64,000 bases of DNA from Chryseobacterium sp. (GTDB lineage Bacteria > Bacteroidota > Bacteroidia > Flavobacteriales > Weeksellaceae): contig JAITMC010000037.1 in the NCBI GenBank assembly GCA_031277615.1, positions 1-64,000 on the forward strand, in the 5' to 3' direction. Below the pieces are notes generated by a model. The model ran no database searches, had not been told where the DNA came from, and saw only the letters and a program-made list of their open reading frames with translations. Below, piece by piece: positions 1 through 64,000 of this stretch; the first letter of the stretch is position 1, and every line of letters starts with the position of its first letter. Made by a program: the position numbers and the translations under genes.

Positions 1-137
1 AGCTACTAAAAAATGGACCATGCCTATCCAAAATTGGGGCATTGTCCTCAACCAATTTATGCTTATTTTTGAAAAAAGGCTCAGATTATAAAATCCAAGC
101 CTAACTTTTTAACTTACACGCTTCGTGGGATAGTGTC
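1..137 (+). mobile_element. Right end of an IS256-family insertion sequence (partial)
   Basis: The window opens inside an insertion sequence. The last codons of a transposase (2-91) are followed by a short tail ending in a probable terminal inverted repeat at about 111-137. Read on the other strand this begins GACACTATCCCACGAAG, which is the style of IS256-family ends as I recall them. The left end, the partner inverted repeat and the target duplication lie outside the window, so the exact boundary at 137 is inferred. Confidence 0.65.
2..91 (+). CDS. IS256-family transposase, C-terminal fragment
   Basis: Only the last 29 residues are present; the gene starts before the window. The reading frame contains KKWTMPIQNWGIVLNQF followed by a short basic end (FEKRLRL). 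The pattern W-T-M-P-I-x-N-W-x-x-x-L-N-Q-F is the conserved C-terminus of IS256/Mutator-class DDE transposases. These are cut-and-paste enzymes that act on the element's terminal repeats. Whether the full gene is intact cannot be judged. The assignment rests on this short motif plus the terminal-repeat-like sequence just downstream. Confidence 0.7.
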   Translation, partial: ATKKWTMPIQNWGIVLNQFMLIFEKRLRL

Positions 138-149
138 GTAATTTGCTTA

Positions 150-371
150 ATGCTTATTATTGTTTCCATTAGATTTAATAAACAGTTTGGAATTATTAAT
201 CTTACATTTTTCTGCCTATATAATTTATTCTTATACTATAATTTGTTTTATAAAAGTGATGGTGGCTCTGGTTTTTTATGGTGGTTCTATCTTATTATTT
301 TAACTGCCATTCAAATACTTGTAATAATAATTTATTTAGGAATAAAATTTTTTACAAGAACCCCTCGCTAG
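150..371 (+). CDS. Small hydrophobic protein, probably the 3' remnant of a membrane protein cut by the IS
   Basis: This is a 73-residue frame with two strongly hydrophobic stretches (about residues 15-32 and 42-67) and a basic end (FFTRTPR). The frame stays open upstream of the ATG, through the end of the insertion sequence, to about position 105. It is therefore equally likely to be the tail of a longer membrane-protein gene interrupted by the IS at about 137. No homologue is recognised and no convincing ribosome-binding site is visible. It may be non-functional. Confidence 0.4.
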   Translation: MLIIVSIRFNKQFGIINLTFFCLYNLFLYYNLFYKSDGGSGFLWWFYLIILTAIQILVIIIYLGIKFFTRTPR

Positions 372-421
372 CGCGAGCTAAGAATAACAACAAAACCCTT
401 GCACACAACGAAGGTTTTGTT
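364..421. other. Two adjacent short hairpins
   Basis: The first is ctcgc-tagc-gcgag (364-377). The second has 9-bp arms aacaaaacc (389-397) and ggttttgtt (413-421). They lie just after the small membrane ORF. They could end transcription, although no long T-run follows. Confidence 0.4.
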
Positions 422-450
422 ATCTAACCCAATTCTTTTAATTTTATACT

Positions 451-567
451 ATGAGCAGAAAATATAAATTTCATGAAAAAGAGGGAGCTTACTTTATAAG
501 TTTTGCTACGGTATTCCGGATTGATGTTTTTACCAGAATAGAGTATTTTGATATTGTCATTAAGTAG
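451..567 (+). pseudogene. Truncated Y1 (IS200/REP-associated tyrosine) transposase remnant
   Basis: An ATG at 451 opens a 38-codon frame ending at a TAG at 565. Its product begins MSRKYKFHEKEGAYFISFAT and continues with VFRIDVFTRIEYF. This matches the N-terminus of the REP-associated Y1 transposases common in Flavobacteriales, which are about 180 residues long. The conserved HUH motif and the catalytic tyrosine, which should follow, are not found in any frame before 700. The gene is therefore a decayed fragment. The family call is from memory of the N-terminal motif, not from a search. Confidence 0.68.
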
Positions 568-709
568 TCTGAAATTATTGTGGTGATGATCAGGAGGTAT
601 TGGAAATAAATGTAAATATATAAATGAATCATTGATTTGCATGAGTAGGATGTGACAATGCTGGGCCGGAAAAAATGAGCCGATAGAAAATTGAAAAAAA
701 CACAGCAAA

Positions 710-958
710 ATGAGGTCAAATAAACTAATATACCCAAGTATTTTTATTTCTATTATCTTGGCTGTGGTTATTAATCTGATACCCTCAAAAAATTTCTTTG
801 GACCCTATTATATTGATCTCTATATCATAATTCCGTTGATTTTAGTACAGTTATTAACGTTACTGTTTAAAAAATATATAACCTGGGCTGTTATAATCAA
901 TGCATTGATAGTCGTGATAATGTCATTCATTGCATATAAATGTGTAATCAACAGTTAA
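710..958 (+). CDS. Small integral membrane protein, unknown function
   Basis: This is an 82-residue protein with three predicted membrane-spanning stretches (about residues 8-24, 33-52 and 57-78) and a short basic N-terminus (MRSNK). No domain is recognised. It sits between a dead transposase and a run of orphan genes in AT-rich DNA, so it is accessory. Small membrane proteins in such places are sometimes immunity or toxin-related proteins, but nothing in the sequence shows that here. Confidence 0.5.
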   Translation: MRSNKLIYPSIFISIILAVVINLIPSKNFFGPYYIDLYIIIPLILVQLLTLLFKKYITWAVIINALIVVIMSFIAYKCVINS

Positions 959-1047
959 TAAATTTGAATCATAACTTTGCAATATGCGAAGCCTCTATTT
1001 TTAGATAAAGAACCCGTCCCGATAAAAATATATAACCCCAATAAGAA

Positions 1048-1446
1048 ATGATAATTACTAAATTACATATAGTTGATTGGTATGATGATATGATAACATC
1101 AATTATTTCATTTGGAAAAGAGACGTATATATTCAATTGTATTCAAAAGTATCCTGTGAATGGAGAAAAAACATATTACTGTGTAAAAATAGATGAAGAA
1201 TCATTTAAACAAATCGGGTATATAATAGATAAAAAAAGTCTCTCTACAACCGATTGGAATATCCTTAATTCAACTTTTGAAAAGAACAATAAAATTGATC
1301 ATGTTTTTTTGTTAAAAACAAAATCAATGTCAGTGGGTTCAGATATTAGGCTTGATAAAGTAAAGAATTCGGATATTATAAATATTGAGCTTCCATTTGA
1401 TATTTCAACTCTATATTTTAGTTTCAATAGTACTACTGATTGGTAG
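1048..1446 (+). CDS. Hypothetical protein, possibly immunity-like
   Basis: This 132-residue soluble protein has no signal peptide or membrane segment. It opens with MIITKLHIVDWYDDMITSII and is rich in Asp, Ile and Ser. The short N-terminal WYD motif followed by a beta-rich stretch resembles small immunity proteins found downstream of polymorphic toxins, but that is a loose resemblance. It is preceded by about 90 bases of non-coding DNA and followed by a short GC-richer remnant (1447-1476). The product is not assigned to a named family. Confidence 0.55.
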   Translation: MIITKLHIVDWYDDMITSIISFGKETYIFNCIQKYPVNGEKTYYCVKIDEESFKQIGYIIDKKSLSTTDWNILNSTFEKNNKIDHVFLLKTKSMSVGSDIRLDKVKNSDIINIELPFDISTLYFSFNSTTDW

Positions 1447-1512
1447 TGCGGGTATCTTGCTCGTTCCAACAAAAAACTAAGCCCTGGATCCGAGACCCAA
1501 AACAGTAAAATA

Positions 1513-2025
1513 ATGATAAAAATGTTTGAGATAAGAACCAAAGGAAAAGCCTCTTTAGATAATTTAAGAGCTACTGATTCCAATGTTAGTGAAGCATTAA
1601 ACACAATATATACTAATGATTATGATTTTATGATTTTCATAAATTGGAATGGATTTAAAATACCCATGGATGGCGTTAGTTTTTCACAAATCTATAATGA
1701 TGTGATCATCATGTTAGAAGAACTTGAAGAAGAATATGATTTTTCTGTAAATTTTTTAGATACAGGTTTAACAGCAGTATGGAGTTTTACGACTGAAGGG
1801 GATTTTCTTAAGGTTAAGGCAAAATGGGTAGACATTGCATCTTACGGCTATGAAAATACAACACTCGAAGAATTAGAAAAAGTATCGAATATTGTCATAA
1901 TAAATAAAAGTAAGTTTATGAATGAATGGAACTCGCTTTTAAGGATTGTTAAAGCGGACTTATTAAAAGCAGGATATAAAAATACTTTAGAGGGATTTGA
2001 GTATTTGGAAACACTAAGCAACTAG
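1513..2025 (+). CDS. Hypothetical acidic protein, possibly immunity-like
   Basis: The 170-residue cytoplasmic-type protein is acidic, with a cluster MLEELEEEYDF at about residues 76-86. No signal peptide or known domain is visible. An alternative start is the ATG at 1522 (MFEIRTKGK), which lacks the unusual MIKM lead. It lies in a run of unrelated small genes (710-2643), all on the same strand and separated by 65-100-base spacers. This layout is often seen for orphan immunity genes, but no toxin gene is inside the window to support that. Confidence 0.55.
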   Translation: MIKMFEIRTKGKASLDNLRATDSNVSEALNTIYTNDYDFMIFINWNGFKIPMDGVSFSQIYNDVIIMLEELEEEYDFSVNFLDTGLTAVWSFTTEGDFLKVKAKWVDIASYGYENTTLEELEKVSNIVIINKSKFMNEWNSLLRIVKADLLKAGYKNTLEGFEYLETLSN

Positions 2026-2121
2026 TATTTGTTATTTCTATCGGGCGTGAGCATTGCTTAAAAATAGTAAAGACCGGTATTTAATTAATGGCAGATATAC
2101 GCCTGGGTAAAAAAGCGGAAA

Positions 2122-2643
2122 ATGAAGCTAACAGCATTAAAATTCAAAGTCAATAACCACTTTATTCGTTTAGCGGTACTTGTACTGTTTTGTTTTTCAT
2201 GCAGTAAAAAGGAGAATGATAGGTATGAGAAAGAAGTTAATAAGGTATATAATTCTAAACCTATTACAGACGAAATGGTGAAAAATTTAACTGAAACAAA
2301 ATGGGAATTGACAAAAAAAGAATTATTTCTTTATTCAGCAGATGGAAAAATGCATCCATTACCGGTAGATAACGGAAATATAGGTAAGCTGATTTCTTTT
2401 GGTAAAAAAAATCTTACAATTAGTGATGGTGATGGAAAAATTATTGGAAACTTTTTTTCTGATAATATGCAATTCGAAATAAATGGAATAGATACTCTAA
2501 GTAATTATTACGGAACTTCCGAATTATATAAAAATAAGGATATGATATTATATAGTAATGTAAAATATACAAAAAATAAAAAAACGATTAAGAGTTATGT
2601 ATTACGGCTATTGTTTCAAAATAAAGATAGTTTGAAACTATAG
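2122..2643 (+). CDS. Putative lipoprotein, unknown function
   Basis: This is a 173-residue protein with an N-terminal hydrophobic segment (about residues 15-27, FIRLAVLVLFCFSC). It ends in a lipobox-like FCFSC whose Cys at about 27 would be lipidated, followed by SKKEND. The mature part is hydrophilic and beta-prone, with no recognised domain. The positively charged region before the signal is longer than usual (KLTALKFKVNNH), so the true start could be further in. It is the last gene of the left accessory block. Confidence 0.55.
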   Translation: MKLTALKFKVNNHFIRLAVLVLFCFSCSKKENDRYEKEVNKVYNSKPITDEMVKNLTETKWELTKKELFLYSADGKMHPLPVDNGNIGKLISFGKKNLTISDGDGKIIGNFFSDNMQFEINGIDTLSNYYGTSELYKNKDMILYSNVKYTKNKKTIKSYVLRLLFQNKDSLKL

Positions 2644-2746
2644 TTTCCCTTGTTAGTACAAGCATCTTGCCTGTTCTCAAAAAACAAAAAAACTCTGATA
2701 AATAAAGTCTCAAGACTCAATACAATCCAACGTACAATGATACAGA

Positions 2747-2800
2747 CGCTTCATCAAATCAACAAAATTGATTCTACACTTTGCTCCCTAAAAATCAACA
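2747..2800. repeat. Dispersed intergenic repeat, family R1 (copy A)
   Basis: The segment beginning cgcttcatcaaatcaac, with ttgattctacactttgctcc further in, closely matches 25052-25105 and in part 58314-58340. Its core is an imperfect palindrome (aatcaac...gttgatt in the other copies). It is embedded in a spacious 67-codon frame that should not be taken as a gene. Confidence 0.6.
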
Positions 2801-2854
2801 GTATCATTCATAAAAGCTTTGCATTAAACCACTCAAAAGCCAAAAAAAAATAAA

Positions 2855-2881
2855 AAGAGTATCCCATCAAAGGATACTCTT
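2855..2881 (-). terminator. Terminator of the gene at 2906-3598
   Basis: A perfect 10-bp stem pairs aagagtatcc (2855-2864) with ggatactctt (2872-2881) around a 7-base loop. On the minus strand the stem is followed by a T-rich tract. It is placed correctly to end the leftward gene. Confidence 0.8.
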
Positions 2882-2905
2882 CTTGATGAAATAAGATAGA
2901 ATGAA

Positions 2906-3598
2906 TTATAAACTTCTCGAACGCGCTATAGAAATCAGATAAACAAGATGGGCATACATCTTTCTCTTTACAGACTCTATTTTGATATCTCCGGTACTTT
3001 GGTTAATCGTGGTAACAATATCCGCATTACATTGTCCTTCAAAATTGCCGCTTCCTAAATAATTAACGGTATTGGTTGACGGATTATAGGATATTCTCGG
3101 ATAATCAGGAGCCGCCTGGCTGGCAGCATCACTACCGCCGATATACCCTTTATGATCAATATAGCGGGCAGTCCATACACCTGCAAACTGCCCGTTTCCG
3201 GTATCGATGGTTTGCCCTACAATCACTTTGGTATCCACAGCTCTTACAAACCCAAGACATGAACTGTAATGGTTAAAAGAGACTGTGCAGGAAGATGCAT
3301 TATCAGAAGGCTGGAAACATTTTCCTTCATAAAGCGTCAGCCTTTGTTCAGCGGAGGAAGTAGAGGTGTTGAGTAAAGCTTTGGGAGAGACTACTTCTTC
3401 AGGAGCAATCAGAATCAGGCCTCCCTGTTGGTCCGTTGCAACAATTTTTTTCTCGGCATTGGCCAGATTTCTTACACGTATTGATCCGTTAACGTCCAGA
3501 GTGTGGGTAGGGGTAGTAGTATTGATACCAACTTGGGCCTTGAAGTTCCCAAAAACGACAATCATTACCAAAAAGACTGTTTTGGTGTTCATTTTCAT
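2906..3598 (-). CDS. Secreted protein with an LDVNG repeat motif, unknown function
   Basis: This is a 230-residue exported protein with a signal peptide of about 21 residues (MKMNTKTVFLVMIVVFGNFKA). It continues with VGINTTTPTHTLDVNGSIRV. The VGI-x-T-x-x-P-x-x-LDVNG motif is frequent in flavobacterial secreted and phage-tail-like proteins. The middle has four Cys (about residues 93, 103, 114 and 188) that could form disulfides. No catalytic motif is recognised. It is a stand-alone leftward gene with its own terminator. No T9SS sorting domain is visible at its C-terminus. Confidence 0.65.
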   Translation of the reverse strand: MKMNTKTVFLVMIVVFGNFKAQVGINTTTPTHTLDVNGSIRVRNLANAEKKIVATDQQGGLILIAPEEVVSPKALLNTSTSSAEQRLTLYEGKCFQPSDNASSCTVSFNHYSSCLGFVRAVDTKVIVGQTIDTGNGQFAGVWTARYIDHKGYIGGSDAASQAAPDYPRISYNPSTNTVNYLGSGNFEGQCNADIVTTINQSTGDIKIESVKRKMYAHLVYLISIARSRSL

Positions 3599-4046
3599 GG
3601 TTTTTATGAAATTAAAAAGTGTTTTAAATTTTTCACCAAGTTAAGAAATATTTAGAATCTTTAAAAATAAATTTCGTTTAAATAATGTGTTTTTAAGTTA
3701 TTTAAAAAGGTTTAATGCAATAACTCTAATAAATTTTAACTGAAAAATTGTATTATAATTAAAAATAATTCAAATAAAACACGCCTGAATTTTTACAAAA
3801 TTCATAATAATGGGTCAAAATTAAAGCCATCCGTTATATTTGGAAAATATTTGTATTTTAGCTGAAATATGCCGCTTATTCATAAAAATATAAACGGCTT
3901 ATTAAAATTCAGATAATCTGAATGAAAAAAATTAGTAGATTTGCACGACATTAAACAATAATAAATACATTAATGCTGTTCTCTCTTTACAGAACATACA
4001 GGAGATAACAATACAAATTTGATTAGGTTATAAAACTATTAAAACT
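3599..4046. other. Divergent AT-rich intergenic region
   Basis: This 448-base region separates the leftward secreted protein from the rightward lipoprotein. No coding frame is credible. A TAGATTTG (3936-3943) fits the flavobacterial -7 motif TAnnTTTG and may start the transcript of the 4047 gene with a leader of about 100 bases. No matching TTG at the proper distance was found. Confidence 0.5.
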
Positions 4047-4424
4047 ATGAAGAAAATTTTCTTACTTCTTTTGACCGCTTTTTTATTTATCGGATGCAGC
4101 TCTGACGATGATACTATCTATGATTTTATAGGAACCTGGTCAGGTAAATATGAAGGCAGCGATAACGGAACCTGGAATTTTGTTGTTGCCAGCGACGGAA
4201 AAGTAACCGGAACCATGCACTCTGAAGTAAATAATGAAAACTACAATATTTCAGGAAACCTGAGTGATTCCGGAGACCTGAACGCCGTAGTAGGACTTCC
4301 TTCAGACGGCGAATTCCGGGGAACGCTGACAAGAGAGAAAAAAGGAAACGGAAACTGGTCCAACTCAGTTCCCACTCCCGCCAGAACCGGAACATGGTCA
4401 GGAGAAAAAAATAAACAACAATAA
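4047..4424 (+). CDS. Small surface lipoprotein, unknown function
   Basis: The 125-residue protein has a clear lipoprotein signal (MKKIFLLLLTAFLFIGC, Cys 17), followed by SSDDD. An acidic run right after the lipidated Cys resembles the lipoprotein export signal used by Bacteroidota to place lipoproteins on the cell surface. The mature domain is rich in Gly, Asn and Thr, with two GTWSG repeats (about residues 29-33 and 115-119). This suggests a small beta-barrel or lipocalin-like fold. It is a single gene followed by a strong terminator. Confidence 0.68.
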   Translation: MKKIFLLLLTAFLFIGCSSDDDTIYDFIGTWSGKYEGSDNGTWNFVVASDGKVTGTMHSEVNNENYNISGNLSDSGDLNAVVGLPSDGEFRGTLTREKKGNGNWSNSVPTPARTGTWSGEKNKQQ

Positions 4425-4455
4425 AAAAATCTGCAGGTCAATCTGCAGATTTTTT
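4425..4455 (+). terminator. Intrinsic terminator of the lipoprotein gene
   Basis: A stem pairs aatctgcag (about 4428-4436) with ctgcagatt (4443-4451) and is followed by a T-run (4450-4455). Confidence 0.85.
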
Positions 4456-4592
4456 GTTTCATAACGTTGTATCCCAACCCATCGCAAAAGCTGTTATCCG
4501 AATTATTAGAATACAGAGAATTGAGCTAATCAGATTCTGAAGAAAATTTTATTAAATCCGTAAATCTGATATCCCTGCCTACACACAAAACA

Positions 4593-5402
4593 CAGAGTCC
4601 CGAAGGGACGATTTAACAAAGAATCGGATACAATCCGATTGTCAAAAGATTTAAAAACATCCATTATAAATATCCAATCCCGATAAAAAATCTGACAAAA
4701 TAAAAATTATTCCGACAGAGTCCCGAAGGGACGATTTAACAAAGAATCGGATGCAATCCGATTGTCAAAAGATTTAAAAACATCCCAATATGAATATTCA
4801 ATCCCGATAAAAAATCTGACAAAATAAAAATTATTCCGACAGAGTCCCGAAGGGACGATTTAACAAAGAATCGGATACAATCCGATTGTCAAAAGATTTA
4901 AAAACATCCCATTATAAATATCCAATCCCGATAAAAAATCTGACAAAATAAAAATTATTCCGACAGAGTCCCGAAGGGACGATTCAACAAAGAATCGGAT
5001 ACAATCCGATTGTCAAAAGATTTAAAACAATCCCATTATAAATATCAAATCCCGATAAAAAATTTGACAAAATAAAAATTATTCAGACAGCGTCCAGAAG
5101 GGACGATTTAACAAAGAATAGGATACAATCAGAGTGTCAAAAGATTGAAAAACATCACATTATAAATATCCAATCCCGATAGAGAATCTGACAAAATAAA
5201 AATTATTCCGACAGAGTCCCGAAGGGACGATTCAACAAAGAATCAGATGCAATCCGATTGTCAAAAGATTTAAAACATCCCCAATATAATATCCAATCCC
5301 GGATAAAAATCTGACAACATAAAATTATTCCAACAGAGTCCCGAAGGGACGATTCAACAAAGAATCGGATGTAATCCGATTGTCAAAAGATTTAAAACAA
5401 TC
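4593..5402. repeat. Seven-copy tandem array of a 124-bp hairpin-bearing repeat
   Basis: Unit starts are at about 4593, 4716, 4840, 4964, 5088, 5212 and 5334, giving periods of 122-124 bases. Each unit has a GC hairpin (gtccc-gaa-gggac), a second hairpin (aatcggat-aca-atccgatt), and AT-rich linkers including aatcccgataaaaaatctgac. Copies 1-4 are nearly identical. Copy 5 is degenerate in both hairpins, and copies 6 and 7 carry small changes. The array ends just before the stop codon of the leftward gene at 5409. No frame stays open through it, and the whole unit is repeated, so it is not a CRISPR. Confidence 0.9.
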
Positions 5403-5408
5403 AAATCA

Positions 5409-6059
5409 TCACACAAACCCCATCCCCACAATTTCCCCGGCTTTATCTCTAAAAACCACAAAGTACAGAACAGCATCAATATCAGGAAAATGATTCTTAA
5501 AATCAGTCTTTTTATCTCCGGAAATAATCTTTCGTTCTTCAAAATAATCCACTGTATAATGATCAAAATCAGGCTTTATGGTAACCAATATTATTTCCCG
5601 AATATCATTTTTTGAAGCTATGGCAAGAACGATCTGATCTGATTTTGCAATAACCTGTGCTTCAGGAGGAATGATTTCTTTGTTTCCGAATTGAAATGCT
5701 TTTAAAAGCTGTTTCCCTTTTTCGGTAGTAAGTCCGTTGGTTACACTTCTTTTTCCTCTTTCTGATAGTATGTCCAGATCTTTAATATCCGTCATTAGCC
5801 TGGCAAAACTCTGATAGAGGAGGGGATCGCCGGATTCTTTGATATACCGGTCTATGCAGTTCCGGATCAGCTTTCCCGATTTGGAACAGTGTCCGAATTC
5901 CGAACTGTTCTGCCGAACTTTCTCGTATGAAGGGCTCTTTTTGAAAGCCTTTTTATTGAATCCGCTTTTCTTGCGCACCACATTTTTCCCGTTCAGGCGG
6001 TAAAATACCAGATCGCCTACGGACCCTGTGATCTCTATTAAACTTTCATACGTTGCCAT
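5409..6059 (-). CDS. Conserved hypothetical protein of Bacteroidota
   Basis: This is a 216-residue basic cytoplasmic-type protein without signal or membrane segments. Its N-terminus has a compact conserved-looking block (residues 10-31: ITGSVGDLVFYRLNGKNVVRKK), followed by an NSSEFG motif near residue 51 and helical repeats. I recall similar hypothetical proteins in flavobacteria, but no function is known to me. It is transcribed towards the tandem repeat array, which lies directly after its stop codon. The array may act as its 3' untranslated region. Confidence 0.7.
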   Translation of the reverse strand: MATYESLIEITGSVGDLVFYRLNGKNVVRKKSGFNKKAFKKSPSYEKVRQNSSEFGHCSKSGKLIRNCIDRYIKESGDPLLYQSFARLMTDIKDLDILSERGKRSVTNGLTTEKGKQLLKAFQFGNKEIIPPEAQVIAKSDQIVLAIASKNDIREIILVTIKPDFDHYTVDYFEERKIISGDKKTDFKNHFPDIDAVLYFVVFRDKAGEIVGMGFV

Positions 6060-6141
6060 ACTGTAAAATTGATCTCAAAGATAGCAATAAATATATCAAA
6101 TCAAAATTTTAACATATATTTATAATAGAGTTGTAGTATAG

Positions 6142-6175
6142 TTGTTATATAATTAAAATATAAAATGTATATTTG
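6142..6175 (+). promoter_or_regulatory. Flavobacterial-type promoter of the NlpC/P60 gene
   Basis: TATATTTG (6168-6175) fits the -7 motif TAnnTTTG. A TTG at 6142-6144 is 23 bases upstream, at the long end of the allowed spacing. The start codon follows 30 bases later. Confidence 0.6.
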
Positions 6176-6205
6176 TGCATATTTAGTTACTTCATTTAAA
6201 ATCAG

Positions 6206-6784
6206 ATGACTATGGTACCGGGATTATTTGAAAAAAACTTGAGAATAAAACAGCTTTCTGTTTTACTGATTGCTGCTGCTGTTGCCGTTTCATGCGGGGC
6301 GTCAAAAACAGCATCATCAAAAAAAAGTACAGGCTCTAAAACCGTCACAAGAACCGAAAACCTCAGAAAACTCGATTCAAAATTTGACGGAAAAGTATCC
6401 AGATCTATGAGTGATATTCTGAAAGATGCTGAAAAATACCTCGGCACCCCTTATAAATTCGGAGGAAATACCTCTTCAGGGTTCGACTGTTCCGGATTTA
6501 CCGTAAAAGTTTTCGGCGAAAATGATTTTTCCCTGCCTAGAAGATCATCCGATCAGGCGGAAGCAGGAAAGAAGATAGATATTAAGGAAGTAAAACCAGG
6601 GGATCTCCTGTTCTTTGCCACAGCGGGTGGAAGCAGGGTTTCACATGTTGGAATCGTTCATGATATCGGAAGTGATGGAGAAGTGAAATTTATTCACGCT
6701 TCCACCTCGAAAGGAGTGATGATCTCATCGCTAAACGAAAAATACTGGAACAAGGCCTATCTCCACGCCCAAAGAGTTCTTTAA
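6206..6784 (+). CDS. NlpC/P60 family lipoprotein, peptidoglycan endopeptidase
   Basis: This 192-residue protein has a signal segment ending in a lipobox (VAVSC, Cys at about 30). A Ser/Lys/Thr-rich linker follows, then an NlpC/P60 domain (about residues 68-192). The catalytic Cys is in FDCSGF (Cys 95), the His in SHVGIV (His 147), and the third polar residue in FIHAS (His 164). Enzymes of this family cut the D-Glu to diamino-acid bond in cell-wall stem peptides. It would act in the periplasm, anchored to a membrane. The start could also be the ATG at 6212. It is monocistronic. Confidence 0.88.
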   Translation: MTMVPGLFEKNLRIKQLSVLLIAAAVAVSCGASKTASSKKSTGSKTVTRTENLRKLDSKFDGKVSRSMSDILKDAEKYLGTPYKFGGNTSSGFDCSGFTVKVFGENDFSLPRRSSDQAEAGKKIDIKEVKPGDLLFFATAGGSRVSHVGIVHDIGSDGEVKFIHASTSKGVMISSLNEKYWNKAYLHAQRVL

Positions 6785-6800
6785 TAACGAAATTACCGGA

Positions 6801-7102
6801 ATGGAAAATCGTAGCTTTTCCTTCATCAAAACAGACAAAAAACGGGCTAAGCTTTTTATTAAGACATTAACGTTATAAAAGGTCTTGGGAACTATGTGGA
6901 AATTAATACTACAGATGATAAAAAGTATATCTGCTACAAAACCCTTAAAGACCTTATAGAAAGTCTTCCCGATGAATTTATGAGAGTTCATCATTAATAT
7001 ATCGTTAAGCACATCAGCCGGACTATGGAGTTTGAAATCTGTTACCAGACCACTATATCCCGCTTGTATACTAAAACAATCTTTTGTATTTTTAACCCCT
7101 GA
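6801..7102 (+). pseudogene. Decayed LytTR-type DNA-binding regulator
   Basis: Two frames together recall a LytTR domain. The first (from the ATG at 6801) reads MENRSFSFIKTDKKRAKLFI and stops. The second (from 6872) reads VIKGLGNYVEINTTDDKKYI and then YKTLKDLIESLPDEFMRVHH. The typical RVHHSYIV motif is broken by a TAA at 6995-6997 in place of the Ser codon. LytTR proteins are response regulators that bind paired 9-bp sites. One frameshift and one nonsense change, plus a missing receiver domain, make it a dead fragment. It lies between the NlpC/P60 gene and dapD. Confidence 0.72.
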
Positions 7103-7106
7103 AAAC

Positions 7107-7122
7107 TGTGAAGCTTCACAGG
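7107..7122. promoter_or_regulatory. Perfect 16-bp palindrome upstream of dapD
   Basis: The sequence ctgtgaagcttcacag is fully self-complementary. It lies 32 bases before the dapD start codon and could be a protein-binding site or a leader hairpin. It may also belong to the dead regulator. There is no further support. Confidence 0.35.
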
Positions 7123-7153
7123 AATAATTTACATTAAAAATCAAACAAGAAAG

Positions 7154-7966
7154 ATGTCGTTACAACAAACAATTGAAAACATTTGGGATAATAGAGACTT
7201 ATTACAGAATGAAGACAGCCAGAAAGCCATCAGGGAAGTTATTTCTTTATTGGATTCCGGTGAACTTCGTGTTGCAGAGCCTGTAGAAAACGGCTGGAAG
7301 GTCAATGAGTGGGTGAAGAAAGCTGTAGTAATGTATTTCCCGATTCAGAAAATGGAAACGATCGAGGTAGGTCCGTTTGAATTTCATGACAAAATTCCTT
7401 TGAAGAAAAACTATGCTGAAAAAGGAGTGAGAGTTGTACCGCATGCAATTGCAAGAGAAGGATCTTTCGTGGCTTCAGGAGTAATTATGATGCCGTCTTA
7501 TGTGAATATCGGGGCTTATGTAGACTCAGGAACCATGGTGGATACCTGGGCTACCGTAGGAAGCTGCGCACAGATCGGAAAAAATGTACACTTAAGCGGT
7601 GGTGTAGGAATCGGAGGTGTATTGGAACCGCTTCAGGCTGCTCCTGTGATTATTGAAGATGACTGCTTCATCGGTTCAAGATGTATCGTTGTAGAAGGAG
7701 TTCACGTAGAAAAAGAAGCCGTTTTGGGAGCTAATGTAGTACTGACGGCATCAACAAAAATTATTGATGTAACAGGAAATGAGCCTGTAGAGATCAAAGG
7801 AAGAGTTCCTGCCCGTTCAGTAGTGATTCCTGGAAGCTATACAAAACAGTATCCTGCCGGTGAATACCAGGTTCCGTGTGCCTTGATCATCGGCCAGAGA
7901 AAAGAATCTACCGATAAAAAAACATCTCTTAACGATGCTTTAAGAGATAATAATGTAGCGGTATAA
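7154..7966 (+). CDS. dapD: 2,3,4,5-tetrahydropyridine-2,6-dicarboxylate N-succinyltransferase
   Basis: The 270-residue protein transfers the succinyl group of succinyl-CoA to tetrahydrodipicolinate in the lysine/diaminopimelate pathway, which also feeds peptidoglycan. An N-terminal helical domain (about residues 1-95) precedes a left-handed beta-helix of hexapeptide repeats (about 100-240). The repeats include GAYVDSGTMVDTWATVGSCA and GGVGIGGVLEPLQAAPV, the signature blocks of DapD. Length is normal for the family. The gene is alone, with no other dap genes nearby, and ends before an imperfect terminator. Confidence 0.95.
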   Translation: MSLQQTIENIWDNRDLLQNEDSQKAIREVISLLDSGELRVAEPVENGWKVNEWVKKAVVMYFPIQKMETIEVGPFEFHDKIPLKKNYAEKGVRVVPHAIAREGSFVASGVIMMPSYVNIGAYVDSGTMVDTWATVGSCAQIGKNVHLSGGVGIGGVLEPLQAAPVIIEDDCFIGSRCIVVEGVHVEKEAVLGANVVLTASTKIIDVTGNEPVEIKGRVPARSVVIPGSYTKQYPAGEYQVPCALIIGQRKESTDKKTSLNDALRDNNVAV

Positions 7967-8015
7967 GCTGTATTTTTTCGTAAATTTTGAAGATTAATTC
8001 TTAAAACACATATAA

Positions 8016-8060
8016 ATAACCCTGAATATCTATTTGGGGTTTATTTTATTGATACCTTTG
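8016..8060 (+). promoter_or_regulatory. dapD terminator followed by the glycosyltransferase promoter
   Basis: An imperfect stem (aaataaccct with ggggtttattt, about 8016-8049) precedes TACCTTTG (8053-8060), a TAnnTTTG match. The glycosyltransferase start follows 28 or 34 bases downstream. Confidence 0.5.
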
Positions 8061-8087
8061 GAAGGTTAAAAAAGCTTATTGAAAAAC

Positions 8088-9191
8088 ATGAACATGAAAA
8101 TTGCCTTCGATGCAAAACGTTTTTTTCATAATACGTCCGGATTGGGCAATTATTCGAGAGATCTGGTAAGAATTCTGTCTCAGTATTATCCGCAGAATGA
8201 ATACCTGCTGCTGAACAAAAACAGGTCCGAACGGGGGAAAGAAATCCTGGAGAGACCCGGTGTCCGTTTTGTGGAAACCTCAAAAGGAAAATTCTCACGT
8301 CAGCTGAAAATGGGAAAAGATGCCCAGAAGCAGGGAGCTGATATCTTTCACGGATTATCCGGGGAACTGCCTTTGAAATGGGATAAAACACCCATTAAAA
8401 AAGTCGTTACCATCCATGATCTGATCTTTATGAGATATCCTCAGTATTATTCCTTTTTCGACAGGAAAATACATCTTTGGAAGTTCAGAAAAGCAGCAGC
8501 AACCGCCGATAAGATTATTGCCATTTCAGAACAGACCAAACAGGATATCATTCACTATCTGAAAGTTCCGGAAGCAAAGATTGAAGTGATTTATCAGGGC
8601 TGTCATCAGGCATTCAAAGAACAGCAGACCGAAGAGCAGATCCTTGCGGTAAAAGAAAAATTTCTCCTTCCGCAGCGCTTCATTTTAAATGTTGGCACCA
8701 TTGAGGAAAGGAAAAACCTTCTGAACATCGTTAAAGCCATACAGGGAACAGAAATTCCGTTGGTCGTAGTGGGACGAAAAACCGGATACTATAAAAAAAT
8801 TGCAGGTTTCATCCGCAAAAATAAAATGGAAAAACAGGTTTATTTCCTTGAAGGCGTTTCTATGGATGAACTGGCAATGATCTACAAACTGGCCGATATT
8901 TTTGTTTACCCAAGCTTCTTTGAAGGCTTTGGAATCCCGGTTATTGAGGCCCTTTTTTCAAAAACCGTCACCATTACAAGCAACACCAGCTGTCTGCCTG
9001 AAGCTGGAGGAAAAGACTCCGTATATATCGATCCCGGAAATCATCTGGACCTTAAAGCCAAAATACAGTTCCTCTGGGATAATGAATCCGAACGGAAACG
9101 CCGTACAGAAAAGAGTTTTGAGTTTGTACAGCAATTTAATGACGAACCGATCGCCCGGCAATTAATGGAACTTTATAAAAAATTAAAGTAA
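8088..9191 (+). CDS. Glycosyltransferase, family 4 (GT-B fold)
   Basis: The protein has about 367 residues and starts at the ATG at 8088 (or 8094, MKIAFDAKRFF). A TTG further upstream would add three residues and is less likely. The N-terminal half has GLGNYSRDLVR and HGLSGELP. The C-terminal half has NVGTIEERKNL and the sugar-nucleotide-binding motif PSFFEGFGIPVIEAL. Family 4 enzymes transfer a sugar from a nucleotide donor with retention. Substrate is unknown. It is likely cytoplasmic and involved in surface polysaccharide or glycolipid synthesis. It stands alone between dapD and the his operon. Confidence 0.88.
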   Translation: MNMKIAFDAKRFFHNTSGLGNYSRDLVRILSQYYPQNEYLLLNKNRSERGKEILERPGVRFVETSKGKFSRQLKMGKDAQKQGADIFHGLSGELPLKWDKTPIKKVVTIHDLIFMRYPQYYSFFDRKIHLWKFRKAAATADKIIAISEQTKQDIIHYLKVPEAKIEVIYQGCHQAFKEQQTEEQILAVKEKFLLPQRFILNVGTIEERKNLLNIVKAIQGTEIPLVVVGRKTGYYKKIAGFIRKNKMEKQVYFLEGVSMDELAMIYKLADIFVYPSFFEGFGIPVIEALFSKTVTITSNTSCLPEAGGKDSVYIDPGNHLDLKAKIQFLWDNESERKRRTEKSFEFVQQFNDEPIARQLMELYKKLK

Positions 9192-9220
9192 AAAAAACAT
9201 GGCAGTTTAAAAATAAATCC

Positions 9221-9228
9221 TACATTTG
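9221..9228 (+). promoter_or_regulatory. Promoter -7 element of the his operon
   Basis: TACATTTG fits TAnnTTTG and would start transcription at about 9235, twelve bases before the leader peptide. No exact -33 TTG is seen at the usual distance. Confidence 0.6.
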
Positions 9229-9246
9229 TACCACAATTCAAAATAA

Positions 9247-9315
9247 TGAAACCGAATTTTTTAACAGTACATCATTACCACTATCATCTCTGCCCGGACG
9301 GAATTGATTGGTAAT
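9247..9315 (+). CDS. hisL: Histidine operon leader peptide
   Basis: A 22-codon frame encodes MKPNFLTVHHYHYHLCPDGI followed by Asp-Trp and a stop. Residues 9-14 are HHYHYH, so four of six consecutive codons are His. It lies between the putative promoter and a terminator hairpin and directly before hisG. This is the classical arrangement of an attenuation leader, in which ribosome stalling at His codons reports histidine shortage. It is too short to be noticed by length-based gene finding. A similar but longer His run occurs in the enterobacterial hisL. Confidence 0.88.
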
Positions 9316-9374
9316 GCCCATACGTTAAAAATCAAAATAATTAAAAACCGTCTGAGTAAATAGACGGTTTTTTT
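9296..9374 (+). terminator. Transcription attenuator of the his operon
   Basis: The terminator stem pairs aaaaaccgtct (9343-9353) with agacggttttt (9362-9372) and is followed by T residues. A competing antiterminator can form: cggacgg (9296-9302), which lies just after the leader's His codons, pairs with ccgtctg (9348-9354) with one G-U pair. This would unzip the terminator. A ribosome stalled on the His codons leaves 9296-9302 free, while one that reaches the stop codon (9313-9315) covers it. The pairing was worked out by eye. Confidence 0.82.
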
Positions 9375-9446
9375 GTTTCCTGAATTCTTCCTTTCAGAAA
9401 TTTTCAACAGATCAGTTTTTATTTGCTCAGACCCAAAAAGAATACA

Positions 9447-10304
9447 ATGAGTAAAATAAAAATTGCCGTTCAGAAAAGCGGCCGGCTCTATGAAGAATCC
9501 TTACAGCTTCTGAAAGATTGCGGCATCTTTGTTAATAATGGAAAAGATCAGCTTAAAGTCACCATAGACAATTTTCCGATGGAGATTATGTATCTCAGAA
9601 ATTCCGATATTCCACAGTATCTGGAGGATGGAGTCGTGGATATTGCCGTGGTGGGAGAAAATCTTCTGGAAGAGAAACAGAAAGATATCCGCATTGTTCA
9701 GAAGCTCGGATTTTCCAAATGCAGGGTTTCCCTTGCTGTTCCTAAAGATGTGGAAACAGACGATCCTTCATACTTCCACGGCCGGAAAATAGCCACTTCC
9801 TACCCGAATACCCTTAAAAACTATTTAGAAAAAAATGGAATCCGGTCAGAGATTCACATCATCTCGGGCTCAGTGGAAATTGCTCCGAATATAGGGCTTG
9901 CCGACGGAATCTGTGATATTGTAAGCTCTGGAAGCACCCTTTTCAAAAACGGACTAAGAGAAACCGTTACCCTCCTGAAATCAGAAGCGGTTCTTGCGCA
10001 GACAGCTAAGCTATCTCCCGAAAAAGAAAAGATCCTCCAAAAACTCCTGTTCAGGATCAAAGCCGTTTTAACAGCCAAAAACTCAAAATACATCCTGATG
10101 AATGTTCCGGATGAAAAAATAAAAGACATTGCCTCTGTGCTTCCCGTCCTGAAAAGCCCTACCGTGATTCCGCTGGCAGAAAAAGGCTGGAGCAGCATTC
10201 ATTCTGTGATAGACGAAGAAAGATTCTGGGACGTCATAGATGAACTGAAAGAAAACGGTGCCCAGGACATACTCATTATTCCAATCGATAAAATGGTGAT
10301 ATAA
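9447..10304 (+). CDS. hisG: ATP phosphoribosyltransferase (long form)
   Basis: This 285-residue enzyme condenses ATP with phosphoribosyl pyrophosphate, the first and feedback-controlled step of histidine synthesis. The start at 9447 (MSKIKIAVQKSGRLYEES) is preferred over an upstream TTG. Motifs include DGVVDIAVVGENLL and the PRPP-binding-like DIVSSGSTLFKNGLRE. The C-terminal 75 residues form the ACT-like regulatory domain of the long HisG class, so no HisZ partner is needed. It is first in the operon, and the next gene begins one base after its stop codon. Confidence 0.96.
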   Translation: MSKIKIAVQKSGRLYEESLQLLKDCGIFVNNGKDQLKVTIDNFPMEIMYLRNSDIPQYLEDGVVDIAVVGENLLEEKQKDIRIVQKLGFSKCRVSLAVPKDVETDDPSYFHGRKIATSYPNTLKNYLEKNGIRSEIHIISGSVEIAPNIGLADGICDIVSSGSTLFKNGLRETVTLLKSEAVLAQTAKLSPEKEKILQKLLFRIKAVLTAKNSKYILMNVPDEKIKDIASVLPVLKSPTVIPLAEKGWSSIHSVIDEERFWDVIDELKENGAQDILIIPIDKMVI

Positions 10305-10305
10305 G

Positions 10306-11580
10306 ATGAAAATATACAGATACCCGGAGAAAGAAACCTGGCCGGAACTTACCAGACGGCCGGTGTTGGAAAGGCAGGAAATATCAGACCTGATTGCTGA
10401 AATTTTTAAAGCCGTAGAAAAAAATGGTGATCAGGCACTGATTGAATTCAATAAAAAGTTTGATAAAGCAGTAACCGAAAATATTGCAGTAACAAAAGCT
10501 GAAATAGAAAACGCAGCCAAACAGATCAGCGAGGACTTAAAAAAAGCAATTGCCCAGGCAAAAGAAAACATTTCAATATTTCATGCCGCCCAGAAACAGG
10601 AGGCAGAAAAAATTGAAACCATGAAAGGAGTAACCTGCTGGAGGGAAAACAGAGCCATAGAAAAGGTCGGGATTTATATTCCGGGAGGAACCGCTCCTTT
10701 ATTTTCCACTGTACTGATGCTTGCCATACCTGCTAATCTGGCTGGATGCCGGGAAATTGTCCTGTGCACACCTCCTGATCGGAATGGGAACGTTAATCCT
10801 GCTATTTTATATGCCGCGCAGCTGTGTGGAATCTCAGAAATCTATAAAATAGGCGGAGCTCAGGCCATTGCAGCAATGACCCTGGGAACAGAAAGCATTC
10901 CGAAAGTATATAAAATTTTCGGCCCCGGAAATCAGTTCGTGGTAGCCGCCAAAGAATATGCCCAGCGTTACGGCATCGCAATGGATATGCCTGCCGGACC
11001 CAGTGAAGTTCTGGTGATTGCGGATCATAAGGCCGTTCCCGAATTCTGTGCTGCAGATCTGCTTTCCCAGGCGGAGCACGGCAGCGACAGTCAGGTGGTT
11101 TTTATTACAACAGATTTTAAAATCTTTAATCAAACCATGGATGCTGTAGAAAAGCAGCTTAAGAAGCTCCCCAGAAATGAAGCGGCTGCTCAGGCACTCA
11201 GCCACAGCTGTTTTATTTTAACGGAAAACCTTGAAGAAGCAGTCGAATTCAGCAATATGTACGCACCGGAACACTTAATTCTCGCTGTTGAAGATTTTGA
11301 AAAATATATTCCAGAGGTACAGAATGCAGGATCTGTTTTTCTGGGTAATTATTCCTGTGAAAGTGCTGGAGATTATGCCAGTGGAACCAATCATACATTA
11401 CCTACCAATGCCTTCGCCCGGAATTACAGTGGCGTTTCCATGGATAGTTTTGTCAAGAAGATCACATTTCAGCATCTTACGAAAAAAGGCCTCCGGAATA
11501 TCGGGAAAACAATAGAGATTATGGCAGAAGCAGAAGGACTTGCAGCTCACAAAAACGCAGTATCAATAAGATTAAAATAA
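10306..11580 (+). CDS. hisD: Histidinol dehydrogenase
   Basis: This 424-residue zinc enzyme oxidises L-histidinol to histidine in two NAD-dependent steps, which close the pathway. The family blocks are visible: YIPGGTAPLFSTVLML, GGAQAIAAMTLGT, GPGNQFVVAAKEYAQ, PAGPSEVLVIAD, LLSQAEHGSDSQVV and YAPEHLIL. The metal and base residues (Gln and His in SQAEH, His in APEH) are present. Length is normal. It sits second in the operon, one base after hisG and six bases before hisC. Confidence 0.97.
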   Translation: MKIYRYPEKETWPELTRRPVLERQEISDLIAEIFKAVEKNGDQALIEFNKKFDKAVTENIAVTKAEIENAAKQISEDLKKAIAQAKENISIFHAAQKQEAEKIETMKGVTCWRENRAIEKVGIYIPGGTAPLFSTVLMLAIPANLAGCREIVLCTPPDRNGNVNPAILYAAQLCGISEIYKIGGAQAIAAMTLGTESIPKVYKIFGPGNQFVVAAKEYAQRYGIAMDMPAGPSEVLVIADHKAVPEFCAADLLSQAEHGSDSQVVFITTDFKIFNQTMDAVEKQLKKLPRNEAAAQALSHSCFILTENLEEAVEFSNMYAPEHLILAVEDFEKYIPEVQNAGSVFLGNYSCESAGDYASGTNHTLPTNAFARNYSGVSMDSFVKKITFQHLTKKGLRNIGKTIEIMAEAEGLAAHKNAVSIRLK

Positions 11581-11585
11581 TAAAA

Positions 11586-12617
11586 ATGAAAGAATTTAAC
11601 CTCAATAATTTAGTAAGAAAAAATATTATCGGATTACAGCCTTATATCAGTTTCAGAGATCATAATGAATTCAGTGCCCCGGTATTGCTGGACGCCAATG
11701 AATGTCCGTTCGGGGAATTCAATAGATATCCCGATTCAACTCAGAAAAAACTTAAAAATAAGCTGGCTGATATTAAAAAAGTAAAACCAGAACAGATTGC
11801 AGTAGGTAATGGTAGTGATGAGCTGATCGATCTGATCATCAAAGTTTTCTGTGAACCGAAAAAAGATGCCATCCTGATGATGGATCCGTCTTTTGCCATG
11901 TACGGCTTCTATGCCACTGTAAATGAAAATACAGTTCTGAAACTTGACCTCAATGATCATTTTGAGATCATAAAAGATGAGTTTTTAGAAAAAATAAACG
12001 AAAATGAACCTAAGGTCTTCTTTTTATGTTCACCCAACAATCCCACAGGAAACAGCATAGAAGATATTGAATTTTTTGTCCGGAACTTTAATGGAATTGT
12101 CGTTATTGATGAAGCATATATTGAATTTTCAGGGCGGAAGTCCGGAATAGAACTGTTATCAGAATACCCTAACCTGATTGTTTTGCAGACCTTTTCAAAA
12201 GCCTGGGGAACAGCTGGGGCAAGGGTAGGAATAGCTTATGCTTCCGAAGAGATCATCCGCCTGATCAATACCGTTAAAGCTCCTTATAATGTCAATACCC
12301 TGAGTCAGGAACTCATTCTGAAACTTCTGAATGAAAGAAATACGCTGAAAGAAAACGTGGAAAATATCCTTCAGGAAAGAGAATGGCTGATGGATCAGTT
12401 TGAAAATATGGAATGTATTGACCGGGTGTTTCCTACGGATGCTAATTTTTTCCTGATCAGAATGAAAAACGCAGATCAGGTGTATGAAAAAATGCTTGAA
12501 GAAGAGATTCTGACCAGCAAAAGAGCACCAGCAATTCCCGGATGCATCAGAATCAATGTTGGAAGCCGTCAAGAAAACGAAAAGCTGATCAATACCCTGA
12601 AAAAAATACAGCCATGA
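11586..12617 (+). CDS. hisC: Histidinol-phosphate aminotransferase
   Basis: This 343-residue class I/II PLP-dependent aminotransferase converts imidazole-acetol phosphate to histidinol phosphate using glutamate. Key blocks are [16 protein letters not shown] near the N-terminus, [29 protein letters not shown], and the PLP-lysine motif [14 protein letters not shown]. The protein is of usual length. Its stop overlaps the hisB start (ATGA at 12614-12617), suggesting translational coupling. Confidence 0.97.
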
Positions 12618-13708
12618 AAAAAGTACTTTTTATAGACCGTGACGGCACTCTGATCATCGAGCCGCCAACAGATTTTCAGGTGGATTCCCTGGATAAGCTG
12701 GAATTTTATCCCGGGGTGTTTCAGAACCTGTCCCGAATTGCCAGGGAAATGGATTATGAACTGGTGATGGTCACCAATCAGGATGGTCTGGGAACAGAAA
12801 GCTTTCCGTTTGAAGAATTTATAAAACCTCACGAAAAAATGCTGAAAGCTTTTCAGAATGAAGGAATTATTTTCAGCGATATCCACATCGACAACAGTTT
12901 TGAACATGAAAACAAACCCACCCGGAAACCGGGAACTGCTATGCTCGAAAAATACAGATATGGCCAATATGATCTGGAAAACTCCTATGTGATCGGGGAT
13001 AGGGTGACTGATATTCAATTGGCTGATAATTTAGGAGCTAAGGCGATTTTTCTTAATGAAAACTTTAATGCTAAGGCTGAACTGACGACCACAAAATGGG
13101 AAGAGATTTACCGGTTCTTAAAACAGGACTCAAGGACGGCCCGAGTCAAAAGAACAACCAATGAAACGGATATTGACATTGAAATCAACCTGAATGGAAC
13201 AGGAAGATCCGATATTTCAACAGGGCTTCACTTTTTCAATCATATGCTGGACCAGATTGCCAGACATGGCAGCCTCGATCTGAAGATTAAAGTGAACGGA
13301 GACCTTCAGGTAGATGAGCATCATACGATCGAAGACACCGGAATTGCCTTGGGAGAAGCCATTTTAAAAGCACTGGGAAACAAAAAAGGAATTGAAAGAT
13401 ATGGATTTCTGCTACCGATGGATGACTGCCTGGCCCAGGCTGCCATCGATTTCGGAGGACGGCCGTGGCTGGTCTGGGAAGCAGATTTTAAAAGGGAAAA
13501 AATCGGTGACGTGCCTACTGAAATGTTTTTTCATTTTTTTAAATCACTGACAGATTCCTCCAGATCCAACCTGAATCTTAAAGCGGAAGGAAATAATGAG
13601 CACCACAAGATTGAAGCCCTGTTCAAAGCATTTGCAAAAGCCCTTAAAATGGCTGTTAAACAATCAGATAACACGTATAACTTACCTACCACAAAAGGAA
13701 GCCTATGA
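12614..13708 (+). CDS. hisB: Bifunctional histidinol-phosphatase / imidazoleglycerol-phosphate dehydratase
   Basis: The 364-residue fusion catalyses steps 7 (dehydratase) and 9 (phosphatase). The N-terminal HAD domain (about 1-165) begins [14 protein letters not shown], with Asp 8 and Asp 10 as the nucleophile and acid. The C-terminal dehydratase domain (about 170-364) has [26 protein letters not shown] and [12 protein letters not shown], the manganese-binding His clusters. The Cys residues that bind structural zinc in the enterobacterial phosphatase loop are not seen; the matching loop reads [15 protein letters not shown]. The start at 12614 overlaps hisC by four bases. Confidence 0.96.
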
Positions 13709-14286
13709 TCGCAGTAATAAAATACAATGGCGGAAATGTCAGCTCTGTTCAGAATGCCCTGAGGCAGTTAAATACAGATTCGGTTGTCACTGATGATCCG
13801 GAACTTATCCTGAGAGCCGATAAAGTCATCTTCCCGGGCGTGGGAGAAGCATCTTCCACTATGAAAAATCTTAAAGAAAAAGGACTTGACAGCCTTATTC
13901 CTTATTTAAAACAACCCGTTCTTGGGATCTGCCTCGGCATGCAGCTGATGTGCGCTGACAATGAAGAAGGAAATAACCAGGGTCTGGGAATTTTTAATAT
14001 TCCGGTCAGGAGATTTCCTCCGAAAGACCTGGTTCCCCACATGGGCTGGAATAGCCTTTCCCATCTTAATTCACCGCTCTTCTCCGGAATTTCCGGAAAT
14101 AGCGATGTTTATTTTGTACACAGCTATTACTGCGGACTGTCGGAGTTTACAACGGCGGACTGTGAATATATTCTGCCATTCAGTGCAGCATTACAGAAAG
14201 ATAATTTTTATGCCGTCCAGTTTCACCCGGAAAAATCAGGAGCGGTGGGACGCAGGATTTTAGAAAACTTTTTAACCCTTTCATGA
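13705..14286 (+). CDS. hisH: Imidazole glycerol phosphate synthase, glutaminase subunit
   Basis: This 193-residue class I glutamine amidotransferase supplies ammonia to HisF. The nucleophile lies in GICLGMQLM (Cys 76), and the His-Glu pair in FHPEKSG near residue 174. The sequence PHMGWN (about residues 112-117) is also typical of HisH. It overlaps hisB by four bases and hisA by four bases. Its partner subunit, hisF, is two genes downstream. Confidence 0.96.
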
Positions 14287-15008
14287 TGAAGATTATACCA
14301 GCTATTGATATTATTGACGGAAAATGTGTCCGGCTTTCAAAAGGGGATTACGATACCAAAAAGATCTATCGTGAAGATCCGGTGGAAACGGCGAAAGAAT
14401 TTGAAGATTCCGGCATCCGGTTTCTCCATCTGGTGGATCTGGATGGAGCTAAATCTAAACATATCGTCAATAGAAAAGTACTCGAAAATATTGCGAAAGA
14501 AACTTCACTGCACATTGATTTCGGAGGCGGACTGAAAACGCAGCAGGACATAGAAGCAGCTTTTGATTCGGGAGCCCGGCAGGTTACCCTCGGAAGCATT
14601 GCCGTTCAGGACCCTGAATTCAGCATTGAAATGATCCGTAAATACGGAAGTGAAAAGATCATTTTAGGAGCCGACTGTCACCACCGGAAAATAAAGATCT
14701 CCGGCTGGCAGGAAGAAAGTACTGAAGATATCATTGATTTTCTCTTGAGATACCAAAAACAGGGAATCACACAGGTGATCTGCACCGATATTGCGAAGGA
14801 CGGTATGCTTGAAGGCCCTTCGGAAGACCTTTATAAAGAGATTCTTGCAAAAACCTCATTAGAACTTATAGCAAGCGGAGGAATTTCCTGCATGGATGAT
14901 CTGTACGCTATGAAAGAAGCCGGATGTTCCGGAACGATCATCGGAAAAGCGATCTATGAAGGAAAGATAACATTAGTGGAACTTCGGAAATTTATTGAAA
15001 ATGCTTAA
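14283..15008 (+). CDS. hisA: Phosphoribosylformimino-AICAR phosphate isomerase
   Basis: This 241-residue (beta/alpha)8 enzyme isomerises ProFAR to PRFAR. The N-terminal catalytic Asp is in [18 protein letters not shown]. The second phosphate half-site reads [13 protein letters not shown] near residue 198, and the Asp in [14 protein letters not shown] is also conserved. The start can be the ATG at 14283 or the one at 14286. The gene overlaps hisH and, by eight bases, hisF. Confidence 0.96.
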
Positions 15009-15753
15009 AAAAAGAATTATTCCGTGTCTGGATATAAAAGACGGAACGACGGTAAAAGGAATCAATTTCGAAGGGCTCCGGAATGCAGGAGATCCCGTAG
15101 AACTCGCTGTAAAATATGAGCAGGAAGGAGCTGATGAATTGGTCTTCCTGGATATTACGGCTACTATTGAGAACCGAAAAACGTTTGCAGACCTGGTAAA
15201 ACAAATTGCACGGGAATTAAGTATCCCTTTCACGGTAGGAGGCGGAATTTCCTCCGTTGAGGATGTCAGAATACTTTTGGAGGCCGGAGCGGATAAAATC
15301 AGCATCAATTCTTCGGCAGTAAGAAACCCGCAGCTTATTGAGGAGCTTGCCGGAGAGTTCGGCAGCCAGTGTGTTGTCATAGCAATTGATACACGGAACG
15401 TGAATGGTCATGATCTCGTGCATATTCGCGGCGGTCGTGAAGCTACAACCCTGAATACCGTAGAATGGGCCAAAAGAACCACTTCTTTAGGGGCGGGAGA
15501 GATTCTGCTGACTTCCATGGACGGAGACGGAACGAAATCCGGATTTGATCTTAGGATTACCCGGCTTGTCTCAGAAAATGTTCAGATTCCCGTGATTGCT
15601 TCAGGCGGGGCCGGGAAAGCAGAGGATTTTGTTAAAGTCTTCCAGGAAACAAAGGCTACAGGAGCACTGGCCGCCAGTATTTTTCATTTCAATGAAGTGC
15701 CTGTTTCAGTGCTCAAGCAGGCCTTAAAATCTCAAAAAATTGCAGTACGATGA
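15001..15753 (+). CDS. hisF: Imidazole glycerol phosphate synthase, cyclase subunit
   Basis: The 250-residue barrel closes the imidazole ring and releases AICAR to purine synthesis. It begins [20 protein letters not shown], with the essential Asp 11. A second essential Asp is in [15 protein letters not shown], and the phosphate site is in [13 protein letters not shown] 15001 is preferred over an upstream TTG. It overlaps hisA by eight bases and hisIE by four. Confidence 0.97.
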
Positions 15754-16337
15754 ATATCAGTTTCAATAAAGGAAACGGGCTTGTACCCGTCGTTATTCAG
15801 GACAGCAGAACACTTCAGGTGCTTATGCTCGGTTATATGAATGAAGAAGCCCTTCAAAAAACAGAAAATGAAGGGATTGTTACTTTTTTCAGCAGATCAA
15901 AGAACAGGCTCTGGACAAAAGGTGAAACGTCCGGAAATTTTCTGAAAGTGGAAAGCATACATACAGATTGTGATCAGGACACCATACTGATTAAAACTGT
16001 CCCGGCAGGCCCGGTATGCCACACCGGAAGCTTCAGCTGTTTCGGTGGAAAAGATCCCAAAGGTTTTCTATACGAACTAGAAGCTAAAATAGCCGGTAAA
16101 ATCGATGATAAAGAAAACGGATCATATACTTATGCACTCTACCAGAGAGGAATCAATAAAATAGCTCAGAAAGTAGGTGAGGAGGCTGTAGAGCTGGTGA
16201 TTGAAGCGAAAGACAATGACCCGGATCTTTTTAAAAACGAAGCCGCTGATCTTCTGTATCACTTTTTGATTTTACTGAAAGCAAAAGGGTATAGTTTGGG
16301 GGAAATTGAAGAGGTTTTGCTGGGAAGAAACAGATAG
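15750..16337 (+). CDS. hisIE: Bifunctional phosphoribosyl-AMP cyclohydrolase / phosphoribosyl-ATP pyrophosphatase
   Basis: The 195-residue fusion catalyses steps 2 and 3 of the pathway. The HisI part (about 1-105) has [28 protein letters not shown], the metal-binding HTDCDQDT and CHTGSFSC. The HisE part (about 110-195) has [15 protein letters not shown] and [11 protein letters not shown], the acidic motifs of MazG-like pyrophosphatases. It ends the operon. No clear terminator hairpin is visible in the 90 bases after it. Confidence 0.96.
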
Positions 16338-16430
16338 ATGGAGAGCTTTAATTATTTTATCGATTTACTTTTTATGAATAACTGAAAAACGGATATATTT
16401 ACAGTGCAATGATTTTAAACTAATAACCCA

Positions 16431-16973
16431 ATGCATAAATACCTTTTTACAGCTATTCTTCTTGTGCTGATAAACTCTTGTAAGAAGGCGGAAAAAATGA
16501 CCTTTAAAACAGAAAAATTAGGCAATGTCAGTTTTAAAATACCTTCATCCTTTCCACTGGTAAAAGCAAAAAGTATAGATACGGAAGTATATGATATCGT
16601 TTCAGATAAAAAAATAATAGGGAGTATTTATAGAGGAATGTATTATCAACCCTTCGTTGAGAACTATTCACTTACTGCTGAAAAGGAAATATATGATAAA
16701 GTGAGGTCACAGGAAACCAGGATTTTTTATTCCCGAAATTTTGAACAGGATTATAAAAACGGCATTTACAATGATAATTATTATTACTATGATACCATTC
16801 ATAAAAATATTGCCCAGGTTATGCTGCCCAAAAAAGGAAATAAAGGCTTAATAGGTATTTATTTCGACAGCATAGATATCCACAAAAATAAACTGGCCAT
16901 CATAAGCAATGATCTGAGTGAGAATAATAAAAAAACGTTTTTAGAGATTTTTAAAACCATCGAAGTGAAATAA
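16431..16973 (+). CDS. Putative lipoprotein, unknown function
   Basis: This 180-residue protein has a short lipoprotein signal (MHKYLFTAILLVLINSC, Cys 17), followed by KKAEK. The mature part is beta-prone and Tyr/Asn-rich, with a run NDNYYYYD near residues 116-123. No domain is recognised. It stands alone between the his operon and leftward peptidase genes. The nearby hairpin at 17034-17062 seems to serve the leftward genes. Confidence 0.65.
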   Translation: MHKYLFTAILLVLINSCKKAEKMTFKTEKLGNVSFKIPSSFPLVKAKSIDTEVYDIVSDKKIIGSIYRGMYYQPFVENYSLTAEKEIYDKVRSQETRIFYSRNFEQDYKNGIYNDNYYYYDTIHKNIAQVMLPKKGNKGLIGIYFDSIDIHKNKLAIISNDLSENNKKTFLEIFKTIEVK

Positions 16974-17033
16974 CTTGAAGAAGGCACCCAATGATGATCT
17001 ATAAGTCAATGCTTTTGAATATCTCAACAATAA

Positions 17034-17062
17034 AAAAAGCAGGAAAATATTCCCTGCTTTCT
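17034..17062 (-). terminator. Terminator of the M28 peptidase gene
   Basis: A stem pairs aaagcagg (17036-17043) with cctgcttt (17053-17060). On the minus strand a T-run follows. Confidence 0.8.
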
Positions 17063-17094
17063 TATTATATTTTACTTTAAGTCGAAGTATTTAA

Positions 17095-18276
17095 TTATCT
17101 GTTAATTAAAATTTTACGCACTGCTTTCTGATTTCCCGCTTTAATAATCCCGAGATAGGCTCCGGGAGCAAGTCCCGATACATTAATTTCAGTTTCATTG
17201 CTGCTTTTCAGTAATGATCTTCCAGAAAGATCTGTTATTTCAACGTTCAGATCTTTTGCCTCCATATCGGGAAGTTTGATAGAAATTTTATCTTTGGCAG
17301 GGTTAGGATAGATCATGACAGATTCAATGGCTTTTGAAGCGGCTTCCTGCGTTGCCAGTAATGAGTTGGAGGTAGTAGCAACCGCAAAATGCTGAAGAGC
17401 ACCTACAGCTGCTTTTCCTATTTTGTAAATGTAAACCGGATCGGTATTGGCAAAAGTGTCATCACTGGTATGAGGATAAGAACTTCGTATTCTCTCGAAA
17501 AAGCCGGTGATCACTTCACCTTTTCTTTCAAACGGAATATAATCTGTGGACTCAGCCGGATCAACCGCCGTCTGAAGCGTAGAATAAAGAGCGGTACAGT
17601 TTCTGAGTTCCTGCGTTACAGCAGCCGAAGCTGCATTATTGCTGGCTACCCCGCCTAAATCCTGATCACAGTATACCGTATTATTGTTATTCCCCATAAC
17701 GCCTCCTACCTGATCAAGGTTAAAAACCAGTTTGATATCTAAAACGCGGGTGTTACCCTGATAGGCAACGTTTCTTACATAATGGGCACTTCCTTGCAGC
17801 CCTTGTTCTTCACCGGAAAAATGAATAAACTTTATAGAATATTCAGTAGGGATATTTCTAAGAATACGTGCCGCTTCCAGAATAATAGAAGTTCCGCTTC
17901 CGTTGTCGTTTACACCAGGTCCGTTGATACTGTCGAAATGTCCGCAGATAATCACGTATTTATTGGGATAAACGGTTCCGGTTTTGGTGATTACCAGATT
18001 TTTTGAGCTTACTCCACTGAATGTAAAAGGGTCTTCCACGATCTGTGAAGTCGTATAACCGTAAGAAATATACTTATTCTTAATCCAGTTCAGGGTATTG
18101 GCATTGTTGGTGGAGCCGGTTGTTTTAACTCCCAAATTGGCAAAATCCTGCAGGCTGGTGGTAATATTGGTCTGGGAAACCATATTGGCTCTTTCCTGAT
18201 AGGCAGGAATAAGAGTCTGGGCACTGATGCTTTGAGCCAACAGTGATGCGAGTAAGAGTGTAGTCAGTTTTTTCAT
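17095..18276 (-). CDS. Secreted M28-family zinc peptidase with T9SS sorting domain (paralogue 1)
   Basis: This 393-residue exported protein has a signal peptide of about 19 residues ending SISA-Q. The M28 domain (about 85-300) carries the two-zinc ligands: His in CGHFDS, Asp in GVNDNGSG, Glu pair in SGEEQG, Asp in NLDQVGG and His in YPHTSDD. The last 75 residues (from IYPNPAKDKI, with VSGLAPGAYLGII) form a type A C-terminal sorting domain for type IX secretion. Such enzymes are aminopeptidases. It lies 14 bases downstream of its paralogue on the same strand, pointing to a tandem duplication and possible cotranscription. Confidence 0.92.
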   Translation of the reverse strand: MKKLTTLLLASLLAQSISAQTLIPAYQERANMVSQTNITTSLQDFANLGVKTTGSTNNANTLNWIKNKYISYGYTTSQIVEDPFTFSGVSSKNLVITKTGTVYPNKYVIICGHFDSINGPGVNDNGSGTSIILEAARILRNIPTEYSIKFIHFSGEEQGLQGSAHYVRNVAYQGNTRVLDIKLVFNLDQVGGVMGNNNNTVYCDQDLGGVASNNAASAAVTQELRNCTALYSTLQTAVDPAESTDYIPFERKGEVITGFFERIRSSYPHTSDDTFANTDPVYIYKIGKAAVGALQHFAVATTSNSLLATQEAASKAIESVMIYPNPAKDKISIKLPDMEAKDLNVEITDLSGRSLLKSSNETEINVSGLAPGAYLGIIKAGNQKAVRKILINR

Positions 18277-18290
18277 ATAATGGTGTGGTG

Positions 18291-19487
18291 TTACTTTTCA
18301 ATGATTATTTTTCTGGTAACCGTCTCTTTGTAAGATTTTACGGTAACCATATAAACGCCATCTGCCAGTCCGGAGATGTTGATGGTGTTCTGATTTTCAG
18401 AATTCAGGATCATTCGCCCGCTCATGTCACTGATGTCTACATGAAAATTGCTGATATTCCGGGGAATTTCAAGATGAAGAACATCTTTAGCAGGGTTAGG
18501 GTAAATTTTTACAGCGTCTAATGAATGTTCTGCATGAACTTCACCTGTACCTAAAACATTATTGGTAGAGGAAGAAGCCGAGGCAAAATGCTGAAGCGCT
18601 CCTACGGCTGCCTTTCCGATTTTGTAAACGTATACAGGATCTACATTCGCAAAGGTATCACTAGACGTATGAGGTCTGTTGCTTTCAATATTTTCAAAAA
18701 ATCCGGTGATCACTTCATTTTTATTTTCAAAAGGCATATAATCTGATGAATAGGCATTGGAGATAACCGTTTGTAATGGAGAATATAGCGTTGTACAGGT
18801 TGCCAGTTCCTGCGTAATCTGGTTAGACATGGCATTATTGGAGGATGATCCGCTCACATCCCTTTCACATTTAATTGTATTGTTATTGTTCCCCAACTGT
18901 CCGCCTACCTCATCTATGTTGAATACCAGTTTGATATCCAGAACCCGGTTATTATTCTGATAAGCAACATTATTGGCGTAATGTCTGCTTCCGTACAAAC
19001 CTTGCTCTTCTCCAGAAAAATGGATGAATTTTATGGAATATTCAGTAGGGACATCTTTTAAAATTCTTGCCGCCTCCAGAAGGATAGAAGTACCGCTTCC
19101 GTTATCATTCACCCCCGGACCGGCTACCGTATCATAATGGGCACAGATAATGACGTATGTATTGGGATATAGTGTTCCGGTTTTGGTAATGATAAGGTTC
19201 TTAGAATTTACTGTGCCGCTGCCGCTATTGAAAGAAAAAGGATCTTCTGCCATCTGTGATGCCGTATACCCGTAAGCAGTATATTTATTCTTAAGCCAGT
19301 TAAGAGCAGCGGTATTATTGGCAGAACCGGTTGTTTTCACGCCTAAATTTTCAAATCCCTGAAGATTGGCCGTAATATTAGCTTGTGAAACCTGATCGGC
19401 TCTGTTTTTATAAGCCTGTATAAAGGTTTGGCCCTGAAGATAGTAGGCTGATAAAGAAACAAGCAGAACGGCAGATATTTTTTTCAC
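18291..19487 (-). CDS. Secreted M28-family zinc peptidase with T9SS sorting domain (paralogue 2)
   Basis: The 398-residue protein has the same layout as the gene at 17095: signal peptide (ending in YLQGQ), M28 domain and T9SS tail. The zinc ligands are again visible (CAHYDT, GVNDNGSG, SGEEQG, NIDEVGG and RPHTSSD). The tail begins IYPNPAKDVL and ends with TVTRKIIIEK. The two proteins differ mainly in surface loops and in the linker before the tail. It is upstream of the other in transcription and carries the likely promoter (19522-19529). Confidence 0.92.
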   Translation of the reverse strand: MKKISAVLLVSLSAYYLQGQTFIQAYKNRADQVSQANITANLQGFENLGVKTTGSANNTAALNWLKNKYTAYGYTASQMAEDPFSFNSGSGTVNSKNLIITKTGTLYPNTYVIICAHYDTVAGPGVNDNGSGTSILLEAARILKDVPTEYSIKFIHFSGEEQGLYGSRHYANNVAYQNNNRVLDIKLVFNIDEVGGQLGNNNNTIKCERDVSGSSSNNAMSNQITQELATCTTLYSPLQTVISNAYSSDYMPFENKNEVITGFFENIESNRPHTSSDTFANVDPVYVYKIGKAAVGALQHFASASSSTNNVLGTGEVHAEHSLDAVKIYPNPAKDVLHLEIPRNISNFHVDISDMSGRMILNSENQNTINISGLADGVYMVTVKSYKETVTRKIIIEK

Positions 19488-19521
19488 TTTTAAATAATTT
19501 TTTTACAGATTTAATAATTCA

Positions 19522-19529
19522 CAAAGGTA
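19522..19529 (-). promoter_or_regulatory. Promoter -7 element of the M28 peptidase pair
   Basis: Read leftward, TACCTTTG fits TAnnTTTG and lies 35 bases before the start codon at 19487. No -33 TTG at a proper distance was seen. Confidence 0.55.
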
Positions 19530-19816
19530 GAGAATAAATACCAATTTTATTTCATTTAAGAACAAGATTATGTATCAAAATCACATTTTAACAACATGCT
19601 GTTTTATAACGAAATGTTGTAAGCCAACCCCTGTTGTTACTTGAAATTAAACCCTGTTTTTTGATAATGATTTAATTTTTCACTTTCATAATAAAGTTGA
19701 TCTGAGTCTAAGAAGCCAAATTAAATGGAAAAATAACAAAAAGAAGGCTGTATGTGATCAGACTCAAAAGTTGAGGGGTTTAAATTTTATGATTAACCGG
19801 TAAAATTTTTATATTA

Positions 19817-19965
19817 TAGTCGCTATTTTTTATCCTGTTGTGAGTATTTTCTGCTCGCAAAGGTGGGCCTCAGCAGAAACCGCAATTCATATTTACTTGA
19901 GAGATTGTGAGTAGCCGTTGCTGAACGGAGTGTCTTTGTAATAGAAAAATAAACTCATCAACAAT
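19817..19965. repeat. Hairpin-forming intergenic repeat, family R2 (copy 1, diverged)
   Basis: This part of the 650-base spacer 19488-20138 is homologous to the two copies at 58414-58680 and 58733-58998. Shared blocks are tcgct-a/g-tttttta, cgcaaaggtgggcctcagca (arm, 19856-19875) and ttgctgaacggagtgtcttt (19918-19937), followed by gaaaaataaa. The two arms can pair imperfectly across about 40 bases. The rest of the spacer holds no credible gene. Confidence 0.65.
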
Positions 19966-20092
19966 ATTCTTTCCGGATATTTTGCCACACAAAACATTTA
20001 TTCTTATACTGCTGACTTCAGAAGATAAAGAATGGAATCTGGATTTGATTCGGTGAAGAGACTGTTTAATATAAAGCTGTTGTAACACATAA

Positions 20093-20114
20093 AAAAATCC
20101 CGCGTCAAGCGGGA
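20093..20114 (-). terminator. Terminator of the gene at 20139-20720
   Basis: A stem tcccgc-gtcaa-gcggga is followed on the minus strand by a T-run. Confidence 0.85.
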
Positions 20115-20138
20115 TCGGTATGTTTATTCAATTATTTC

Positions 20139-20720
20139 TTATGGAGCTAACTGCCCGAAAGGAGTCAGTTTATTATCATCAGACATTGTCTGTCCTAAGA
20201 AATCTTTTTTCTGGCCACCTTTCATTCTTGCAGCAGCATCGTTGGCATTGAAATAAGCTTCACTTAGTTTCGTTGCAATTTCTGCCGGCTTGAAATCAAA
20301 TTTTGTATCACCTTCCACGCCAAGATATCCATTCTTTCTGGTCAGGTTAATGATGTAGTTATTGTAGTTAATTAAAGTATTTCTAAGATATAAGGTATGG
20401 TATTCCATACATTTTTTAGCTTTTTTGGAAGAATTGTTCAGGATACAGTTTTTCATATTGTTTCTGTACAGGAACCACTCAGACTCAAGAATGCCGTATT
20501 CTTTGCTCAAAGCGGTTTTACCGTTCGTTACAATATTGTTATCTGCTTCCTTGTCAGCAATAGTCTGTAAGTGGGTGATTACCAATGGAACCGTATTTTC
20601 AATCTTTGTTTTGGTTTCTTTCAGAATACTGAGATCCGCAGCAGGTGAATTCTTCTTTTGAGCGGTAGTAACGTTAAAAATAAGCAGTAATAGTACAATC
20701 AATAAATTATATCTTTTCAT
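20139..20720 (-). CDS. Secreted helical protein, unknown function
   Basis: The 193-residue protein has a signal peptide of about 20 residues (MKRYNLLIVLLLLIFNVTTA) and a predominantly helical mature part. There are two Cys near residues 92 and 104. No domain is recognised. The C-terminus reads KLTPFGQLAP. It is monocistronic with its own terminator and is transcribed away from the BlaI gene across a 338-base spacer. Confidence 0.7.
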   Translation of the reverse strand: MKRYNLLIVLLLLIFNVTTAQKKNSPAADLSILKETKTKIENTVPLVITHLQTIADKEADNNIVTNGKTALSKEYGILESEWFLYRNNMKNCILNNSSKKAKKCMEYHTLYLRNTLINYNNYIINLTRKNGYLGVEGDTKFDFKPAEIATKLSEAYFNANDAAARMKGGQKKDFLGQTMSDDNKLTPFGQLAP

Positions 20721-20955
20721 GAGAAATTTTTAAAGCACTAAAATAAATATAATTTCCCGGTTTAAACAAATTCATTTTAATTTTATTTAATAAAAATTAA
20801 CAAGTTTTAAGAATTTATCGTGTAATCTTGTATTTTTCTGCCAATTAATAAGAAGGTAAATTCAGGCTGTTAAAAATTTAACATATTTTAATAAAATTTA
20901 TTTTGTTGATTATCAGTAGTTTATGTTTGATTGGGTTTTATCACTAAAAAAATAG

Positions 20956-20985
20956 TTGTTTGAGTCAGATTTATTTCTACATTTG
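20956..20985 (+). promoter_or_regulatory. Promoter and possible BlaI operator of the BlaI-M56 operon
   Basis: TTG (20956-20958), 19 bases, then TACATTTG (20978-20985) exactly fits the flavobacterial promoter rule. The -7 element is inside TACATTTGTA, which also fits the BlaI/MecI operator core TACAnnTGTA. Binding of the regulator there would block its own promoter. The same decamer occurs at the his promoter, so the operator reading is uncertain. The rest of the spacer 20721-21058 holds no gene. Confidence 0.65.
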
Positions 20986-21058
20986 TATAACTAATTTCTT
21001 AGTGATATGGTTTTAACCGGATAAAACGATATCAACAATAATGATTAATTAAGAGGAT

Positions 21059-21424
21059 ATGAAAATTCAGACTTTAACAAAAGCAGAAGAACAGGTAATG
21101 CAGTATGTATGGAAAATAGAAAAAGGATTCCTGAAGGATATTCTTGATCTTTTTCCGGAACCCAAACCGCATACGAATACCGTTTCTACCATATTAAAGG
21201 TATTGAAAGATAAAGACTTTGTAGATTATCGCGTCCACGGAAGACAGCATGAATATTTCCCGCTGGTTTCCCAGGAGCAGTATTCCGGAAAGACAATGAA
21301 AAGTCTTGTGAAAAATTATTTTAAAGGATCTTATAAAAGTGCCGTTTCTTTTTTGGTAGAGAAAAATGAAATGACCGTAGAAGATCTGGAAATGTTACTG
21401 GATGAACTTAAAAGTAAAGATTAA
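21059..21424 (+). CDS. BlaI/MecI/CopY family transcriptional repressor
   Basis: The 121-residue winged-helix protein begins IQTLTKAEEQVMQYVWK, which is the family opening. The recognition region is HTNTVSTILKVLKDKDFV near residues 40-57. The C-terminal half is helical and should dimerise. It lies five bases before the M56 peptidase gene, the usual sensor pair. In classical systems, the membrane peptidase triggers cleavage of the repressor in response to beta-lactams. No beta-lactamase is in the window, so the target genes are probably the two genes downstream. Confidence 0.93.
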   Translation: MKIQTLTKAEEQVMQYVWKIEKGFLKDILDLFPEPKPHTNTVSTILKVLKDKDFVDYRVHGRQHEYFPLVSQEQYSGKTMKSLVKNYFKGSYKSAVSFLVEKNEMTVEDLEMLLDELKSKD

Positions 21425-21429
21425 CGGCT

Positions 21430-23277
21430 ATGGAAACAATACTTCTATACTTTGGAAAAATGATTGTATGTTCCGGTGTAACATTTCTGTACTATCAGTT
21501 GTCTTTAAAAGACAAGACGTTTCATCATTATAACCGGTTTTATCTGCTGGCCGCCATGCTCATATCGCTATTGCTGCCGCTCATCAGAATAGATGACTTT
21601 ACGATAGAAGTGAATAATGATATGTATATGCTTCTTGACAGAATACAGAACTTTAACACAGAAAAAAATATAAGCCATGACAACCCTTATTTTAGAATTA
21701 TTTTTTCAGCTTTGGGATTGGTTTCTTTCTATTTTCTTGTAAAACTGATCTACGGGATCATCAGGATCCAGCAGCTTAAAAAACAGTTTCAGAAAGAAAA
21801 TATTGAAGGCATCAATTTTTACCATACCGATCTTAGCGAAGCCCCTTTCTCATACTTCAGGAATTTGTTCTGGAAGAATACCATTACCCTGAATTCCGAT
21901 ATCGGAAAACAGATCTTAAAGCATGAGATGGTGCATATCGAGCAGAAGCACTCATTTGATAAGATTTTTATTGAAATGATGACGTCTGTCTTTTGGTTCA
22001 ATCCTTTTTTTCATATCATCAAAAAAGAAATTAGTTTAATCCATGAATATCTGGCTGATAAAAAAGCCGTAAAACAATCGGACACCAAAGCATTTGCGCA
22101 GATGCTTTTAGCAAGCCACTTTTCCGGTACACCGTTGCCTGCGACCAGTCCGTTTCTGAGTTCAAATCTAAAAAAACGATTAAAAATGTTACAAAAACCC
22201 AAAACCAAATACGGATATGCGCGAAGAATGTTGGCCCTTCCGGTTGTATTTTCAGTAGCTTTCGCTTATCTGGTGAATGCGAAAAATCAGGAAATCAAAG
22301 AAACCAATATTGCTATAGAAAAAGCCGTTTCCGAAATCAAAAAAGATACGATTACCCCACAGGAAAATATAAAAACCGTAAAACCTAAGCTTTTCAAAGA
22401 ATCTGAAAGCCAGAAAGAAATTACAGCTTTAGGACAGAAACTTCAGGAGAAAAGCAAAGCCCTGAAAAACCTGAAGCCTGACAGCAGAGAATTTGAGAAA
22501 AACCTTGAGGAAATCGGGGAACTTTCAGGGGAAATAGGAAGAATTACCAGTTCAGATGACTTTAAAATGGCATATACCATTGATGCTTCAGAGCTGAAAA
22601 AAGTAAATGAATATTTCAAATCCACGGAATGGAAAGATAAAATGAAGTCGCTGGAGGACCTTGGAGTGGAAATACCGGACCTGTCTAATCTGAAAATTGA
22701 ATTCCCGGATACGCCTCCTACACCGCCAAGAGCTCCCGGAGCTCCTGCAACACCGCCTTCACCACCAAAGGCTCCCAACATTAAGTTCTTCAAATCCAAT
22801 GATTATGTATACCAGAACTGGAGTCCTAAAGAAGAAATAGAGGCTGGAAATTCAAAAAAAGCAGCTAAAGTAGCCCGGGAAAAAGCAGGAATTGCCAGAA
22901 AAAGAGCAAAACTGGATATGGAAAGAGCAAAACTGGAAGGCGAAAGAGCCAAGCTGGATGCTCAGCAGAGAGCTTTGGACGGTGAGAAAAATGTGTATGT
23001 CTTCAGATCCGTTAATTTTGATAAACTGGCCGGATCACCAAAAATGATCATAGAGGCAGATAAGATCCGAAGCAGTGCCAATAGTCTTAAAATAGACGGT
23101 CTCAAGAGGCTTAAAATGGACGCATGGGAAAATGTGAAAATCTTTATAGATGGAAGAGAAGCCTCCAAAAAAGAATTGGAAGCACTGGGCTCTGATAAAA
23201 TTGCCAGCATTACGGTCAATAAAAATCAGACAACTGATTTCCGACGCGGAGAAATAAGAATTACGACAAAGAAATAA
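21430..23277 (+). CDS. M56-family membrane metallopeptidase (BlaR1-like sensor)
   Basis: This 615-residue protein has N-terminal membrane segments at about residues 10-25, 38-52 and 88-108. The cytoplasmic zinc motif HEMVH is at residues 165-169, followed by HEYLADKKA. A further segment is near 265-283. The C-terminal 330 residues are unlike a penicillin-binding sensor. They contain a Pro-rich stretch (TPPTPPRAPGAP), a charged coiled coil with repeats of E-R-A-K-L, and a final IDGREASKKELEAL block resembling TonB-receptor plug-type domains. It probably responds to an envelope signal and cleaves BlaI. Confidence 0.9.
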   Translation: METILLYFGKMIVCSGVTFLYYQLSLKDKTFHHYNRFYLLAAMLISLLLPLIRIDDFTIEVNNDMYMLLDRIQNFNTEKNISHDNPYFRIIFSALGLVSFYFLVKLIYGIIRIQQLKKQFQKENIEGINFYHTDLSEAPFSYFRNLFWKNTITLNSDIGKQILKHEMVHIEQKHSFDKIFIEMMTSVFWFNPFFHIIKKEISLIHEYLADKKAVKQSDTKAFAQMLLASHFSGTPLPATSPFLSSNLKKRLKMLQKPKTKYGYARRMLALPVVFSVAFAYLVNAKNQEIKETNIAIEKAVSEIKKDTITPQENIKTVKPKLFKESESQKEITALGQKLQEKSKALKNLKPDSREFEKNLEEIGELSGEIGRITSSDDFKMAYTIDASELKKVNEYFKSTEWKDKMKSLEDLGVEIPDLSNLKIEFPDTPPTPPRAPGAPATPPSPPKAPNIKFFKSNDYVYQNWSPKEEIEAGNSKKAAKVAREKAGIARKRAKLDMERAKLEGERAKLDAQQRALDGEKNVYVFRSVNFDKLAGSPKMIIEADKIRSSANSLKIDGLKRLKMDAWENVKIFIDGREASKKELEALGSDKIASITVNKNQTTDFRRGEIRITTKK

Positions 23278-23288
23278 AGTTCCATTAC

Positions 23289-23321
23289 GCTTTGTCGGTC
23301 ACAGATTGACAAAGCTTTTTT
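23289..23321 (+). terminator. Terminator between the M56 gene and the GLPGLI gene
   Basis: A stem pairs gctttgtc (23289-23296) with gacaaagc (23308-23315), followed by TTTTTT. It would separate or reduce transcription of the downstream gene. Confidence 0.8.
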
Positions 23322-23334
23322 ATCCCCAATAACT

Positions 23335-24237
23335 ATGAAAACTCAGATTTTACTTCTATTGCTTTTAGGTATTCTTACCGGCGCTCAGACGAACCGGTTC
23401 TTTTATGAGTATACATTCATTCCGGACTCCAACAATAAAGAGGACGTAAAAAAAGAAATGATGCTGCTCGATATCAATAAAAGCGGTTCAACCTACTACA
23501 GCTATGACAAATTTGTTTCCGATTCTACATCAAGAGCAGATCTTGAGAGACAGATCAAGTCAGGCAGCGGAAGCATCAGCGTCAACAAAAAAGGAAAGCC
23601 GGGAGAAGTTTCTTATAAAGTAACGAAACAGTATCCTGAGTATAAAACCTATCTTTTTACCTCCATTTTCAGAGATCAGTATAAAGTACGGGAAGATAAA
23701 AAACCGGAGTGGAAAATTCTTCCGGATAAACAAAAAATAGGGGAATATGATACCCAGAAAGCGACTACAAACTTCGGAGGAAGAGAGTGGACTGCCTGGT
23801 TTGCACAGGATATTCCTTTTCAGGACGGTCCTTATAAGTTCTACGGGCTGCCCGGGCTGATCGTAAAGCTTGAAGATGCCACAGGTTCCCACATCATGAC
23901 CCTTGCAGGAAACAAAAAAATACAGGCACAGGCAGAAGAAAAAGAGCTTGATGTGCCGGCCCATGCCAGAATATTGGGGATCGGAGAAAAAGAACTGGAA
24001 GTATCCAAAGAACAGTATAAAAAAGTATGGAAAGCCTATGTAAATGATCCCAGCAAGAATATGAGAGAAATGATGAACCGAAGCGGAGGTGAGAATGGCA
24101 AAGTGGTTTTTAAAGTGAAAACGGCAGAAGGGAAGGAAATGTCTGACCCTAATGAGATCTTCAAAGAAATGGACAAAAGGGCCAAAGAAGGCTTTAAGAA
24201 AAATAATAATCCGATCGAACCGGATCTGGTGAATTAA
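23335..24237 (+). CDS. GLPGLI family secreted protein
   Basis: The 300-residue protein has a signal peptide of about 17 residues (ending LTGAQ). It has the family signature in KFYGLPGLIVKL near residues 167-178, preceded by WTAWFAQDIPFQDGPY. GLPGLI proteins are a Bacteroidota family of unknown function often found with TonB-dependent receptors. Here it directly follows the BlaI/M56 pair, separated by a terminator. Residues 260-300 are charged and Lys-rich. Confidence 0.9.
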   Translation: MKTQILLLLLLGILTGAQTNRFFYEYTFIPDSNNKEDVKKEMMLLDINKSGSTYYSYDKFVSDSTSRADLERQIKSGSGSISVNKKGKPGEVSYKVTKQYPEYKTYLFTSIFRDQYKVREDKKPEWKILPDKQKIGEYDTQKATTNFGGREWTAWFAQDIPFQDGPYKFYGLPGLIVKLEDATGSHIMTLAGNKKIQAQAEEKELDVPAHARILGIGEKELEVSKEQYKKVWKAYVNDPSKNMREMMNRSGGENGKVVFKVKTAEGKEMSDPNEIFKEMDKRAKEGFKKNNNPIEPDLVN

Positions 24238-24261
24238 AGTTATTTCATTTTTTATCTGTAA

Positions 24262-24300
24262 ACAGAATGGTCGGCAATGATCATTCTGTTTTCTTTTTAT
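24262..24300 (+). terminator. Terminator of the GLPGLI gene
   Basis: A stem pairs cagaatg (24263-24269) with cattctg (24282-24288), followed by TTTTCTTTTT. Confidence 0.8.
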
Positions 24301-24338
24301 TGCCTTATCTTTAAACCTCAAACCGAGAACTTTTTATC

Positions 24339-24914
24339 ATGACAGAAAAAGAAAAATGTGCTGCCGGACTTATGTACAATGCAAATTATGACGAAGAACT
24401 GATCCGTGAGCGGATAGCGTGCAAAGATCTGTGCCTGGAATACAACCAGCTGAAAAACTCTGATACCGGACACCGAAATCAACTGATCCGTACGATCATT
24501 AAAAAAAGTAGCGAGAACATCTATATAGAACCTTCTTTCTGGTGTGATTACGGATACAATATCGAAGTGGGCGAGAACTTCTATGCCAATCATAACCTCA
24601 CGATTCTCGATTGTGCTAAAGTTATTTTTGGCGACAATGTTTTTATCGGTCCGAACTGCAGTTTTTATACCGCCGGACATCCGCTGGATGCCAAGCAGAG
24701 AAATGAAGGCCTGGAATATGCCCATCCCATCACTGTCGGAGATAACGTTTGGCTGGGCGGAAACGTAGTGGTCCTGCCGGGCGTATCCATCGGCGACAAT
24801 ACGGTAATAGGAGCAGGAAGCGTAGTCACCAAAAATATTCCCGGAAATGTTGTGGCTGTAGGAAACCCATGTCGGGTTGTTAAAAATATCGATGAAAATA
24901 CTCAACAGGATTAA
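24339..24914 (+). CDS. Sugar O-acetyltransferase (maltose acetyltransferase type)
   Basis: The 191-residue protein begins MTEKEKCAAGLMYNANYDEE, the usual N-terminal Mac domain. It then has a left-handed beta-helix of hexapeptide repeats (about 70-185). The catalytic His is in FYTAGHPLD. It transfers acetyl from acetyl-CoA to a sugar such as maltose or galactoside; the real acceptor is unknown. Length is normal. It is not linked to any sugar cluster. Confidence 0.9.
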   Translation: MTEKEKCAAGLMYNANYDEELIRERIACKDLCLEYNQLKNSDTGHRNQLIRTIIKKSSENIYIEPSFWCDYGYNIEVGENFYANHNLTILDCAKVIFGDNVFIGPNCSFYTAGHPLDAKQRNEGLEYAHPITVGDNVWLGGNVVVLPGVSIGDNTVIGAGSVVTKNIPGNVVAVGNPCRVVKNIDENTQQD

Positions 24915-25051
24915 CAATAAACATAGAGGTTCTCTAAATTTATTGAAATTTTGGATTAAAAGATTCACGCAAAGTGGTTGAATAATTGCGTTTATTTTAA
25001 GCAGACAAAATGATCTGACTTCGTCGCTGATAAAGCTGGCGTTTATCCATC

Positions 25052-25105
25052 CGCTTCGACGAATCAACGGAGTTGATTCTATCCTTTGCTCCCTGAAAAT
25101 AGGCA
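25052..25105. repeat. Dispersed intergenic repeat, family R1 (copy B)
   Basis: The segment starts cgcttcgacgaatcaacgg and continues agttgattctatcctttgct. It matches 2747-2800 over its length and 58314-58340 over its first half. The core aatcaacggagttgatt is an imperfect palindrome. Confidence 0.65.
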
Positions 25106-25350
25106 TAATGAAGTTTGTCTTTGCGGGAAAAACATATTATCAGTACATTATATTTTGAATAAAAAAATCCTTAACAATATGATTTAGATAAAGATTGAAT
25201 ATTATACAAAAATCAAATTTAGAAATTTAAACCAGCTCTTAGGATAAAAAGCTTTATCCTATTAAATTAAAAAATAGGAATATTGTGATTAAGGGCAAAT
25301 ATATTGAATAGATCGTACTTAATCGACCTAGGAAGCAGGAGCGTTAATAA

Positions 25351-25476
25351 AATTGAGATTGAGTCCGTTAAAAAATTTCCACTGTTTGAGCATGGGTAGG
25401 ATTTCGACCTAAAGAAGAACCGAATGATTCCATGCGAGTTTGGAAATTTTAGGAGTCAATCTCAATTTTTAGCGGA
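25351..25476. repeat. Structured element with 26-30 bp imperfect inverted ends
   Basis: The left arm (25351-25380) begins aattgagattgagtcc and ends aaatttcc. The right arm (25442-25467) begins ggaaattttaggagtc and ends atctcaatt. The complement matches with a few small gaps. Inside, gcatgg (25390-25395) and ccatgc (25430-25435) pair again, giving a long folded structure. The form suggests a miniature mobile element or a structured RNA. Confidence 0.6.
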
Positions 25477-25498
25477 TGATTCCAGTCTTGAATTTTTG

Positions 25499-25526
25499 GA
25501 TACTTTTTTTTCAAGAAAAAAGTATC
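25499..25526. other. Long AT-rich hairpin
   Basis: A perfect 11-bp stem pairs gatactttttt (25499-25509) with aaaaaagtatc (25516-25526) around six bases. It may act as a terminator in either direction. Confidence 0.6.
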
Positions 25527-25603
25527 GATAAGAAAAAAATAATTTTCAATTTACGTTCATCTATTCTTATTTTTTGAACGTATTTGAAACTCTTTCACAA
25601 AAA

Positions 25604-25628
25604 ATCCCGGAACACTGCGTTCCGGGAT
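25604..25628 (-). terminator. Terminator of the transaldolase-like gene
   Basis: A 10-bp stem pairs atcccggaac (25604-25613) with gttccgggat (25619-25628), followed on the minus strand by a T-run. Confidence 0.9.
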
Positions 25629-25654
25629 CTTTATATCTGAATCAAAAATAAGTC

Positions 25655-26308
25655 TTATGCTAATTTCTGAGAATCTGCAACAAATTGAGCCAGTCCGCTG
25701 TCTGTTAACGGATGTTTCAGTAAGCTCAAGATCGGAGGAAGCGGAGAAGTAATAACGTCTGCCCCGATTTTAGCACAGTCGATGATGTGCATAGAATGAC
25801 GGATAGAAGCCGCAAGGATCTCAGTTTCGTACATATAATTATCAAAAATAAGTCTGATTTCCTGGATAAGGTTAAGACCGTCTGTAGAAATATCATCTAG
25901 TCTTCCTAAGAAAGGAGAAACGTAAGTTGCTCCTGCTTTTGCTGCCAAAAGAGCCTGTCCCGGAGAGAAAATCAGGGTACAGTTGGTTTTGATTCCCTTG
26001 TCAGAAAAATATTTTAACGCTTTGATACCGTCTTTGATCATTGGGATCTTTACAACGATATTTTCGTGGATAGCCGCTAATTCTTCACCTTCTTTTATCA
26101 TTTCTTCATAGGTCGTAGAAAGTACTTCCGCAGAAATATCACCATCTACAAGCTCGCAGATCGTTTTATAATGATTTCTGATCGCTTCAGACCCCTGGAT
26201 TCCTTCTTTCGCCATTAAGGAAGGATTGGTAGTAACCCCGTCTAAAATTCCCAGATCTTTTGCTTCTTTGATCTGCTCTAAATTGGCTGTGTCAATAAAA
26301 AATTTCAT
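25655..26308 (-). CDS. Small transaldolase / fructose-6-phosphate aldolase
   Basis: The 217-residue (beta/alpha)8 enzyme starts [20 protein letters not shown]. An upstream TTG would add nine residues and overlaps the -7 promoter element, so it was rejected. The Schiff-base Lys is in [14 protein letters not shown], and other blocks are [13 protein letters not shown] and [11 protein letters not shown]. The short TalC class covers both transaldolase of the pentose phosphate pathway and fructose-6-phosphate aldolase. The sequence alone does not separate the two. It is monocistronic. Confidence 0.92.
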
Positions 26309-26332
26309 TTTGTTTGATCGATTTATTTGCTG

Positions 26333-26340
26333 CAAAGATA
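26333..26340 (-). promoter_or_regulatory. Promoter -7 element of the transaldolase-like gene
   Basis: Read leftward, TATCTTTG fits TAnnTTTG, 24 bases upstream of the start codon. Confidence 0.65.
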
Positions 26341-26434
26341 AGGATTCCTTTGTGAGTGGAAAATTTTAATTTCATTTAGACAGAACAGCCGGATACTCAT
26401 GGGTTTAGAATATACATCAATAGGAAATTAACTG

Positions 26435-26442
26435 TACCTTTG
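26435..26442 (+). promoter_or_regulatory. Promoter -7 element for a possibly leaderless mRNA
   Basis: TACCTTTG ends six bases before the ATG at 26449. Because transcription usually begins about seven bases after this motif, the start codon would be at or next to the first transcribed base. Confidence 0.6.
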
Positions 26443-26448
26443 TGAAGC

Positions 26449-26937
26449 ATGAAAAATAACAGCTTTACTGCCCGACTGGAAATTATCGGGATCAATCCTT
26501 TTGTTTTCCTTCCGGAACATGTTTTAAATGAGATATTTGAAGCATCCGGTAAGGAGAAAAGTCCGATTCCGGTAAAAGGAACGGTAAACGGAAAAGAATT
26601 TAAACAGAACCTGATGAAATATCTGGGCGAATGGAGGCTGTATGTAAATCTTACCATGCTGAAAAACTCACCTAAAAGAATAGGGGAGAGCCTTGAAATT
26701 TCAGTGGAGTATGATGATGCCGACCGGAATATTACCATTCATCCGGAGCTGGAAAAAGCAATTAAAGCAAACAGTCTGGCCAGTGCCAGTTTCGAGCGGC
26801 TGATTCCGTCCAGGCGGTATGAACTGATCCGTTATATCCACCATCTGAAAACGGAAGCTGCCGTTCAGCGGAATATAGAAAAGATCATTCGGCACTTACA
26901 GGGTGAAACTGATTTTTTTGGAAAGAAAATTGAGTAA
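26449..26937 (+). CDS. YdeI/OmpD-associated family protein with DUF1905-type domain
   Basis: This 162-residue soluble protein has two parts. Residues 5-95 are a beta-barrel DUF1905-like domain with the motif IPVKGTVNGKEF. Residues 105-160 form the helical YdeI-type tail, with SFERLIPSRRYELIRYIHH. The family is linked by annotation to bacteriocin or antimicrobial-peptide tolerance, but its biochemical role is not known. It is monocistronic and faces away from the transaldolase gene. Confidence 0.82.
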   Translation: MKNNSFTARLEIIGINPFVFLPEHVLNEIFEASGKEKSPIPVKGTVNGKEFKQNLMKYLGEWRLYVNLTMLKNSPKRIGESLEISVEYDDADRNITIHPELEKAIKANSLASASFERLIPSRRYELIRYIHHLKTEAAVQRNIEKIIRHLQGETDFFGKKIE

Positions 26938-27171
26938 ATTTCCCACCGATTCTGCTAATATTTTCCGGTGTTTATTCTCCCGCAGATTCGGCAGATGGAG
27001 CAGATCTTATCCAGTCAATGAAAAATCGCAGTTAAGCGAACCTCTTTGTGTAAAGTTTTAAACTTAAAAAATAAAAAAGTGTGAAATCTTTTGTCCTCGT
27101 GATTAAGTATAAAATTTAAAATCCCTTCCCGGATTTTTGAGACTGATCCATAAAATGAATTGTGTAAAAAG

Positions 27172-27199
27172 AAAAAATCCGGAAATATTTCCGGATTTT
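27172..27199 (-). terminator. Terminator of the TPR protein gene
   Basis: A stem pairs aaaatccgg (27174-27182) with ccggatttt (27191-27199), with a T-run after it on the minus strand. Confidence 0.85.
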
Positions 27200-27203
27200 G
27201 CTG

Positions 27204-27764
27204 TTATGAGTTCAAAGCTTGGCTAAGCTTGATCGCGTCTTGGTTGTTGGGGTCATACTGTAATGATTTGGCAATATGTTCCTTGGCTTTATTAGGATTG
27301 CTTTTCTGCTCAGAAAATGCGATATAGAAATAGGCATAAGCCAGATTTTTCTTATTTTGTTCAACCTCTTCAGGTTTTACCTTCGTTACATATTTTTCAT
27401 AGGCCAGTTTGGCATTCACATCATCTTTAGCAGACTGATAGGCATAAGCCTGGCTGTAATAGGAGGGAGCCCAGTCCGGTAACAAAACAGAGATTTTTTT
27501 CCAGGTATCAATCGCATTCGTCCAGTCTGAAACTTCCTGATAGGCAGTGGCTAGTTTTGCCATTGCTTCCGCATCTTTCGGATTCGCCTCAATCTGCTTT
27601 TTCAGTGCTTCAATAGTCGGATTGCCGGTCTGAACCGTGGCAGCCGGATTAGCTGTAGTAGTGGTAGTATCTCCCTGAGTGGTCTGTGCGTTGACAAAAC
27701 CTGCTGTTCCTACAAATAATAAACCTACAAATAGATTTTTAATATTTACTTTAACCATTTTCAT
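27204..27764 (-). CDS. Exported TPR-repeat protein
   Basis: The 186-residue protein has a signal peptide of about 26 residues (ending FVNA-Q), a Thr-rich low-complexity linker (TTQGDTTTTTANP), and helical TPR repeats (about residues 50-185). Recognisable repeat cores are AMAKLATAYQEVSDWTNAID and KAKEHIAKSLQYDPNNQDA. TPR domains mediate protein contacts, here in the periplasm. No enzymatic motif is present. It is monocistronic. Confidence 0.82.
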   Translation of the reverse strand: MKMVKVNIKNLFVGLLFVGTAGFVNAQTTQGDTTTTTANPAATVQTGNPTIEALKKQIEANPKDAEAMAKLATAYQEVSDWTNAIDTWKKISVLLPDWAPSYYSQAYAYQSAKDDVNAKLAYEKYVTKVKPEEVEQNKKNLAYAYFYIAFSEQKSNPNKAKEHIAKSLQYDPNNQDAIKLSQALNS

Positions 27765-27888
27765 AATCTTATATTTAAAAATTCTAAATACTGAAATTCA
27801 ATAATAATTCCACAGAAGCTCAAATTTTAGAAGCTTTAAGTTTTTTTAGACAATATTAACGGAATCGGTGTTTTTTTTAATTTAATTT

Positions 27889-27918
27889 TTGATTCCTTCG
27901 CGTTTGGGTCTATCTTTG
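27889..27918 (+). promoter_or_regulatory. Promoter of pepE
   Basis: TTG (27889-27891), 19 bases and TATCTTTG (27911-27918) are an exact fit to the flavobacterial promoter rule. Confidence 0.75.
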
Positions 27919-27949
27919 TGATTCAACTTTTTTAACACTATTTCCTGTT

Positions 27950-28645
27950 ATGAATATCATATTAGCTTCAACCTCTACGATTTTCGGTGGAGAATATCTG
28001 GAATATTTAAGAGAAGAATTAATTCAACTGTATAAAGGAATTGATGAAATTATATTTATTCCTTTCGCAAGACCCGGAGGAATTTCTCATGATGACTATA
28101 CGGCAAAAGCGCGGGCTTTCTTTGAAACCCTCGGGATCAAAGTAAAAGGACTTCACGAATTTGACAATAAAACAGAAGCCCTGAATGACGCAAAAGGCTA
28201 TTTTACCGGAGGCGGAAATACTTTTCTGCTGGTAAAGACTCTGCACGAAGAAGGACTTATGAACGTTTTGAAATCGAATGTGGAAAAAGGGAAGGCTTAT
28301 CTGGGCTGCAGTGCGGGAAGCAATATCGGAGGTCAGAACATGAAAACCACGAATGATATGCCGATTGTTTATCCCCCAAGCTTTGACTGTATGGGGCTGG
28401 TTCCTTTCAATATCAACCCGCATTATCTTGATCCCAATCCGGATCTTAAGCATAACGGTGAAACAAGGGAAACGCGGATTAAGGAATTTCTAACTCAGAA
28501 TGACATCAAAGTCGTAGGCCTCAGAGAAGGAAACTGGATCAGAAGAATCAGTGATACCATTACGGTAGAAGGAAGTGAGCTGACCCGGATTTTTGAAAAA
28601 GGGAAAGAGCCTTACGAAATCGAAGCGGGAAGCAGCTTATCATGA
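27950..28645 (+). CDS. pepE: Dipeptidase E (S51 family)
   Basis: The 231-residue serine peptidase cleaves dipeptides with N-terminal aspartate. The nucleophile Ser is in YLGCSAGSNIGG, with supporting motifs FTGGGNTF and NPHYLDPNP, where the His is catalytic. Family length is about 230, as here. Its stop overlaps the start of the next gene by four bases (ATGA at 28642-28645), which implies cotranslation. Confidence 0.93.
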   Translation: MNIILASTSTIFGGEYLEYLREELIQLYKGIDEIIFIPFARPGGISHDDYTAKARAFFETLGIKVKGLHEFDNKTEALNDAKGYFTGGGNTFLLVKTLHEEGLMNVLKSNVEKGKAYLGCSAGSNIGGQNMKTTNDMPIVYPPSFDCMGLVPFNINPHYLDPNPDLKHNGETRETRIKEFLTQNDIKVVGLREGNWIRRISDTITVEGSELTRIFEKGKEPYEIEAGSSLS

Positions 28646-29505
28646 ATCAGGAAGACATCAGCAGGTTTGCAGAACGCAATCTGAAGAACTTTTCAGTCAA
28701 CAGCACCGGATGGTATGATCTGATCCGGAAAATGCTGTTTGAATTTGCCGTAGGAGGCTGGAATATGGAGAATGACGTTTTCGGAAAAGAAAAGTTCGGG
28801 GAACTGCGCTGTTATATCCATTCGGAAAACAGGGAACTGGATGCGGTTATCAAAAAAATTGTAGACAAATATTCTGCATTGTCCGTGAAAACCTGTGAGA
28901 TATGTGGTAATGAAGGGAAAATGAGAACGATAGGTTCCTGGCAAACCACGTTATGCCTGGATCATTTTCTGGAGCAAAAACCGGTGATAGAGATCGATGG
29001 AGAACAGAACATCGGATACCGTAAGAAAACGATCCTGAATCTGAAACAGGTTGTGAAAGCAGAAGTGGAACTGGACCTTGAGAAAGTAAGGCTTTATACC
29101 CGGGACTCGGTTCATACAGGAAAATCGTTTTATTTTTCCTGGCAGGAACCGAATTACTATCTGCTTTTAAAAACCATCCCTCTGCATGTATTTCCGGAAG
29201 ACAGCCAAAGCCGGATTTCTGAGCTGTTCCAGAATCTGGAGAATTGTGAAATATGTGGCCATAAGGCCGTTCACCAGAAGTCTTGCCTTCGCTGTTGTAA
29301 CGAACCGTGGGGTGTATGCCGGTATCATACTGAAGACTACGGCGAAAAATCAAATTATATCAAAAACTGTCAGATGGATATTTTTATCGATGAGGATGAT
29401 TATGAGAAATATTTTAAATATGACCGCTCATTTGAGAAAGTTCCTGATCATCAGATTCTTTTCACTCACACTGATCTCAGGAAATATGAATCGCTTTTAT
29501 TTTAA
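28642..29505 (+). CDS. Cys-rich protein with two CxxC clusters, unknown function
   Basis: The 287-residue soluble protein carries two similar zinc-finger-like blocks. One is CEICGNEGKMR near residues 91-101, with a Cys-Leu-Asp-His pair after it (about residue 111). The other is CEICGHKAVHQKSCLRCC near residues 202-219, with CRYHTED following. The repeated CEICG motif suggests an internal duplication. No catalytic motif is seen. Translational overlap with pepE indicates an operon and possibly a related role in amino acid or peptide turnover, which is inference. Confidence 0.72.
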   Translation: MNQEDISRFAERNLKNFSVNSTGWYDLIRKMLFEFAVGGWNMENDVFGKEKFGELRCYIHSENRELDAVIKKIVDKYSALSVKTCEICGNEGKMRTIGSWQTTLCLDHFLEQKPVIEIDGEQNIGYRKKTILNLKQVVKAEVELDLEKVRLYTRDSVHTGKSFYFSWQEPNYYLLLKTIPLHVFPEDSQSRISELFQNLENCEICGHKAVHQKSCLRCCNEPWGVCRYHTEDYGEKSNYIKNCQMDIFIDEDDYEKYFKYDRSFEKVPDHQILFTHTDLRKYESLLF

Positions 29506-29619
29506 CTATATTTGATCTGAAATTAAAATAACAAACCCTGAAATACCGTCCGATCCCCCATTATTATCCGGCAGTATTTCAGGAATATCAGCAAAAATTT
29601 GGCATAAAACAACAGTGCA

Positions 29620-30987
29620 ATGAAAAAAACACTTGCGGTTCTCACGCTTTCCGTACAGATCGTCTCTGCCCAGAATATGGCCCAGAAGTTAGATAAAGCC
29701 ACCAAAGATCTGATGGATTCTTCGGGGGCTATCTCATCCGGTTTATCATTTTATGTTTCCGATGAAAGCGGGAACCTCATCTACGAATATCAGGGCAATA
29801 AAGGGCTTTCAACGGCTTCCACACAAAAAATTTTCACAGCAGGAGCCGCGCTGGAAACCCTGGGCCGGAATTATACTTACAAAACAACGGCAGGATATTC
29901 AGGAAATCTTGCAGGAGGTACGCTGAACGGGAACCTAGTCATCAGTTCAAACGGAGATCCTACCCTGGGAAGCTGGCGTTATGAGGCCTACAAGCCTGAA
30001 GCATTTAAAAAGAAATTTATTGAAGCCGTAAAAAATTCCGGAATTACCAAAATATCCGGAGATCTGGTGATTGATGATGCTTATTTTGATCATCAGACCA
30101 TTCCTGGAGGGTGGCCCTGGGATGACCTCGGAAATTATTACGGAGCCGGAGCGTGGGGAATCAACTGGCGGGAAAATCAGTTTGATATCAATATCAACGG
30201 GACAGAATTTAAAGGTTTTTCCTATCCGCTGGAAAATGTAAAATGGCTGAATGACCTGAAAGCAGGCGGAAATTCTGATCAGAGTCTTATTTTTACAGCA
30301 CCCCATTCCGGAGTGGCATTGATTAATGGTACTTTGCCTGCCGGAAAAACAGTAACGGTTTCCGGTGCCGTGCCGAATCCACCGCTGCAATTGGGAACAG
30401 AGGCAAAACTATGGCTGAAAGAAGCTGGTATTGATATTTCCGGAAAAGTAGTGACTTCTTCACAGCTTGAAATGGAAGGGAAGAGTTTAGAAGCTCCCAA
30501 AAATACCATCCTGACGTATCAGTCTCCGGCTCTGGAGAAGATCGTATACTGGTTTCTAAGAAAAAGTGTGAATCTGTATGGCGAAACCCTGATCAAAACC
30601 TTAGGAAAAGAAAAGAAAGGAAATTCAAGCTTTAAAAGCGGAGTGGCTTACCTGAAAGAATTCTGGAAATCAAAAGGAATCAACCCGAATATGATCAATT
30701 TTGCAGATGGAAGCGGACTTTCCCCACAGAATTACGTAGCCGCCAAAGCGGAAGTGCAGGCGCTTTTATATGCAAAAAAACAGCCGTGGTTTGATGCTTA
30801 TTACGACGGATTTCCGGTGCAGGAGAACGGAATGAAAATGAAAAGCGGCACCATGAGGGACACCAAATCCTTTGCCGGCTATCATACGGCGAAAGATGGT
30901 AAAAAATACGTATTTTCGATCATAATCAATAACTATCAGGGAAGCGGAAGTGCAGAGCTGCAGAAAATCCTGAATGTTTTAAAATAA
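29620..30987 (+). CDS. dacB: D-alanyl-D-alanine carboxypeptidase/endopeptidase, PBP4 (S13) family
   Basis: The 455-residue exported enzyme has a signal peptide of about 18 residues (ending IVSAQ) and the S13 active-site set. The SxxK motif is S-T-Q-K at residues 67-70, the SxN-like motif is in KSVNLYGE, and the KTG motif appears as KSG (MKSGTMRDT). These periplasmic enzymes trim or cleave peptidoglycan cross-links. Length is usual for the family. Its stop codon is followed after six bases by a GTG-started kinase gene, suggesting an operon. Confidence 0.92.
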   Translation: MKKTLAVLTLSVQIVSAQNMAQKLDKATKDLMDSSGAISSGLSFYVSDESGNLIYEYQGNKGLSTASTQKIFTAGAALETLGRNYTYKTTAGYSGNLAGGTLNGNLVISSNGDPTLGSWRYEAYKPEAFKKKFIEAVKNSGITKISGDLVIDDAYFDHQTIPGGWPWDDLGNYYGAGAWGINWRENQFDININGTEFKGFSYPLENVKWLNDLKAGGNSDQSLIFTAPHSGVALINGTLPAGKTVTVSGAVPNPPLQLGTEAKLWLKEAGIDISGKVVTSSQLEMEGKSLEAPKNTILTYQSPALEKIVYWFLRKSVNLYGETLIKTLGKEKKGNSSFKSGVAYLKEFWKSKGINPNMINFADGSGLSPQNYVAAKAEVQALLYAKKQPWFDAYYDGFPVQENGMKMKSGTMRDTKSFAGYHTAKDGKKYVFSIIINNYQGSGSAELQKILNVLK

Positions 30988-30993
30988 ACGGCT

Positions 30994-32160
30994 GTGAGGA
31001 AATCCATACTGACCCGACTGAATAACTGGATCATTTTTGTTGTGATGACCGTTTTGGTAGTTGCTATAGTAGTGGCTTCTACCTCACTTATTAATTTTCT
31101 TAGAAAAGAAGAGATTAAAAGAATCAGTCTCCTTTCAAAAGCGATAAGAATCCAGCAGGAGGTAAAAGCTCCGGATACGGATGTTCTGGATCTTTTGCCG
31201 GAGATTCTTAATATAAACAATACGATCCCGTTCATTGTAACAGATAAAGATAAAAAACCGATTATAGATATTGGATATTACAGAAATATCCCGGAAGCTG
31301 CTATAAAAGACCCTAAAAAGCTACAGGCTCTCATGGACAAGATGGAAAAGAACTATGATCCTATCGAAATCAAAGTTCCGGACGGTAATAACCAGTTTGT
31401 GTATTATGACAACTCCCGGTTACTGAATAATCTCCGGTATTCTCCTTACATCCTGGGACTGTTCATTCTGCTTTATTTTGGATTTTCATTCTGGTTTTTC
31501 AAAACGATCAAAAAAACAGATGAAGGTTATCTTTGGGCCGGACTGGCTAAAGAAACTGCCCATCAGATCGGAACTCCTTTATCTTCCATGATCGGCTGGA
31601 TGGAAATTATGAAGCTGGAAACACCGGATTCCGAAGGCGTTTATGAGATTGAAAAAGATATCGAAAGGCTGAGAACCATTTCTGAACGTTTCTCAAAAAT
31701 TGGTTCGGTTCCGGAGCTGAATGATATGAACTTCAATGAAACCATTCAGGAAAATTATGATTATCTGAAAACACGGATTTCCAGAAAAATAGAATTCAGT
31801 CTGCATCTTCCTGCCTACACCGTGATGCTGCCTCACAATAAAATCCTGATGAGCTGGGTGATCGAAAACCTCGTGAAAAATGCGGTAGATGCCATGAAAG
31901 GTGAAGGAACCCTGGTGATGTATGTCTTTGAAAGAAATAAAAATATCCTGGTCGAAGTAAAGGATACCGGTAGCGGAATGACCAAACAACAGGCAAGAAA
32001 TGCTTTCAAACCCGGATATTCAACCAAGAAAAGAGGCTGGGGGCTGGGACTTTCATTAGCCAGAAGAGTAATTCATGAATATCATAACGGAGATATTAAA
32101 ATTGCCCAGACCGAAGTAGGAAAGGGCACAACCTTCAGAATTACGATTAGGAAAGCCTGA
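30994..32160 (+). CDS. Orphan sensor histidine kinase
   Basis: The 388-residue protein starts with GTG. It has two membrane segments (about residues 13-35 and 150-172) flanking a periplasmic loop of about 115 residues. The dimerisation motif AKETAHQIGTPLSSM contains the phospho-acceptor His 190. The kinase domain has an N box (ENLVKNAVDAM), G1 (DTGSGM) and G2 (GWGLGLSLARRV). No response regulator gene is adjacent, so its partner is elsewhere. The close spacing to the PBP4 gene suggests a cell-wall or envelope-sensing role. Confidence 0.9.
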   Translation: MRKSILTRLNNWIIFVVMTVLVVAIVVASTSLINFLRKEEIKRISLLSKAIRIQQEVKAPDTDVLDLLPEILNINNTIPFIVTDKDKKPIIDIGYYRNIPEAAIKDPKKLQALMDKMEKNYDPIEIKVPDGNNQFVYYDNSRLLNNLRYSPYILGLFILLYFGFSFWFFKTIKKTDEGYLWAGLAKETAHQIGTPLSSMIGWMEIMKLETPDSEGVYEIEKDIERLRTISERFSKIGSVPELNDMNFNETIQENYDYLKTRISRKIEFSLHLPAYTVMLPHNKILMSWVIENLVKNAVDAMKGEGTLVMYVFERNKNILVEVKDTGSGMTKQQARNAFKPGYSTKKRGWGLGLSLARRVIHEYHNGDIKIAQTEVGKGTTFRITIRKA

Positions 32161-32254
32161 TTGATTAACTTCTCCAACTTAATCAATCCCTTTTAAACCT
32201 TATATCCAAACGATTAAACCTATAAGTCATATAAAATATTACCTTTTTGGCAAC

Positions 32255-32280
32255 AAAAAAGCGGAGCATCACTCCGCTTT
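32255..32280. terminator. Bidirectional terminator between convergent genes
   Basis: A stem aaagcggag-catca-ctccgcttt lies between the rightward kinase and leftward M61 gene, with an A-run on one side and T residues on the other. Confidence 0.85.
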
Positions 32281-32295
32281 CCTTTATATGAATTA

Positions 32296-34152
32296 TTACT
32301 TCTTACCTGTCAGCCACTGATCCTGCAGTTTCTGTTCCGCAGGAGTAGGACTGGCTTTAAACTGAAGCGTTTCTATGCTCATTTTATCCAGAACGGCTTT
32401 ACCTCTAAGGGTCATTTTTTCATTTTTACCGCCATTATTTCTGAGAATGGTAACACTCACTTCCTGGCCTTCCTTGATTGATCTTGCATAGCCAATAAAA
32501 TCCTGCATTTTCTGGATATCCACTGTTTTTCCGTCCAGAGCGAGAATTTCATCAGTGCTTTTGAAGCCTATATTTTTAGCGAAAGTGGATAAAGCTGCTG
32601 TTTCATCAAAGACAAGGGTCTTATTTTTCTCGTTATATCCGGTAAGGTTCGGATCTTTGATAAACCAGAAGATCGGTGGGATTTCCTGTTTGTTAACGGT
32701 TACTCCAACCATATTCAGGTATTCTGCATAAGGGGTAGGCTGGTTTCCGGCAATATATTTATTATAGAATTCTTTTACCTGTGGATATCCGGTAACGGCA
32801 ACCAGTTCATCAATCAGCTTATCATCTTTGAAAGGCTTGTTTTCTCCGAATCTCTGCGACAGCTTTCTGATCATATCGCGGTAGCCCATTTCTCCGTTGG
32901 ACAGCTTTCTCAGTTCAATATCCAGACACATGGCCAGAAGAGCTCCTTTTTCGTATACATTTCTGTATTGGTCTTTATAAGGCTCCTTTAATACATTTTT
33001 ACTCATTACCGTAAAAGGCATGGTGTCATCGTAATTCTTGGAGTTGGCGATCTTTTCAGCCATACGATCCAGAAATTCCTCCTTATTGATCAGCCCTTCC
33101 TGAATCTGGAAAAGGTTTGCAAAATATTCGGTACCGCCTTCATACATCCAGAGATGCTGGGACATTTTCGGATCTGCATAATCGAAGTAGTGAATCTCTT
33201 CAGAATGGGTTTTCAATGGGTTTACCGTATGGAAAAACTCGTGCGAAACCACATCGGTAAGGGTCTTGTCGATAGCATTCTTAGGCATCGCTTCAGGAAG
33301 TACCACGCTGGTGGATTCGTGATGTTCCAAAGCTCCGAAACCTTTGATGTCAGGACCGCTGCCTCCGGAAAGATACAGCATGATGGCATATTTCTTATTG
33401 GTATTCATATCGCCTAAGAATTTCTTCTGGGCAACCACCATTTTTTCTATATTGTCTTTAAAGTCAGCGGCTTTATATTTTCCGGTCGCGGAATAAACGC
33501 CAAGTACCAGGTCCATTCCTCCGGCATTGAAGGTGATATAATCCGGCTTGCTGTACATCAGCGGGGAATCTGTCACTTTCGCATAGTTGGCCAGGGTAAA
33601 CGTATCGGTAGCATCAGATTTATCCTGATCCACAAGAGCGGTTGTTCCATAGAAATCCGCAGGCTTCTGAACGATCAGCTGGTAAGGAACATCCTGCATA
33701 TTATCGATATAGCCGATAAAACCGTGGGTGTTGATCAGGTATACCTTTCCTTCCTCAATATTCGTTCCTGAAGGAGAGAATACCGCCTTATGCTTAGACG
33801 TATCCATTTCCTCATCGAAGCTGTCATTCACCAGATAGGTAACTTTCGATAGATTCTGGGCATTCTTTAATGAATAGGTATTGTCATTTACTTTTGTATA
33901 GGTAAGTTCTTTGCCCTTGTTATCATAAAATTTAATTCCTTCCACAAATCTTCCGTAATCATCTACAGAATAGGTGCCGGGAACTGTTTTAGGAAAATGG
34001 AATTTTACGTCTCCGGATTTCATTTTCGGAAACTCCATCGTAACGGCAACTTTGTCGTCTTTTACATGAACAAGGTCAATCGTTGTCTTTATGGACTGGG
34101 CATTGGCCATCAGAGCGGCAAAAAGTCCCAGACTGAGCGCTGTTTTTTTCAT
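32296..34152 (-). CDS. M61-family (glycyl aminopeptidase-like) secreted metallopeptidase with PDZ domain
   Basis: The 618-residue protein has a signal peptide of about 18 residues (ending LMANAQ), a large beta-rich N-domain, and the zinc motif HEFFH in the middle (VVSHEFFHTVNPL). A downstream Glu in MYEGGTEYFANL completes the site. A PDZ domain follows at the C-terminus (about 510-600, with GFKSTDEILALDGKTV). It ends without a T9SS tail. M61 enzymes trim N-terminal residues from peptides; the true target is unknown. Confidence 0.9.
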   Translation of the reverse strand: MKKTALSLGLFAALMANAQSIKTTIDLVHVKDDKVAVTMEFPKMKSGDVKFHFPKTVPGTYSVDDYGRFVEGIKFYDNKGKELTYTKVNDNTYSLKNAQNLSKVTYLVNDSFDEEMDTSKHKAVFSPSGTNIEEGKVYLINTHGFIGYIDNMQDVPYQLIVQKPADFYGTTALVDQDKSDATDTFTLANYAKVTDSPLMYSKPDYITFNAGGMDLVLGVYSATGKYKAADFKDNIEKMVVAQKKFLGDMNTNKKYAIMLYLSGGSGPDIKGFGALEHHESTSVVLPEAMPKNAIDKTLTDVVSHEFFHTVNPLKTHSEEIHYFDYADPKMSQHLWMYEGGTEYFANLFQIQEGLINKEEFLDRMAEKIANSKNYDDTMPFTVMSKNVLKEPYKDQYRNVYEKGALLAMCLDIELRKLSNGEMGYRDMIRKLSQRFGENKPFKDDKLIDELVAVTGYPQVKEFYNKYIAGNQPTPYAEYLNMVGVTVNKQEIPPIFWFIKDPNLTGYNEKNKTLVFDETAALSTFAKNIGFKSTDEILALDGKTVDIQKMQDFIGYARSIKEGQEVSVTILRNNGGKNEKMTLRGKAVLDKMSIETLQFKASPTPAEQKLQDQWLTGKK

Positions 34153-34261
34153 TAAGTTTGAATTTTATACTTAAATAGTTGTTATTTTTCTCATTTTGTT
34201 ACGAAACAGCGTATTAAACTTTTCTTAAAATTTTGAGAAATGATTCTTGCTGTTTTAACAA

Positions 34262-34297
34262 CAAAAGGCAAATCCGCCTGAACGACTTTGCCTTTTG
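34262..34297 (-). terminator. Terminator of the first M1 peptidase gene
   Basis: A perfect 11-bp stem pairs caaaaggcaaa (34262-34272) with tttgccttttg (34287-34297). Confidence 0.85.
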
Positions 34298-34303
34298 ATG
34301 GAT

Positions 34304-35935
34304 TTACTGAACTTTCGTATAATAAATATAATAGTTCTTGCTCAATTCAACCGGAGTACTTTTCTTCAGCTTTACGGTCTGCCATTGTTCCGTTGGGCTG
34401 ATGGTTTGATCACCGTCAATCCTGATCGGGAGTTTCAGATTTTGTACAATATTGGTATAACGAAATTTTAACTGGTCTTTATCCTGGCTGTATTCAAGGG
34501 TAGGAATTTTGGTGGTTCTTAAATACTGATCAAAAACACTGGAAAAATCTATGCCGGACTGGGTGGAGATATAATCTTCAATCTGTCTGGTGGTAACGGT
34601 CTGATGGTAAAAGTCTTTATTCATCCCTCTTAAGATCTGTCTGAATTTTTCATCATTGTTGATGATCTGCCTGATGGTGTGGATCATGCTGGCTCCTTTT
34701 GTATACATATCGCCACTTCCTTCATTTTTTACCCCATAATTCCCGATGATCGGTTTATCATTCATAATGCTTTGATGAAGTCCCTGCGCATACCTATCTG
34801 CCGATTTTTTGTCCATGTATTTTTCGGTAAAAAGAACCTCAGAATACATTGTGAAACTCTCATGGATCCACATGTCTGCCATATCTTTTGCCGTGATATT
34901 GTTGGCAAACCATTCATGACCGCTTTCGTGGATGATGATATAATCCCAGTTGAGGCCGACACCGGTTCCGGAAAGGTCTCTTCCGAGGTAACCGTTACGG
35001 TATCCGTTTCCGTAAGCTATACTGCTCTGATGCTCCATCCCTAGATACGGAGAATCTACCAGCTTGTAGGAATCTTCATAAAAAGGGTAAGGGCCGAACC
35101 AGTATTCAAAAGCCGAAAGCATTGGTTTTACCTGCTGGAATTGTTTTTTTGCCTTTTCCAGGTTATAGTCGAGAACCCAGTAATCCAGATCCAGTTTCCC
35201 TTTTTCCCCCTCGAAAGTATCTTTGAAATTGACATATTTCCCGATATTCGGAATGATAGAGTAGTCATTAATCGGATTTTTTACTTCCCAGGTGTAAGCG
35301 GTTTTGTTTCCTTCAGCTTTTTTATCGATCAGTCTGCCGTTGCCAACTCCTGTAAGGTCGTTGGGAGTAATGATCTTCATGATGATGCCGTTTTCCGGTT
35401 CATCGCTCCAGATATCTTTTGTAGGCAGCCATAAGGAAGAACCTTCTGCCTGATCCGCAACACTGATCCACGGATTTCCGTTTTTATCCTTCGTGAATAC
35501 CCAGCCTCCATCCCAGGGGGCATTTTGGGCAATAACGGGATTTCCGGAATAGGTCACATTCAGAGTATATTTTTCACCTTTCCTGAATTTCTTTTTAGAG
35601 GTGATAAAAACAAAATCTCCTTCCTGTTTATGGCCTGCAATCGGAAAGCTGCCTTCTATTTTATCCGCTTTCATCGGCTGCTGAAGGTCAATCTGGAAAA
35701 CAGGATTGGTGATATCCTTTGTGATTTCAAAACTGATCTTGTTGTTTCCTTTGATGCTTTTCTGCTCAAAATCCGGTTCCACGGAAAGATCGTATTTCTT
35801 TACGTCCCAGAAGTTACGGTACGCAGTGTCTGAACCTTTTAAAGTATCCTGTTTGGTGAACACCCTGTTTCTTTCAAATAACTGTCCGAAGACAAGACCT
35901 GAAGCAAGCAGGAGGGGGAGTGTCAGCTTTTTCAT
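34304..35935 (-). CDS. Secreted M1-family metallopeptidase (paralogue without T9SS tail)
   Basis: The 543-residue exported protein has its start chosen at 35935 (MKKLTLPLLLASGLVFGQ, a good signal peptide). A longer frame from 35962 would add MRRLLMPFN. The zinc motif is HESGH (residues 336-340), with Glu 359 at the canonical 18-residue spacing in WIHESFTMYSE. The substrate-recognition motif reads LGMEHQS in place of the classical GAMEN. The N-domain is beta-rich. The enzyme removes N-terminal residues. A close paralogue precedes it on the same strand. Confidence 0.9.
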   Translation of the reverse strand: MKKLTLPLLLASGLVFGQLFERNRVFTKQDTLKGSDTAYRNFWDVKKYDLSVEPDFEQKSIKGNNKISFEITKDITNPVFQIDLQQPMKADKIEGSFPIAGHKQEGDFVFITSKKKFRKGEKYTLNVTYSGNPVIAQNAPWDGGWVFTKDKNGNPWISVADQAEGSSLWLPTKDIWSDEPENGIIMKIITPNDLTGVGNGRLIDKKAEGNKTAYTWEVKNPINDYSIIPNIGKYVNFKDTFEGEKGKLDLDYWVLDYNLEKAKKQFQQVKPMLSAFEYWFGPYPFYEDSYKLVDSPYLGMEHQSSIAYGNGYRNGYLGRDLSGTGVGLNWDYIIIHESGHEWFANNITAKDMADMWIHESFTMYSEVLFTEKYMDKKSADRYAQGLHQSIMNDKPIIGNYGVKNEGSGDMYTKGASMIHTIRQIINNDEKFRQILRGMNKDFYHQTVTTRQIEDYISTQSGIDFSSVFDQYLRTTKIPTLEYSQDKDQLKFRYTNIVQNLKLPIRIDGDQTISPTEQWQTVKLKKSTPVELSKNYYIYYTKVQ

Positions 35936-36032
35936 ATTGAATGGCATTAATAATCTTCTCAAAAGTATAAAATAAAAATTAAGAGCCGGATACTTAAGAG
36001 GTGAAATAATAGCCTAAAGGTCTATAAAAAGC

Positions 36033-36057
36033 AAAAGCCCGTTCAATGCCGGGCTTT
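36033..36057 (-). terminator. Terminator of the second M1 peptidase gene
   Basis: A stem pairs aaagcccg (36034-36041) with cgggcttt (36050-36057), followed on the minus strand by T-rich sequence. Confidence 0.85.
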
Positions 36058-36081
36058 AATAGATCTGATAGGTGGAAAAAT

Positions 36082-37929
36082 TTATTTTTTAACGAATTTC
36101 TGTGTTGTAACCGTTCCTTTATCTTCAACAGAAATAAAATACGTTCCGGCATCCAGTTGGGAAACAGAGATCTTCTGGTCTGTAATCCTGCCATTCATCA
36201 ACGTCTGCCCTGATAGATTGGTAATGGTAAATGAAGCAGTAGGTGAAACCTTATCCATATTGAGTACATCAATAACCGGATTCGGATAAATCCGGATAGA
36301 AGATCCTGAATCTGATATGCAGGAAATAACATTTTTATAATTGATATAATAATTCCTGTTGAGTTCAACCGGAGTGCTTTTCTGAAGCGTTACCGTCTGC
36401 CAATCCGCTTTGGGATTAATGGTCTGATCTCCATTAACAATAACGGGTAGGTTAAGGTTAGTTACAATATTAATGTATCTGAAGCTCAAAATATTTCCGT
36501 TTTGACAATATTCAAGAGTAGGTATTGGGGCATTTCTCAGGTACTGATCAAAAAAAGTAGAAAAGTCAAAGCCTGCTTTTAGCGAAATATAATCCTCGAT
36601 CTGCTTTGTAGTAACGGTCTGATGATAAAAATCGCGGCCCAATCCTCTTAGAATCTGCCTGAATTTTTCATCATCATTCACAATCTGCCTCATGGTATGA
36701 AGCATATTGGCTCCTTTGGAATACATATCCCCGCTTCCTTCATTTCTTACGCCATATTCTCCGATAATAGGTGAGTTATTCTCTATACCTCTTCTAAGTC
36801 CTCTGGTATAGAGATCCGCAGAATTTTTATCAATATATCTTTCGGTGAAAAGCGATTCAGAATAAGTTGTAAAAGCCTCATGAATCCACAAATCTGCCAT
36901 ATCTTTTGCAGTAATGTTATTGGCAAACCATTCATGGCCGCTTTCATGAACAATGATATAATCCCACTTCATGCCAATTCCGGTTCCTGAAAGGTCACTT
37001 CCACGGTAGCCGTTTTGATATCCGTTTCCATAAGCAATATTACTCTGATGTTCCATTCCTAAATAAGGTGTATCCACCAGTTTGTAAGAATCTTCATAGA
37101 AAGGATAAGGCCCGAACCAGTATTCAAAAGCGGAAAGCATGGGCTTAACCTGCAGGAAGTGGGTCTTTGCTTTGTTAAGATTATAGTCAAGCACCCAGTA
37201 ATCCAGATCAAGATTTCCTTTTTCACCTTCATAAGTATCTTTGAAATTCACATATTTTCCGATATTCGGAACGATAGAATAGCCATTGATAGGATTTTTT
37301 ACCTCCCAGATGTAGGCGGTTTTATTGCCCTCGGTTTTTTTATCAATCAGTTTTCCGTTTCCTACTCCTGCCAGATCATTGGGGGTGATGATTTTCATCG
37401 TGATGCCAAGATCCGGTTCATCGCTCCAGATATCTTTCATCGGCAGCCAGATAGAAGTTCCGATCCCCTGAACAGCAGGACTCATCCACGGATTTCCGTT
37501 TCGGTCTTTGGCGAAAACCCACCCATAATCCCAGGGAGCATTCTGTGGAATGAGCGGATTACCGGAATAATCGATATCAAGTGTATACCTTTCTCCTTTT
37601 CTGAAACTTTTATTCGCCGTGATAAAGATAAAATCGCCATCCCGGTTATAAGTGGTTATCGGAAAGCTTCCTTCAACTTTATCCGCCTGCATTGGTTGCA
37701 GAAGATCGATCTGGAAGACGGGATTGGTAATATCTTTAACAATCTCAAAAGTGATTCTGTTGCTGCCTTTCACGCTTTTTTGGTTGAAGTCAGGTTCCAC
37801 GGAAAGATCATACCTCTTAACATCCCAAAAATTTCTGAATGGAGTGTCGGACCCTTTTAAAGTATCCTGCCGGGTCTGGCTGAAAGTAATTCCAGAAATT
37901 AATAACAAGGTGTGTAATAATTTTTTCAT
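36082..37929 (-). CDS. Secreted M1-family metallopeptidase with T9SS sorting domain
   Basis: The 615-residue protein has a signal peptide of about 17 residues. Its M1 domain is highly similar to the neighbouring paralogue: HESGHEWFAN with the Glu in WIHEAFTTYSE, and LGMEHQS. Unlike that gene it extends about 75 residues past the peptidase core with a T9SS type A domain (IYPNPVIDVLN, NLSGQTLMNG, VSQLDAGTYF). Upstream or downstream loss of the tail thus gives two differently located enzymes. Both genes look monocistronic because each has a terminator. Confidence 0.92.
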   Translation of the reverse strand: MKKLLHTLLLISGITFSQTRQDTLKGSDTPFRNFWDVKRYDLSVEPDFNQKSVKGSNRITFEIVKDITNPVFQIDLLQPMQADKVEGSFPITTYNRDGDFIFITANKSFRKGERYTLDIDYSGNPLIPQNAPWDYGWVFAKDRNGNPWMSPAVQGIGTSIWLPMKDIWSDEPDLGITMKIITPNDLAGVGNGKLIDKKTEGNKTAYIWEVKNPINGYSIVPNIGKYVNFKDTYEGEKGNLDLDYWVLDYNLNKAKTHFLQVKPMLSAFEYWFGPYPFYEDSYKLVDTPYLGMEHQSNIAYGNGYQNGYRGSDLSGTGIGMKWDYIIVHESGHEWFANNITAKDMADLWIHEAFTTYSESLFTERYIDKNSADLYTRGLRRGIENNSPIIGEYGVRNEGSGDMYSKGANMLHTMRQIVNDDEKFRQILRGLGRDFYHQTVTTKQIEDYISLKAGFDFSTFFDQYLRNAPIPTLEYCQNGNILSFRYINIVTNLNLPVIVNGDQTINPKADWQTVTLQKSTPVELNRNYYINYKNVISCISDSGSSIRIYPNPVIDVLNMDKVSPTASFTITNLSGQTLMNGRITDQKISVSQLDAGTYFISVEDKGTVTTQKFVKK

Positions 37930-38142
37930 TTGAATAATAGGTGATTGGTGTTGGTTCTTCTGATGTAAAATTAACAGATATTTTGTGTTTTTATTGATTT
38001 TTAAATTAGATTAATGATTTTATGGATGTTAATTTGATTTGTTTTTGAAAATTTACCAATCAATTTATTTTTTTATATAAATACAATACTTTCAAAGAAA
38101 AAAATCTGAGCCATTTTATCATGCCGTTGCTTTACAAATGAG

Positions 38143-38177
38143 AAAAGCTGACCTTCAACAATGAAAATCAGCTTTTT
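38143..38177 (-). terminator. Terminator of tatC
   Basis: A stem pairs aaaagctga (38143-38151) with tcagctttt (38168-38176), with a loop of 16 bases. The T-run is in the direction of tatC transcription. Confidence 0.7.
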
Positions 38178-38196
38178 AAATGCTATAATAATTGGA

Positions 38197-39024
38197 TTAT
38201 TTCTGTACCGCCGGAAGATTTCCGTTGCTTTTCTGAACTCTTTTATACGTAATATTACACATCATAATACTGAATTCATAAAGAATCAGCAATGGGAAAG
38301 CTGCCATCAGCATACTCAAGACATCAGCCGGCGTAATGATTGCCGCAACCACCATGATCAGGACAATAGCATGACGACGATAGGTTTTCATAAACATCGG
38401 GGTCAGAATTCCTATGCTGGTCAGGAAGTAGATAAGAATCGGGAAGAGGAAAATCACACCCATCCCTAAAACAACCTGCAGGAAAAGTGTAGTATAATCA
38501 CTAAGGTCATATAACGGAACAATAATATCCGATATTTTGAAAATAACCCCAAAGTTAACGGCAAAAGGAAGGATCAGGAAATAACCGCACAAAACCCCCG
38601 TCATAAAAAGGATCCATACCGAGTTGATGATGTAAATTGAGTTTTTTCTTTCTTTCGGATGAAGGGCCGGGCTGATGAATCGCCACAATTCCCATACTAT
38701 ATACGGAAAAGCAGCCACCATTCCTCCAAAAATAGACACGGCCATCATGACATTAAACTGCTGGTAAAGCCTCTGTACACGCACCGGGAAATCTTTCGGA
38801 AGATGAATACTGTCTTCCCCCAAAATCATTCTGGAAAAATGGTTCACCAGTTTGAACGTAGGAAAATCATTTCTTGTAGGGCCGAAAAAGATATGGTCCA
38901 TGATCCAGTTGATATTGAATCCCACTGCAAAAGCAGCAATGATAATGGCAATAATCGAACGGATGAGATGTCCTCTTAATTCACCAATATGCCCAAGAAA
39001 GGACATGTCTTTACCTTCACTCAC
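38197..39024 (-). CDS. tatC: Sec-independent protein translocase subunit TatC
   Basis: The 275-residue integral membrane protein is the core receptor of the twin-arginine pathway, which exports folded proteins. The conserved N-terminus reads MSFLGHIGELRGHLIRS, preceded by a GTG start and MSEGKD. Six membrane segments are visible, with motifs FPYIVWELWRFISPAL and FLFPILIYFLTSIGIL. The ATG at residue 7 is a second possible start. tatA is not adjacent. Confidence 0.95.
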   Translation of the reverse strand: MSEGKDMSFLGHIGELRGHLIRSIIAIIIAAFAVGFNINWIMDHIFFGPTRNDFPTFKLVNHFSRMILGEDSIHLPKDFPVRVQRLYQQFNVMMAVSIFGGMVAAFPYIVWELWRFISPALHPKERKNSIYIINSVWILFMTGVLCGYFLILPFAVNFGVIFKISDIIVPLYDLSDYTTLFLQVVLGMGVIFLFPILIYFLTSIGILTPMFMKTYRRHAIVLIMVVAAIITPADVLSMLMAAFPLLILYEFSIMMCNITYKRVQKSNGNLPAVQK

Positions 39025-39046
39025 AGAATATATTTTTTTAAAGGCA

Positions 39047-39054
39047 CAAATTTA
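39047..39054 (-). promoter_or_regulatory. Promoter -7 element of tatC
   Basis: Read leftward, TAAATTTG fits TAnnTTTG and lies 23 bases before the GTG start. Confidence 0.6.
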
Positions 39055-39092
39055 TGAAATATTTGATTAAAAGCCTGATGTTTCAATGTAAA

Positions 39093-39614
39093 TTACCTAG
39101 GCCTGTACAAACTGAAGTCATATCCTCTTTCCTTAACATTCATTTCCGTTAAAAGTTCTTCCGCTGTCCTGTTGATGGTCTTCCACCGTTCGTCATGATC
39201 CACATCTACAGAATCGAAAAGCCATTCGGAGTATGAAATCCTGGAAGTAACTTCTTTAAAGTACAATAATTTAGGTGATAAAGATCTTTCAACCAGCTGG
39301 TTCCTGAATAGACTTTCCATCCTCTCTTCATGAAAAAGGCTTTGAAGGTCACTATCAATATCCCCGAAATATAGACTCTCTTCAATAGGTTTGAACTGTT
39401 CGGAATTATAAGTACAGAAGATCAGGCACTTTACTAAAAGATCATAATGCTCCTGGCAGTATTGGTCATAGTAAGCTTCACTTCCGTACTCAACAGCCCC
39501 TTCCTTAGGAATATAATGTGGTGGAGATCTTCTTACATCATCCTGATGATCCAGATATTTTTTAGAAAATAGGCAAAAAGAGCAAGAAGAGAAAAATAGA
39601 CCATAATTAGTTTT
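39093..39614 (-). pseudogene. Disrupted hypothetical gene (start lost by frameshift)
   Basis: The leftward frame stays open for 173 codons from 39614 to the stop at 39093, but no ATG, GTG or TTG lies near its beginning. The product segment is protein-like, with PPHYIPKEGAVEYGSEAYYD, EQFKPIEESLYFGDI and ISYSEWLFDSVD. Another frame from an ATG at 39603 encodes MVYFSLLALFAYFLKN, a good signal or membrane segment, and then stops. Joining the two frames would give one small exported or membrane protein, so a frameshift near 39555-39575 is likely. An internal start at 39320 would give only 75 residues. Confidence 0.6.
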
Positions 39615-39658
39615 TTATCATAATCTCCGAAATTAAGAAATAAAATTAATCTCCTGTA

Positions 39659-39696
39659 TAAAAAAGATCACGCACAGAATAACCATGCATGATCTT
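39659..39696 (-). terminator. Terminator of the DJ-1/PfpI gene
   Basis: A stem pairs aagatca-cgca (39664-39674) with tgca-tgatctt (39686-39696) with one mismatch, followed on the minus strand by a T-run. Confidence 0.7.
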
Positions 39697-39713
39697 ATCA
39701 GTTGCATCAGACT

Positions 39714-40400
39714 TTATTTCTCCAGGATTTCCAGAACCTTTTCTGCAACGGCCCCTCCGGACTGAGGGTTCTGTCCTGTAACCAGTCTTCCGTCCGAAAC
39801 CGCAAAAGAAACAAAATCCTGTTCTGCCTTTACATAATGAGCACCCTTAGTCTTCAGAACATCTTCCGTAAGGTAAGGCATATGATCAGCCAGTTCGGCT
39901 GCAATTTCTTCAGCATTGGAAAACCCGGTCAGTGTTTTTCCTTTAATAAGAAGCTCCCCATCGGAAAGCCTGATATTAAATAATCCTACTGCGCCGTGGC
40001 AGACTGATGATACAATACCTCCGTTTTCATAGATGCTGCGGGCAATTTCCTGAAGTTCCGTATTGTCAGGGAAATCCCAGACAACGCCATGGCCTCCCGA
40101 ATAATAGATCACTTCGTACTCTTCAGGACGGATATCTTTGGGCTGCAAAGTGTTGCCCAGCTTGTTTCTGAACGTTTCATCAGCGTAATATTTCCAGTCG
40201 GCGGGCTGCACAAACATTTGCAGGGAAATTGGATCAATTGGAGTATAGCCGCCTCTCGGGCTTACAAAATCTATTTCATAACCTTTCTCATGCAGTTTTT
40301 CATAAAAATGAACGGCTTCGCCCAGCCATAAGCCGGTAGCTCTTTCCATTTCAGGATATTTCTCTACACTGGTCACTACAATTAATGCTTTCTTTTTCAT
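39714..40400 (-). CDS. DJ-1/PfpI family protein (class I glutamine amidotransferase-like)
   Basis: The 228-residue protein has the DJ-1 superfamily nucleophile elbow SSVCHGAVGL, with the Cys followed by His, and GGHGVVWDFPD near residues 98-108. It resembles HchA and related glyoxalase III-like or chaperone-like proteins. The exact reaction cannot be assigned from sequence. It lies 113 bases downstream of a Crp-like regulator on the same strand, with a terminator between them. Confidence 0.88.
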   Translation of the reverse strand: MKKKALIVVTSVEKYPEMERATGLWLGEAVHFYEKLHEKGYEIDFVSPRGGYTPIDPISLQMFVQPADWKYYADETFRNKLGNTLQPKDIRPEEYEVIYYSGGHGVVWDFPDNTELQEIARSIYENGGIVSSVCHGAVGLFNIRLSDGELLIKGKTLTGFSNAEEIAAELADHMPYLTEDVLKTKGAHYVKAEQDFVSFAVSDGRLVTGQNPQSGGAVAEKVLEILEK

Positions 40401-40492
40401 TGGTTTGGTATTTAAAGTTATTTTTATGAGTTTGATGACTACAAAGATTCACTTTTTGACCTCGTTTACGGAAGGACATATCTCAAAAAAAA

Positions 40493-40512
40493 CGTGTGAC
40501 AAAGGTCACACG
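40493..40512 (-). terminator. Terminator of the Crp-like regulator
   Basis: A perfect stem cgtgtgac-aaag-gtcacacg is followed on the minus strand by an 8-base T-run. Confidence 0.85.
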
Positions 40513-40513
40513 C

Positions 40514-41077
40514 TTAAGAATATAATCTGCTTAATGTTTCTCTGGAAACGCCAAGATAGCTTGCAATAAACTGTTTGGGAATATGTTCTGCAAAACCCGG
40601 ATACTGCCGCACAAAATCTTCATAACGCTCTTTGGCCGATTGGCTTATCAGCGAAAGCATCCTTTGCTGTAACGCGACATAACCGAAATTAGACTTCACC
40701 CTGAAAAAATGCTCCATAGCAGGAAGCTGTGAACAGAGATCGTTTAATTGCTCATGGGTGATGGCATATACTTCGGTGTCCTCGATGCAGTCAACGGCCA
40801 GTGAGGAGTTTTCCTGCTTAAAGAAAGCGGCAAAATCTGAAATCCACCAGTTGGGAGCTGCAAACTGAAGAATATGTTCCTTTCCCGTACCGTCCATAAT
40901 GCTGCTCTTCAGAATTCCTTTTTCTATCAGATACATTTCATGAACAGGCTGATTTTCCTGGATCAGAAACTGTCTTTTACGGAATTTCTTCCGCGTGAAG
41001 AAAGGGATGATATGTTCAAACTCATCATCACTCAGCGGAATTGTTTCCCGGATATGGACTTTCAGAAAATCGCTCAT
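40514..41077 (-). CDS. Crp/Fnr family transcriptional regulator
   Basis: The 187-residue protein has an N-terminal cyclic-nucleotide-binding-like beta-roll (about 1-115) with LIEKGILKSS and FAAPNWWISDF. A C-terminal helix-turn-helix ends IASYLGVSRETLSRLYS. Residues that bind cAMP in E. coli Crp are not obvious, so the ligand is unknown. Spacing of 11 bases from the upstream kdsD gene suggests one transcript. It may also control the DJ-1/PfpI gene downstream, which is inference. Confidence 0.88.
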   Translation of the reverse strand: MSDFLKVHIRETIPLSDDEFEHIIPFFTRKKFRKRQFLIQENQPVHEMYLIEKGILKSSIMDGTGKEHILQFAAPNWWISDFAAFFKQENSSLAVDCIEDTEVYAITHEQLNDLCSQLPAMEHFFRVKSNFGYVALQQRMLSLISQSAKERYEDFVRQYPGFAEHIPKQFIASYLGVSRETLSRLYS

Positions 41078-41088
41078 AGGAAATGAGA

Positions 41089-42048
41089 TTAATTAATACC
41101 TTCGTCCAATAGCTTATGAAGATCAATGATCCCGAAGTAGCCTCCGTTTTCAGTCACGACAAGCTGTCCGATATTATTTTCCTTAAGGATCTTCATTGCT
41201 TCTTTTGCCAGAGCTTCTTTTTCAATGGTTTTCGGATAGCCGGACATAATATCTCTGGCCTGAACTTTTGTAATGTCTTCTCCCTTCATCAGCATTCTTC
41301 TCAGGTCACCGTCTGTAATCACTCCGATGATTTTTTCATGATCCGTCACCACGGTAATTCCGTGGCTGGATGCGCTGATGGAGATGATCACATCCCTGAT
41401 GGATGAATCCTCCGTTACCTGAGGTTTTTGTGAAGACAGGAACTGTTCTACTTTAGAGGTCAGGTTTTTTCCAAGGCTTCCTCCCGGATGGAATTTAGCA
41501 AAATCGTTGGCTTTAAAATCATTCAGTTCCATTAAGGCAACGGCCAGTGCATCTCCCAGGGCCATCTGGATCGTTGTAGAGCTGGTAGGAGCCAGTTTGT
41601 TCGGGCATGCTTCCACATCCACATGCGTATCCAGAACGATTTCCGAAAACTCAGCCAGCTTACTTTTTTTATTGCCTGTCATACCGATCAGTGCAGAAGA
41701 ATAGTCTTTTAAATAAGGAACAAGGTTTGCTATTTCCGGAGAATTTCCTGAATTCGAGATGCATAGTACCACATCCTGTTTCTGGATCACCCCAAGATCT
41801 CCATGAATGGCTTCTGAAGCATGGAGAAACTGTGACGGAGTGCCCGTGGAATTTAAGGTTGCAACAATCTTGTTGCCCACATGAGCCGACTTCCCGATTC
41901 CTACCACAATTAATTTTCCTTTGGCCGAATGAATGATCTCTACGGCTTTGGCAAATTCTTCATCAATTCTGTTCTTTAACTTTTCAAGTTCTGAAATTTC
42001 AATCTCCAAAGTGCTCTTAGCGATTGAAATAATGTCGGTTCTTTCCAT
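41089..42048 (-). CDS. kdsD: D-arabinose-5-phosphate isomerase
   Basis: The 319-residue protein interconverts ribulose 5-phosphate and arabinose 5-phosphate, the first step in making Kdo for lipopolysaccharide. A SIS sugar isomerase domain (about 30-180) has VVGIGKSAHVGNKIVATLNS and ISNSGNSPEIA. Two CBS domains follow (about 205-319). The segment HPGGSLGKNL links the two parts. The layout is the same as KdsD/KpsF. The gene faces recQ divergently and is followed by the Crp-like regulator. Confidence 0.94.
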   Translation of the reverse strand: MERTDIISIAKSTLEIEISELEKLKNRIDEEFAKAVEIIHSAKGKLIVVGIGKSAHVGNKIVATLNSTGTPSQFLHASEAIHGDLGVIQKQDVVLCISNSGNSPEIANLVPYLKDYSSALIGMTGNKKSKLAEFSEIVLDTHVDVEACPNKLAPTSSTTIQMALGDALAVALMELNDFKANDFAKFHPGGSLGKNLTSKVEQFLSSQKPQVTEDSSIRDVIISISASSHGITVVTDHEKIIGVITDGDLRRMLMKGEDITKVQARDIMSGYPKTIEKEALAKEAMKILKENNIGQLVVTENGGYFGIIDLHKLLDEGIN

Positions 42049-42166
42049 TTTCTTAGTATGAGGTATATAAAAAATCTCTTAAATAACGTTATATTTTAAA
42101 AAGAATATTTAATATAAATTTTATTTTTTATAAATTCGTTCGCTTTTATTTTAAGCAGAATTTTTA

Positions 42167-42174
42167 TAACTTTG
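42167..42174 (+). promoter_or_regulatory. Promoter -7 element of recQ
   Basis: TAACTTTG fits TAnnTTTG, 32 bases before the ATG. No exact -33 TTG was seen. Confidence 0.55.
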
Positions 42175-42206
42175 GGTTACATGCAAATTTAGCAATAGAA
42201 AATTAG

Positions 42207-44411
42207 ATGAGCGCAAAAAAAGCCAATTTATCAGGCGAATTGAAAAAGTATTTTGGGTTTTCTACATTTAAAGGCCAGCAGGAACAAATCATAGAAAACC
42301 TATTGAACGGGAAGGATATATTTGTTCTAATGCCGACTGGAGGTGGTAAATCATTATGTTATCAGCTTCCGGCACTTATTTCGGAAGGTACCGCAATTGT
42401 AGTTTCACCTTTAATAGCGTTAATGAAGAATCAGGTAGATGCGGTAAACGGTCTTTCATCTGATGACGGGGTAGCCCACGTTTTAAATTCATCATTAAAC
42501 AAGACACAGACCAAACAGGTTTTCGACGATATCAAAAGCGGAAAAACCAAACTCTTGTACGTTGCTCCGGAATCCCTGATCAAAGACGATTATTTGGATT
42601 TCCTGAAAGATGTGAAGATTTCTTTCTTTGCGATTGATGAAGCACACTGTATTTCAGAATGGGGACATGATTTCAGACCGGAATACCGGAATCTGAAACA
42701 GATTATTGACAAGATTGCCGATGTACCGGTGATTGCTTTAACAGCTACGGCCACTCCTAAAGTTCAGGATGATATCCAGAAAACTCTGGGGATGACGAAT
42801 GCATTGGTTTTTAAAGAAAGCTTCAACCGTCCCAATCTGTATTATGAGGTATGTCCGAAAGTAAATGTAGATAAGGAAATCGTAAAATTCATCAATCAGC
42901 ATAAAGGAAAATCAGGAATTGTTTACTGTTTGAGCAGAAGAAAAGTGGAAGAATTTGCCCAGCTGCTTCAGGTGAACGGGATTAATGCACTTCCTTATCA
43001 TGCCGGTCTGGATCAGAAGGTGAGAGTGGCCAATCAGGATAAGTTTCTGATGGAAGAGGTGGATGTAATCGTGGCAACCATCGCATTCGGGATGGGAATT
43101 GATAAGCCGGATGTGCGTTTTGTGATTCACTATGATTTCCCTAAATCGCTGGAAAGCTATTACCAGGAAACCGGAAGGGCAGGAAGAGACGGTGGCGAAG
43201 GCCATTGCCTGGCATTCTATGATCCAAAGGATATTGAAAAACTTGAAAAATTCCTGGCACAGAAACCTGTTTCCGAAAGAGAAATCGGACTGCAGCTTTT
43301 AAATGAGGTCGTAGGCTATGCCGAAACTTCTATGAGCCGCCGGCAGTATATTCTGTATTATTTCGGAGAAAACTTTGACCCTGTAAAAGGAGATGGGGCT
43401 ATGATGTGCGATAATTCGTCCAATCCTCCCAAATTAAAAGATGCTGCACAGGATCTGAAGAAAGTCCTGGAACTGATCAGAGATACCGGTGAGAAATTCA
43501 AATCCAAAGATCTGATCTCTGTCATTGCAGGAAAAGAAACTGCTGTTACCAAGTCCTATAAACTGGAGCAAAGTGCACATTTTGGGTTTGGAAAAGAAGA
43601 AAAAGATAATTACTGGAAAACCATTTTAAGACAGGCTACCGTTCAGGGAATTCTTCAGAAAGATATTGAAACCTACGGTGTTTTAAAAATGTCTGAAAAA
43701 GGAAAAGATATTCTGAATGGAAATTCCAAGGAATCTTTTTTAATTGCTGAAGACCGGGAATTTGATCTTACCCAGACCAAAGCAGAGAGTGATCAGATAC
43801 AGATGCAGGCAGGCGGAGGCTTAGACCAGAACCTGTTCGGACAGCTGAAGGAACTGCGTAAAAAAGTAGCTAAAAAACACGGGATTCCACCTTATACGGT
43901 ATTTATGGATCCGAGTCTTGAAGATATGACCGTGCAGTATCCTGTTACCGTGGAAGAGATCGCCAAAATTTATGGAGTAGGAGAAGGAAAGGCTAAAAAA
44001 TACGGTAAGGAATTTGCCGATTTCATCAAAACATACGTTGAAGATCACAATATCGAACGTACCCAGGATATGGTGCTGAAGCAGGTAGCTAACAAATCCA
44101 GCCATAAAGTATTCATCATCCAGAGCACTGATAAAAAGATTGATCTTGAAGATATTGCAAGAGCCAAAAACCTTTCCATGAATGAACTGCTCAAGGAAAT
44201 GGAAAGCATCGTCTATCAGGGAACAAAACTGAATATTGATTATTATATAGAAGACAATTTCGATGAAGATATTGTGGAAGGTTTCATGGAGTTCATGAAT
44301 GAATCTGAAAGCGACAGCATGAAAGTGCTTCTGGATGAATTCGGAGATGAACTTTCAGATGAAGAGGTAAGAATGCTGAGAATCAAATTTATAAGCGATG
44401 TAGCTAACTGA
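42207..44411 (+). CDS. recQ: ATP-dependent DNA helicase RecQ
   Basis: The 734-residue 3'-5' helicase works in recombination and repair. The helicase motifs are clear: [16 protein letters not shown] (Walker A), [15 protein letters not shown] (Walker B, DEAH), [22 protein letters not shown] and [11 protein letters not shown] zinc-binding part and winged helix follow; the usual four Cys are reduced here (only MMCDNSS is evident), so zinc binding is uncertain. An HRDC domain lies near residues 545-620. The long C-terminal extension is typical for Bacteroidota. Confidence 0.95.
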
Positions 44412-44439
44412 TAAAAAATAACAGTCTTTTAGTTTCGGA

Positions 44440-44468
44440 TTGAAACATCAGAAAAAACTGTAAATTTG
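44440..44468 (+). promoter_or_regulatory. Promoter of the deacetylase-formyltransferase-glycosyltransferase operon
   Basis: TTG (44440-44442), 18 bases and TAAATTTG (44461-44468) fit the flavobacterial rule. The ATG at 44481 lies 12 bases after the motif, so the untranslated leader must be very short. Confidence 0.75.
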
Positions 44469-44480
44469 CAGACAACACTT

Positions 44481-45461
44481 ATGAATAAAAATAACGGCAT
44501 TTTCACCGTATCTTTGGATTTTGAGCTGTATTGGGGCATCCGGGATAAGAAAACGATTCAGGAATATGGTCAGAATATTGAAGGAGTTTGGGAAGTTGTC
44601 CCTAAGCTGCTTAAACTCTACCACCAATATGGCATACATTGTACCTGGGCAGCAGTGGGAGCCATGATGACCGGAGACTTCCGGGAATTACAACAGTACT
44701 GTCCCAAAAATACACCTTCTTATCTGGAAAAAGATCTTTCCCCTTATGATCATTTTATTCCTTCTTCACAGGAAATAGAGGACCTTTATTTATATGGAAA
44801 AACGTTGGTGGAACTGGTGCAGAAAGCTCAGCATCAGGAAATAGGAAGCCATACTTTTTCACATTACTACTGTTTGGAAGACGGACAGACCAAAGATCAG
44901 TTTGAGGCAGATATACAGGCTGCCATCGCTGTTTCTTCTGTCTATGGGATGGAGGTAAAGTCTTTTATTTTCCCCCGCCATCAGATCAACAGCAGCTATC
45001 TGGAAATCCTTAAAAAATATGGGATCTTCATCTACCGCGGTACAGAAAAAGCATGGTATCATTCTCCGGCAAAAGGTTCAGAAGAAGGTTTGATAAAAAG
45101 GGCTTTCAGGTATCTGGATTATTTTGTGAAAGTGGCAAGCCATCATACACAGAAAACGTCTGATCTTCATCAGGATGGCTTTACAGTCATTCGGGCAAGC
45201 CGCTGGCTGAGACCATATTCAGAAAAAATAAAATTCCTGGATAGGCTGAAGCTTCGCAGAATAAAGCAGCAGATGACTTACGCCGCCAAAAATAATGAAA
45301 TTTTTCACCTTTGGTTTCATCCGCACGATATTGGCATTCATCAGGAGATCAACTTCGGGTATTTGGAAGAAATCTTTCAGCACTATAAGAAATTAAACCA
45401 AAAGTATAATTTTCAAAGCAAAAACATGGCTGAAATAGCAGCAGAATATGAAAAAAAATAA
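44481..45461 (+). CDS. Polysaccharide deacetylase family protein (CE4/NodB-like)
   Basis: The 326-residue protein starts at ATG 44481 (MNKNNGIFTVSLDFELYWGI); a TTG upstream would overlap the promoter. The NodB motif 1 (SLDFELYWG) and motif 2 (EIGSHTFSHYYC, with the metal His pair) are present. A late FHLWFHPHDIG block supplies further ligands. Family members remove N-acetyl or related groups from glycans. The lack of a signal peptide suggests a cytoplasmic substrate, such as a lipid- or nucleotide-linked sugar. The next gene overlaps by 14 bases. Confidence 0.9.
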   Translation: MNKNNGIFTVSLDFELYWGIRDKKTIQEYGQNIEGVWEVVPKLLKLYHQYGIHCTWAAVGAMMTGDFRELQQYCPKNTPSYLEKDLSPYDHFIPSSQEIEDLYLYGKTLVELVQKAQHQEIGSHTFSHYYCLEDGQTKDQFEADIQAAIAVSSVYGMEVKSFIFPRHQINSSYLEILKKYGIFIYRGTEKAWYHSPAKGSEEGLIKRAFRYLDYFVKVASHHTQKTSDLHQDGFTVIRASRWLRPYSEKIKFLDRLKLRRIKQQMTYAAKNNEIFHLWFHPHDIGIHQEINFGYLEEIFQHYKKLNQKYNFQSKNMAEIAAEYEKK

Positions 45462-46227
45462 TGGTAAAAAAATTGTCATGCTCACCGGGAATACCCGCTC
45501 GTCGGCAATTATTTATAATACTCTGATACAGGATTTTGATATTTCTGCCGTGCTGCAGGAGGAAGCAGTTCCTATGAAGCAGATTATGAAAAATCGTGCT
45601 AAAAGATTAGGCTGGATCAATGTGGGCGGACAGATTATGTTCGGTCTTCTACTGCTGCCGTTTATTAAGAAGTTTTCAAAAAATCAGACCCAAAAAGTCA
45701 TCGAAAAATTAAAGATAGACCTGTCTCCGATCCCTGAAACCATGCTGGTAAAAACAGATTCCGTAAATTCAAATAAAACCCTTAAGGTGCTGCAGGAACT
45801 CAATCCGGATTTAGTGATTGTGAATGGCTGCAGAATTATTTCCAAAAAAATTCTGAACAATACCCCTGCTGTTTTTATGAATACCCATGAAGGAATTACT
45901 CCCAAATACAGAGGAATACATGGCGGATACTGGGCGTTGGCCAATAACGACCGGGAAAACTGCGGGGTTACCGTACATTTGGTAGACCAATCGGTAGATA
46001 CAGGTGATGTGATTTACCAGGCAAGAATTTCACCGGAAAAATCAGATAACTTTACAACGTATCCACTCTATCAAACCGCGGAGGGCAGTAAAATATTAAA
46101 ACTGGCGGTTGAAGATTTCTGTAATGATGATCTGAAAACAACAACCGGAACAAAAGAAAATTTCATCTGGTATCATCCTACCATCTGGCAGTATTTATAT
46201 TACAGAATTTTCAGAGGTGTGAAATAA
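45448..46227 (+). CDS. Formyltransferase family protein
   Basis: The 259-residue protein has the formyltransferase core near residues 145-190: NTHEGITPKYRGIHGGYWAL and then HLVDQSVDTGDVIY. The His and Asp match the catalytic His and Asp of methionyl-tRNA and sugar formyltransferases. The N-terminal 115 residues are less typical. Placed between a deacetylase and a glycosyltransferase, it most likely formylates an amino sugar of a surface glycan, using formyl-tetrahydrofolate. This is inferred from context. It overlaps both neighbours. Confidence 0.85.
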   Translation: MKKNNGKKIVMLTGNTRSSAIIYNTLIQDFDISAVLQEEAVPMKQIMKNRAKRLGWINVGGQIMFGLLLLPFIKKFSKNQTQKVIEKLKIDLSPIPETMLVKTDSVNSNKTLKVLQELNPDLVIVNGCRIISKKILNNTPAVFMNTHEGITPKYRGIHGGYWALANNDRENCGVTVHLVDQSVDTGDVIYQARISPEKSDNFTTYPLYQTAEGSKILKLAVEDFCNDDLKTTTGTKENFIWYHPTIWQYLYYRIFRGVK

Positions 46228-47303
46228 TGAAAAAAAAAGTTTACTTTCTTTTACCGGGACTCACATTTGGAGGAGCTGAGCGAATTATCTTTACTTTGCT
46301 CAACCATCTGGATGATGAGAAATATGATTTTACCCTGTTTCTTTTTGAGAATGTGGATTTTCCTACCTCCCAGCTCAGACCCACTATAAAAGTCCGGGAA
46401 CTGGGGATCAAAAGAATACGGTTTTCAATTTTTAAAATCTTACCCATTATTTATAAAGAAAAACCGGATATTTTCTTTTCCGGCTGGGGAGAAATCTCAG
46501 CTTTCATGTCTCCGTTTATTCCGCTTTTAAAAAAAACTAAGTTTATTTCCAGAGAAACGAATGTGGTTTCACAACATGTAACCAAAAAAGAAATAAAGGT
46601 TTTCTATAATTTTTATAATAATTTTCAGAGGATCATTGCGCAGAGTGATGATATGAAGCAGGATCTAATAGAAAACTTCAATATTAAAGAAAAGAAAATT
46701 GTCAAAATAAACAATCCTGTTGATTTCGATTTTATCAATGCCCGGCTGGAAATTTCCGTAAAACCTGAAAGCTTTAAAGAGCCTTACAAAAATGTTGTGG
46801 CCATCGGGAATTTATCATCGAGAAAAGGATTTGATAACCTGCTGAAAGTGTTCTCCAGGCTTATGCATGAAAATATTCTGCTCCATATTCTTGGTGACGG
46901 AGATGATAAAGAACTGTTGTACACCATGAAAGAAAGCCTCGGTTTAAAAAATGTTATTTTTCATGGAAAACAGGAAAATCCCTATCAGTTTTTAAAATAC
47001 GCAGATCTTTTTATCCTTTCCTCAAGATATGAAGGTTTCCCTAATGTTCTTCTGGAAGCCGGAGCCTGCGGAACCTTTTCCTTAGCCAATAACTGTCCGG
47101 GAGGAATTAATGAGATCATTCAGCATGGCATAAACGGGGAAATTGCCAATATTGAAAATGATGAAGATTTTGCCCGAAAGATGATCACATTATTGCAGCA
47201 GAACCATGACAGGGAACCCATAAAAAATTCAATCCGGTCCAGATTTTCCAAGAACATTATTCTGGATAAATATGAGAAAGTTCTGGCGGATTTAGTAAAA
47301 TAA
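46227..47303 (+). CDS. Glycosyltransferase, family 4 (GT-B fold)
   Basis: The 358-residue protein begins KVYFLLPGLTFGGAERIIF. It has the retaining-transferase site LSSRYEGFPNVLLEAGACG and the donor loop VAIGNLSSRKGFDNLLKV. No membrane segment or signal is evident. It is the third gene of a tightly overlapped trio, so it likely transfers a modified sugar in the same pathway. A downstream terminator is not clear. Confidence 0.9.
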   Translation: MKKKVYFLLPGLTFGGAERIIFTLLNHLDDEKYDFTLFLFENVDFPTSQLRPTIKVRELGIKRIRFSIFKILPIIYKEKPDIFFSGWGEISAFMSPFIPLLKKTKFISRETNVVSQHVTKKEIKVFYNFYNNFQRIIAQSDDMKQDLIENFNIKEKKIVKINNPVDFDFINARLEISVKPESFKEPYKNVVAIGNLSSRKGFDNLLKVFSRLMHENILLHILGDGDDKELLYTMKESLGLKNVIFHGKQENPYQFLKYADLFILSSRYEGFPNVLLEAGACGTFSLANNCPGGINEIIQHGINGEIANIENDEDFARKMITLLQQNHDREPIKNSIRSRFSKNIILDKYEKVLADLVK

Positions 47304-47380
47304 TATGAATAAGTTTGACGTACTGAAGCGGAACGCTCACTGAACAAAAGCCTTTATGGAAATGGCTGATGTATTTTTAG

Positions 47381-47388
47381 TATTTTTG
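47381..47388 (+). promoter_or_regulatory. Promoter -7 element upstream of the 47409 gene
   Basis: TATTTTTG fits TAnnTTTG, 20 bases before the start codon. Confidence 0.5.
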
Positions 47389-47408
47389 TGTTTTAAATAA
47401 AGGATATA

Positions 47409-47753
47409 ATGAAAACGATTCCTAAAATAGGATGTGCCTGTGAAAAGCCTGATCACCATTATACGGAATACAGAAGTTCCGAATTGGGTACAGATCAAAC
47501 GAACGGAAGAAATGGAGAAGTAACGATTCAGCAATGCAAGTTGTGCCAGAGAATATGGATTCATTATTTTGTGGAATATGAACATCACTCCAAATCAGGA
47601 AGATGGTACAAAGGAATTGTTTCGAAAAAAGACCGCTTACAGATAACCCCGGAAAATGCGGTGGAATATCTCGAAAGCCTGGATTGGTATGTGTATGGAG
47701 GCTCGTTTTTTGAAAGCACAGGAACTTTTGGGCAGGGAAAACTGAATATATAA
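47409..47753 (+). CDS. Small protein with CxC and CxxC motifs, unknown function
   Basis: This 114-residue soluble protein has Cys pairs at residues 9-11 (GCACEKPDHH) and 43-46 (QQCKLCQRIW), probably one zinc site. An Ile-His-Tyr-Phe-Val-Glu strand follows. No domain name is recognised. It is alone with its own promoter. Confidence 0.65.
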   Translation: MKTIPKIGCACEKPDHHYTEYRSSELGTDQTNGRNGEVTIQQCKLCQRIWIHYFVEYEHHSKSGRWYKGIVSKKDRLQITPENAVEYLESLDWYVYGGSFFESTGTFGQGKLNI

Positions 47754-47798
47754 TATTTTGATGCTGATCAAAAAGAAGTAATCTTAAATATCAAAACA

Positions 47799-48185
47799 AT
47801 GAAGACATTGATAACCGCTATTTTGATCCTGAATTCTGTTGTAATAAGTGCCCAGCAGAAGAATATCTCCAGAAAAGAACTGTTAAAAACCGCTCTTGAT
47901 CAGAACGTTAAATCCACAGAGGTTCAGGAAATAACAATGGCTGCAGGCCAGAGCGCTCCCGAACACCTGCATCCCTGTCCCGTTTTGGGAATCATCAATT
48001 CCGGGGAGGCTGTTTTTCAGATAGAAGGAAAGGAGAAAGTGGTCCTTCATAAAGGAGATGCTTTTTATGAGCCTAAAAATGTGAAAATCCTTCATTTTGA
48101 TAATGCATCCGCAGAAAAACCACTTGTCTTTACAGCCATTTACCTCAAGGAAGGGAATGAAGAAAATATAAAGTTCATAAAATAA
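47799..48185 (+). CDS. Exported cupin-domain protein
   Basis: The 128-residue protein has a signal peptide of about 18 residues (ending VISAQ) and a single cupin barrel. The motif PEHLHPCPVLGIINSGEAVF carries the two metal His residues and a Gly-rich turn. The second motif is GDAFYEPKNVKILHFDN. The Cys after HLHP is unusual for the family. Function is not assignable. It precedes lpdA by 130 bases. Confidence 0.82.
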   Translation: MKTLITAILILNSVVISAQQKNISRKELLKTALDQNVKSTEVQEITMAAGQSAPEHLHPCPVLGIINSGEAVFQIEGKEKVVLHKGDAFYEPKNVKILHFDNASAEKPLVFTAIYLKEGNEENIKFIK

Positions 48186-48242
48186 TACTTTTCATCAAAT
48201 TGAAGCCTATCATGATCATTTTTAAAATTGATAAAACTCACT

Positions 48243-48272
48243 TTGGTGCTTGGTAATTTATATGTAAATTTG
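48243..48272 (+). promoter_or_regulatory. Promoter of lpdA
   Basis: TTG (48243-48245), 19 bases and TAAATTTG (48265-48272) fit the flavobacterial rule exactly. Confidence 0.75.
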
Positions 48273-48316
48273 TGAGAATTAAGATCAGATAATAATAAAC
48301 AAATTCATACAACAAC

Positions 48317-49720
48317 ATGAGTCAATTCGATGTTACCGTAATAGGTTCCGGTCCCGGTGGTTATGTAGCTGCGATCCGTGCAGCACAGTTAGGTTTCAAA
48401 ACAGCAATTATTGAAAAATATTCAACTTTAGGCGGAACTTGTCTTAACGTTGGATGTATTCCTTCAAAAGCGCTTCTTGACAGCTCTGAGCATTTCGAAA
48501 ATGCAAAACATAATTTTGCAGGTCACGGAATCATCATCAATGAGCCACAGGCCGATATCGCAAGAATGATCGAGCGTAAAAACGAAGTGATCAAGCAAAA
48601 CACAGACGGAATCAGTTACCTGATGAGCAAAAACAAAATCACTGTTTTTGAAGGGGTGGGAAGTTTCGAATCTGCTACTCAGATCAAAATCACTAAAAAT
48701 GACGGTTCTTCTGAAACGATAGAATCCAAATATACCATTATTGCATCAGGTTCCAAGCCTTCTTCTTTGCCTTTCATCACGCTGGACAAAGAAAGAGTCA
48801 TTACTTCTACGGAAGCTTTAAACCTTAAAGAAATCCCTAAACATTTAGTGGTAATCGGAGGTGGAGTAATCGGTCTTGAATTAGGTTCTGTATACTTAAG
48901 ATTAGGTGCTCAGGTAACGGTTGTTGAATTTATGGATAAGATCATTCCTGGAATGGATGGAGCTTTAAGCAAAGAATTGACTAAAGTTCTTAAAAAACAA
49001 GGAATGAAGTTCATGCTTTCTACAGCAGTTTCAGCTGTGGAAAGAAACGGAGATACTGTAAAGATCACCGCCAAAGATAAAAAAGGGGAAGAAGTAGTGG
49101 TAGAAGGAGATTACTGCCTTGTTTCCGTAGGTAGAAAACCTTATACAGACGGCTTAGCGCTTGAAAAAGCAGGTGTTGAACTGGATGAAAGAGGAAGAGT
49201 AAAAGTAAATGACCATCTTCAGACTAATGTTGCCAACATTTATGCAATCGGAGACGTTATCAAAGGAGCGATGCTTGCTCACAAAGCTGAAGAAGAAGGA
49301 GTTTTCGTTGCTGAAACTTTGGCTGGACAGAAACCTCACATCAACTACAACCTGATTCCTGGGGTAGTTTATACATGGCCTGAAGTTGCCGGAGTTGGTA
49401 AAACCGAAGAGCAGCTGAAAGAAGAAGGAGTTGCTTACAAAGTAGGTTCTTTCCCGATGAGAGCATTAGGAAGAAGCCGTGCGAGTGGTGATATCGATGG
49501 TCTTGTTAAGATTATTGCAGACGAAAAAACAGATGAAGTTTTAGGAATGCACATCATAGGAGCAAGAGCTGCTGACCTTATTGCTGAAGGGGTAATTGCA
49601 ATGGAATTCCGCGCAAGTGCTGAAGATATCGCAAGAAGTTCCCATGCCCACCCAACCTATGCTGAAGCTATTAAAGAAGCGGCATTGGATGCTACGGCAA
49701 AAAGACCTATTCATATGTAA
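48317..49720 (+). CDS. lpdA: Dihydrolipoyl dehydrogenase
   Basis: The 467-residue flavoenzyme (E3) reoxidises lipoamide in pyruvate and 2-oxoglutarate dehydrogenase complexes. The FAD motif is GSGPGGYVAAIRAAQLG near residues 11-27. The redox-active disulfide is in GGTCLNVGCIPSK. The NAD motif is VIGGGVIGLELGSVY, and the C-terminal base is in SHAHPTYAE. Codons are plainly of the well-expressed type. E1 and E2 genes are not adjacent. Confidence 0.96.
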   Translation: MSQFDVTVIGSGPGGYVAAIRAAQLGFKTAIIEKYSTLGGTCLNVGCIPSKALLDSSEHFENAKHNFAGHGIIINEPQADIARMIERKNEVIKQNTDGISYLMSKNKITVFEGVGSFESATQIKITKNDGSSETIESKYTIIASGSKPSSLPFITLDKERVITSTEALNLKEIPKHLVVIGGGVIGLELGSVYLRLGAQVTVVEFMDKIIPGMDGALSKELTKVLKKQGMKFMLSTAVSAVERNGDTVKITAKDKKGEEVVVEGDYCLVSVGRKPYTDGLALEKAGVELDERGRVKVNDHLQTNVANIYAIGDVIKGAMLAHKAEEEGVFVAETLAGQKPHINYNLIPGVVYTWPEVAGVGKTEEQLKEEGVAYKVGSFPMRALGRSRASGDIDGLVKIIADEKTDEVLGMHIIGARAADLIAEGVIAMEFRASAEDIARSSHAHPTYAEAIKEAALDATAKRPIHM

Positions 49721-49820
49721 TTTATTAATCGGAAGATTATTATTGATAATGAAAGAGAAGCAGTTTCTGTTTCTCTTTTTGTTTGGCATAAAAATGGAGT
49801 TTGATCTCAAAAAAATAAGT

Positions 49821-50672
49821 ATGAAGAAGATTTTTATCGGTTTGATGTTTCTGGCAGGCATCATTTCATTTGCTCAGGAGGCAGGAAAGGCAGGCGAACT
49901 CTTAAAAAATGAAGCCTCGGCTACAGAAATGAAAGCGCAGAGAAACTTTAATGATCAAAACAGAATTTCTGACCTTTCAAGATCCGGAAATACCTCTGCT
50001 CAGAAAAACAGGACTAAAAATCAGGGTTACCAGTGGAACCGGAACTATGGCTATGCGGAAGTTTTTCTGAGGATTCCGGAACAAGGTTTCTTTACCGTGG
50101 AAATAGGAGATCAGATGATGGCAAACAGTGCCGGAAAATATCGCTTTTTTGATCTTCAGTCCGGAAGAATGCCTGTTTCTATCTATGAAAACGGTTTTTT
50201 AATGTACAGAACCACTTTAATGCTTCGCAATAACAGCAGGATGGTACTGGATTTCTTTACCAATGAAGGTTTATACCTGCTGGATTCTTATCCTATTCAG
50301 GGCCAGTACGGCTTTAACGACTGGAATGATGTCTGGAATAATCCGTACGGAAATCAGGCTGGCAATTGGAATAACTCTGGAAATGTAATGGATAACACGA
50401 CATTCCGCCAGTTTTTTGATATGCTTCAGAAAAATGCGAAGTTCGATGACAGTAAAGTAGCCATGATCAACCAGCAGATGAATACCTCTATGTTTACCGC
50501 AGCACAGATCCGGGATCTTATAAAATTCATCAGTTTTGATAAGAATAAGCTGTCTCTGGCTAAATCCATGTATAAAAGATGTGCAGATAAAAACAGATAC
50601 TTTCTGGTATACGACGCTTTTGACTTTGAAAACAGCCGTAAAGAACTTATGGAATATATTTCAAAATCATAA
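49821..50672 (+). CDS. Exported DUF4476 domain protein
   Basis: The 283-residue protein starts at ATG 49821 (MKKIFIGLMFLAGIISFAQ), which gives a good signal peptide. A longer frame overlaps lpdA and is rejected. The middle is Asn/Gly/Trp-rich (WNNPYGNQAGNWNNSGN). The C-terminal 95 residues match DUF4476, with FRQFFDMLQKNAKFDDSKV and YKRCADKNRYFLVYDAF. DUF4476 is of unknown function and common in Bacteroidota. Confidence 0.85.
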   Translation: MKKIFIGLMFLAGIISFAQEAGKAGELLKNEASATEMKAQRNFNDQNRISDLSRSGNTSAQKNRTKNQGYQWNRNYGYAEVFLRIPEQGFFTVEIGDQMMANSAGKYRFFDLQSGRMPVSIYENGFLMYRTTLMLRNNSRMVLDFFTNEGLYLLDSYPIQGQYGFNDWNDVWNNPYGNQAGNWNNSGNVMDNTTFRQFFDMLQKNAKFDDSKVAMINQQMNTSMFTAAQIRDLIKFISFDKNKLSLAKSMYKRCADKNRYFLVYDAFDFENSRKELMEYISKS

Positions 50673-50710
50673 AACAAAGAGAAGTCTCACAGGGCTTCTC
50701 TCTTTGTTTT
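50671..50710 (+). terminator. Terminator of the DUF4476 gene
   Basis: An imperfect long stem pairs aaaacaaagagaag with cttctctctttgtttt, overlapping the stop codon by two bases. Confidence 0.7.
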
Positions 50711-50743
50711 AAAATCTATTGGCTTAAAATCTTCAAATTTCCG

Positions 50744-50751
50744 TACCTTTG
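50744..50751 (+). promoter_or_regulatory. Promoter -7 element of the CvfB-like gene
   Basis: TACCTTTG fits TAnnTTTG, 19 bases before the start codon. Confidence 0.6.
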
Positions 50752-50770
50752 TCAGCTAATTTTATCATCA

Positions 50771-51595
50771 ATGCAACTCGGAAAAACTCAGACTTTAAAA
50801 ATTTCAGAAAAAAATACTTCAGGATGGATCCTTACGGATGAATCGGGTGAAAAGGCTTTTCTGCCTAAGATCTTTATTCAGGACGAAAAGGAAGAAGGTG
50901 AAGAAGTGGAGGTATTTGTGTATCAGGATGACCACAAGCTTAAGGCAACCACCGAAATTCCGTTGGCTGAAGTAGGAGAGTTTGCAGTAATGAGTTGTGT
51001 GCAGAGCTTGCCGAGTGGCGCGTTCATGGATTGGGGAATCATCAAAGATCTTTTTATTCCTTACAAGCAGCAGAAATCAAAAATCATTGAAGGGAAAAGA
51101 TATCTTGTTCATATTTATGTGGATGAAGATCTTGATCTGATTACCGGAACAACCAAATTTAAAAGAAACCCGCAGTACGAAAATCTTCCGTTCAAAAAAG
51201 GAGACAAAGTAGACCTGATCATGATGAATGAGAGCGAATTGGGGTGGAATGTAGTGATCAACAAAGAATATATCGGGTTGGTGTATGCCTCTGATGTATT
51301 CAAGAAGCTGTATCCGCTTTCAGAAGAAACAGGCTACATTAAAGCCATCCGTGAAGACGGGAAAATAGATGTTTCCCTTCAACCCGAAGGTTTTGAGAAT
51401 ATCGATGAATTCAGAAAAAAAGTGCTGGATAAGCTGGAGGAAAATTATGGACTGCTTTATCTTTCGGATAAATCTTCACCGGAAGAAATCAAAGATGAGC
51501 TTCAGATGAGTAAAAAGAACTTCAAAAAAGCTATCGGAGGCTTGTATAAAGATAAGGTCATCGATATTCTGGAGGACAAAATAAAATTGTTATAA
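50771..51595 (+). CDS. CvfB-like S1-domain RNA-binding protein
   Basis: This 274-residue protein is built of consecutive S1-type OB folds (about 1-62, 65-140 and 145-210) and ends in a winged helix (about 220-274). The VMSCVQSLPSGAFMDWGI block and GWNVVINKEYIGLVY near residues 156-170 are typical of CvfB. Family members bind RNA and influence virulence and gene expression in staphylococci. Role here is presumably similar. Monocistronic. Confidence 0.88.
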   Translation: MQLGKTQTLKISEKNTSGWILTDESGEKAFLPKIFIQDEKEEGEEVEVFVYQDDHKLKATTEIPLAEVGEFAVMSCVQSLPSGAFMDWGIIKDLFIPYKQQKSKIIEGKRYLVHIYVDEDLDLITGTTKFKRNPQYENLPFKKGDKVDLIMMNESELGWNVVINKEYIGLVYASDVFKKLYPLSEETGYIKAIREDGKIDVSLQPEGFENIDEFRKKVLDKLEENYGLLYLSDKSSPEEIKDELQMSKKNFKKAIGGLYKDKVIDILEDKIKLL

Positions 51596-51601
51596 AAATA
51601 C

Positions 51602-51630
51602 AACGAGCAGATTTTTCTGCTCGTTTTTGT
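51602..51630 (+). terminator. Terminator of the CvfB-like gene
   Basis: A stem cgagcag (51604-51610) pairs with ctgctcg (51617-51623), followed by TTTTTGTTTTT. Confidence 0.85.
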
Positions 51631-51847
51631 TTTTAATCCCTGTTTATATTTAATCTTATTTCTGAAAAAGACTTCAATTCATCTGCAGTGGTAAAGGTTA
51701 AATTTTGACAATCGTAAAAATATCTGTTTCAATTATCAATTAAGGCACAAAAGTAACTTCCGGCATACTTCTTCCAGCCTCCATCAATTTAATCTCAAAC
51801 TGTACATAGAAACATGATGCATATCATAACAATTATGTTTAATTATT

Positions 51848-51918
51848 TTGTTTAACAATTTTGTCAAAAATGAAATTTGATTTAAATTTGCACAAAATTG
51901 TTTAACAATAATGTCAAA
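51848..51918 (+). promoter_or_regulatory. Promoter with two 21-bp direct-repeat operators before the TetR gene
   Basis: TTG (51861-51863), 19 bases and TAAATTTG (51883-51890) form the promoter. The 21-bp sequence ttgtttaacaa-t-n-n-tgtcaaa occurs at 51848-51868 and 51898-51918, differing only in the two middle bases and exactly 50 bases apart. The first copy covers the -33 element; the second spans the start codon. TTGTTTAACAA is itself a near-palindrome. TetR-type self-repression is the likely use. Confidence 0.8.
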
Positions 51919-52504
51919 TCAAGCAAAAAAAGACCAGACACAGGAATTGATCAAAGAGACAGCGAAGCATCTGTTCTTTGTGAAAGGAAAATTTGGCGCA
52001 ACGACTCAGGAGATTGCCGATGAAGCCGGAGTAAACAGGACGCTTATTAATTACTATTTCCGTTCAAGAGATAATCTGATCCAGATCATCTTTGACGAAG
52101 CTCAGAAAGTGGAGCAGGAGAAATCGAAGATCATCCAGACTTCCGACCTTCCCTTTAAAGAGAAAATGAGCAAGTTTATAGAAAGCAGTCTTTCTACAAG
52201 CCTTCAGTATCCTTATCTGGAAACGTATATTGTTTCGCAGATCAATAAAGGAAACTGCCACCAGAGAGAAATTGAAGAAGATATTCTTGAAAATCTCTAT
52301 AAGGACATCGAAAAAGAAATGGAATTGGGAAATATTGAAAAAATGGCTCCTGTACAGTTTATCCTGAATATGGTATCGCTATTGGTTTTCCCGAGTGCCA
52401 TAAGACCTTTATTTATGGAAAATCTGATGATCAGTGATGAAGAATATGACAAGATCATTTCAGAAAGAAAAGAGATCATTATCAATATGCTCTTTAAAAA
52501 TTAA
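51911..52504 (+). CDS. TetR family transcriptional regulator of the RND efflux operon
   Basis: The 197-residue protein has an N-terminal helix-turn-helix (about 25-60, with ATTQEIADEAGVNRTLINYY). The C-terminal ligand domain is helical and is not conserved in TetR. It is the first gene of a probable operon with tolC, adaptor and RND pump genes, 97 bases upstream of the next. The start is preceded by an operator that even covers the first codons. Ligand unknown; probably a toxic compound that the pump removes. Confidence 0.92.
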   Translation: MSNQAKKDQTQELIKETAKHLFFVKGKFGATTQEIADEAGVNRTLINYYFRSRDNLIQIIFDEAQKVEQEKSKIIQTSDLPFKEKMSKFIESSLSTSLQYPYLETYIVSQINKGNCHQREIEEDILENLYKDIEKEMELGNIEKMAPVQFILNMVSLLVFPSAIRPLFMENLMISDEEYDKIISERKEIIINMLFKN

Positions 52505-52601
52505 AAAAATGTTAAAGTATTTTTTAAAGTGATTCGTCCTTTAGAAACAAAAAACATTAACAGAGAAGATTATATTAAAAAAATAAACGAAGTATACAAT
52601 T

Positions 52602-53954
52602 ATGAAAAGAAAACGTATAACTGCTAAAAAGCTAAAAATTGGGATAGCTGCAGCATTTATGATTTTCGGTTTTTCATCCGTATCTGCACAGCAGCAGGTT
52701 TCTTTGCAGGAAGCCATCAAACAGGCTTTGCAGAACAAGGCAGAGGCTAAAAAAGCTGCCCTTCAGGTGAAGAAGGCCGAATATAAAATTGATGAGGCCA
52801 GAGCCGGAGCACTTCCACAGATCAGTGCTACTGCCGGGCTTACTTACAATCCTGTTATTCAGGAATCTTTGCTTGAATTTGGCGGTGAAAGAATCAGGGC
52901 GCAATTGGGGCAGCCATGGAGTTCAAGTGCTGTAGTTCAGCTTCAGCAGGCTTTATTCGATCAGAGAGTTTTTACAGGTCTTAAAGCAGCCAAATCTACC
53001 AGAGAATTTTATATCCTGAATGCCGAGCTGACGAACGAGCAGATTATTGAAAATGTAGCAACCGCTTATTATCAGGTATTTGTTCAGGAAGAAAACCTTA
53101 AAACGGTTGAAGCGAGTTATGCCAATACAGAAAGGGTAAGAAACGTCATCAAAAGCCTGGTAGATAACGGACTGGCAAAATCAATTGATTTAGACCGTAC
53201 CAACGTACAGCTTACGAATATCGGTTCCAATAAGCAGCAGCTCATCAACTCCGTTGAACTTTCCAAAAATGCATTGAAGTTTTATATGGGAGTACCTATC
53301 GGGACGGATATTGAGCTTGAAGAAAAAACAATCGAGCCTAAACCTGAACTTATTGCAAGTAATGTAGATCTGGAAAACCGTACAGAACTTAAGGTACTGA
53401 ATAAAAACAGAGAACTTCTTCAGTTCAATAAAAAAGCAACAGAAGCCTATCTGTATCCTACCGTGAATCTTACAGCAAGCTATGGCTGGGCTGGTATGGG
53501 TAAAAAATTCCCTTTAACCAACGGTCTTAATAATGGTGTACTTTGGAGTGATTATTCCGCCATCGGTCTGAATATCAATATTCCGATTTTTACAGGGGGA
53601 GCAACGAAAGCTAAGATCAAGCAGGCAGAAGTAGATATTCTGGACCTGGATCAGGATATTGCCAGCACCAAGCTGAATCTGGATCTTGATTATAAGAATT
53701 CCATTACCAATATGGAAAATGCCATCATCAATATTCAGAGTATGAAAGACAATGTGGAACTGGCAGAAAGAGTGCAGAAAAATACCCAGTCCAACTATCA
53801 GTACGGATTGGCGACTCTTACAGAAGTTTTGGATTCTGAAAACGCTTTAACACAGGCTAAGCAGAACTACTCAAATGCATTATTAGACTACAAACAGGCA
53901 GAGATCAAGCTGATTAAAGCTAAAGGCGAACTGAACACATTACAAAACTTATAA
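52602..53954 (+). CDS. TolC-family outer-membrane efflux channel
   Basis: The 450-residue protein has a signal peptide of about 27 residues (ending FSSVSA). It has the two repeated outer membrane efflux protein domains (about 35-230 and 240-445), rich in long helices, for example VQKNTQSNYQYGLATLTEVL. Such channels bridge the outer membrane and periplasm. It is followed, nine bases on, by the adaptor gene. The start is the ATG at 52602. Confidence 0.93.
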   Translation: MKRKRITAKKLKIGIAAAFMIFGFSSVSAQQQVSLQEAIKQALQNKAEAKKAALQVKKAEYKIDEARAGALPQISATAGLTYNPVIQESLLEFGGERIRAQLGQPWSSSAVVQLQQALFDQRVFTGLKAAKSTREFYILNAELTNEQIIENVATAYYQVFVQEENLKTVEASYANTERVRNVIKSLVDNGLAKSIDLDRTNVQLTNIGSNKQQLINSVELSKNALKFYMGVPIGTDIELEEKTIEPKPELIASNVDLENRTELKVLNKNRELLQFNKKATEAYLYPTVNLTASYGWAGMGKKFPLTNGLNNGVLWSDYSAIGLNINIPIFTGGATKAKIKQAEVDILDLDQDIASTKLNLDLDYKNSITNMENAIINIQSMKDNVELAERVQKNTQSNYQYGLATLTEVLDSENALTQAKQNYSNALLDYKQAEIKLIKAKGELNTLQNL

Positions 53955-53963
53955 TAAACTAAA

Positions 53964-55025
53964 ATGAAAAAAACTTTAATATATATCATCGTAGCGGCAG
54001 TACTTGTAGGTCTTGCTGCCTACAAGATTGCAGGTAACAAAGAAAAACAGACCCAGGAGGTAAAAGAGGTTGCGAAGCAGGTAGACAAAATCAATGTAAA
54101 TGTGATAACTGTTGGCCGTGAGAATATTAATACGGATTATTCCGCCAACGGAACATTCCTTCCGAAGCAGGAAATGAACCAGTCTTCTGAAATTTCCGGA
54201 CGTATCGTAAGTGTTCTGGTAAAAGAAGGATCCAAAGTGGGAGCAGGCCAGGTTCTGGCAACAATAAAAAAAGATGCCATCGAAGTTGATGTTACCCAGG
54301 CTCAAAATAATCTTCAGAACGCGGTGATTGATAACCAGCGTTATGAAAATGCCTATAAAACCGGTGGAGTTACCAAGCAACAGCTGGATAACTCAAGATT
54401 ACAGCTTAAAAATGCACAGGCTGCTGTAAGAGCCCAGGGGGTAAAAGTAAATGATACCAGCATCCGTGCAGGGATCAGCGGTACGATCAACAAAAAAATG
54501 GTGGAGCCGGGAATGGTTGTTGCACCGGGAACCGCTTTATTTGAAATTGTAAATATCAATTCATTAAAACTTTCAGTTTTGGTAGACGAAAGCCAGGTAG
54601 GAAGAATTCAGCTGGGGCAGGAAGTAGCCATTAATGTAAATGTTTTGCCGGATGATTCCTTCACCGGAAGAATTACATTCATCGCTCCTAAAAGTGATGC
54701 TTCTTTAAATTTCCCTGTGGAAATAGAAGTTCAGAACAGAGGTAACCTGAAAGCGGGGATGTATGCAACGGCTTTATTTAAAACCAATCACGGTGCTGAA
54801 ACTCAAAATATGCTGACCGTTCCGGCAGAAGCTTTTGTGAACGGGGTAAGTTCAGGACAATTATTTATCATCAACAACGGAACGGCTAAGCTGATCAAAG
54901 TACAGACCGGAAAAGTATACGGTGATAAAGTTCAGATCTTAAGCGGACTGAATGGAGGTGAGCAGGTCGTTACCAGCGGGCAGATCAACCTGGATAACGG
55001 GTCCAAAATCAATATCGTAAAGTAA
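53964..55025 (+). CDS. RND efflux periplasmic adaptor subunit (membrane-fusion protein)
   Basis: The 353-residue protein has an N-terminal membrane anchor (about residues 3-22, LIYIIVAAVLVGLAAYKIAG). A biotinyl-lipoyl half-motif follows (about 60-110, SEISGRIVSVLVKEGSKVGAGQVLA). The helical hairpin, second lipoyl half and beta-barrel follow. It connects the pump with TolC. It lies between those two genes with spacings of nine and six bases. Confidence 0.93.
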   Translation: MKKTLIYIIVAAVLVGLAAYKIAGNKEKQTQEVKEVAKQVDKINVNVITVGRENINTDYSANGTFLPKQEMNQSSEISGRIVSVLVKEGSKVGAGQVLATIKKDAIEVDVTQAQNNLQNAVIDNQRYENAYKTGGVTKQQLDNSRLQLKNAQAAVRAQGVKVNDTSIRAGISGTINKKMVEPGMVVAPGTALFEIVNINSLKLSVLVDESQVGRIQLGQEVAINVNVLPDDSFTGRITFIAPKSDASLNFPVEIEVQNRGNLKAGMYATALFKTNHGAETQNMLTVPAEAFVNGVSSGQLFIINNGTAKLIKVQTGKVYGDKVQILSGLNGGEQVVTSGQINLDNGSKINIVK

Positions 55026-55031
55026 GACAAG

Positions 55032-58000
55032 ATGAAGTTAGCAGAAATATCCATTAAAAGGCCATCCCTGGTTATCGTATTGTTTACGATACTTACGCTG
55101 GGTGGTTTATTAAGTTACTCCATGATGGGGTACGAGTTGATTCCGAAGTTTGAAACCAATATGGTAACCATTTCTACGGTATATCCGGGAGCTTCCCCTT
55201 CTGAGGTGGAAACTTCGGTAACCCGGAAGATTGAAGATGCCGTTGGTTCCCTGGAAAACGTAAAAAAAGTAGAATCTTCATCTTATGAAAGTTTATCGGT
55301 CATTATGGTCCAGCTAAATACCGGTGCCGATGTAAACTATGCGTTGAACGATGCGCAGAGAAAGGTAAACGCTATTCTGGCAGATCTTCCGGATGATGCA
55401 GATCCACCTTCATTGCAGAAATTCTCATTGGATGATCTTCCGATCATGACGCTGAGCGTTTCCAGTGATAAACTGAACAGTAAAGATCTTTATGACCTTT
55501 TAGATAAAAAAATAGAACCTGTTTTTTCCCGTGTAAACGGTGTCGCCCAGGTTGACCTTGTAGGAGGACAGGAGAGAGAGATTCAGGTGAATTTAGATGA
55601 AAAGAAACTGCAGGGGTATGGTCTTTCAATCGGAGATGTACAGCAGGCTATCCTTTCTTCAAACCTGGATTTCCCAACGGGAGCATTGAAAACGAGAACA
55701 TCAAGATCTACGATCAGACTTTCCGGGAAATATAAAGATGTCTCTGAAATGAATAACCTTGTCGTTTCCAATAAAAACGGAGCTCAGGTTCGTCTTTCTG
55801 ATATTGCAACGGTTTTCGATACCCAGAAGGATGTAGAAAAAATAGCAAGATACAATCAGAATTCAACAATTTTACTTCAGGTGAAGAAACAGTCTGATGC
55901 CAACGCGGTTTCCGTTTCAGAATTGGTAAAGAAAACGATTGAGCAGGTACAGGACAATTATAAAACCCAGTCGATAAAAATCAATATTGTAGATGATACG
56001 ACCGACTTTACACTGGATGCGGCAGATCACGTAATTTTCGATTTATTTCTGGCAATTATTCTGGTAGCAGTTGTAATGTTGCTATTCCTTCACAACATCA
56101 GAAATGCATTCATCGTAATGGTTTCTATTCCGATGTCATTGATTGCAACGGTAATCGGAATGTATCTGATGGGGTATACCTTAAACCTGATGAGCTTACT
56201 GGGACTTTCACTCGTTGTAGGTATCCTTGTGGATGATGCAATTGTAGTTCTGGAGAACGTTTACCGTCACATGGAGATGGGGAAAAGCAGAATTCGTGCG
56301 GCCTATGACGGAGCTTCAGAGATTGGATTTACCGTAACGGCTATTACCCTGGTAATCGTGGTGGTATTCTTACCGATTGCGATGAGTTCGGGATTGGTTT
56401 CAGATATCCTGGCACAGTTCTGTGTAACGGTAGTTATTGCGACTCTGTTCTCATTATTGGCGTCATTCACCATTATTCCCTGGTTGTCTTCAAGATATGG
56501 TAAGCTTGTTCATCTGACAGGTAAAAACCCTTTTGAAAAATTCATCCTTTGGTTTGAAAAGCAGTTGGAGAAATTCACACACTGGATCACAGGAATTCTG
56601 GAGTGGTGTCTGAAAACGACATTAAGAAGGGTAATGACGGTTATTGTAACATTTATTATTCTGATCTCTTCATTCATGCTGGTGGCATTCGGATTTATCG
56701 GAGGTGAATTCTTCCCGAAAATGGACAGAGGGCAGTTCCTTGTTCAGATGGAATTACCGAAAGATGCTTCTGTAGAGAAAACCAATCAGATCACCTTAGC
56801 GGTTGAAAAATACCTTAGAAACGATAAAGATGTTGTAGATATGATCACTACGGTGGGTCAGCAGTCATCAGGTTTCGGTGGAGCACAGGCTACATTGTAT
56901 CAGTCGGAAATTCAGGTAATCTTAGTTGATAAGGCTGAACGTAATGAGAGTACAGATATTAAGTCTGCAAAAATCAAGAGAGCATTAGAGGAAAAATTCA
57001 CAGGCGTTGAATTTAAAACCGCACCAATCGGATTAATGGGAGCAGATAATGCACCTATTGAAATGGTGGTAACGGCTCAGGACAACGAAACAGCTAATAA
57101 AGAAGCCAACAGAATTCTTGAATTGCTTAAGAAAGTGCCAGGTTCTGTAGATGCGGAATTATCAACAGACTCCGGAAATCCGGAAGTTCAGGTAAATATA
57201 GACAGAGATAAGATGGCTTCTTTAGGGTTGAATCTTTCCAGTGTAGGACAAACGATGCAGACTGCATTCAGTGGAAATACAGACGGAAAATTCAGAGCCG
57301 GAGAATATGAATATGATATCAACATCCGTTTTGGGGACGCCAACAGACAGTCTATTGAAGACGTAAGAAACCTGATGTTTACCAATTCTCAGGGAGAGCA
57401 GATCAGATTAAGCCAGTTTGCAGAAGTGAAAATGGGTTCAGGGCCAAGTTTATTGGAACGTAGAGACAAATCGCCTTCTGTAAAAGTAAAATCCAAAGTG
57501 GTAGGTCGTCCTGTAGGAGATGTTGCCAATGAATGGGCAGCTCAGTTTATGGATAACGAAAAGACCAAGCCGGCAGGAGTTAGCTACATCTGGAGTGGTG
57601 ATATGGAAAACCAGACCGAAGGTTTCGGTACTTTGGGAATTGCATTGATGGCTGCTATTGTACTGGTTTATCTGGTAATGGTTTCATTGTATGACTCATT
57701 TGTATATCCGTTTGTGGTACTGTTCTCCATTCCTTTGGCATTGATCGGGGTAATGGTCATTCTTGCCATCACCGGAAATTCACTGAACATCTTTACGATG
57801 CTGGGGATGATCATGTTGATTGGTCTGGTGGCGAAGAACGCGATTATGATTGTCGACTTTGCCAATATGAGAAAAGAGGCCGGAGCCACTACACATGATG
57901 CCCTGATTCAGGCCAACCATGCACGTCTCCGTCCGATCCTGATGACTACGATTGCGATGATTTTCGGGATGATCCCGATTGCAATTGCAAAAGGAGCCGG

Positions 58001-58220
58001 AGCCGAAATGAACAACGGTTTGGCATGGGTAATCATTGGTGGTTTAACATCCTCATTATTCCTGACGCTGATCATTGTGCCGGTAGTATATTCATTGTTT
58101 GATTCACTTCTGCGCAGAATGGGTAAACATGAAAAAGTAGACTACGAAGCTGAAATGAAAGCCGATTATGTACATAAAGAACTAAGTGAAGACGGATATA
58201 CTCCGAAACACGTAGACTAA
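55032..58220 (+). CDS. RND multidrug efflux transporter (AcrB/HAE1 family)
   Basis: The 1062-residue inner membrane protein is driven by the proton gradient. It has two repeats of six membrane segments each plus large periplasmic loops. The proton-relay Asp pair is in LVVGILVDDAIVVLENVYRH, and the second half has GLVAKNAIMIVDFAN. The N-terminus reads MKLAEISIKRPSLVIVLFTI. Length is usual for the family. The substrate range cannot be predicted. It ends the operon before a strong terminator. Confidence 0.94.
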   Translation: MKLAEISIKRPSLVIVLFTILTLGGLLSYSMMGYELIPKFETNMVTISTVYPGASPSEVETSVTRKIEDAVGSLENVKKVESSSYESLSVIMVQLNTGADVNYALNDAQRKVNAILADLPDDADPPSLQKFSLDDLPIMTLSVSSDKLNSKDLYDLLDKKIEPVFSRVNGVAQVDLVGGQEREIQVNLDEKKLQGYGLSIGDVQQAILSSNLDFPTGALKTRTSRSTIRLSGKYKDVSEMNNLVVSNKNGAQVRLSDIATVFDTQKDVEKIARYNQNSTILLQVKKQSDANAVSVSELVKKTIEQVQDNYKTQSIKINIVDDTTDFTLDAADHVIFDLFLAIILVAVVMLLFLHNIRNAFIVMVSIPMSLIATVIGMYLMGYTLNLMSLLGLSLVVGILVDDAIVVLENVYRHMEMGKSRIRAAYDGASEIGFTVTAITLVIVVVFLPIAMSSGLVSDILAQFCVTVVIATLFSLLASFTIIPWLSSRYGKLVHLTGKNPFEKFILWFEKQLEKFTHWITGILEWCLKTTLRRVMTVIVTFIILISSFMLVAFGFIGGEFFPKMDRGQFLVQMELPKDASVEKTNQITLAVEKYLRNDKDVVDMITTVGQQSSGFGGAQATLYQSEIQVILVDKAERNESTDIKSAKIKRALEEKFTGVEFKTAPIGLMGADNAPIEMVVTAQDNETANKEANRILELLKKVPGSVDAELSTDSGNPEVQVNIDRDKMASLGLNLSSVGQTMQTAFSGNTDGKFRAGEYEYDINIRFGDANRQSIEDVRNLMFTNSQGEQIRLSQFAEVKMGSGPSLLERRDKSPSVKVKSKVVGRPVGDVANEWAAQFMDNEKTKPAGVSYIWSGDMENQTEGFGTLGIALMAAIVLVYLVMVSLYDSFVYPFVVLFSIPLALIGVMVILAITGNSLNIFTMLGMIMLIGLVAKNAIMIVDFANMRKEAGATTHDALIQANHARLRPILMTTIAMIFGMIPIAIAKGAGAEMNNGLAWVIIGGLTSSLFLTLIIVPVVYSLFDSLLRRMGKHEKVDYEAEMKADYVHKELSEDGYTPKHVD

Positions 58221-58243
58221 ATAAAACAACCTTTAATTAACCG

Positions 58244-58275
58244 AAAGCGCCTCAGATATTCTGGGGCGCTTTTTT
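58244..58275 (+). terminator. Terminator of the efflux operon
   Basis: A 12-bp stem (aaagcgcctcag, 58244-58255, with ctggggcgcttt, 58261-58272, one G-U pair) is followed by TTTTTT. It is the strongest hairpin in the window. Confidence 0.92.
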
Positions 58276-58313
58276 GTGCATAGATTTCTGCAAAGAAGAT
58301 GCTATTGCCAGTC

Positions 58314-58340
58314 TGCTTCATCGAATCAACGGAGTTGATT
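58314..58340. repeat. Dispersed intergenic repeat, family R1 (copy C, partial)
   Basis: The segment beginning tgcttcatcgaatcaacgg and ending agttgatt matches the first half of the copies at 2747-2800 and 25052-25105. The match fades after this point. Confidence 0.6.
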
Positions 58341-58413
58341 TTCCTAAGAATAAGCGATGTTTTTCTTAAAACTTTGCGACAAAAAAATAAAATTACAGAT
58401 TAAAACCCAAGGT

Positions 58414-58680
58414 ATCAATAAGGTGTTTTTTAACGCTATGATCGCTGTTTTTTAAATCGTATTGTGAATATTCTTTGTTCGCAAGGGCGTTTCACTCAGC
58501 AGGAATCGCTATTAATAAAGATCTGATAAAGGGCACGGTCACCCATTGCTGAACGGAGTGCCTTTGCGACCGAAAAATAAATTCAATAATAAAAATCTTC
58601 GTGGGCATTCGTCTGCAAAAGATCTTGTTTTGATCGTTATCATTCCGTTGAAATAAAGCCTGAGAATGTAACTCGGACGA
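58414..58680. repeat. Hairpin-forming intergenic repeat, family R2 (copy 2)
   Basis: It is nearly identical to 58733-58998 over most of its length and related to 19817-19965. The arms cgcaagggcgtttcactcag (58480-58499) and ttgctgaacggagtgccttt (58546-58565) can pair with several G-U pairs around a loop of about 45 bases. The block after the second arm reads gaaaaataaattcaataat. The 870-base spacer 58221-59093 holds no credible gene apart from these repeats. Confidence 0.8.
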
Positions 58681-58732
58681 ATGAAGAGAAAACGTTTTTA
58701 CTCTTAATGTTAACTCAATTTTTTGTATACGT

Positions 58733-58998
58733 TCGATTTCAATGAGATGTTTTTAACACGATGATCGCTGTTTTTTAAATCGTATTGTGGATATTCTTTG
58801 TTCGCAAGGGCGTTTCACTCAGCAGGAATCGCTATTAATACTGATCCGATAAAGGGCACGGTCACCCATTGCTGAACGGAGTGCCTTTGCGACCGAAAAA
58901 ATAAATTCAATAATAAAAATATTCGTGGGCATTGCGTCTACAAAAGATCTTGTTTTGATCGTTATACTATTACATTAAAATAAAGCTTCAGAACGCAA
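58733..58998. repeat. Hairpin-forming intergenic repeat, family R2 (copy 3)
   Basis: A tandem direct copy of 58414-58680, offset about 320 bases. The arms are at 58803-58822 and 58869-58888, and the sequence between is almost unchanged. Ends such as aagatcttgttttgatcgtt (58943-58962) are also shared. Confidence 0.8.
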
Positions 58999-59043
58999 CT
59001 CAGTCACTAAATTTTATTTCTACCGAATAAGGGCCTCATAAAA

Positions 59044-59071
59044 AAGGCTCTCAGTAATTTCTGAAAGCCTT
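59044..59071 (-). terminator. Terminator of the J-domain/KTSC gene
   Basis: A stem aaggct-c-tcag pairs with ctga-a-agcctt around four bases, with an asymmetry of one base on each side. Confidence 0.75.
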
Positions 59072-59093
59072 CATTTATTTTTAATTCCGAAAA

Positions 59094-59540
59094 TTAATCA
59101 GCCATAACCTCCCCGGACTTTCTGTAGACAAAACTTCCGTAAATATGTCTTCTTGCAAAACGGTTTGGAGAATCAGAATTAACCATTTTAATATAAGTAT
59201 TCCTTGGAACTCCCATATATTCATAGATGTTTCCGTTCAGATGCTGAACCGTAAGAATTGATTTCTCAAGATAGAAATCCTGGATATTGGATTTTGTGAT
59301 CGTTTCTGTGTATTCTTCTTTATATTTTTCCTGGGTCTCAGGATTGATGCTCACCAGATAATGATAGGCTTCAATCACAGATTTACTTTTTTCCTCAGCT
59401 TCCAGTTTTCCGGCTTCATCATTGATAAATTTATCAGGATGCGTATCCTTCATCACATTTCTGTAAATGCTCTTTAACTCTTTTAACGTAACGGTTTTAT
59501 CAACTCCTAAAAGCTTTCTGTGTTCACCTAATTTTTTCAT
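59094..59540 (-). CDS. J-domain and KTSC-domain protein
   Basis: The 148-residue soluble protein joins two small domains. Residues 1-70 form a DnaJ-like J domain with the HPD motif (DTHPDKFIND). Residues 95-145 form a KTSC domain (EYMGVPRNTYIKMVNSDSPN), a small fold of unclear function that sometimes occurs in lysyl-tRNA synthetase-related and phage proteins. J domains activate Hsp70 chaperones, so it may recruit DnaK to some target. It is monocistronic. Confidence 0.85.
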   Translation of the reverse strand: MKKLGEHRKLLGVDKTVTLKELKSIYRNVMKDTHPDKFINDEAGKLEAEEKSKSVIEAYHYLVSINPETQEKYKEEYTETITKSNIQDFYLEKSILTVQHLNGNIYEYMGVPRNTYIKMVNSDSPNRFARRHIYGSFVYRKSGEVMAD

Positions 59541-59758
59541 AACGTATGATCCTTATTTCGGGGTGCAAAATTACACTTTTAAATTGTAAAAATCATAACT
59601 TATTCATTATTAATTTATTTTGAATCAATAAATAGGGTGTAGGTGACACAAATTACAAATAGGCGTCGTTATTTGGTGAAAATGTAGAAAAAATAAAAGA
59701 ATATTAACAATTATTCTAATGATAAGAAATATTAATTTGTGTGGATTATATTCAATAG

Positions 59759-59778
59759 GAGCGGATTTTAGTCCGCTC
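59759..59778. other. Short GC hairpin in the spacer 59541-59834
   Basis: A perfect stem gagcgga-ttttag-tccgctc is followed by tctaaaaaataaaaaatc. It may serve as a terminator for the leftward gene at 59835. The rest of the 294-base spacer holds no gene; a leftward TAATTTTG (59566-59573) fits the promoter rule for the J-domain gene. Confidence 0.5.
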
Positions 59779-59834
59779 TCTAAAAAATAAAAAATCATCT
59801 GGCTTTAGCCAAAATTTAAAAATACCAAATCCTA

Positions 59835-60854
59835 TTAATCTATATTTTCATATACATTTTCATAATGATACCTCAAAGAATCAATATTGAGGTGGTAATC
59901 TCGTTTTTCTGGGATACTAATTTTGGTTTGATGTAATTTAGCATAGTACTCATCGTGGAGAATTCTCTTACTAACCTGAACCATATAATTTTCAGGATCT
60001 ATACTAATTAACCCTAAATCAAATAAGGTATGAATATCGGAGCGTAATAAAATTCCATTAGGAATTTTATTTGTTTCTGTTCCCTTAAAGGAATATATAT
60101 GTGCAGCTTCTAGCATTTCAACAATATTACATTGAGTGATAGCACATTTGTTATCATATACTTCAAGAAGTTTTTCTCTAAATTTTCTTTGTCCTCTTCT
60201 AGCGTAGATTTCAACTGCAACCTTTTTTCTATCATCTTTTATATTATTAAAATTGAATGGTTCAATTTCTTTCTCGTTAATAGATGAGTTCAAATAATCA
60301 TTTGTTTGTAGATAATGAGAATTTTTTATAAATCCTAAATTATAAAGACATATACTTAACGATTTGTTGATATGATTGATTAAATCCTCATCATTTTTTA
60401 ACTCGTAATAAAACTCTTTGGGATTCTCAAATACATTATTATATTTAGTACTTGCACTGCCTCCATCAACATCAATTTTAGGAGAGATATTTTTTGATTT
60501 TCTTGTAGAAATATTTAAGCCTTTTGGATTAGTTTTAGATTCTGCACAACCAACTACAGCTCCATTTCCAAATTTATCAAAACAAATTGCAACATATATT
60601 CCATCTGATACTTTTTGATTTGGAGGAAGAATGCATATATGAGTAACATGTGGAAAGTTTGCAGCACCTTGAGATACTTCTATTGTTAAATTTATATCTT
60701 CGAAATATTGATATTTTCCTTCTAGCTCAAGCTTAAAATTATTAAGTGCTTTTTTTACATTAATCAGTATAGGATTATCGGTTCTGATAATTTGCCCTTT
60801 TGTAATAGGATTGTTTTGGCGAAATTCGCAAATTTCATTAAAATAATTAATCAT
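59835..60854 (-). CDS. HNH endonuclease with MrcB/DUF3578-like N-terminal domain
   Basis: The 339-residue protein has two parts. Residues 1-180 contain a block with SQGAANFPHVTHICILPP and SDGIYVAICFDKFGNGAVVG. This matches the general pattern of the MrcB N-terminal (DUF3578) domain of modification-dependent restriction systems (G-x-G-x-x-x-x-V-x-x-I, then G-I-Y-V). Residues 225-300 contain an HNH nuclease fold, with KCAITQCNIVEMLEAAHIYS and NGILLRSDIHTLFDLGLI. It may be a stand-alone type IV-like restriction nuclease that cuts foreign DNA. It has AT-rich codons unlike most neighbours. No methylase is nearby. Confidence 0.78.
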   Translation of the reverse strand: MINYFNEICEFRQNNPITKGQIIRTDNPILINVKKALNNFKLELEGKYQYFEDINLTIEVSQGAANFPHVTHICILPPNQKVSDGIYVAICFDKFGNGAVVGCAESKTNPKGLNISTRKSKNISPKIDVDGGSASTKYNNVFENPKEFYYELKNDEDLINHINKSLSICLYNLGFIKNSHYLQTNDYLNSSINEKEIEPFNFNNIKDDRKKVAVEIYARRGQRKFREKLLEVYDNKCAITQCNIVEMLEAAHIYSFKGTETNKIPNGILLRSDIHTLFDLGLISIDPENYMVQVSKRILHDEYYAKLHQTKISIPEKRDYHLNIDSLRYHYENVYENID

Positions 60855-60967
60855 TAATTTTTAAAAAACGAATCTAATGATTTTTTATTTATTTGGAAAT
60901 AATATGATTTTTTTTAATTCATAGACTCGAATTTTTAATTAATACTTTCCAATGATCTTTTTTATTC

Positions 60968-61864
60968 CTACTGAGCACACTCATAAAGATATTTATTAAG
61001 CTTAAAATAAATGAACTGTCTTTTAAAATCAATAATCATATTGAATTTCTTCAGAAATTGATTGCCAAAAAATCCAGCCATTTTTTCTGTGGCATCAATA
61101 CCTTCCGTGGAGCCGGAAAGGGTAGCCGGAATATTATAAATAAACTTCCTGGCAAATTTCAGAGACGGGCACAGTACCACAGGCATTTCATATACAGAGC
61201 CATCTGAGCCCTGAGCGGTTGCTTTCCCTATTTTTTTCATTGTGTTTGCCAAAGTATTTTTCCGGGCGAAAGGAGAAGCGATAGTCAGCACATCATCGGC
61301 ACCGCTGTCAAGACCAAATAACCCTGAGTATTCTTTACCATTAACTATGAAACTGCTTTCTACAGCCGGATAGTTGTCCACCAGATGCAGTGTCATTTTT
61401 TCGTAATCTGTAAAATCGATAGTGGAACTATTTTCATCGTGAAAACGGATTTCGTTTTTATGGTAATCAATTTCAATGATTTTTCCCTGCATCAGATCGG
61501 TACCGAAGACTCCGTCAAAATGGGCATTTTCATAAGGAATCATTGTCAGCTGAATGTCCTTTTTTTCAATATTTCCGAATTGTATGGTATTATGGCTGCT
61601 GTATTCAACAGTATTGGTTCCGTTAGATCCCTGGTTGACAGATTGGCCATCAGTCTTAAGCCCCGGTTTTCGCTCCGAATTGCTGTTAATGGCAGAACCA
61701 TTGGCTCCGGTATCAAACAAAAACTTAACCCTGTCCGTTGTATTAACTTTACAGTAAATGTAGATGGAATGCCCCTCCAGTGAAAAGGGGATGATAATCG
61801 GAGTATTCTGAGCTGCTGCTCCCATGCTGATGATGGTCGCTAAAAAAAGATAAATGAATTTCAT
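60968..61864 (-). CDS. Exported retropepsin-like aspartic protease
   Basis: The 298-residue protein has a signal peptide of about 19 residues (ending GAAAQ) and two aspartic protease half-sites. One is FLFDTGANGSAI (about residues 49-60) and the other FGLDSGADDVL (about 183-193). Two half-sites in one chain resemble pepsin-like duplication rather than the dimeric retroviral type. The role is unknown; such proteins are widespread in Bacteroidota. The gene has a short upstream leader and is monocistronic. Confidence 0.82.
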   Translation of the reverse strand: MKFIYLFLATIISMGAAAQNTPIIIPFSLEGHSIYIYCKVNTTDRVKFLFDTGANGSAINSNSERKPGLKTDGQSVNQGSNGTNTVEYSSHNTIQFGNIEKKDIQLTMIPYENAHFDGVFGTDLMQGKIIEIDYHKNEIRFHDENSSTIDFTDYEKMTLHLVDNYPAVESSFIVNGKEYSGLFGLDSGADDVLTIASPFARKNTLANTMKKIGKATAQGSDGSVYEMPVVLCPSLKFARKFIYNIPATLSGSTEGIDATEKMAGFFGNQFLKKFNMIIDFKRQFIYFKLNKYLYECAQ

Positions 61865-62228
61865 GCTGTATGTTCTGTTTGCTGACGAAAATAACGGTAA
61901 TTTTCACCTTTACAAAAGAAGAGCAGACCGTTAACCTTTCCTTAACCGTGCTATTAACATACATTCAGTCAGTACTTTATTTTTTTTCCTGATTTCGGCA
62001 AAGGAAATTAAAGTTAGAGACTGGATCATGGATGATTAAATTTTAGTATTAATCACTAAGACAATGATGATAAATAATAGATCATTTTTAAGATAAGCAA
62101 AACCACTTTACTTATTTTCTGGTTAAGTTTTATATCTACTCAGGAATCTAAGGACAAGTATGGTTTTACCCCTCATAAAAAAATCCCGGACAAAATCCGG
62201 GATTCATATTGATAACAAAAGTTTTACA
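61865..62228. other. Intergenic region holding the rplT terminator
   Basis: This 364-base spacer has no credible gene. It ends with a leftward terminator at 62177-62204. The rest is AT-rich and may hold a promoter for the gene at 61864, though no clear TAnnTTTG was seen. Confidence 0.5.
62177..62204 (-). terminator. Terminator of the rpmI-rplT operon
   Basis: A 9-bp stem aatcccgga (62182-62190) pairs with tccgggatt (62196-62204), followed on the minus strand by a T-run. Confidence 0.9.
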
Positions 62229-62573
62229 TTATTTTACTTGATCTACAACAGCTTTGAAAGCTTCAGGGTGATTCATTGCTAAATCTGCTAAAACTTTTCT
62301 GTTAAGCTCAATGTTGTTCTTTTTAAGAGCTCCCATAAACTGAGAGTAAGACATTCCGTGCTCTCTGGTTCCCGCGTTGATACGAGTGATCCAAAGGGCT
62401 CTGAAGTTTCTCTTTTTCTCTTTTCTTCCGCGGTAAGCATATTGCATTGCTTTTTCTACCGCATTTTTAGCTACAGTCCAAACGTTCTTTCTTCTACCGA
62501 AAAAACCTTTAGCTTGCTTAAAAATTTTCTTTCTGCGAGCTCTTGAAGCTACGGCATTTACTGATCTAGGCAT
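62229..62573 (-). CDS. rplT: 50S ribosomal protein L20
   Basis: The 114-residue basic protein binds 23S rRNA early in large-subunit assembly. The start [20 protein letters not shown] and the block [20 protein letters not shown] are diagnostic. It follows rpmI after a 118-base spacer, long for ribosomal genes, that could hold a translational control site. Upstream on the same strand there is no infC. Confidence 0.97.
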
Positions 62574-62691
62574 AATTTAATTGTTTTTTTGAAAAGGGCG
62601 GAATCGTAAAATTCTCTTAGTGGCTCCGTTTCAGGGTTAAAATTTTGAATTTGTTTTGAATTCTTATAAACCGGATATAGATTTATAAAAA

Positions 62692-62889
62692 CTACTTAAT
62701 GGCTAATTGACGTAGAACGCTTTTTGTATCCACAGCAGCAACGTAAGAAGTTTGCGTAAGATTTCTCTTCTGCTTAGTTTCTTTCTTCGTTAAGATGTGG
62801 CTTTTGAAAGCATTTTTTCTTTTGATCTTACCAGATCCGGTAAGAGCAAAACGTTTCTTAGCACCTGATTTCGTTTTTAATTTTGGCAT
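62692..62889 (-). CDS. rpmI: 50S ribosomal protein L35
   Basis: The 65-residue basic protein has the family opening [20 protein letters not shown] and the block [16 protein letters not shown]. It is the first gene of the L35-L20 pair. In many bacteria infC is directly upstream, but here the next leftward gene is a membrane protein at 62985, so the operon seems to begin with rpmI. Confidence 0.96.
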
Positions 62890-62934
62890 TGTTTTGCTTT
62901 TTTATTGTTTTTGTTATCAATATCTTGTCCATGG

Positions 62935-62973
62935 TTCCTGAACATTGCTCAGGAATAACAGTTGGCAAAGATA
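62935..62973 (-). promoter_or_regulatory. Promoter and leader hairpin of rpmI-rplT
   Basis: Read leftward, TATCTTTG (62966-62973) fits TAnnTTTG. Seven to ten bases later the transcript can form a hairpin with arms ttcctga and tcaggaa (62935-62941 and 62949-62955). The hairpin lies about 45 bases before the rpmI start and may bind a ribosomal protein for feedback control. Confidence 0.6.
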
Positions 62974-62984
62974 CAAAAAAAGAT

Positions 62985-64000
62985 TTAATCTTTACCCTCT
63001 AATACCAGAGATTCCAGTAATAAATTGTTTTGTGAGATGATGGTAATCTTCATCTCGCCATTCTCCTGTGTAATAATGCTTTTAAATCCAGGATTTCCAT
63101 CTTTTGAGTTGACTGATCTCAGAGACCATTTTTTTGGGAGAATCTGTTTAAGGGTCAGTTTATATGCATTCCCCTTAGTCATATTTTTAACCAGTCTGTT
63201 ATTCCTGAAAATGCTGAGGGTATCTGTTTGATGTTTAAAAAAGTATCCCGGGATCTTCAGTTCATTTCCCTGGAGATTAATTCCGGTGTTCTTACTGTAT
63301 TTATTAAGAAAAAGAATATGCTTCTGATCTTTGTTTACCGCATGAATCTTTTCGTAACGGTCTGAAAATCTTTTATCTGCCAGCAGCTGCTCACCAACTG
63401 GAAAAACAGGATTGGCTCCTGTATTAAAGATGATGATGTCCGGATTTCTTTCAAGAACATAATTGCCATCGCCTAATTCATGTCCTAAAGGACCATATCC
63501 AAAATCAGCAGGAGGATGTCTTGGAATATAATAATCATTCAGTCCCAGCATGTCAACAGCAGGAAGTTCGGAAGAATAGGGAATACAGCCTGCGGCTGTT
63601 ACAGCAATCAAAGTATTGTCGGGGAAAGTGTTTTTAAGAGCCTTCCCCAGCTGCATCCCACGAAATTCCCATCTTTCTTCAACGGCATTGTAATTCTGGG
63701 GAATATACAGTTGGATAACAGCATTCAGAATGAAAGCTGGAATCATCAGCAAAATCCATTTCCGGTTAAATCTGAACCGGATCGCATCAAGTCCAAAGAT
63801 GATTGAAAAAGTAAAGAAAATAAGCAATACGTAATAGTGCCGGAAAGCAGGAAAAATATCACCGCCTACCAAAGTTACGTATCCGCCCCATGCAAGAACA
63901 TTCAGGAGCAGGTAAAAGCCCAGTGTTTTTTTTCGCACGACGGCCAGTATATAAAAAAAATAAAGCCCCAATGCAGAAAGGATAAAAGTTCCGGCAAAAG
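62985..64000 (-). CDS. Membrane protein with glycosyltransferase-like C-terminal region (partial)
   Basis: The frame is open to the window's right edge, so the N-terminus is missing; at least 338 residues are visible. The visible N-terminal third has three or four membrane segments (FYLLLNVLAWGGYVTLVGGD, HYYVLLIFFTFSIIFGLDAI, WILLMIPAFILNAVIQLY). The rest is soluble, with PAVDMLGLNDYYIPRHPP. This Asp-Met-Leu-Gly-Leu-x-Asp motif is known in C-terminal domains of polyprenyl-phosphate-sugar-dependent (GT-C) mannosyl- or arabinosyltransferases. Substrate is unknown. The next gene leftward is rpmI. Confidence 0.65.
   Translation of the reverse strand, partial: FAGTFILSALGLYFFYILAVVRKKTLGFYLLLNVLAWGGYVTLVGGDIFPAFRHYYVLLIFFTFSIIFGLDAIRFRFNRKWILLMIPAFILNAVIQLYIPQNYNAVEERWEFRGMQLGKALKNTFPDNTLIAVTAAGCIPYSSELPAVDMLGLNDYYIPRHPPADFGYGPLGHELGDGNYVLERNPDIIIFNTGANPVFPVGEQLLADKRFSDRYEKIHAVNKDQKHILFLNKYSKNTGINLQGNELKIPGYFFKHQTDTLSIFRNNRLVKNMTKGNAYKLTLKQILPKKWSLRSVNSKDGNPGFKSIITQENGEMKITIISQNNLLLESLVLEGKD

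Follow-up and report, generated by a model that had tools for sequence, protein, structure and literature searches.

Organization of the his operon and its leader

The DNA analysed here, a stretch of 64,000 nucleotides from Chryseobacterium sp. that we refer to as the window, contains a complete his operon in the order hisG-D-C-B-H-A-F-IE (9447-16337). All eight genes gave matches over cut-off to the family models named in brackets:

9447 to 10304, forward strand: hisG (TIGR00070 and TIGR03455)
10306 to 11580, forward strand: hisD (TIGR00069)
11586 to 12617, forward strand: hisC (TIGR01141)
12608 to 13708, forward strand: hisB, bifunctional (NF003937)
13705 to 14286, forward strand: hisH (TIGR01855)
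14283 to 15008, forward strand: hisA (TIGR00007)
15001 to 15753, forward strand: hisF (TIGR00735)
15750 to 16337, forward strand: hisIE (NF002747)

The window's HisG shares 82-90% identity with the proteins of the 73 best loci (L002-L074), which carry the label Chryseobacterium save for two labelled Weeksellaceae bacterium. Upstream of the leader lies a glycosyltransferase-like gene (8079-9191), with weak matches that all stay under cut-off. The region in front of hisG contains the following elements of a leader, listed with the basis of each assignment:

9221 to 9228, forward strand: -7 promoter box TACATTTG of the TAnnTTTG type (pattern match; the box is common in relatives' leaders)
9246 to 9314, forward strand: leader peptide ORF MKPNFLTVHHYHYHLCPDGIDW, 22 amino acids (translation; His-rich counterparts in relatives)
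9270 to 9287, forward strand: control codons His His Tyr His Tyr His (sequence)
9273 to 9280, forward strand: arm 1, CATTACCA, which in the absence of the ribosome forms a stem with 9309-9316 (minimum free energy fold)
9295 to 9309, forward strand: arm 2 (positions, stalled-ribosome folding and cognate 2:3 energies)
9309 to 9316, forward strand: protector partner of arm 1, TGGTAATG (minimum free energy fold)
9343 to 9374, forward strand: intrinsic terminator, consisting of arms 3 and 4 and a T tract (terminator scan with hairpin 9343-9372 and T tail; stem covariation)

The TAnnTTTG motif has been named in a transcriptome study of Flavobacterium psychrophilum (PMC9723704). Among 139 leaders compared here, 117 have such a box no more than 70 nt ahead of the leader start. 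Because the window carries this box, the transcript is expected to start shortly downstream of 9221-9228. A scan of the window leader for generic sigma-70 promoters found none, which is the expectation for this phylum.

A conserved histidine-rich leader peptide

A preliminary description of this DNA had proposed a 22-residue leader peptide with four His in six codons, and translation bears this out: among the 827 ATG ORFs of 10-40 amino acids on both strands of the window, the leader ORF is the only one with at least four His in six codons. Comparison with the hisG leaders of relatives reveals that the short ORF with His codons is kept. An ORF with at least three His lies no more than 420 nt upstream of hisG at 79 of 80 related loci, and the 80th (L052) comprises only 99 nt of upstream sequence. 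In a wider set, at least three His were called by script in 139 of 141 leaders; for L028, one of the two leaders without such a call, the reading of the 80 loci does show a His ORF. The number of His per leader is 3 to 5 in 129 of the 139, so the earlier suggestion that such a device works with fewer stall codons is a fair one.

In the Chryseobacterium-type loci (n = 72 with a full upstream region, L002-L074 minus L052) the peptide has the form MKPNFLTxHHY[YH]HHLC with small variations, and the stop codon mostly follows straight after Cys. This stop after LC is lost in the window (9292-9314) and in L002, L053 and L055, where a few extra codons extend across arm 2.

The preliminary description also raised the possibility that the device senses tyrosine together with histidine, which the comparison fails to support and which we regard as highly improbable. 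The HHY core is found at all 72 Chryseobacterium-type loci with its first Tyr invariant, and a contribution of this third residue of the motif may exist inside that group. However, the leaders of other genera have HHHHFH, HQHHFH, HHHHSH or HHHHH in place of HHYHYH, with H, F or S where Tyr would stand, and the sole product of the operon is histidine. We reject the sensing of tyrosine because its place is not conserved outside the Chryseobacterium-type loci.

Terminator and antiterminator

The region 9200-9400 folds better than 200 of 200 shuffled sequences (z -4.06). The terminator scan returned two terminator-like sites, which are one hairpin seen on both strands, against a mean of 0.3 in shuffles. 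For comparison between lineages we compiled 69 leaders, one per genus where possible, from which the 72 Chryseobacterium-type loci were left out against over-counting of one lineage. Automatic terminator prediction failed for 6 of 141 leaders and put the hairpin in the wrong place in others, and 12 hairpins were placed by hand. In the alignment of the 69 leaders 96.9% of the cells of the 3:4 stem are paired, with a covariation of 0.238 compared to 0.144 in shuffles, which ignore kinship (reached in 0/500). The strong terminator proposed to follow the leader is thus borne out by the scan, the T tail and the covariation of its stem.

The competing antiterminator is formed by GGACGG (9296-9301) and CCGTCT (9348-9353), lengthened by the pair C9295-G9354. 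The preliminary description had recognized this pairing, with coordinates (9296-9302 with 9348-9354) that are off by about one position; the segments are 9295-9301 and 9348-9354. A possible extension pairs TTGATT (9304-9309) with AATCAA (9330-9335). When arms 2 and 3 were swapped across species, the cognate 2:3 energy of -839.7 was not reached in any of 2000 permutations (mean -716.5, sd 16.1), which ignore kinship. The permutation tests on strand 5 (see below) were carried out on 65 species, leaving out four leaders with fewer than 25 nt after the terminator. Across species the terminator arms co-vary and the cognate antiterminator arms match each other.

Folding calculations were done for 68 species, one leader without a script-called ORF being left out. 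Before arm 4 is complete, the antiterminator is predicted in 68/68 species with the ribosome stalled at the second His codon, in 26/68 with the ribosome at the stop codon and in 45/68 when no ribosome is present. For the window, strand 3 is predicted to form 9.8 pairs with the leader upstream at this point when the ribosome is stalled at the second His codon, 0.33 when it is at the stop codon and 0.67 without a ribosome. The modelled contrast between stalled and other states is clear in the window, and is not seen in every species.

No Rfam family reaches its gathering score in the window. Among the 27 Rfam matches at E<=10 for the region 9180-9480, His_leader, which we take to be the name of the family of the gammaproteobacterial type, is absent. 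The T-box model has no match in the window, nor is it among the E<=10 matches for 9180-9480. Sub-threshold matches, such as those to Phe_leader and Thr_leader, were dismissed as chance level (about 22-24 bits, with cut-offs of 55).

As judged from the sequence, the leader before hisGDCBHAFIE is very probably a ribosome-mediated histidine attenuator; this reading is supported by the identity of the genes, the conserved His leader, the covariation of the terminator and the matching of cognate antiterminator arms. The attenuator is ordinary in kind and has been hinted at in print before.

A strand downstream of the terminator is complementary to the terminator arm and loop

The preliminary description placed the whole attenuator in one leader of 150 bases. 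The classic parts are indeed there, yet that leader ends at 9374 and misses a further element between the terminator and hisG, which we call strand 5. Three segments are relevant:

9350 to 9361, forward strand: strand 3, the terminator 5' arm plus loop, GTCTGAGTAAAT (12-pair complement of 9421-9432)
9421 to 9432, forward strand: strand 5, ATTTGCTCAGAC (can pair with strand 3 and, in many species, also with the hisG start)
9447 to 9455, forward strand: strand 6, the hisG start ATGAGTAAA, a copy of the strand 3 tail TGAGTAAA (AGT at codon 2)

Strand 5 can form 12 pairs with strand 3, one of them T-G, and the energy of this 3:5 duplex in the window, -16.4 kcal/mol, was matched by 0/300 shuffles. 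Of the 69 leaders, 50 have a 3:5 duplex that outperforms shuffles at p<=0.05, and 44 still do at p<=0.01; in the other 19, strand 5 was not found by this duplex test (p<=0.05). The cognate 3:5 energies sum to -874.8, compared to a permuted mean of -576.6 (sd 19.4, 0/2000), and the 50 variant strands alone give -628.6 against -399.0 (0/2000), both with permutations that ignore kinship. In the alignment of the 69 leaders 85.4% of the 3:5 cells are paired, versus 23-44% when the strands are slid by 1-3 columns, and 67 cells are changed on both sides compared to 24.8 in shuffles. The misalignment of strand 5 in some rows (for example L079, L123, L125, L081 and L180) lowers the 3:5 count. Covariation (0.277 versus 0.176, 0/500 with shuffles that ignore kinship) is about as strong as that of the terminator stem. 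The terminator cannot by itself account for the 67 double changes, since 38 of them fall in columns 10-12 and 24-26, which are not part of the terminator stem.

Individual lineages illustrate the same behaviour. One genome (G322) has unrelated strand words, GCCGAAGTGTTT paired with AAACACTTAGGC. In one further genus, for which 33 loci were read by eye out of 48 hisG-bearing genomes among 61, a strand 3 with GAGTACA is matched by TGTACTC in strand 5; further combinations are GAGTAAATC with GATTTACTC and GAGTATATC with GATATACTC.

The position of strand 5 is constrained with respect to the gene. By duplex energy it was found in 51 of the 65 leaders, where its end lies a median of 17 nt from the AUG (IQR 16-19, range 13-42). 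The distance from the terminator (median 23, IQR 20-27, range 6-53) is more variable than that, and the tighter spacing to the AUG ties strand 5 to initiation rather than termination.

Strand 5 is a well supported extra element of the attenuator, and its sequence has very likely been selected to pair with strand 3. It could also be that the attenuator is a plain one, in which strand 5 has no regulatory role and the complementarity is a relic or the trace of another constraint. Consistent with this, strand 5 is missing from the 19 leaders above and was seen by eye in few regions of a class-wide draw (see below); since part of the leaders lack it, attenuation works without strand 5. However, the 67 double-changed cells, with 0/500 shuffles, the unrelated strand pair of G322 and the tight spacing to the AUG make such a passive origin unlikely.

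Strand 5 also matches the start of hisG

Strand 5 is complementary to TGAGTAAA within the hisG start ATGAGTAAA. As it matches both strand 3 and the hisG start, strand 3 carries a copy of the start. Of the 69 leaders, 36 have a pairing of strand 5 with the start (5:6) that exceeds shuffles at p<=0.05, and in 34 both 3:5 and 5:6 do so. Cognate 5:6 pairs are better than permuted ones (0/2000), likewise when the 35 start variants are taken separately, in tests that ignore kinship. In G242 three strands have changed together (TGAACAA, TTTGTTCA and ATGAACAAA), and a three-strand change in step also occurs in G429, G321, G363 and G194. Codon 2 of hisG is AGT at 81/81 loci (the window and 80 others), a codon that makes up 10.9% of the 1782 other Ser codons in the same hisG genes and is used for 9 of 30 second-codon serines in a sample of 253 genes from the window's genome.

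Covariation of 5:6 over the 69 leaders is weak (0.173 versus 0.152, 24/500, with shuffles that ignore kinship); 21 cells are changed on both sides compared to 13.3 (7/500), and the number of pairs changed on both sides, 5, is as in shuffles. Changes in hisG codon 3 are uncompensated in strand 5 in L044, L048, L058 and L066, partly compensated in L070 and compensated in L079. Among the 253 genes of the window's genome, the 5:6 energy of hisG is reached by 11 and its run of 9 by 5. Strand 5 thus perhaps pairs with the hisG start in many species, with weaker support than for 3:5.

Two readings that need no pairing within one transcript deserve mention. In DNA, strands 3 and 5, and likewise 5 and 6, are inverted repeats, and strands 3, 5 and 6 could be half-sites of a DNA-binding regulator. 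One copy would then lie in a terminator arm and one over a start codon, and the words change together in each genome to quite different ones, so that the protein would need a matching change each time; we consider such a regulator very improbable indeed. Attenuator RNAs that are released and act in trans occur elsewhere, as in the case of rnTrpL of Sinorhizobium. By analogy with this precedent, the terminated leader RNA, abundant when His is ample, could use its terminator loop and arm to pair with the hisG mRNA at strand 5 and change the translation or decay of this mRNA. The sequence of the terminator loop does lie inside the conserved complement, although proximity far favours pairing in cis and the match with the start is neither needed nor explained by trans action, which is therefore quite improbable.

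A possible translational lock on read-through transcripts

We hypothesize that the locus is a two-layer device, in which the histidine attenuator is followed by a second, translational lock on the read-through mRNA; we hold the chances of this hypothesis to be even. In the first layer, a shortage of charged His-tRNA would stall the leader ribosome at the His codons, where it covers arm 1; arm 2 would be left free to pair with arm 3, and RNA polymerase would pass. When His is ample, or when the leader is untranslated, arms 3 and 4 would form the terminator. In the second layer, strand 5 would pair with strand 3 or, in many species, with the hisG start. A transcript that has leaked past the formed terminator would have strand 3 locked in the hairpin, strand 5 would close the hisG start, and no HisG would be made. 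In an antiterminated transcript, the tail of strand 3 would catch strand 5 before the start is made, and the start would stay open. This direction of the second layer (leaked transcripts closed, antiterminated ones open) is put forward tentatively, at slightly less than even confidence.

We further speculate, with some doubt, that the terminator arm and loop act as a start-codon decoy by copying the first codons of hisG, one anti-start strand being shared by the hairpin and the gene. It is similarly conceivable, if somewhat doubtful, that the hairpin that stops transcription also silences leaked mRNA, so that one leader peptide would operate a lock at two levels.

Equilibrium folds of the antiterminated state show the start more open by >0.1 in 14/69 leaders and less open in 8/69; in equilibrium folds that mask the stalled ribosome, 6/68 have a more open start and 4/68 a less open one. 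In the window, 5:6 is predicted to close the start in both states, and the start is open to 0.29 in the terminator state. Because these folds are mixed, the lock would have to rely on kinetics, with strand 5 transcribed ahead of the start. In transcripts that end before the start, 3:5 is predicted in 35/68 stalled and 27/68 fed cases, and in both for the window. Initiation in F. johnsoniae makes no use of a Shine-Dalgarno sequence and is adjusted by the structure of the mRNA (PMC6847099).

A different mode of action is that strand 5 represses through 3:5 itself, just upstream of the A-rich initiation region, where the duplex would hinder the 30S subunit and the match with the start would be secondary; upon His shortage arm 2 would take strand 3 away and hisG would be translated. 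The evidence agrees with this in that 3:5 is more widely kept and has stronger covariation than 5:6, in that 3:5 is kept and 5:6 lost in lineages such as G300, G198, G608 and G531 (and, by eye, G881), and in that 2:3 dominates on stalling in most of the 68 species in the ribosome-masked folds. Left unexplained are the copy of the hisG start in strand 3 of several lineages and the invariant AGT at codon 2 (81/81). Moreover, strand 3 of fed transcripts is expected in the terminator hairpin, though 3:5 wins in the 27/68 folds just mentioned. We therefore judge repression by 3:5 to be rather unlikely.

Relation to known systems

The classical scheme is the his operon attenuator (hisL) of Salmonella and E. 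coli, with which the window shares a His-rich leader peptide, a terminator before hisG and a competing antiterminator. In contrast to hisL, the window leader has no long unbroken run of His, its sequence is different and without an Rfam match, and it has strand 5; we know of no hisL with such a strand between the terminator and hisG.

In Bacteroidota, strong clues for leader-peptide attenuation before amino-acid operons have been described for F. psychrophilum, together with a structured 5' element of hisG that is common to other genera of the family and has no Rfam hits (PMC9723704). The arms, the match with the start and a translational layer are undescribed in the accessible text of that paper, whose supplement (Table S7, appendix D9) may show more. 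In the accessible text of a 2021 paper on Bacteroidota his genes, attenuation comes up for enterobacteria only (PMC8305728), and a 2010 survey, in its accessible parts, adds Firmicutes cases of its own to leader-peptide systems that were then known only from Proteobacteria and Actinobacteria (PMC2965389).

The closest parallels with two levels of control are vmlR and tlrB (yxjB) of Bacillus subtilis. Termination in these leaders is governed by ribosomes that stall on a leader ORF, and transcripts that leak through have their initiation site hidden in a hairpin; for vmlR, another pairing in the read-through RNA has been proposed to open the initiation site (PMC9226507, PMC6851288). As described there, these devices sense antibiotics, hide the Shine-Dalgarno sequence and serve resistance genes (PMC9226507, PMC6851288), whereas the device of the window would respond through His codons, hide a start codon and serve a biosynthetic operon, in a phylum that does not use Shine-Dalgarno sequences.

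In the literature searched, with most subscription journals outside its scope, we found no description of strand 5. What is new here is strand 5 as an addition to a known kind of attenuator, with the mechanism as we propose it from sequence comparison. The his attenuator of this group, for which there is no Rfam family, now has each of its strands assigned. Should the second lock be real, transcription attenuation would be coupled to translation by hiding a start codon, with no Shine-Dalgarno sequence to hide, and a terminator hairpin would also act as a switching strand in a subsequent step. Natural variation of the strands across many lineages provides ready-made pairs for tests.

Distribution of the leader and of strand 5

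A pattern search for strands 3 and 5, with a gap too short for Chryseobacterium, gave loci in 11 of 395 genomes. By reading, 7 of these 11 are hisG leaders (L112, L113, L114 and L119-L122); L115-L118 are not at hisG leaders, look like chance and were rejected. In a class-wide draw hisG matches were obtained in 113 of 256 genomes. Among 52 upstream regions from this draw a His-cluster ORF was called by script in 39, at least one of which (G810) is probably chance. Strand 5 was recognized by eye in 5 of the 52 (G739, G805, G871, G700 and G881), and most of the regions with a terminator carry another terminator word. Strand 5 therefore characterizes one branch within a broader group of his attenuators. 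Other Bacteroidia (for example L236/G734, L211/G848 and L215/G679) have His-rich leaders before hisG in which the terminator word is about GGCTTACC...GGTAAGCC and inspection by eye shows no strand 5; leaders with this word are apparently a sister type of his attenuator.

An inversion of the DNA between strands 3 and 5 was considered and dismissed, as one orientation was found among the matches listed in an alignment of 80 close sequences. In one leader (L161 in G342; reverse strand, 98-189) the hairpin has no T tract, and the hairpin and strands 3, 5 and 6 are kept. This would fit a purely translational device, which is possible. The loss of the T tract rests on this one incomplete genome, because the only other genome of the G342 family has no hisG match.

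Upstream of relatives' pheA (14 loci) and trpE (16 loci) no strand 5 was seen by eye. In G322, G321 and G320 (L259, L260 and L262) there are leader ORFs rich in Phe and Tyr, with terminators, ahead of pheA; before Chryseobacterium pheA genes no such leader was seen by eye. In the window's own genome (L271, contig C9), a Trp-rich leader ORF (WWW) and a terminator-like hairpin precede a trpE-like gene (39901-41244), as they also do in Chryseobacterium relatives, and because of this arrangement the genome probably has a trp attenuator too.
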